Positions 1-22,516 of a stretch of DNA of 22,516 nt are shown piece by piece (within the stretch, counting starts at the first letter, position 1; each line of letters begins with the position of its first letter). Where the stretch lies: positions 1-22,516 of the IMG/VR virus record IMGVR_UViG_3300048694_000058; one strand, given 5' to 3'. The stretch comes from a virus. The translations under genes and the position numbers were made by a program. Under the pieces are notes generated by a model that saw only the letters and a list, made by a program, of their open reading frames with translations, made no database searches and had not been told where the DNA came from.

Positions 1-3000
1 TAGCGTTGGTTGTGATTCAGTAAAGGTATTGCCACTGCGGCTATAAATGTGTACACTACCATCTTGTGAATTAACATTAGTGGCTGTTGGAGCACCAACA
101 AATAAATGCGTACCATCGCTGTTTGTTTTAATTACATTACCAAATGATCCAGTGTTTGTAATTTTGCTAACCCATGAGTAATGCGCTGTAGGACTTGCAG
201 GATTAGTAGTTGTAAAAGCGTGTACTGCATTATTGCCACCGATGTACAACCAATGCTGGTCGGCACTCATAGTAATACTTGTTACATTACCTACTAAGTT
301 TGCACTAGTAATTGTTTGTAAAGAACTAATCACATTTCCATTTTGACGATAGATATATACATTAGATGAACTACCAACGGCTAATATATTGCCTTGGCTA
401 TCTATTGTTTGCCCAAAGTTTGTATCTGACTGCGTTAATGTAATCGTTGATCCATTAACTATAGGATTAGCAAATACTTGTTTGCTTGCAGGGCTTCCTG
501 CAAATACAAAAGTACTGTCTGAGCTAATTTTAATAGATGAACCTAAATGTCCAGCAGTTGTAACGTTTCCATTAATCTTAGCCACAGCATTTGATAGCCA
601 TGGGTGATTAAATTCGTATACACCCCAGCCCGCGGTGCCGGCGTTATCAACCCATACCTTATCGCCATCGACCCAGCCATCTAACGGAACTGGATAATCA
701 GGCAAATCATTTATAGTGTTAATCTTGATACTGTCGAGTGTGTAAATGATACCCGAGCCTGTATAAACCATAGCACGAATTAATGTTTGCAATGGACTAA
801 TAGAATTAATATCTGGCTGTACATTACTAATTTGGATAATAACTGTTGTTGGTGTAGGTGCGCTAACTACTTCATACACTCCATCGAACACAGGATTAAA
901 ATACTTTAATGCAAAAATATCGCCAGCACTAAAGTTGTGTACACTATCAAATAATAATTGAGCATTTGAATCAAGAATAAACGTTAACGATTTTGCTGTT
1001 AAATGTGATTCATTTGTTCTTAGGATATCCCAATTATTGTTAATATCTTTTGCTACCCAAATTTTATCCCCAGCGCCTAGCTTATCAACAGGCAATGAGC
1101 CAGGATTAGCGATATCAAATAATGTATAATCTACATCATTTAAATTCATATAACCAACATCAGGTAAATCTGTTATGTACACAGCATCTTCACGATTACT
1201 GTATAATTCAGTTGTGCTGACTAATGTGTTGCTTGCCGTATAGACATTAGAGTTTACAGATAATGCATTGCCATTTAATGTAACAATAATATTACCAGCA
1301 TTGTATTCTGTGCCCGATGTAAACACTACAGGGTTTGTTTTAAATACGCTTTGATCTAATATAAAATCTTTATAGATATTATTGTTTAGATTACCGTATT
1401 GGCCAACTTTAAATGCCCATTCTTCGTAAACGTTAATGTTACCATTTACGTTATTAAAGTTAGCTTTTGTTAAAGCTGTAATGGCATTCATTGAGCCTTT
1501 TTGTTTAATGTATCCTTGATAGAACTTAGTTTGCGTCGGAATACTAATACCTAAGTCTGTTAAGTATTGACGTTGACGGAAGCCTAATAGGCCCGCAGAG
1601 TATTTTTGTAATGTTTCGTCTGTGGGCGGATTATCTACGTCGTAGAAATTAGTAAACTCTTGTGCATTTAAACTAAAGCCAGGTAATAACCCAGTGCGAA
1701 TACTGCTTTGTGGGACTTGTGTCCATAATACAGGATTAAAGTTTACACTAGCTGGAATATTTTTTGTAGCAGTATAGTAAAAATTATTATACTGCACAAT
1801 GTCGCCGAGGTTGTAATCTGTTTCTGCTTGCCATTCGGCAATGTTAGGATCTCTATAAATGTAACCGGTTGCACTCAATGAGCCATCCCATGCGCCTGTT
1901 TTGCTACCAGCAATTTTTAAACGATACTGACGTGTTCCAGATTCTGGAATATAAATGATGTCACCAAAGTCACTAACGTTATCAAAAATCAATACGTGTT
2001 CGTATGCTGTTACATTTAATTTTGCAAAACAAATTGTAGATCCATTTAGCGTAGCAATAGAAAACTTATTACCATTAATTGCACTATTAGTTCTTACAAT
2101 ATTAAAGTTGTTACTCTTAATAGGTGCAAAATTTTGATCTAATACCTTATTACCGTTTGGAGTATTTGTAACTTCGTCAACAATTAAGCCATTTGTTAAT
2201 AACGTTAACTGTGTAGATACTGGATTTAGAACAATAATAGAAGACGTTGTCCAGCCTTGCTGACTCCAATATACTAGTTCTTTAATACTTAATAACCAAT
2301 CTTGCTGTTGCTGTAAATCAGTATTATAAGTTGTAAATTGAAATCCAATATTTTGTAAGTAACGTTGATAGCTAGATAAGAAATCTGCTACTTGCTGTAT
2401 GCTAGAATATACAGTACCGTACGGTACTGTAGTTGCAGAGTTTGAACTAGTTTGATAAAGATTAATAGTTAACCCGTTAACAGTTAGCGGTTGAGTGTTG
2501 TTATCTGCTACACTTGGTATAATGTTAAAGAATGGATTTGTAGGATCGTATCCTGTTACACTCCACCCTGTTGTAGTTTTTTCAACAATAACTGCGCTAT
2601 ATACAGCAGACCCAACAGGCACAGATTTATTCAAATAAATTTGATAATTAGTGTCAGGAATAATAACACTACCACTAGTACTACCCGGCGTTGTTTGTTC
2701 TGCGCTTACTGTTAAAATTTGCTTGTCAGTAAATCCGCTTACCTTATAATTTAAACGAACTACCATATTAGTAAAGTAGCTGATTAAAGTTGAAATTGGG
2801 TCTATACCAAGATTCTTAATGCTATCGCCGATCCAGTTAATGTATCCGCTTGTACGGTCAACTGCCCCAGTAAGAGCATTTGTGTTTCCGTTAACAGTTA
2901 ATAAACTAGGTGCAATCTTTCTGTTAGAACTATTAGAGAATTGTCCTGTTTGCGGACTCTTAAAGAAACGACTTGTATCTAATTGTGTAGAGAAATACTG

Positions 3001-6000
3001 TGCAGGACGTAATAATGCTAAAGTTAACTGAACAGCATACGGATAGTCTGAACTACGGCGCCATGCTATTTCTGCAGGGCTACCTTGACCGGCTGTAAAT
3101 GGATTTCCAGCAGTTACTGAATTGTATTTTTTAATTAACGGGATTTGTGTAGGATCAATTAAGTTACCTGCAGAATCCACTGGAATAAATTTTGTTAAGC
3201 CGGGACGAACAAATCTGCTATCTGTATATGATGTGCCATTGTTCCATACATAGCCAGCTTCTAAGTCTTCCCATAATAGTGTATTTCCACTGGTATAAGG
3301 TGTTACACCATAACGGCTTTCCCACCAACTTGGTTTGCTACTGAAGCCTAACATTTCCCAAGGTGTTAAGTTTGGAGTGTCAGTATCAAACCAGTAGTTG
3401 TAAATTGCTCTCCATGAGCCTTGTAAATTAGATCCATCAACTACGTCTGGGAAACTTCCAAAATTCCAAGTCCATGAATTATTAACATCGTAGAATTTAT
3501 TTGCTGTGTAGTCAACGTTATTAGTACCAACCCAACTTAAGAAACTTTGTTCTAATACTTGATTGTACTCTGCTAAACTGTAATCGCTAGTTCTAAAACG
3601 TCCAGGGATAGTGTCGTATAAATCGATTTCATTTTTACTGTAATCAGATTTAATGTTATTGTATATGCGACGTTCTAATTCTAACAAGTAATCGTCACGG
3701 AAATCACCAAATGCCGGAGTAATACTTCCGTCATGTCCGCGAATTACAAGAGTAGGGGTTTGATATGTAGTATCTTCGTATATCTCAGGAACAAACTTAG
3801 GATATAGTCCTAACTTAGTTGGAGTTTCTGGAATGTAGTTACCGTCGGTGTTTGCGTAATCGCGAATAACAATTACATCACCAACTGTGAATGTTTTATT
3901 AAATGTAATTACTGGAGTAATTGCACTAAATGTATAATCAATACCAACTGTTTGTTGCACACCGTTTATGTATACTAACACAGCACGATTGCTTAATACT
4001 GTATTATCAAACAATGAATTAATTTCGTAATCCATCTGACGTGCATTTAGTACTGTATATGTAAGTGCAGAATATTGGTCGCCTTGTGGGACCATATCGG
4101 AATAGTACCAAGCAAAATTGGAATTCTTTAATGCATTGATACTTTGTAATATTGCATCAACACCCGCAGATGGATTATTATAATTAATTTGCGATGATGT
4201 ATTGCATAGACTTAAAAACTTATGCTTAAATTTTGTATATTCTTTTTTAGCTAATGTAATACCATCAACAAAATTAACATTAGGATCATTTAAGAATGAT
4301 AATGCATATACCAATGGCGCAGAGTGCTGACGTAGTGTGCCGCCTTGATCGTTTAAATAATTGTCCTGGACCGGAATTGGGTTTGCAGAATTTGTAGTGG
4401 TATTTTCAATTAAAGCATCGTAGTGTGTTCTAATCTGGCCAAGTGTAATATCTGTAAAGTTTTCGTTTAACGGATTTAAATTTAAATTATCAGGAATTTC
4501 GTAGTAGCCAAGTTGGCTAGTTGATTTGCTTAAAATCTTAACGTCAATCTTATCGCCGATTGCAGGCAAACTAGTAAATGCAATAGCATGATAAACACCG
4601 TATTCAATTTGATTATAATCAACGCCCTTAACTAATAACGTGTTGTTCAAATATACTTTAAGGTGTGGTACTGTTTCTTCTGCAATTGGTAAAACATCAA
4701 TCTGTACAAATGCTGTTTGTACACCATCGAGTTCAATTACGTAGCCTTCAAAGAAACGTGTAAAGATCTGAAACTGTTCTGTTGGCTCAATACTAGTAAC
4801 CCAGTTTGTTAATTTTTCTGTTGTGTCTAGTCCTGTGTTCTTGACTAAGTACCCAGTATTAACATTAACTGTACCAGCAGTAGTTGTAAAACTATCGGTG
4901 TCGTAATAGTTGTTAAAAACAATGTCGCCAATGTTATTAAATGTTTGATAGGATAACGGAAATCCTAATATAGAATCATTTGTGCCTGTACCCGGCTTAT
5001 AGCCAAAGAATGTTGTTCCGGCAAATGTAGTTCCAGGATAAACAGTTGTATCACTAAAACTATATCCGTTGTTGTCTACAATGTCGAACATTGGCGATTG
5101 ATTAACATTAGTCTTTTGTTGGCATTGTGTCCACGCTGTGCCATCAAATCTAAATGTTTTACCAACGTGCTGGCCTTTTGTTATTAATAAATTCTGTCCA
5201 GGTAGTATTGGATCTGCGTTAGTTTTGTTTAATGTTAAGTACGGGCTACCAACAATGGATTCGTACTGAACACTCCACACTTCGTTAATAATGGCGGTAT
5301 CATGGTCATTGGCAAAAATAATAGTATCGCCGTTGATTAAAGTTACACCATCAATTTGAGCAGTTGTTTGTCCTTCAAATTGATTAAACGCATCGGTTGC
5401 GCTAGTAACGATATATGTTACACTTGCTGTAGCTTGTTTACCATAATTGAATAATTGTAAATTAGGATCAAATTCAATAATTGAACGACGTGCAGAAATA
5501 TTAGATCCATAGTCTGCAACGGTGTTATTGTATTGTGCTGTAGCAGTAATTACATCTCTATGGAACCAACGGTTGTAGCGACTCCATGAGTTGCGGTCTT
5601 GGCTAGCACGATTAATAGTAATATAATCAGGTGCTGTTGCAATGTTTTCACCAAACGGCTCTGGAACTATTAATTCATTAACTGGCACCAAAGAAATACT
5701 TGTGCCAACCCCATCAACATAAAACTCTTGATCAGCGTATGTGCTAGGTGTAACCGAAGTATCAAATTGAATTTTTAGACCATTGGTAAAAATTACGCCA
5801 TTTGGACTAGTATAGCCCACGCTACCAATAATATCATTATTAACATCAATGCTACTAGTTGAGTTGTCGACTAATTTAATTTGCCCAGTGAATCTTGGGT
5901 CATTGCCATCTTGATAATATAGATAATCAATTGCCGCTGTCATTAATGGGACTGGCTGATAACGCAAATTATTATCTAACCAAAATTGATTACTTGCGTA

Positions 6001-7155
6001 AGTTTTACCGGATGTAATAAAAACTTTTTGTTGTGCAACTACAGCAGTATCTGAAATTAATTGTAGTACACTATCGCCTGTGCCGGTTGGTACTACGTTA
6101 ATTCTCCAAATACCTGTGCGTGTTGCACGTGGGATTAGACCAACTGTTGGGTTAGCATACGGATTTGCTCTGCCTGTAATTGGATCAGGTAAGAATGGAT
6201 CAGCCGGAGTTGTCCAGCTAGTATCAGTAATGTCGTTTCCAATGAATACTAAAGTTTTATTTTGTAAACCATTATTAATACCATCTAGTCCTGTTGGGAA
6301 ATTAGCTAAGAAAGTACTTAATAATTGATTTTGAATATCTGTATATTTAAATGTTACAGCCGCGTCAGTTTTACCAGTTGTTGGTCTGACAATTGGCATG
6401 TCGGCATAAAAATCTTGTGCTGTAGATAGAGGAACTTTAAATGTAACGGTGCCAACGTCGGTTCCATTATTAGTAACACCATACACTTGACGAGTAGTAA
6501 CTGTAGAGATATTAGGATCTTGGCCGCTAACGCCCGGGCTTGTTTGGATCCAGAATTTACTTCCAGGTTGATTAACAGTGAAGGTATATGTGCCTCCGCG
6601 TGCCAAAGTTAATTGTGTATTAGGATGTGGGCCAGCACCGGTAAATGTATAACCAATAATATCTGTACTGCGTGTAACAGCATAAGTTGCTTGATACGGA
6701 ACGTTGTTAGCAGAAACACCTACTGCCGCTGGGCCGTTAGGTAACCAATAGTAATTATAATAGTTTACAAACTTGTCATAGTTAAAACGACCATCGTAGT
6801 TATAACTTTCAGAAGAAAATAATCTTTGATGATTATTTACAGCACTACCCAATCCTGTGTATGTGTTAACACTATTTAATAAATCTAAATATCCTGCATT
6901 AAACATGATATTTTGATTTTCGTCTGTTATAACTACACCAGCTTCAAGTTGATAATTTGATTTTAATAAGTTTGACTCAGGAACATAATTGTCACCTAAC
7001 TTATACGTAGGAGCAAATTTGCGGCCAATGTATCCGTTAACTGGAGTATTAATTGCCCCAGTGAATAATTGATCCATAGTAGCACCAAGGAATCTCTCAT
7101 TGGTGGATGTGCGAAATACTTCAGGTAAAAAATTAATAGTGTTTAATAGTGCCAT
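1..7155 (-). CDS. Giant baseplate/tail-associated structural protein, 3' end cut by window edge
   Basis: An open frame of 2385 codons starts at ATG 7155 and continues past the left edge. The start shares TAATG with the gp6 stop. The N-terminus carries motifs I recall from a large uncharacterised virion protein of T4-like marine phages: FLPEVFRT (9-16), GYIGRKF (41-47), YQLEAGVV (68-75). RGHDGS (1139-1144), followed by PAFGDFRDD, and SWWESRYG (1276-1283) belong to the same recalled family. Further on, 1775-1811 has the W...Y..GD.V.Y...W pattern of chitin-binding-like modules. Two K-[VI]-W-V...W modules lie around 2031-2045 and 2166-2180. About 2190-2385 contains four repeats resembling FG-GAP propeller blades. 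It lies directly after gp6, where T4 has the wedge gene 7. I infer a baseplate periphery or tail-fibre-linked role, possibly including receptor contact. No signal peptide or membrane segment was seen. The existence of the gene is near certain; its function is not. Confidence 0.82.
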   Translation of the reverse strand, partial: MALLNTINFLPEVFRTSTNERFLGATMDQLFTGAINTPVNGYIGRKFAPTYKLGDNYVPESNLLKSNYQLEAGVVITDENQNIMFNAGYLDLLNSVNTYTGLGSAVNNHQRLFSSESYNYDGRFNYDKFVNYYNYYWLPNGPAAVGVSANNVPYQATYAVTRSTDIIGYTFTGAGPHPNTQLTLARGGTYTFTVNQPGSKFWIQTSPGVSGQDPNISTVTTRQVYGVTNNGTDVGTVTFKVPLSTAQDFYADMPIVRPTTGKTDAAVTFKYTDIQNQLLSTFLANFPTGLDGINNGLQNKTLVFIGNDITDTSWTTPADPFLPDPITGRANPYANPTVGLIPRATRTGIWRINVVPTGTGDSVLQLISDTAVVAQQKVFITSGKTYASNQFWLDNNLRYQPVPLMTAAIDYLYYQDGNDPRFTGQIKLVDNSTSSIDVNNDIIGSVGYTSPNGVIFTNGLKIQFDTSVTPSTYADQEFYVDGVGTSISLVPVNELIVPEPFGENIATAPDYITINRASQDRNSWSRYNRWFHRDVITATAQYNNTVADYGSNISARRSIIEFDPNLQLFNYGKQATASVTYIVTSATDAFNQFEGQTTAQIDGVTLINGDTIIFANDHDTAIINEVWSVQYESIVGSPYLTLNKTNADPILPGQNLLITKGQHVGKTFRFDGTAWTQCQQKTNVNQSPMFDIVDNNGYSFSDTTVYPGTTFAGTTFFGYKPGTGTNDSILGFPLSYQTFNNIGDIVFNNYYDTDSFTTTAGTVNVNTGYLVKNTGLDTTEKLTNWVTSIEPTEQFQIFTRFFEGYVIELDGVQTAFVQIDVLPIAEETVPHLKVYLNNTLLVKGVDYNQIEYGVYHAIAFTSLPAIGDKIDVKILSKSTSQLGYYEIPDNLNLNPLNENFTDITLGQIRTHYDALIENTTTNSANPIPVQDNYLNDQGGTLRQHSAPLVYALSFLNDPNVNFVDGITLAKKEYTKFKHKFLSLCNTSSQINYNNPSAGVDAILQSINALKNSNFAWYYSDMVPQGDQYSALTYTVLNARQMDYEINSLFDNTVLSNRAVLVYINGVQQTVGIDYTFSAITPVITFNKTFTVGDVIVIRDYANTDGNYIPETPTKLGLYPKFVPEIYEDTTYQTPTLVIRGHDGSITPAFGDFRDDYLLELERRIYNNIKSDYSKNEIDLYDTIPGRFRTSDYSLAEYNQVLEQSFLSWVGTNNVDYTANKFYDVNNSWTWNFGSFPDVVDGSNLQGSWRAIYNYWFDTDTPNLTPWEMLGFSSKPSWWESRYGVTPYTSGNTLLWEDLEAGYVWNNGTSYTDSRFVRPGLTKFIPVDSAGNLIDPTQIPLIKKYNSVTAGNPFTAGQGSPAEIAWRRSSDYPYAVQLTLALLRPAQYFSTQLDTSRFFKSPQTGQFSNSSNRKIAPSLLTVNGNTNALTGAVDRTSGYINWIGDSIKNLGIDPISTLISYFTNMVVRLNYKVSGFTDKQILTVSAEQTTPGSTSGSVIIPDTNYQIYLNKSVPVGSAVYSAVIVEKTTTGWSVTGYDPTNPFFNIIPSVADNNTQPLTVNGLTINLYQTSSNSATTVPYGTVYSSIQQVADFLSSYQRYLQNIGFQFTTYNTDLQQQQDWLLSIKELVYWSQQGWTTSSIIVLNPVSTQLTLLTNGLIVDEVTNTPNGNKVLDQNFAPIKSNNFNIVRTNSAINGNKFSIATLNGSTICFAKLNVTAYEHVLIFDNVSDFGDIIYIPESGTRQYRLKIAGSKTGAWDGSLSATGYIYRDPNIAEWQAETDYNLGDIVQYNNFYYTATKNIPASVNFNPVLWTQVPQSSIRTGLLPGFSLNAQEFTNFYDVDNPPTDETLQKYSAGLLGFRQRQYLTDLGISIPTQTKFYQGYIKQKGSMNAITALTKANFNNVNGNINVYEEWAFKVGQYGNLNNNIYKDFILDQSVFKTNPVVFTSGTEYNAGNIIVTLNGNALSVNSNVYTASNTLVSTTELYSNREDAVYITDLPDVGYMNLNDVDYTLFDIANPGSLPVDKLGAGDKIWVAKDINNNWDILRTNESHLTAKSLTFILDSNAQLLFDSVHNFSAGDIFALKYFNPVFDGVYEVVSAPTPTTVIIQISNVQPDINSISPLQTLIRAMVYTGSGIIYTLDSIKINTINDLPDYPVPLDGWVDGDKVWVDNAGTAGWGVYEFNHPWLSNAVAKINGNVTTAGHLGSSIKISSDSTFVFAGSPASKQVFANPIVNGSTITLTQSDTNFGQTIDSQGNILAVGSSSNVYIYRQNGNVISSLQTITSANLVGNVTSITMSADQHWLYIGGNNAVHAFTTTNPASPTAHYSWVSKITNTGSFGNVIKTNSDGTHLFVGAPTATNVNSQDGSVHIYSRSGNTFTESQPTL
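2410..2431. repeat. 22-bp perfect palindrome inside the giant structural gene
   Basis: Half-site ACAGTACCGT is followed directly by its inverse ACGGTACTGT, with one further complementary T/A pair outside. There is no spacer. It lies in coding sequence, where the minus strand reads TVPYGTVYSS. No function is assigned; it could be chance or a DNA-binding site. Confidence 0.8.
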
Positions 7156-10100
7156 TATTGTGTAGAACCAAAGTTAATACCACTCATTCCTAATTGTGCG
7201 GCTGTTACTGCTGTTACAACATCGATATCATTTACAGTTGCGGCAGACGTGATAATTTCCCACGGCTCTGCATTAATCTGGAAATAGTTACCAAACACTA
7301 GTTCATTGTTACTTGGAACAATTACTACGCTACTGATATTAGGTGCTAAAGTTGCGTGTAAGTAAGCGGCTAATTCTGAGAAGTAGAAAGTATCACCAAA
7401 GTCCCAGTTGCTAGGATCAAAGTAATTATTAATTGCGGCTATTACCTGTATTTTAATTTCATTGTCTGTTATACCAACACTAGGATTTTTAACTACTTGG
7501 AAACGTGCTTGTAGTGAAGGATCTGCTTTAGAGCCAAACAAAGGTTTAAATTGTGCAGGGTTATAAATGATTGTATCACTAACAGTCTTATAATCATTTA
7601 GGCCAGCATAGTCAAGTTCTAGTCCACTTGATGTTGGCGGTGTAGGTTCTGCGACCGTGCCAGTTAAATCACGCAACCACGCGATGTATGCGCTAGTGTA
7701 CGAAGATACTAAAATGTATAAGTCAATAATGTTAACTGGGGTTGGGTCAATACGACTACGTGCTGGTGCATTGTGTTTATATTGGAAATATAATTCAGAA
7801 CGTGTTGTGCCGGTACCTGCTACGTTAGTAAACAAATCTGCATTATCTGGAACCCCAGGCATTTGCGAATCGGGGAATGTTACTAATACAACATTCTGAT
7901 CTACATAACCATCTGGTTCAACTTTACTATTGTAAATCTTCCAGGTTACATCTGTACCAAGAGGAATTCCTGTATTAGGTGCAGGTTGATCATTAATCTT
8001 TAAGATTTTAATTGTATCAGTAATAGGTAATCCTGTTGTGCTGTTATAAACACTAACAGTAGGATCAAAATAGAAATTAGTTGTCCCAGCACTAGCAAAT
8101 GTATAGCCCAATTGCTTATAGGTAACAGTATATAAACCAGCATTGTAACTAAATTTCATTAGCCAATTAGTACTGGTACCAATGTCTGCTGGTAAAATGT
8201 TTTTCCAAACTTGATTTGCTTGATCATAATATAAACCAAAGTTTAAGGTTGATTCAATTTGACTGGTAATTACTGGAATTAAACTTGCAGGCAAATCATT
8301 CATGTATGGAGGAATAATGCTAGTTAGTATAGCGTTATCTGGAACTACAGTAGCAAAAGTAACTTGGCTAGGTGTAGTAAAATTATTGTTAGGAACAATA
8401 CTAGAAACAGTTGCATAGAAATTTGTGCTGTCTGTGCCTAATACAGGTGTACCAGGTTGAATTACGTGTTGTGCATCAAAATAATATCCTGCAGGTGCAG
8501 TAAATTGTACACTGGCACCCGGTGCAATAAATTGTAAATTGCCGCTAATACCTGAGCCAACTTGCAATGTATTGCCTGTTGTTACGTTGGCTAAGAAACC
8601 GTAACTAGTTGAAGTGCTGTTACCTGATTGATTGAATACTACATTAGCGTTGGTATAACGTGGATATGTTCCATAATAATAGTTACGCATTTCTGTACTA
8701 TCAATTGCAGGAATAACTTTATTATAGATAGCAGTATAGATATCATTGGATGTTAAGAAACTAAATGTGGTACTGCTAGTAGTAGTGTTAGCTGTTAAGA
8801 TACCATCATCGGCAAAGATATTAGTAGAACTATAGCTACCTGTCGGATCAATTGCATCAAGGTATAAACTTACACCAGAACTTGTACGGTTAAGTGCTTT
8901 GATCTTTTGAATACTTGTATAGTTAGTTGTTGGGAAAATATTATAATCTTCGCCAGTTACCATACGATTTTGTGTATAGTATTGTTGTGGTGCTGATGTC
9001 TTAATACTAGACAAACTAGGAGCCGCATTAGCATTAGTTACTGTATACTTCAAGCTAGCAGTAACCGTCATAGTTTCTAATGTACTGTTTTTACTTACGT
9101 AGGTAAAGCCAATGCTCACACTAGATAAATCGTTTGGATTAATCGTAAATGTTGTACCGTTGCTTGTACGATAGTAAAATATAAATTGGCCTTGAGGAAT
9201 GTTTGCAAATGAGCCGTCGCCAAAAACTAAATTAATCTGATCGTTATTTGTTGTATTAACTTGATATAAGTTTTTATCTGTTAGATTATTAAACACAACA
9301 TTAGATCCTGGCAATGCAGGAACTTGTGTCCATAAAGTTTGCGGACCACCATTAACATTTAAACTATACAACCATTGGTCAGTATTAGTAATATTATTAG
9401 TAGTAACAGGTATAAAATTATTTGGAATAGAGTTAGTAATATTAAACTTGGTTGCGTTTAATGCACCTTGTTTAAAAAACGTAAAGAAGCCAGTGTTATT
9501 ACTACCGTTGCCATTATTATCGTTGCGATACAGGATATTAAATTGTCCTGTTTTAGTAGGATCATCTTCGTAAACGTAATTTTCTCCCACAGATGTTGCA
9601 CTCACAGCTTCAAAATTTGTGGGATTGCCTTGTACATTAACAGAGAATGGGGCAGTAGGCAATGAGTTAGGATTCAGAGCAATCGAATATTCGTCTGTTT
9701 GAATATTATTAATCTGTTGGCTGTTACCCGGTTTGCCGATGCTTTGGCTAGTAATTAAACTAGCATTGATAATAGCTGTAAATTGTTCTAACCAATTATC
9801 ATTAGTTAAATCATTCCAGTGAATCGTAGCATTAGCTAAGTTAATACCTGCGCTATCAATAACGCTTTCTGTTGTTTTAACTGCATCAAATTTTAATAAA
9901 CCAGAAGCCGCCACTGTACGACTTGGGTTGTAGGAAAGCATACGTGCTAGCTTTAAAATGCTATCACGACGCTGTGCTGTATCAATAAAGTTTTCACGTG
10001 CGTTTAAGTCTGTGCGGAATGCAAGACTTTGACCTAAGAAAGCAATCATATCAATTAATGCTAGATATTCGCTTGATTCTAAGAAATCGTTAAAAGTTTC

Positions 10101-10247
10101 TGGATAATAGACTTTGATGTAATTAATCATACTATTACGCAGAGTTTCAAAGTCGTAACTTGTGAAGTCTGCATTAGTAAATGATTGATATACTTTAGTC
10201 CAATCTTGTTGAACGAGTAAGCTGGTCTGACGTGTGGTTTGTGCCAT
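7155..10247 (-). CDS. gp6: Baseplate wedge protein gp6
   Basis: A homologue of T4 gp6, the wedge protein whose dimers build the continuous ring of the baseplate around the hub. The recognisable part is the N-terminus, approximately residues 25-115: a stretch on short acidic/aromatic helices (YPETFNDFLESSEYLALIDM), then the conserved LAFRTDLNARENFIDTAQRR and a LARMLSYNPSR segment. Near residues 815-850 comes a second conserved patch, ARSRIDPTPVNIIDLYIL. The 1030-residue length exceeds the roughly 660 of T4 gp6; the excess is Asn/Thr/Ser-rich beta-type sequence in the middle. The ATG at 10247 is preceded by an AGGT-type ribosome site and a late-promoter element 21 bases upstream. The stop overlaps the start of the giant downstream gene. 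Identity is confident by motif recognition; the central insertion is not assigned. Confidence 0.92.
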   Translation of the reverse strand: MAQTTRQTSLLVQQDWTKVYQSFTNADFTSYDFETLRNSMINYIKVYYPETFNDFLESSEYLALIDMIAFLGQSLAFRTDLNARENFIDTAQRRDSILKLARMLSYNPSRTVAASGLLKFDAVKTTESVIDSAGINLANATIHWNDLTNDNWLEQFTAIINASLITSQSIGKPGNSQQINNIQTDEYSIALNPNSLPTAPFSVNVQGNPTNFEAVSATSVGENYVYEDDPTKTGQFNILYRNDNNGNGSNNTGFFTFFKQGALNATKFNITNSIPNNFIPVTTNNITNTDQWLYSLNVNGGPQTLWTQVPALPGSNVVFNNLTDKNLYQVNTTNNDQINLVFGDGSFANIPQGQFIFYYRTSNGTTFTINPNDLSSVSIGFTYVSKNSTLETMTVTASLKYTVTNANAAPSLSSIKTSAPQQYYTQNRMVTGEDYNIFPTTNYTSIQKIKALNRTSSGVSLYLDAIDPTGSYSSTNIFADDGILTANTTTSSTTFSFLTSNDIYTAIYNKVIPAIDSTEMRNYYYGTYPRYTNANVVFNQSGNSTSTSYGFLANVTTGNTLQVGSGISGNLQFIAPGASVQFTAPAGYYFDAQHVIQPGTPVLGTDSTNFYATVSSIVPNNNFTTPSQVTFATVVPDNAILTSIIPPYMNDLPASLIPVITSQIESTLNFGLYYDQANQVWKNILPADIGTSTNWLMKFSYNAGLYTVTYKQLGYTFASAGTTNFYFDPTVSVYNSTTGLPITDTIKILKINDQPAPNTGIPLGTDVTWKIYNSKVEPDGYVDQNVVLVTFPDSQMPGVPDNADLFTNVAGTGTTRSELYFQYKHNAPARSRIDPTPVNIIDLYILVSSYTSAYIAWLRDLTGTVAEPTPPTSSGLELDYAGLNDYKTVSDTIIYNPAQFKPLFGSKADPSLQARFQVVKNPSVGITDNEIKIQVIAAINNYFDPSNWDFGDTFYFSELAAYLHATLAPNISSVVIVPSNNELVFGNYFQINAEPWEIITSAATVNDIDVVTAVTAAQLGMSGINFGSTQ

Positions 10248-10265
10248 ATTATTCTACCTATATCA

Positions 10266-10275
10266 AGTATTTATC
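10266..10275 (-). promoter_or_regulatory. T4-type late promoter for gp6
   Basis: Minus-strand GATAAATACT resembles the T4 late octamer TATAAATA. With T4 spacing, transcription would start near 10262, giving a 15-base leader that contains AGGTAG before the ATG at 10247. The same element at the same distance precedes the gp48-like gene. Confidence 0.7.
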
Positions 10276-10299
10276 AGGTAGGATTATATGTGCAGTTAA

Positions 10300-10677
10300 T
10301 TATACTACAGAAAGTGTTTGATTATTTTTGTTAAAGTTTAACGAAATAAGTTCCGTTTGATTTGTAGGAACGTACGATAGTGTTAGCTGTACTAGGAATC
10401 CAGTATCTTGCTGTGTTACTGCAATCTGCCCCACACGTAAACGTGGGTCATAGCTAACAATTTTTGTAATGTCTTGTGTAATAATTTCTTGTGTTGCTTC
10501 GTCTAATGGCTCAAATAACATCTCCCAGATAATTGTGCCAAACGTAGGTTGCATTAGCTTTTGTCCTTTTTTAAGACTAAAGTAATTAAGTAAATCTTGT
10601 TTAGCCAGTTCATAGTCCGTCAAAGTATATTTCTTTGAACTTGTTCTTGTACTGAATCCGCGATATATAATAGCCAT
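10300..10677 (-). CDS. gp25: Baseplate wedge protein gp25
   Basis: A 125-residue member of the GPW/gp25 family (T4 gp25 is 132 residues). Its product sits in the wedge core, beside the hub, and is linked to sheath initiation. Visible family features are the N-terminal RGFSTRTSSKKYTLTDYELAKQ, the LLNYFSLKKGQKLMQPTFGT segment with the family's G-x-x-x-x-x-P-x-F/Y-G pattern, IIWEMLFEPLD, and an ITQDITKIVSYDPRL helix-turn leading into a beta-rich C-terminus. It is flanked by the lysozyme-like gene (8 bases upstream) and gp6 (about 50 bases downstream), in line with T4-like baseplate clusters. No Shine-Dalgarno sequence is visible before the ATG; a late-promoter element abuts it. The family call is secure. 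Confidence 0.95.
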   Translation of the reverse strand: MAIIYRGFSTRTSSKKYTLTDYELAKQDLLNYFSLKKGQKLMQPTFGTIIWEMLFEPLDEATQEIITQDITKIVSYDPRLRVGQIAVTQQDTGFLVQLTLSYVPTNQTELISLNFNKNNQTLSVV

Positions 10678-10680
10678 AAT

Positions 10681-10690
10681 AGTATTTATT
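10681..10690 (-). promoter_or_regulatory. Possible late promoter overlapping the upstream stop, before gp25
   Basis: Minus-strand AATAAATACT contains the TAA stop of the preceding gene (10686-10688). With T4 spacing, +1 would fall at 10677, the A of the gp25 ATG, so the transcript would be leaderless. The match is as good as the other two elements, but the stop codon supplies part of it, so confidence is lower. Confidence 0.45.
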
Positions 10691-11318
10691 GACTTAAAAT
10701 TGTGATAGCGTACCGGCCGCTATTGTAAGAGTTCGCACCATTTCCTATCCCTTGATAACGCCAACTATATGCACCTACTGCACCTAATGTCCAACCAACA
10801 TAAATCATGCCTGCAACAACATCGTCAGTATCTGCGTCTTGTATGCTACCATTTGCCACTAATGCATTGTATAAATCGTAAACAACTTGATATGCTAAGT
10901 GTTCTTGACTAACAGTATTAGACAAAAATCCTTGTAAACTAGTAATATTGTAGTTATAAGATGCGTAAGAGTTAGAAGTTTTGATAGTAACTGACTGCCA
11001 ACAATTAGTGTAGTTTACACAATCTGTTCCATAGTGCTGGTTAGATCCTGTAGCTAACAATCCATAGTTTTCTAATGTTTGTGTAGAAAATTGATAGCGA
11101 CCTAGTTTATTATCTGCACCAACTAATGTATAGTCCCAACCACTTTTATCGTAAGCAACCTGAGCTAATAAATTTTGTACTTCTGCAGAAGTTAATCTGT
11201 ATATGTTAGCATCAGCAGGCAAACTAGGCGGAGCATCCACACGGCCAAGCCAGCTTGGCGGTAAAGGATTTTGAATTCCTTGTACGCTTGCGTGTTGTGG
11301 TCCAATATTTTGTAACAT
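10686..11318 (-). CDS. Putative lysozyme/transglycosylase-fold baseplate protein, catalytic Glu apparently absent
   Basis: A 210-residue protein. After a Pro-rich N-terminus, residues 50-88 read like the start of a lysozyme-superfamily domain: a short helix, then SGWDY (59-63), then KLGRYQFS (71-78) and a TLENYGLL helix. This parallels the ESGG-x-Y...G-x-YQFS pattern of phage cell-wall hydrolases. At the place of the usual catalytic Glu it has Lys58, with Asp57 beside it. The C-terminal half has helices SQEHLAYQVVYDLYNALV (137-154) and a Trp-rich GWTLGAVGAYSWRYQG. It lies directly after the gp5-like spike gene with a one-base TAATG overlap, and that spike lacks its own lysozyme domain. I infer a separate baseplate muralytic protein or a non-catalytic structural remnant. 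The gene is real; the enzymatic role is unproven. Confidence 0.6.
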   Translation of the reverse strand: MLQNIGPQHASVQGIQNPLPPSWLGRVDAPPSLPADANIYRLTSAEVQNLLAQVAYDKSGWDYTLVGADNKLGRYQFSTQTLENYGLLATGSNQHYGTDCVNYTNCWQSVTIKTSNSYASYNYNITSLQGFLSNTVSQEHLAYQVVYDLYNALVANGSIQDADTDDVVAGMIYVGWTLGAVGAYSWRYQGIGNGANSYNSGRYAITILSQ

Positions 11319-12919
11319 TATAATGCGTCCGCCACTGCGTTATATCCGCCATTACCTGCAACCATTTGTGCAACACCTGCGGCTAATTGTATTTTACCAT
11401 TGCCTGCGGCACTACGGTCCCATGGTTCATGTGCTGGAGCTACAGAACAACTAGTCATAATCTTCGACACGCCCGATGCCCATGATTGTCCTAGTAGTCC
11501 GGTGTCTGGTAACATATTTGGTATGGGCGGAATAGCGGGAACTATCTTAGGTAATCCACTTAGTGGGCTTGCACAGTTTAATGCTAATCCAGATCCATCA
11601 ATTGATACAACTCCGCTGGCTCCCATTTTTAATATACCCACTGCACTAACTGTTGTGCCTGCTCCACCAGCAAGTGATAATAATGCTCCTGCTGATACAC
11701 TAACTGCACCAAGCGCACTAACAGATACTAATCCGTTGGCTTTTACTGTTGTTGCCAATATAGAACTAGTAGTCAGTGTACCGACAGAGTTAATACTAAT
11801 ACTTGGAATAATACCTGCGGCAGCCGCAACGTTTACTCCATTTGGTCCGGCTACGCTGTTTACATTTGGTAATGCATCTATTTTAATATGTGGGGCGCAC
11901 ATCGTAATAGCCGAATCAGAGTGCATGTTAATTGCACCAGCACTACGTAAATTAAATCCGCCGCCAGCAAATACGTTGATTGCGCCACTTGCGCTAAATT
12001 CTAACCATTGGCTACCCGAAGCACTAGCAATGTATAATATATCTTCGGTGTCATTCATTAAAATTTGATGTCCACCGGTTGTTCGTAAGCGCATCAATTG
12101 ATCTGAGCCATCTGCGGCACCATCGTCCATAACAAAACTGTGGCCGCCGGCACGATAAAATACAACATCTGCGTTGCCTGAAACTTGATCACTTGGTGTG
12201 CCTTTACGTCCAGGGGTGCTTATACCGTATACATTACTTGGGGCTTCACGCATACTGCTAGAACTAATTGCGCCACGCACAGGATCTTTATCAAGGCCTT
12301 GTTTAACATAACTCATTGTAGCGCCAGGTTGTGCATACCTTGGTGTGTTCACCAATCCATCAGATGCAAATGCTGTTGAGTCAGAAATATTATATTCGCC
12401 AACTGGCACAACAGAGTCACTACTTAACGATCCGTCAACTGCATCTACACCAGTTGGTTTTGTATTACTTGCGCCACCGATGTTGCGCCCATTACCAGGA
12501 ACCATATGATGATTTGGACTATCGTACACACACGCAAACCAATATCCTCGTTGTAAATCTCCGGCAACAAACATAACTAATACTTTATTACCAACGTCTG
12601 GCGGTACACACCAGAATCCATAGCTTTGTCCACTAGTAAATGACCCATCGGGGTTGTTGCCTTGGTCTGACCCAAACGTAGTGCCGTAGAAAGGACTTGC
12701 ATAACTTACAACAATACCATTAGATTTGCTACCAGCGTACGGATTTGGTTCTGATCCAGTTAACTCAGGAATAGATACCAGTAACTGGCCCATACGACTA
12801 CCTTCTACGTGACCTTGTACTATAGCTTCATACGGTCCTGAGTCTACACTGGTTCCAGTTCGTTTAGAATCGGCTTTTGCGTTTTTACCGGGGCCGCGTT
12901 GTTGTTGTTCGGTTGCCAT
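11318..12919 (-). CDS. gp5: Baseplate hub spike, gp5-like, without internal lysozyme domain
   Basis: A 533-residue protein. After a charged N-terminus, residues about 30-150 look like the OB-fold of gp5 and VgrG proteins: YEAIVQGHVEGSRMGQLLVSIPEL, then SYGFWCVPPDVGNKVLVMFV and GYWFACVYD. The middle holds FVMDDG, MRLRTTGGHQILMND and ASGSQWLEFSASGAINVF. From about 310 onward short alternating repeats rich in G, S, A and V (INMHSDSAITM, VSVSALGAVSVSAGALLSL) suggest the trimeric beta-helix needle. In T4 gp5 a lysozyme domain sits between these two parts; here none is visible. A small lysozyme-like gene follows at once. The gene before it is a gp27/gpD-like hub candidate, the expected partner of gp5. 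AGGA lies 10 bases before the ATG. Its likely role is the membrane-piercing tip of the tail tube. Confidence 0.85.
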   Translation of the reverse strand: MATEQQQRGPGKNAKADSKRTGTSVDSGPYEAIVQGHVEGSRMGQLLVSIPELTGSEPNPYAGSKSNGIVVSYASPFYGTTFGSDQGNNPDGSFTSGQSYGFWCVPPDVGNKVLVMFVAGDLQRGYWFACVYDSPNHHMVPGNGRNIGGASNTKPTGVDAVDGSLSSDSVVPVGEYNISDSTAFASDGLVNTPRYAQPGATMSYVKQGLDKDPVRGAISSSSMREAPSNVYGISTPGRKGTPSDQVSGNADVVFYRAGGHSFVMDDGAADGSDQLMRLRTTGGHQILMNDTEDILYIASASGSQWLEFSASGAINVFAGGGFNLRSAGAINMHSDSAITMCAPHIKIDALPNVNSVAGPNGVNVAAAAGIIPSISINSVGTLTTSSILATTVKANGLVSVSALGAVSVSAGALLSLAGGAGTTVSAVGILKMGASGVVSIDGSGLALNCASPLSGLPKIVPAIPPIPNMLPDTGLLGQSWASGVSKIMTSCSVAPAHEPWDRSAAGNGKIQLAAGVAQMVAGNGGYNAVADAL

Positions 12920-12931
12920 TTATTGATATTC

Positions 12932-15088
12932 CTATTGTCTTGCTTGAACGCCGTTAGGTACTGCATTAGTATTCAACACCGGTGTTGCTGGTAGTATTGT
13001 AATTGGTGCAACAGGGGTATTTAAAATAGTAGCACCCGATGTTTGTGCTACAGTAGACGGTGTCGAAGTATTTGAAGATGTTGATGTTCCGTTTGTTGTA
13101 TTACTTTCTCGCTGATTTGCCTGCGAAGTAGTTGTAGAACCAGTAGTTGACACAGGTGTTTGATTTACTAGTTCTTGATTAAAATATCTAGATAAACTTA
13201 ATTCTTGTTTAAACTGCCCTTTGTCAAACACGCTTTTAATAGTAAGTACATTATATTGTCCAGAGAAGATAGAAGAAGCTGTACCGTTTCTAGTCATCGG
13301 TGGATAAACCAATCCATCATTTAAATAGTCAGTATCAATATCAAGCGGTGTGTTAATTTGTAGTCCGATTACTAACTGTCCTGCGTCCATTCGGAGGTGC
13401 CCATATTTCAGCGCAAAATCATAGTTATTCATGGTGTCCCACCCATTGTAGTTTGAATCTGCTACTGTTGGGTCTGGGGTATATAACCAGTTGTCTTGTT
13501 TTAATAACGTAGGATCGCCGACTATTTCAATTTTTGCTGTTAATAAGTCGGTTCCTTGCGCCGCTCTCTTAGCTTCCAATACGTCGGCTGCAATGATAGC
13601 GTCTGACTGACCACGCAGGCCATTTGATACACTAGCATCATTAAGTATTGAATGTATTCTAACCGGCGACAATATTGGAGTATTTTTTAACTGTGGTAAT
13701 ACTGAGTTCATTAACGCACTTGGGGTAAGCCCAAACCCGCTTGATGCTGTAGAGATTGCTTGATTTTGATTTGCAGAATCTGAAGTTACTTGACTTGCAT
13801 TTATAGCATTACTATCGACAATAACTGATGTATAGAATCTACAATTAAAATCTATATCAAGTTTCATAACGTCCAGATTTTCACCGGTGTATAGATAGTC
13901 ATACAGTTTAATAGTAAACGGTCTTGTATCTGCTAGTTGCCCAGTATCCATTGGATGCGGACCGCCCCAGGTTGGATATTGATGTATATTAACTCCGTAT
14001 GCATAAGCCTGTTTATTACGTATAATATCTTGGCTATCTGCGCCTGTAACTTCAGCACCGTTGCCGGCTAGTCCCCCAGGAGTTGCTACGTATGTTATTT
14101 TATAGGTATTAAGTATGTTTGCTAGATTATTGTTTATAGCATCGGGACTAGGTGGGCCAAGAGCAAGTTGATCAGTTACCCAAAAAGTACATTGTGCAAA
14201 TGCTTTATGTATTATAGAAAATAGGTCCTGATCTTTTGTAAAGTTAAATGGCACTTTAGTTAAATCTGTGTCTGTGGCATTAGGATTAGTTCCGCTCAAT
14301 GGTATTGTGTCTGGGCGAATTAATTTAGATGAACCAATGTCCGGATCTATGTTAAACTGCAATGTATCTGCTAATTGTCTATGACCAAGTTGGACTTCAT
14401 CGAGGTACCACTGATTATACTGATCTGCTACTCCGTCTAGCAGTTCCTTTACAGTACCGGCAGTTACTTGCATAGCTTTAGGTAGTTTACAGTTTGTGGA
14501 CATTGACACTTCAAAGTTTGACGGGGTTGCTGTACATGAATATTTTGTGCCAGCATTAGAGACCTTCATCTTCATAGTTGCAAGTCTAATTGGAAAACGC
14601 TTTCTAAATAAACCAGTCTGATTATTTGTAATCATTGCGCCAGTATCGTCGTACCCGCGAAAATCAATTTGTAATAAAAGATTTTGTTCTAAGTAGTTTC
14701 CTATACCTTGAGAGACAGCATAGTTAACTAATGATGTTACTAATGTTGACCCATATGGTTCTGTAATGTCAAACCTGCAATTAATTTGATCACTATCGCC
14801 AGCGGTTGTAGTCGGTTGAATATGTGTAGTTAGTTCAACATTAGAAAGATAATAGTTTAACCCAGCGGTAGTTGGCAATCTACGATCTGGGTATAATCCA
14901 GAATCTTCGGCAATTACATAACTGTTAGGAAACTCTAAAGCAAGTGCTTGGTCAACATCAGTTGTATTAGCCAATGCCGTATAATCAGTAATATCCAACC
15001 ACCACAAACTTAATGCATACGAGTATGATGCATAATTATGTAAAGGGTTCGGTACTGGTATATTTGGTAAAGGTTGTTTTACTGACAT
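12932..15088 (-). CDS. Putative baseplate hub protein (gp27/gpD-like position)
   Basis: A 718-residue protein. It opens with NPLHNYASYSYALSLWWLDI (residues about 14-33), a start I recall from hub-like structural proteins of T4-like marine phages. The region to about 250 is beta-rich (LTTHIQPTTTAGDSDQINC, RFDITEPYGSTLV, LLLQIDFRGYDDTG), followed by a domain around TVKELLDGVADQYNQWYLDE and KDQDLFSIIHKAFAQCTFWV. A second beta-rich part near 500-620 includes GLQINTPLDIDTDYLNDGL and FSGQYNVLTIKSVFDKGQFKQELSLSR, resembling the late part of gpD/gp27-type proteins, where the motif G-x-Y-x-V-x-x-I-x-H/S-x-F is typical. The last 80 residues are Ser/Thr/Asn-rich and probably disordered. It lies between gp53-like and gp5-like genes. 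No Shine-Dalgarno sequence is seen; the stop of the gp53-like gene is 6 bases upstream, suggesting coupled translation. Hub identity is an inference from position and pattern. Confidence 0.65.
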   Translation of the reverse strand: MSVKQPLPNIPVPNPLHNYASYSYALSLWWLDITDYTALANTTDVDQALALEFPNSYVIAEDSGLYPDRRLPTTAGLNYYLSNVELTTHIQPTTTAGDSDQINCRFDITEPYGSTLVTSLVNYAVSQGIGNYLEQNLLLQIDFRGYDDTGAMITNNQTGLFRKRFPIRLATMKMKVSNAGTKYSCTATPSNFEVSMSTNCKLPKAMQVTAGTVKELLDGVADQYNQWYLDEVQLGHRQLADTLQFNIDPDIGSSKLIRPDTIPLSGTNPNATDTDLTKVPFNFTKDQDLFSIIHKAFAQCTFWVTDQLALGPPSPDAINNNLANILNTYKITYVATPGGLAGNGAEVTGADSQDIIRNKQAYAYGVNIHQYPTWGGPHPMDTGQLADTRPFTIKLYDYLYTGENLDVMKLDIDFNCRFYTSVIVDSNAINASQVTSDSANQNQAISTASSGFGLTPSALMNSVLPQLKNTPILSPVRIHSILNDASVSNGLRGQSDAIIAADVLEAKRAAQGTDLLTAKIEIVGDPTLLKQDNWLYTPDPTVADSNYNGWDTMNNYDFALKYGHLRMDAGQLVIGLQINTPLDIDTDYLNDGLVYPPMTRNGTASSIFSGQYNVLTIKSVFDKGQFKQELSLSRYFNQELVNQTPVSTTGSTTTSQANQRESNTTNGTSTSSNTSTPSTVAQTSGATILNTPVAPITILPATPVLNTNAVPNGVQARQ

Positions 15089-15094
15089 ACTTGA

Positions 15095-15397
15095 TTATAG
15101 CCCAATTGCTTTATACACTATCGCTGGAGTGGGAACATATATAATAGTCCCGGTTACAAAGCTCAACAATGGATCTAATAAAATATCTGGGTTACGGACT
15201 GAGAATACCCACCATAGATCGCTATTTTTATACATATCGTATGCTAACAAGTCTGGGCGCAGATTATATGCGCTATCGATTTGATAAAGAGCATCGGTGG
15301 TATCTGGCTGTATAGTTTTTCCTGCCCATACGTCAAGGAATGGTCCCCAAGTTTGTGTTCCATAGTACGGACTTGATTTGCTATATGTTGCAGTCAT
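15095..15397 (-). CDS. gp53: Baseplate wedge protein gp53-like
   Basis: A 100-residue protein. The core YNLRPDLLAYDMYKNSDLWWVFSVRNPDILLDPLLSF with the ending GTIIYVP is the pattern of gp53-like and LysM/gpX-like tail proteins: a short domain in which a molecule that 'walks' down from a helix to N-x-D-L-W-W is followed by a P/L-x-D-P turn and a final strand I-x-[VL]-P. It is small compared with T4 gp53 (about 196 residues), so only the LysM-like core seems to be kept. It starts in a TAATG overlap with the upstream gene's stop. In T4 gp53 closes the wedge ring next to gp6 and gp25, which are encoded in this same operon. The alternative is a generic tail LysM protein; I favour gp53 from the context. 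Confidence 0.75.
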   Translation of the reverse strand: MTATYSKSSPYYGTQTWGPFLDVWAGKTIQPDTTDALYQIDSAYNLRPDLLAYDMYKNSDLWWVFSVRNPDILLDPLLSFVTGTIIYVPTPAIVYKAIGL

Positions 15398-16407
15398 TAT
15401 AGGAAGCCTCCGTTTTGTGAACCTTTAGTATTAGTTGCACCTTTATTAGCATATTGTGGTTGTTGTGTTGCACCAAATGCAGATGCTGGCATACCTGCGC
15501 CAGCGTTGTTAACTAATGCGCCGGCGGCAAAATCAGATAAACTAAATCCTTGGCTTTGTGCATAACGACTGTAGACTGGTTGTAGACTTAATGTTATTGT
15601 GCTAGTTGTTGGCATGCGTGTACTATTTAATCTGTAGTTTTGGAACTGAGGATTATATCCTGTGTTTGTTGCCGCAGGTTCCGGAATGTCCATATAATCA
15701 CAATCACTAGGCATGGTGTGGGCAAAACTTGTAACTACACAAGGAACGTTAGGCAAGTAATATTGTCCATAACCATTTAAGTAAACTATAGGAGGCGGGT
15801 TGCCTGCTAATGGATCAGCACCAAAGAACATTTTTGTACACGCTCTAAAGAAATATACAGCGGCCAATAAGTACTGACCATCATTTACGTTTTGTACTGT
15901 AAAATCTGCATTGATTGTGATTGCGGCAACTTCTGAATTATTGTATGCGTATTGTTTATAGTTATTGTGTGTTAACTCTGTTGGTGTATAGTTGGCATTA
16001 TGTGTAACAGCAACTTGCGGAGTATAAGGGAAAACTACACCAACACGTTGTGATCCACTACGACCAAATAAATTACTAACCTGTCCTTGTATTGCACTTG
16101 TGCCTCCGCCAGTTTCTCTAACTAATGGACTTAATAACGTATTGTTTGGGTCATTGTAAAAATAGTTACTACCCGGGGCTAGACTAACACGGACACGCCA
16201 ATCATTTGATGCGTTTGGATATATAACCACAGGGCTAGGTCCAGTAGTTTTATTACTGTACTGGAACATGTCTGCTACATTCTGACGTGTGCTTGCAGAA
16301 CTCATGCCAACAGATCCTAACAAGCTAGATGTTATAGCCGAGCTTATTTGAGAGCCTGCGCTTCCAGTTGGTCCATTTGGTAGTACTGCATTTGGTAAGA
16401 TTGCCAT
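15397..16407 (-). CDS. Putative tail-tube initiator/baseplate cap protein (gp48/gp54-like)
   Basis: The first gene of the late operon, 336 residues. The N-terminal 60 residues are Ser/Ala/Gly-rich and probably flexible. The core has WRVRVSLAPGSNYFY (about 69-83), VGVVFPYTPQVAVTHNANYT, then AAITINADFTVQNVNDGQYLLAAVYFFRACTKMFFG, then PCVVTSFAHTMPSDCDYMD, then TSTITLSLQPVYSR near 270-283. The last two blocks resemble the C-terminal strands of T4 gp48 (a P-C-x-I-x-S-[IF] block, then S-T-[FI]-T-L strand), and the body is of the tube-like beta type. This is my recollection of the fold pattern, not an alignment. The final 45 residues are Gly/Ala/Gln/Asn-rich. AGGA sits 8 bases before the ATG and a late promoter lies 21 bases upstream. 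It overlaps the gp53-like start by TAATG. A tube cap or initiator role is probable; assignment to gp48 versus gp54 is open. Confidence 0.6.
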   Translation of the reverse strand: MAILPNAVLPNGPTGSAGSQISSAITSSLLGSVGMSSASTRQNVADMFQYSNKTTGPSPVVIYPNASNDWRVRVSLAPGSNYFYNDPNNTLLSPLVRETGGGTSAIQGQVSNLFGRSGSQRVGVVFPYTPQVAVTHNANYTPTELTHNNYKQYAYNNSEVAAITINADFTVQNVNDGQYLLAAVYFFRACTKMFFGADPLAGNPPPIVYLNGYGQYYLPNVPCVVTSFAHTMPSDCDYMDIPEPAATNTGYNPQFQNYRLNSTRMPTTSTITLSLQPVYSRYAQSQGFSLSDFAAGALVNNAGAGMPASAFGATQQPQYANKGATNTKGSQNGGFL

Positions 16408-16425
16408 TATGTTAATCCTGTTTAC

Positions 16426-16436
16426 AGTATTTATTA
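16426..16436 (-). promoter_or_regulatory. T4-type late promoter for the baseplate operon
   Basis: Minus-strand TAATAAATACT contains AATAAATA, one mismatch from the T4 late octamer. T4 spacing predicts +1 near 16422 and a 15-base leader with AGGA before ATG 16407, the same geometry as the gp6 element. Confidence 0.75.
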
Positions 16437-16478
16437 CCTGCCATAAACGGCTAATATAATGTTTATTTTTAAAATAGG

Positions 16479-16508
16479 TTGACCACTTGATATTAAATAT
16501 GTTAGTAT
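16479..16508 (+). promoter_or_regulatory. sigma70-like early promoter for gp55
   Basis: TTGACC (16479-16484), an 18-base spacer, then TAGTAT (16503-16508) preceded by TG at 16500-16501 in the extended -10 arrangement. Predicted +1 near 16515 leaves about 19 bases of leader with AAGGA at 16521-16525. Confidence 0.6.
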
Positions 16509-16533
16509 GTGCTAACTTTTAAGGAACCAAAGG

Positions 16534-17424
16534 ATGGCCCGCAACAATTATCTAAATAATAAAGATATTCTCAAAGAAATTCACAAAAGCAAAACAACTT
16601 ACTGCTGTTTTACAAATCCCGAAGATAGTGCATATGACATGATTCTTCCGGATGTTTCAAAAATAAACAAAAAGAACATATTACAAGCTCGCAAAGATCG
16701 AGCTGAACGACTAGCTAAACTAGCATTAGAGCAAGCTAATCTAGATGGCACAAAGCACAAGCTAGACGAATTTGAAATTAAACTTAAAGACGTTAAAGAT
16801 ACCGATGTGGTGTTCCGTGTTATGACATGGGAACATATTCCAGTAGACGACGTTAAATCACGCAAGGCCGCAATGAAGGCTTTAGAAGAAGATGGTGGCA
16901 CTCCACATTCTGAATACGACGATGATGAACTAGACATTGCCGGTAATACCAAATATGTTAAATGTAACTTTCCGCCGTTCTTTCATTACAAAGTAGACGA
17001 AGAAGGTACACCTATTGTAGTAGGCAAGAGCCACTGGAAGGGCACACTTAAAAAAGGCGAGTTCAGCCGTGAGCACGGTAAGATGACTCCTAAGTTAGCA
17101 CACATGTTTATTAAGTTATGCGAACGTTATGCTACACGTTCTAACTGGCGCGGTTATACATATAACGACGAAATGCGCTCACAAGCATTACTACAGTTAA
17201 GTCAGATTGGTTTACAGTTTGACGAGTTCAAGTCACAAAATCCATTCGCATACTACACAGCCGCTATTACTAACTCATTTACTCGTGTTCTAAATATTGA
17301 AAAGCGTAATCAAAACTTACGTGATGATATCTTAGAAATGAATAACTTAACTCCATCTTACACACGCCAGGGTGCTAAAATTAGTACTACATCTGGTGGA
17401 TCAGATGGCGGTTATGATGATTGA
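16534..17424 (+). CDS. gp55: Late-transcription sigma factor, gp55-like
   Basis: A 296-residue protein. The C-terminal half has the gp55 pattern: LAHMFIKLCERYATRSNWRG, then YNDEMRSQALLQLSQIGLQFD, FKSQNPFAYYTAAITNSF, and the basic helix RVLNIEKRNQNLRDD (about 184-265). In T4 this small sigma replaces sigma70 on the host polymerase and recognises TATAAATA when tethered to the sliding clamp gp45. The N-terminal part (YLNNKDILKEIHKSK, residues 6-20) is seen in relatives I recall from marine phages; residues 50-180 are a charged extension absent from the 185-residue T4 protein. The last 20 residues are Ser/Gly/Asp-rich (GGSDGGYDD) with no hydrophobic clamp-binding cluster that I can see. AAGGA lies 8 bases before the ATG. 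Its likely targets are the ATAAATACT elements in this same window. Only the start codon choice and clamp contact are uncertain. Confidence 0.85.
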   Translation: MARNNYLNNKDILKEIHKSKTTYCCFTNPEDSAYDMILPDVSKINKKNILQARKDRAERLAKLALEQANLDGTKHKLDEFEIKLKDVKDTDVVFRVMTWEHIPVDDVKSRKAAMKALEEDGGTPHSEYDDDELDIAGNTKYVKCNFPPFFHYKVDEEGTPIVVGKSHWKGTLKKGEFSREHGKMTPKLAHMFIKLCERYATRSNWRGYTYNDEMRSQALLQLSQIGLQFDEFKSQNPFAYYTAAITNSFTRVLNIEKRNQNLRDDILEMNNLTPSYTRQGAKISTTSGGSDGGYDD

Positions 17425-17436
17425 TTAAATTCATCA

Positions 17437-17465
17437 TTGATCTTTACCATTTATTAGTCTATACT
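17437..17465 (+). promoter_or_regulatory. sigma70-like promoter for gp47 and the radical SAM genes
   Basis: TTGATC (17437-17442), a 17-base spacer, then TATACT (17460-17465). The usual +1 distance lands on 17472, one base before the ATG of gp47. No Shine-Dalgarno sequence is visible, so the transcript would be almost leaderless. Confidence 0.6.
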
Positions 17466-17472
17466 CTAAGTT

Positions 17473-18489
17473 ATGACTAATCTATTCAAAAAAGCCGCTG
17501 TATTTACAGACATACATTTTGGACTGAAATCAAACAGTACTCTACACAACGAGGACTGTTTGAATTTTGTTAAGTGGGCTACCCAAAAAGCCAAGGAAGA
17601 GGGTTGCGAAACTTGTTTATTCTTAGGCGACTGGCATAACAATCGTGCTAGTATCAATATCTTAACACTTCAATACAGTTTACAAGCACTGGAGCACTTA
17701 AATGCTAACTTTGAAAAAACTTACTTTATTCCTGGAAATCACGATTTATATTACCGCGATAAACGTGATGTACAATCTGTGGAGTGGGCCAAACACCTCT
17801 CTAACATTCACATTTGTAACGATTGGTTTACTATGGGCGATGTTACTATTGCTCCTTGGCTCGTTGGCGATGACCATAAGAAACTTAAAAAACTTAAAGG
17901 CAAATACTTATTCGGGCACTTCGAACTCCCAGGATACTTAATGAATGCCATGGTTGCTATGCCAGACCACGGTGAGATTACTGGTAATGATATGCAAGGA
18001 TTTGAGCATGTATATACCGGGCACTTCCACAAGCGTCAAACGCAACGCAACGTAACTTATGTAGGTAACTGCTTTCCGCACAACTATGCCGACGCCGGAG
18101 ACGATGATCGCGGCATGATGATATTAGAGTGGGACAAAGAGCCCGAGTTCCATTCGTGGCCCGATCAACCTAAGTATCGTGTATTTGGATTAAAGGATGT
18201 GCTAAACCACACAGAAACTATGCTTAAACCCAATATGCATGTGCGTGTAAACTTAGACGTAGACATTAGCTACGAAGAAGCTACGTTTATTAAAGAAACA
18301 TTCATTGATACTTACAAGCTACGTGAAATTACCCTTATCCCCGCAAAGGTAACAGACTTAACCGAATACGAAATACAAGGCAACATTGAATTTGAATCAG
18401 TAGATCAAATTGTATTTGGACAGTTAAGCACCATTGATAGTCAACAGTTTAATAAAAACTTACTGTTAGATATCTATAGAAATCTTTAA
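17473..18489 (+). CDS. gp47: Recombination endonuclease subunit gp47 (SbcD/Mre11-type nuclease)
   Basis: A 338-residue calcineurin-like metallophosphoesterase, about the length of T4 gp47. The metal-binding motifs are in order: D13-I-H15, GD53-W-H55, GNHD (88-91), GH149, and G-H184-F-H186. With the gp46 ATPase it forms the Mre11/Rad50-type complex that resects DNA ends for phage recombination-dependent replication and host DNA degradation. The C-terminal 100 residues (NPNMHVRVNLDVDISYEEA onward) are the typical cap-like tail. The start is fixed by motif I lying at residue 13; it sits 7 bases after a promoter -10 box and has no ribosome site. Its stop overlaps the first radical SAM gene by TAATG, so the partner gp46 is displaced by two genes. 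The identification is secure. Confidence 0.94.
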   Translation: MTNLFKKAAVFTDIHFGLKSNSTLHNEDCLNFVKWATQKAKEEGCETCLFLGDWHNNRASINILTLQYSLQALEHLNANFEKTYFIPGNHDLYYRDKRDVQSVEWAKHLSNIHICNDWFTMGDVTIAPWLVGDDHKKLKKLKGKYLFGHFELPGYLMNAMVAMPDHGEITGNDMQGFEHVYTGHFHKRQTQRNVTYVGNCFPHNYADAGDDDRGMMILEWDKEPEFHSWPDQPKYRVFGLKDVLNHTETMLKPNMHVRVNLDVDISYEEATFIKETFIDTYKLREITLIPAKVTDLTEYEIQGNIEFESVDQIVFGQLSTIDSQQFNKNLLLDIYRNL

Positions 18490-19481
18490 TGTATAAATTT
18501 GAGGACTTACGCAGATTAGAAATTGAGCCTACAAATACTTGCCAGGCTCGCTGTCCTCAATGTCTACGCACACCAGTAGACGGTACTATCAACAAAACGC
18601 TTAAAGATGAATTATCGTTAGACGTAATCAAACAACAAATCCCTGTAGAATTTTGGAATCGTTTAACTAGCATTAACTTCCAAGGTAGTACAGGCGATGC
18701 ACTAGCTTATCCTGATTTAGTAGATTTAATTGCTTATATAAAGTCGCATACCCAAGCGCAATTTAGCATACACACAAATGGTGGCTTAGGCTCACGTAGT
18801 ACATGGGAAGGTTTAGCTCAAGTGTTAAATACTAATGACAAGGTAGTATTTGGCATAGATGGCTTAGCAGATACTAATCATTTATATCGTGTTGGTGTAG
18901 ACTTTGACACAGTAATCAAAAACGCAAAAACATTTATTAGTGCAGGTGGGCAAGCACACTGGCAATATATTACATTTAAACATAATCAGCATCAAGTAAA
19001 AGAAGCAGAACAATTAAGCAAAGACTTAGGATTTAAGGAGTTTTACTTACGCACTTCAGGTAGGTTTACTAATACTAACTCGCAGGATGTTTATGTAGAC
19101 GGTGTACTAACACATCATATTGAACCTAGCGACATTAAGTTTGAGCAAAGTATACATTTCGAAAACAACTTAAAAAGTAATATTAAGTCAGCTAAGATTT
19201 CATGCGAAGCAGAAAATACTAAATGGGTAGCAATTTACGCAGATGGAACTGTGTGGCCTTGTTGTCATTTAATGGGGTGGCATCAAACGCACAACCATAA
19301 TATTTCTAAATTAATTAACCGTAAGCTAGACGATGTTATTGAAGATTATAACAATATTAGTTTGCATACGCACACACTAGATGAAATTATTAATAGCCCT
19401 GTGTTTCAAACAAACTATCCAACAAGTTTTGATAGCGCACAACCGATTCCAGTATGCGTAAGCCACTGTAGGAAACAATGA
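18489..19481 (+). CDS. Radical SAM enzyme with C-terminal auxiliary-cluster cysteines
   Basis: A 330-residue protein with CX3CX2C at C18, C22, C25, which binds the 4Fe-4S cluster that cleaves S-adenosylmethionine. The core continues with INFQGSTGD (about 62-70) where GGEP is more usual, IHTNGG and VFGIDGL, consistent with a TIM-barrel radical SAM domain. C-terminally, C239, C258-C259, then C323 and C327 resemble a twitch/SPASM-type region for an auxiliary cluster, with the pattern W-V-A-I-Y-A-D-G-T-V-W-P-CC typical of such domains. Enzymes of this build modify peptides, sugars or small molecules; the substrate here is unknown. The start overlaps the gp47 stop by TAATG without its own ribosome site, so translation is probably coupled to gp47. 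The stop overlaps the next gene. No precursor peptide gene is found nearby. Confidence 0.87.
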   Translation: MYKFEDLRRLEIEPTNTCQARCPQCLRTPVDGTINKTLKDELSLDVIKQQIPVEFWNRLTSINFQGSTGDALAYPDLVDLIAYIKSHTQAQFSIHTNGGLGSRSTWEGLAQVLNTNDKVVFGIDGLADTNHLYRVGVDFDTVIKNAKTFISAGGQAHWQYITFKHNQHQVKEAEQLSKDLGFKEFYLRTSGRFTNTNSQDVYVDGVLTHHIEPSDIKFEQSIHFENNLKSNIKSAKISCEAENTKWVAIYADGTVWPCCHLMGWHQTHNHNISKLINRKLDDVIEDYNNISLHTHTLDEIINSPVFQTNYPTSFDSAQPIPVCVSHCRKQ

Positions 19482-20875
19482 ACAGTCAAGAACTACGAGC
19501 CACTTTACCATATAACTTACTAGTATTTGCCGATGTAGCAACTGTTAGTAATACGCCAACGGAGGCTTATAAGTTATTGGCTAGTGTACGTAAAGATGCA
19601 TTTGCAGACAACGAGCGCATTGTATTTTATGGCAATAATCCCGAACCTGGTTTAATCAAACATATTAAACAAGCAATCGATTTATTAGACATTGGCGAAT
19701 TCTTTTGTTTATTTTATGATGATATTGTAGACGCAGAAGTACATAGCACAAGATATAAAATCGCCGATACAGTATGCCCGTTATTATGGAGCCATTTAGA
19801 AGTTAGACACAACGGCGATGTTTACCCATGTTGCGTTAATCAAACTCCAGTGGGTAATGCTAATGAAAATTCATTGCAGGAAATATTTAACAACGATAGT
19901 ATGGTATTGTTACGTAGACAGCTAGCAACGGGGGGTCGCCCGGATAGTTGCGATCATTGTTGGCGTTTAGAAAAGCAAGGAGTATCTAGCAATCGTAATT
20001 GGCACGTAGGTAAACATGCTAATAGTTTTTATAGTAGCTGGCATGATGATATTAAAATTCGCAGTTTAGATCTTAAGCCAAGTAATACTTGTAATTTTAA
20101 ATGTCGCACTTGCAATCCGAACAATAGTTCATTGATTGCCGACGAAGTTAAACAATATAGCGCGATCCCGGTTGTTAGTGATCGTTGGGATTCATATGGC
20201 GACTATACTTGGGCAGAATTGGATACATTACTACCCAATATAGAAAACCTAGACTTCTTTGGCGGTGAGCCATTTTTGCTTAAAGAGTTAAAACACTTCC
20301 TACGCAATGCAGTTGATTCTGGGCACAGCAAACACATACGTTTACACTTTAACACCAATGGTAGCATATTTCCAAAAGATATAATTGATACACTCGTTCA
20401 ATTTAAAGAAGTAGACTTAGCATTTAGCATAGACGACGTCGGCGAACGATTTGAATTAACTCGCGGCGGCTCTTGGGCAGAGGTTGAAGCTAACATACTT
20501 AAATTTAAAGAGCTAGGCTTTAAGCCATATATCTTCCCTACAATTAATATTCAAAACGTATTATATCTGGATGAATTAATTTCGTGGGCAGACTCTAATA
20601 ATATCCCATATACATTTAACTACTTAGAATTTCCAAGATATTTTAATATCAATTCTTTAACCCCAGAAGCCAAAGAATTGGTTATTAACAAGTACACTAA
20701 TTCAACTAATCCGTTGCTACAACAAATTGCCGAACGTGTTAAAAAATCCAACAGCAGTGATGGCAAACAATTTGTTAAACAGATGAAATGGTTTGATTAT
20801 ATTCGAAATCAAAAGTTTAGTAACACACATAAGGAAATTGCCCAAGCGATGGGCTTTAACTTGCATTCTCTATAA
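19478..20875 (+). CDS. Radical SAM enzyme with N-terminal twitch-like domain
   Basis: A 465-residue protein in three parts. Residues 1-95 have no recognised family. Residues 96-165 hold C100, then NGDVYPCC (C118-C119), then C158-D-H-C161, the twitch-type auxiliary-cluster pattern, here placed before the catalytic domain. From 200 comes the radical SAM core: C205-N-F-K-C209-R-T-C212, then FFGGEPFLLKEL (about 261-272), LHFNTNGS and VDLAFSIDDVGERFELTRGG. It matches the architecture of the 'twitch domain-containing radical SAM protein' family known mostly from phages and environmental bacteria. The ATG overlaps the preceding stop (ATGA), with AGGA 4 bases upstream, so it is co-translated with the other radical SAM gene; the two may act on the same substrate. 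The last codons contain the -35 box of the gp46 promoter. The reaction is not predictable. Confidence 0.9.
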   Translation: MNSQELRATLPYNLLVFADVATVSNTPTEAYKLLASVRKDAFADNERIVFYGNNPEPGLIKHIKQAIDLLDIGEFFCLFYDDIVDAEVHSTRYKIADTVCPLLWSHLEVRHNGDVYPCCVNQTPVGNANENSLQEIFNNDSMVLLRRQLATGGRPDSCDHCWRLEKQGVSSNRNWHVGKHANSFYSSWHDDIKIRSLDLKPSNTCNFKCRTCNPNNSSLIADEVKQYSAIPVVSDRWDSYGDYTWAELDTLLPNIENLDFFGGEPFLLKELKHFLRNAVDSGHSKHIRLHFNTNGSIFPKDIIDTLVQFKEVDLAFSIDDVGERFELTRGGSWAEVEANILKFKELGFKPYIFPTINIQNVLYLDELISWADSNNIPYTFNYLEFPRYFNINSLTPEAKELVINKYTNSTNPLLQQIAERVKKSNSSDGKQFVKQMKWFDYIRNQKFSNTHKEIAQAMGFNLHSL

Positions 20876-20890
20876 CAATTATAGTACAAT
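20861..20890 (+). promoter_or_regulatory. sigma70-like promoter for gp46
   Basis: TTGCAT (20861-20866) inside the end of the radical SAM gene, an 18-base spacer, then TACAAT (20885-20890). The predicted +1 near 20897 is two bases before the gp46 ATG. No Shine-Dalgarno sequence is seen. Confidence 0.55.
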
Positions 20891-20898
20891 ACCTATCT

Positions 20899-22516
20899 AT
20901 GTTTAAAATAAAAGATCTAACCGTTAAGAATTTTATGAGTGTAGGTAACACTACACAAGCAGTAAACTTTGACCGCAAAGATTTAACACTAGTTCTAGGG
21001 GAAAACTTAGACTTAGGCGGAGACGACTCCGGTGCACGTAACGGTACAGGTAAGACAACTATTATCAACGCATTGAGCTATGCCCTGTACGGTAACGCAC
21101 TTACAAACATTAAAAAAGATAACTTAATCAATAAAACAAACCAAAAGAACATGATGGTTTGTATTGATTTTGAAAAGGACGGCGTTGACTATCGCATTGA
21201 ACGTGGACGTAAGCCCAATGTAATGAAGTTCTTTGTTGGCGATACTGAAAAAGAAATCACCGACGACGCACAAGGCGATAGTAGAGAAACACAGCAAGAA
21301 ATTGAACGTATGCTTGGCATGTCGCACGATATGTTTAAGCATATCCTTGCACTTAACACTTATACTGAACCATTTTTAGCACTAAAAGCAAACGATCAGC
21401 GCACTATTATCGAGCAGTTACTAGGAATTACATTGTTAAGTGAAAAAGCAGATAAACTAAAAGAAGCAGGTAAAGCTACAAAGGATGCTATTACACAAGA
21501 GGAGTTCCGCATTAAAGCTGTAGGCGATGCTAATAAACGTATAGAAGAACAAATAGAAAGTTTAAAGCGCAGACAAACTTTGTGGAACAATAAACACGAT
21601 GAAGAGATTAACAAGATTCAAGATGCGATCGAAGAACTTCAGAAAATCAACATTCAGGAAGAGATTCAGACACACCAAAGTCTTAAGACATGGGATCAAA
21701 CTCGCAAGGATATCAATGAATTATCGTCGGCGATTAGTCGTGCAAAGTTGGACCTTTCCCGTGAAGAAAAGGCCGTTAGCAAATTATCAAAAGATATCGT
21801 GGCGCTGGAAGATCATACGTGCTCCACTTGTGGCCAAGAATGGCATGACGAAAAGCACGAACAGGTATTGGGACAACTCAAGGGAGAACTATCTGTGGCT
21901 GAAGAAGCCCAGAGAGGACATGCTACCCTCTTGGGTGAATTACAGCAGGCTCACACTGGGCTGGGCGTGTTAGGCCCTAAGCCCGAGACATTTTACGATA
22001 AAGAGTCCGATGCTATCCATCATCAAGCAAGTGTGGACAACTTAATCAAACAGCTTAATACTAAAGCAGTTGAAGTTGATCCGTATGTAGATCAAATTGC
22101 AGAAATGCAAACTACTGCGCTTGAGGAAATTAGTTATGATGTTATCAATGAGCTTAACAATCTCAAAGAACATCAAGAGTTCTTATTAAAGCTACTAACA
22201 AACAAAGATTCGTTTATTCGTAAACGTATTATTGATCAGAATTTAAGTTATTTAAATGCCCGCTTGGGTCAATACTTAGATCGTATTGGGTTACCACACA
22301 CAGTTAAGTTTAATAATGACTTATCTGTATCCATTACAGAACTAGGTAGAGATCTAGACTTTGACAACTTGTCACGGGGAGAACGCAACCGCTTAATTTT
22401 ATCCTTAAGCTGGGCGTTCCGTGATGTGTGGGAAAGTTTATATCAACCCATTAACTTGTTATTCATTGACGAGTTAGTTGACAGCGGTATGGATAGCTCG
22501 GGTGTGGAAAACAGTC
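20899..22516 (+). CDS. gp46: Recombination endonuclease subunit gp46 (SbcC/Rad50-type ATPase), 3' end cut by window edge
   Basis: 539 codons are present; T4 gp46 is 560, so only the last few dozen residues should be missing. Walker A is GARNGTGKTT (45-54), preceded by the insert GENLDLGGDDS that gp46 proteins carry. Two long coiled-coil stretches flank a zinc hook, C308-S-T-C311-G-Q. The ABC signature LSRGE is at 491-495 and Walker B LLFIDE at 520-525, followed by a D-loop. The protein uses ATP to open and close over DNA ends and to drive the gp47 nuclease, by dimerising through the head and the hook. The ATG lies right after the -10 of its own promoter. The partner gp47 lies 2.4 kb upstream, separated by two radical SAM genes. 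Identity is secure. Confidence 0.96.
   Translation, partial: MFKIKDLTVKNFMSVGNTTQAVNFDRKDLTLVLGENLDLGGDDSGARNGTGKTTIINALSYALYGNALTNIKKDNLINKTNQKNMMVCIDFEKDGVDYRIERGRKPNVMKFFVGDTEKEITDDAQGDSRETQQEIERMLGMSHDMFKHILALNTYTEPFLALKANDQRTIIEQLLGITLLSEKADKLKEAGKATKDAITQEEFRIKAVGDANKRIEEQIESLKRRQTLWNNKHDEEINKIQDAIEELQKINIQEEIQTHQSLKTWDQTRKDINELSSAISRAKLDLSREEKAVSKLSKDIVALEDHTCSTCGQEWHDEKHEQVLGQLKGELSVAEEAQRGHATLLGELQQAHTGLGVLGPKPETFYDKESDAIHHQASVDNLIKQLNTKAVEVDPYVDQIAEMQTTALEEISYDVINELNNLKEHQEFLLKLLTNKDSFIRKRIIDQNLSYLNARLGQYLDRIGLPHTVKFNNDLSVSITELGRDLDFDNLSRGERNRLILSLSWAFRDVWESLYQPINLLFIDELVDSGMDSSGVENS

Follow-up and report, generated by a model that had tools for sequence, protein, structure and literature searches.

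We found that two overlapping radical SAM genes, A and B, are wedged between gp47 and gp46 in a large, uncultured, T4-like phage, and that B belongs to a family (N_Twi_rSAM) whose members recur in relatives in a conserved cluster with glycosyltransferase-like and sugar-tailoring genes. On balance it is probable that A and B moved to this site as cargo, out of a pool of glycan-tailoring genes carried by phages. The stretch of DNA analysed, here called the window, spans 22.5 kb and has the following features:

10686-16407, minus strand: baseplate/virion genes, divergent from gp55, with synteny equal to that of Pseudomonas phage PA5oct
16534-17424, plus strand: gp55-like late sigma factor, left border of the island (phrog_12791, E 1.2e-79)
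17473-18489, plus strand: gp47/SbcD-like nuclease subunit (phrog_100, E 1.5e-60; Metallophos 9.2e-6)
18489-19481, plus strand: gene A, radical SAM enzyme with C-terminal SPASM/twitch, 330 aa (Pfam PF04055, PF13186; orthologues)
18540-18563, plus strand: CX3CX2C radical SAM cluster motif of A, C18/C22/C25 (residues 18-25), seen in the sequence and invariant in the alignment
19218-19469, plus strand: C-terminal SPASM/twitch region of A, residues 244-327 (PF13186, alignment)
19478-20875, plus strand: gene B, N_Twi_rSAM (twitch ahead of the radical SAM core), 465 aa (NF033640)
19478-19762, plus strand: extra N-terminal domain of B, residues 1-95, beta-alpha-beta-alpha-beta in the structure model
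19775-19963, plus strand: SPASM/twitch domain of B, residues 100-162 (PF13186; profile resembles the BtrN twitch, E 1.5e-3)
20075-20536, plus strand: radical SAM core of B, residues 200-353 (PF04055; CX3CX2C, GGEP)
20899-22515, plus strand: gp46/SbcC-like subunit, running past the contig end (phrog_77, E 4.7e-92)

The gp47 stop codon TAA ends at 18489, where the ATG of A begins (TAATG), and the TGA of A ends at 19481, with the ATG of B beginning at 19478 (ATGA). The initial annotation had described overlapping radical SAM genes between gp47 and gp46, and its coordinates, overlaps, CX3CX2C motifs and auxiliary cysteines were all borne out. Gene A matched the Pfam Radical_SAM model over residues 12-155 (4.5e-9; 37.1 bits against a curated cut-off of 29.5) and the SPASM model over residues 244-327 (1.3e-5). 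Its auxiliary cysteines are C239, C258 (or C259), C323 and C327; nearly all auxiliary cysteines of A and B are invariant in the alignments. A lacks the complete set of seven Cys ligands of a full two-auxiliary-cluster SPASM, and the roughly four conserved auxiliary cysteines C-terminal to the core suggest, by their number, a likeness to a one-cluster twitch. A is not itself an N_Twi_rSAM protein (NF033640, 29.8 bits against a cut-off of 170), its SPASM region being C-terminal. Its nearest solved relative is the cytosylglucuronate decarboxylase BlsE (7vob, 8e-8).

B was identified by NF033640 with 306.9 bits against the cut-off of 170 (2.2e-91, residues 97-456). Its SPASM match (1.2e-12) precedes the Radical_SAM match (6e-12; 46.5 bits against 29.5), the permuted order that it shares with the rest of the family; it differs from that family by the additional 95-residue N-terminal domain and by its site in a phage recombination operon. 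The CX3CX2C cysteines (C205/C209/C212) and the GGE of the GGEP motif at 262-265 are invariant in the alignment, and the auxiliary cysteines are C100, C118/C119, C158 and C161. The extra cysteine clusters taken to be twitch/SPASM-like are real auxiliary clusters, but that of B sits N-terminal, not C-terminal, to the core. A structure model of B built from 44 sequences reached pLDDT 91.9 and pTM 0.85. In a fold search of B, SkfB was the best match (4.5e-8) and RiPP maturases (SkfB, anSME, SuiB) were as near as BlsE/MoaA. No full-length match to B was found in isolate phages. A viperin-like antiviral role was rejected, with NF038283 scoring B at 31.6 and A at 14.9 bits against a cut-off of 180.

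The N-terminal domain of B is common to the orthologues at the gp47/gp46 site, to a few other N_Twi proteins and to stand-alone ORFs of the same gap. General Pfam and NCBIfam scans of A and B reported no model for an RRE (PqqD-like) domain, the leader-recognition domain of RiPP maturase systems. It matched the stand-alone gap ORFs that precede halves resembling the f2 family (E 8.7e-6; 5e-6 and 7e-6 on iteration), and profile comparison with the whole f2 family gave no direct link. The motif-based suspicion that f2 is GT10-like was not upheld: a PDB profile search gave no hit and PF00852 gave none over its cut-off.

In the isolate relative PA5oct, gp47 directly abuts gp46 without A and B; the pair is a clean insertion between them. 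Purifying selection on A and on B is strong: pN/pS is 0.12-0.15 for A and 0.25-0.27 for B (0.08-0.12 for gp47), with synonymous sites near saturation. Across relatives the gap cargo differs from phage to phage while gp47 and gp46 stay constant, and from sequence comparison the gp55-gp47-gp46-segE stretch looks like a cargo island. Among the gap cargo of relatives we detected a DegT (6.1e-10) and an SGNH-like ORF (motif-based), both of families that recur in the main clusters described below, together with TauD (1.4e-15) and an SDR-like ORF (4.5e-5, below cut-off); this speaks for a gene pool shared with the main cluster. Assignment of one gap ORF (in L108) as an AMP-binding enzyme was not supported. 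The proposals that the pair acts early in infection and is functionally linked to gp47 found no support; the site resembles a cargo island.

Each of the ten records that carry B and reach at least 46 kb contains two or more further N_Twi matches, which establishes their co-occurrence. The main N_Twi cluster is widespread in phages (about 57 contigs, four to seven radical enzymes per cluster) and has a fixed order: a Ser/Thr-rich fibre-like protein (f19), two GT8-like genes, a GT2-like gene, 4-6 N_Twi enzymes, SGNH, carbamoyltransferase and kinase. Annotations within it include carbamoyltransferase, SGNH/DUF6071, APS-kinase-like and GT2-like; profile evidence for the glycosyltransferase labels is weak, the GT8 match being glycogenin-like at E 0.05-0.1. 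The fibre-like proteins contain 25-33% Ser+Thr, against a mean of 11.8% for all ORFs, and small conserved ORFs, f7 (~119 aa) and f14 (~106 aa), flank the cluster. In the relative G001 the cluster follows the tail-fibre genes, and most of its N_Twi copies lie beside them. The gap orthologues of B are sister to the group at position m2 of this cluster (SH-aLRT 100%, quick tree), which establishes their homology to it.

In bacteria, carbamoyltransferase genes were found at 10 of 41 N_Twi loci, against about 0.26 expected, an established enrichment, which is to be read knowing that such neighbours occur in natural-product clusters too. DegT, epimerase, PhyH, GDSL and UbiA genes also occur at these loci. 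Judging from its neighbour genes, the main phage cluster most likely edits phage or host surface sugars and not DNA. A surface glycan had been among the candidate substrates of the initial annotation, and the neighbourhoods of relatives favour it as the putative substrate; the window fragment itself shows no glycan gene and the link comes from relatives.

Modification of a protein or peptide, on a tail-fibre or other virion protein, f7 or f14, by RiPP-like epimerisation, thioether formation or C-C cross-linking, is in our view unlikely. Characterised SPASM/twitch enzymes are mostly peptide or protein maturases, SkfB, the closest fold to B, is one of them, and the small f7 and f14 genes flank the main cluster beside tail-fibre genes. 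However, neither the window nor the relatives show a precursor-like ORF at the gp47-gp46 site: A and B overlap gap-free, as had been noted, no small same-strand ORF of at least 60 aa lies between or beside them, and relatives have no consistent one. Since the f19 proteins have only 0-2 Cys, thioether chemistry on them is unlikely, and the neighbouring genes (carbamoyltransferase, DegT, epimerase, glycosyltransferase-like) are of kinds typical for sugar loci.

It is rather improbable that A and B are unrelated passengers, inserted independently, acting on different substrates and paired by accident. In a second, more distant clade (L111, L112, L115-L124) a B orthologue occupies the gap without an adjacent A, and in L113/L114 B lies between gp55 and gp47. 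The A of the gap also stands as a separate clade, for which none of the post-gp46 A-types of those phages is a resolved sister. Against this, A and B remain adjacent in contigs where identity to the window genes is 58-70% for B and 64-87% for A (A orthologues in L003, L004 and L105-L110), and these closest relatives add a second pair, A2-B2, after gp46; a further pair, cA329-c425, mirrors the arrangement within the same phage. As the window contig ends within gp46, a downstream A2-B2 pair or a main N_Twi/glycan cluster of this phage would lie outside it. Elsewhere among phages, an N_Twi gene comes immediately after 28 of 77 non-redundant A-type genes, the ends overlapping in most cases, and before only 5. 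These partners match m2 or m3 at about 30% and are not B orthologues, so what recurs is a pair of types and not of orthologues. The initial annotation had proposed a two-enzyme system and took either gene alone in unrelated places of related phages as evidence against it; the pairing stood in the closest contigs, and the lone occurrence was found in part, for B in the second clade.

Hypermodification of phage DNA bases or nucleotides through a glycosyltransferase/carbamoyltransferase pathway, with the gp47/gp46 position being functional, is very doubtful: the pair adjoins recombination genes and sugar-decorated DNA occurs in other phages, but the G001 gene from the thymidylate synthase family is of the ordinary type (phrog_160; PDB TS 7e-86), no hydroxymethylase was seen in the annotated parts, most N_Twi copies of G001 adjoin tail-fibre genes, the cargo and not gp47/gp46 varies, and many N_Twi relatives lie in bacterial polysaccharide-type loci.

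For the glycan-tailoring origin of A and B, we infer the sugar substrate, reaction, acceptor and benefit as follows. B would be a duplicate of the m2 enzyme, moved to the gp55-gp47-gp46-segE island, where it would have acquired its N-terminal domain; A, a conventional SPASM/twitch enzyme, would have been inserted beside it in one lineage. The chemistry of both would run through a 5'-deoxyadenosyl radical, with probably a single auxiliary Fe-S cluster in either enzyme; the outcome for a sugar unit may be oxidation, epimerisation, dehydration or deoxygenation. The GT8-like, GT2-like, SGNH, carbamoyltransferase, kinase-like, epimerase and DegT aminotransferase proteins would build and decorate the glycan, destined either for the Ser/Thr-rich fibre-like protein that the phage itself encodes or for a host surface polysaccharide, and the benefit may be altered recognition or blocked co-infection. 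More speculatively, environmental T4-like phages may have an unnamed pathway of at least five co-conserved N_Twi enzymes, each with its own position, whose product, a carbamoylated glycan modified by radical chemistry, would go onto the Ser/Thr-rich fibre-like protein of the phage itself. The pair at gp47-gp46 would then be an outlying part of the pathway, B bearing a targeting domain common to other cargo of the site.

Several reports have already described phages rich in radical SAM genes, with no role assigned. The T4-like Campylobacter phages CP220/CPt10 carry 11-12 such genes in exchangeable clusters (PMC2853527); one CP220 protein matches A at 28% over 56%. The available part of that report describes a putative glycine amidinotransferase in the clusters; an N_Twi cluster accompanied by SGNH and carbamoyltransferase does not appear in it. 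In pelagimyophages, a host recognition cluster beside tail fibres contains radical SAM cassettes as well as GT8 genes, read as host O-chain modification; the available description gives no N_Twi identity, conserved paralogue order or gp47-gp46 copy (PMC7029224). The T4-like environmental viral genome TARA_ERS488813_N000010 has 12 radical SAM genes and so, like the relatives here, many in one phage; the available text reads them through Fe-S metabolism, with no glycan link (PMC5332604). We found no paper on N_Twi_rSAM function, or on radical SAM with carbamoyltransferase in phages. BlsE and the aminoglycoside enzyme BtrN (4m7s), the nearest solved sequences to A and to the B twitch, act on a sugar or cyclitol, but the likeness is remote and specificity is not transferable.

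The comparison gives the radical SAM genes that occur in bulk in phages a testable structure of position-specific N_Twi paralogues in fixed order with glycan genes by tail fibres, beside which the gp47-gp46 copy is a satellite with an extra domain. Should the products prove to be radical-edited sugars carried by virions or host surfaces, these phages would be a large, little explored source of sugar chemistry, with a mechanism for host recognition or superinfection exclusion, and the N_Twi_rSAM family would gain its first substrate class.

When the window sequence was re-read, the two radical SAM genes between gp47 and gp46, their overlaps and their motifs were all found exactly as the initial annotation had described them:

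18489-19481, plus strand: gene A, radical SAM enzyme with a C-terminal SPASM/twitch region
19478-20875, plus strand: gene B, N_Twi radical SAM enzyme (465 aa)

Their neighbours gp47 (phrog_100), gp46 (phrog_77) and the gp55-like sigma gene (phrog_12791) gave clear matches. A has the radical SAM domain first and the SPASM/twitch region second; B has a SPASM/twitch domain followed by the radical SAM barrel. B belongs to NCBIfam NF033640 (N_Twi_rSAM; 307 bits against a cut-off of 170); the same model scan placed A outside this family. In A-family enzymes an invariant G-x-x-G-D (A residues 64-71) stands in place of the usual GGE SAM-binding motif. pN/pS was 0.12-0.15 for A and 0.25-0.27 for B, compared with 0.08-0.12 for gp47, indicating strong purifying selection on both genes.

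The structural model of B was confident (pLDDT 91.9, pTM 0.85; 44-sequence alignment), and its N-terminal extra domain was well predicted. Solved structures (SkfB, BlsE, anSME, MoaA, SuiB, viperin-like) matched mainly the radical SAM core, with TM-scores of ~0.3 by query length. Predicted viral proteins, almost all of them from uncultured Caudovirales, with KVP40 and phi-pp2 in addition, matched over nearly the whole length. A few further N_Twi proteins share the extra domain, as do free-standing ORFs of the gp47-gp46 gap that lie immediately 5' of ORFs of family f2. In three relatives (L111:6872-7950, L117:6894-7996, L124:1831-3035) an f2-type gap protein seems split into two ORFs, the first sharing a domain with the N-terminal extension of B.

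The nearest isolates by gp55 and gp46 were Pseudomonas phage PA5oct, and Sinorhizobium phage Phosso and relatives. PA5oct shares the layout of the window, its baseplate genes and gp55-gp47-gp46 being on opposite strands, yet its gp47 and gp46 abut; the Phosso gap holds two small ORFs, neither with a radical SAM annotation. In environmental relatives the gp55-gp47-gp46-segE stretch is a cargo island. In eight contigs (L003, L004, L105-L110) the gap is occupied by A-B, and a further pair, A2-B2, lies downstream of gp46, with one extra ORF separating B from gp46 in L108-L110; L002 shares the two-pair arrangement, its A being truncated where the contig ends. B occurs without adjacent A in L111, L112 and L115-L124, other cargo being present or absent, and lies between gp55 and gp47 in L113/L114, as does a more distant B-like gene in L151. 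Further cargo includes a short DegT protein, a TauD-like dioxygenase and an SDR-like protein, together with putative SGNH-like, methyltransferase-like and PLP-enzyme-like ORFs assigned by eye. In G001, the closest large relative, A2-B2 (L003:13178-15464) lies directly 3' of gp46; A2 shares 28% identity with A, and B2 shares 23% with B. Next come an ORF of 150 aa and an endonuclease of the segE GIY-YIG type. The window itself ends before the position of A2-B2.

The initial annotation had proposed that A and B act as a pair. Among 77 non-redundant A-type genes of other phages, 28 have an N_Twi gene directly after them and 5 have one before them, the ends overlapping in most cases, which favours pairing. 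Gap A is a single clade found only in contigs with an adjacent A-B pair. Against pairing, B orthologues are more widespread, often without adjacent A. The N_Twi partners elsewhere lie at much the same distance from m2 as from m3, two N_Twi gene positions of the main cluster described below, so the recurring pair is one of types. A two-enzyme system is therefore plausible, though B can be accounted for without it. In a separate phage contig set (L187-L263) the radical SAM genes lie on both strands; a ~328-aa radical SAM protein recurs there, together with a ~200-aa protein and a tandem of one A-type and one N_Twi gene. The relative contigs compared here are redundant, and the window, which is one complete IMG/VR record of 22,516 bases, is a fragment.

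Of the 11 radical SAM genes in G001 (91 kb), four form the pairs on either side of gp46, and the other seven are consecutive, at 56.4-65.1 kb, after tail-fibre genes. Bordering the seven-gene row are genes for GT2-like, SGNH/DUF6071, carbamoyltransferase and APS-kinase-like proteins, and a few kb farther on lie epimerase and DegT genes. Bulk carriage is likewise described for CP220/CPt10 and a TARA phage, with 11-12 radical SAM genes (PMC2853527, PMC5332604). A profile search confirmed at least 552 B relatives in viral contigs, and ~57 of 80 loci examined share one gene order, with local gains and losses: f19, f14, two GT8-like f3, f7, GT2-like, four to six N_Twi, f4, one or two SGNH, carbamoyltransferase, APS-kinase-like f9, f2, f13 (glycosyltransferase labels being weak by profile). 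The fibre-like f19 protein heads this cluster (L014:8606-9613; starts of L125-L180). Ser and Thr make up 25-33% of the residues in its family (all-ORF mean 11.8%, 99th percentile 21.1%), and this Ser/Thr-rich family is a candidate glycan acceptor. In a quick tree supported by SH-aLRT only, N_Twi genes grouped largely by gene position, and B orthologues of the gp47/gp46 site were sister to the m2 group. All ten B-holding records of at least 46 kb carry two or more further N_Twi genes (two records are near-duplicates, and the extra matches of G023 lie at a contig end).

At bacterial N_Twi loci, carbamoyltransferase genes were found in 10 of 41 (~0.75 Mb), a few of the ten being near relatives of each other, against ~0.26 expected by chance from ~50 matches in ~144 Mb (39 genomes with N_Twi genes). 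Other recurrent neighbours were ABC transporter ATPase, PhyH, epimerase, DegT, GDSL and UbiA proteins. Because they show the phage cluster order, 'bacterial' contigs L025-L028 and L032 are likely phage contigs binned into MAGs, and L038 probably is too. The five are titled as Pelagibacter, Betaproteobacteria, Rickettsiales, Pacearchaeota and Rhodobacteraceae MAGs.

The literature found assigns no function to N_Twi_rSAM. A study of the pelagimyophage host recognition cluster notes radical SAM cassettes there and interprets its GT8 genes as modifying the host O-chain (PMC7029224). In the SPASM enzyme PapB, intermolecular electron transfer was shown to matter (PMC10470005), and by analogy A could, speculatively, also be a redox partner of B. 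Sugar chemistry, judged from the relatives, is the simplest account of the combined data: B would be a satellite of the tail-fibre-linked glycan cluster, copied from one of its N_Twi enzymes, and A may be the partner or neighbour of B.
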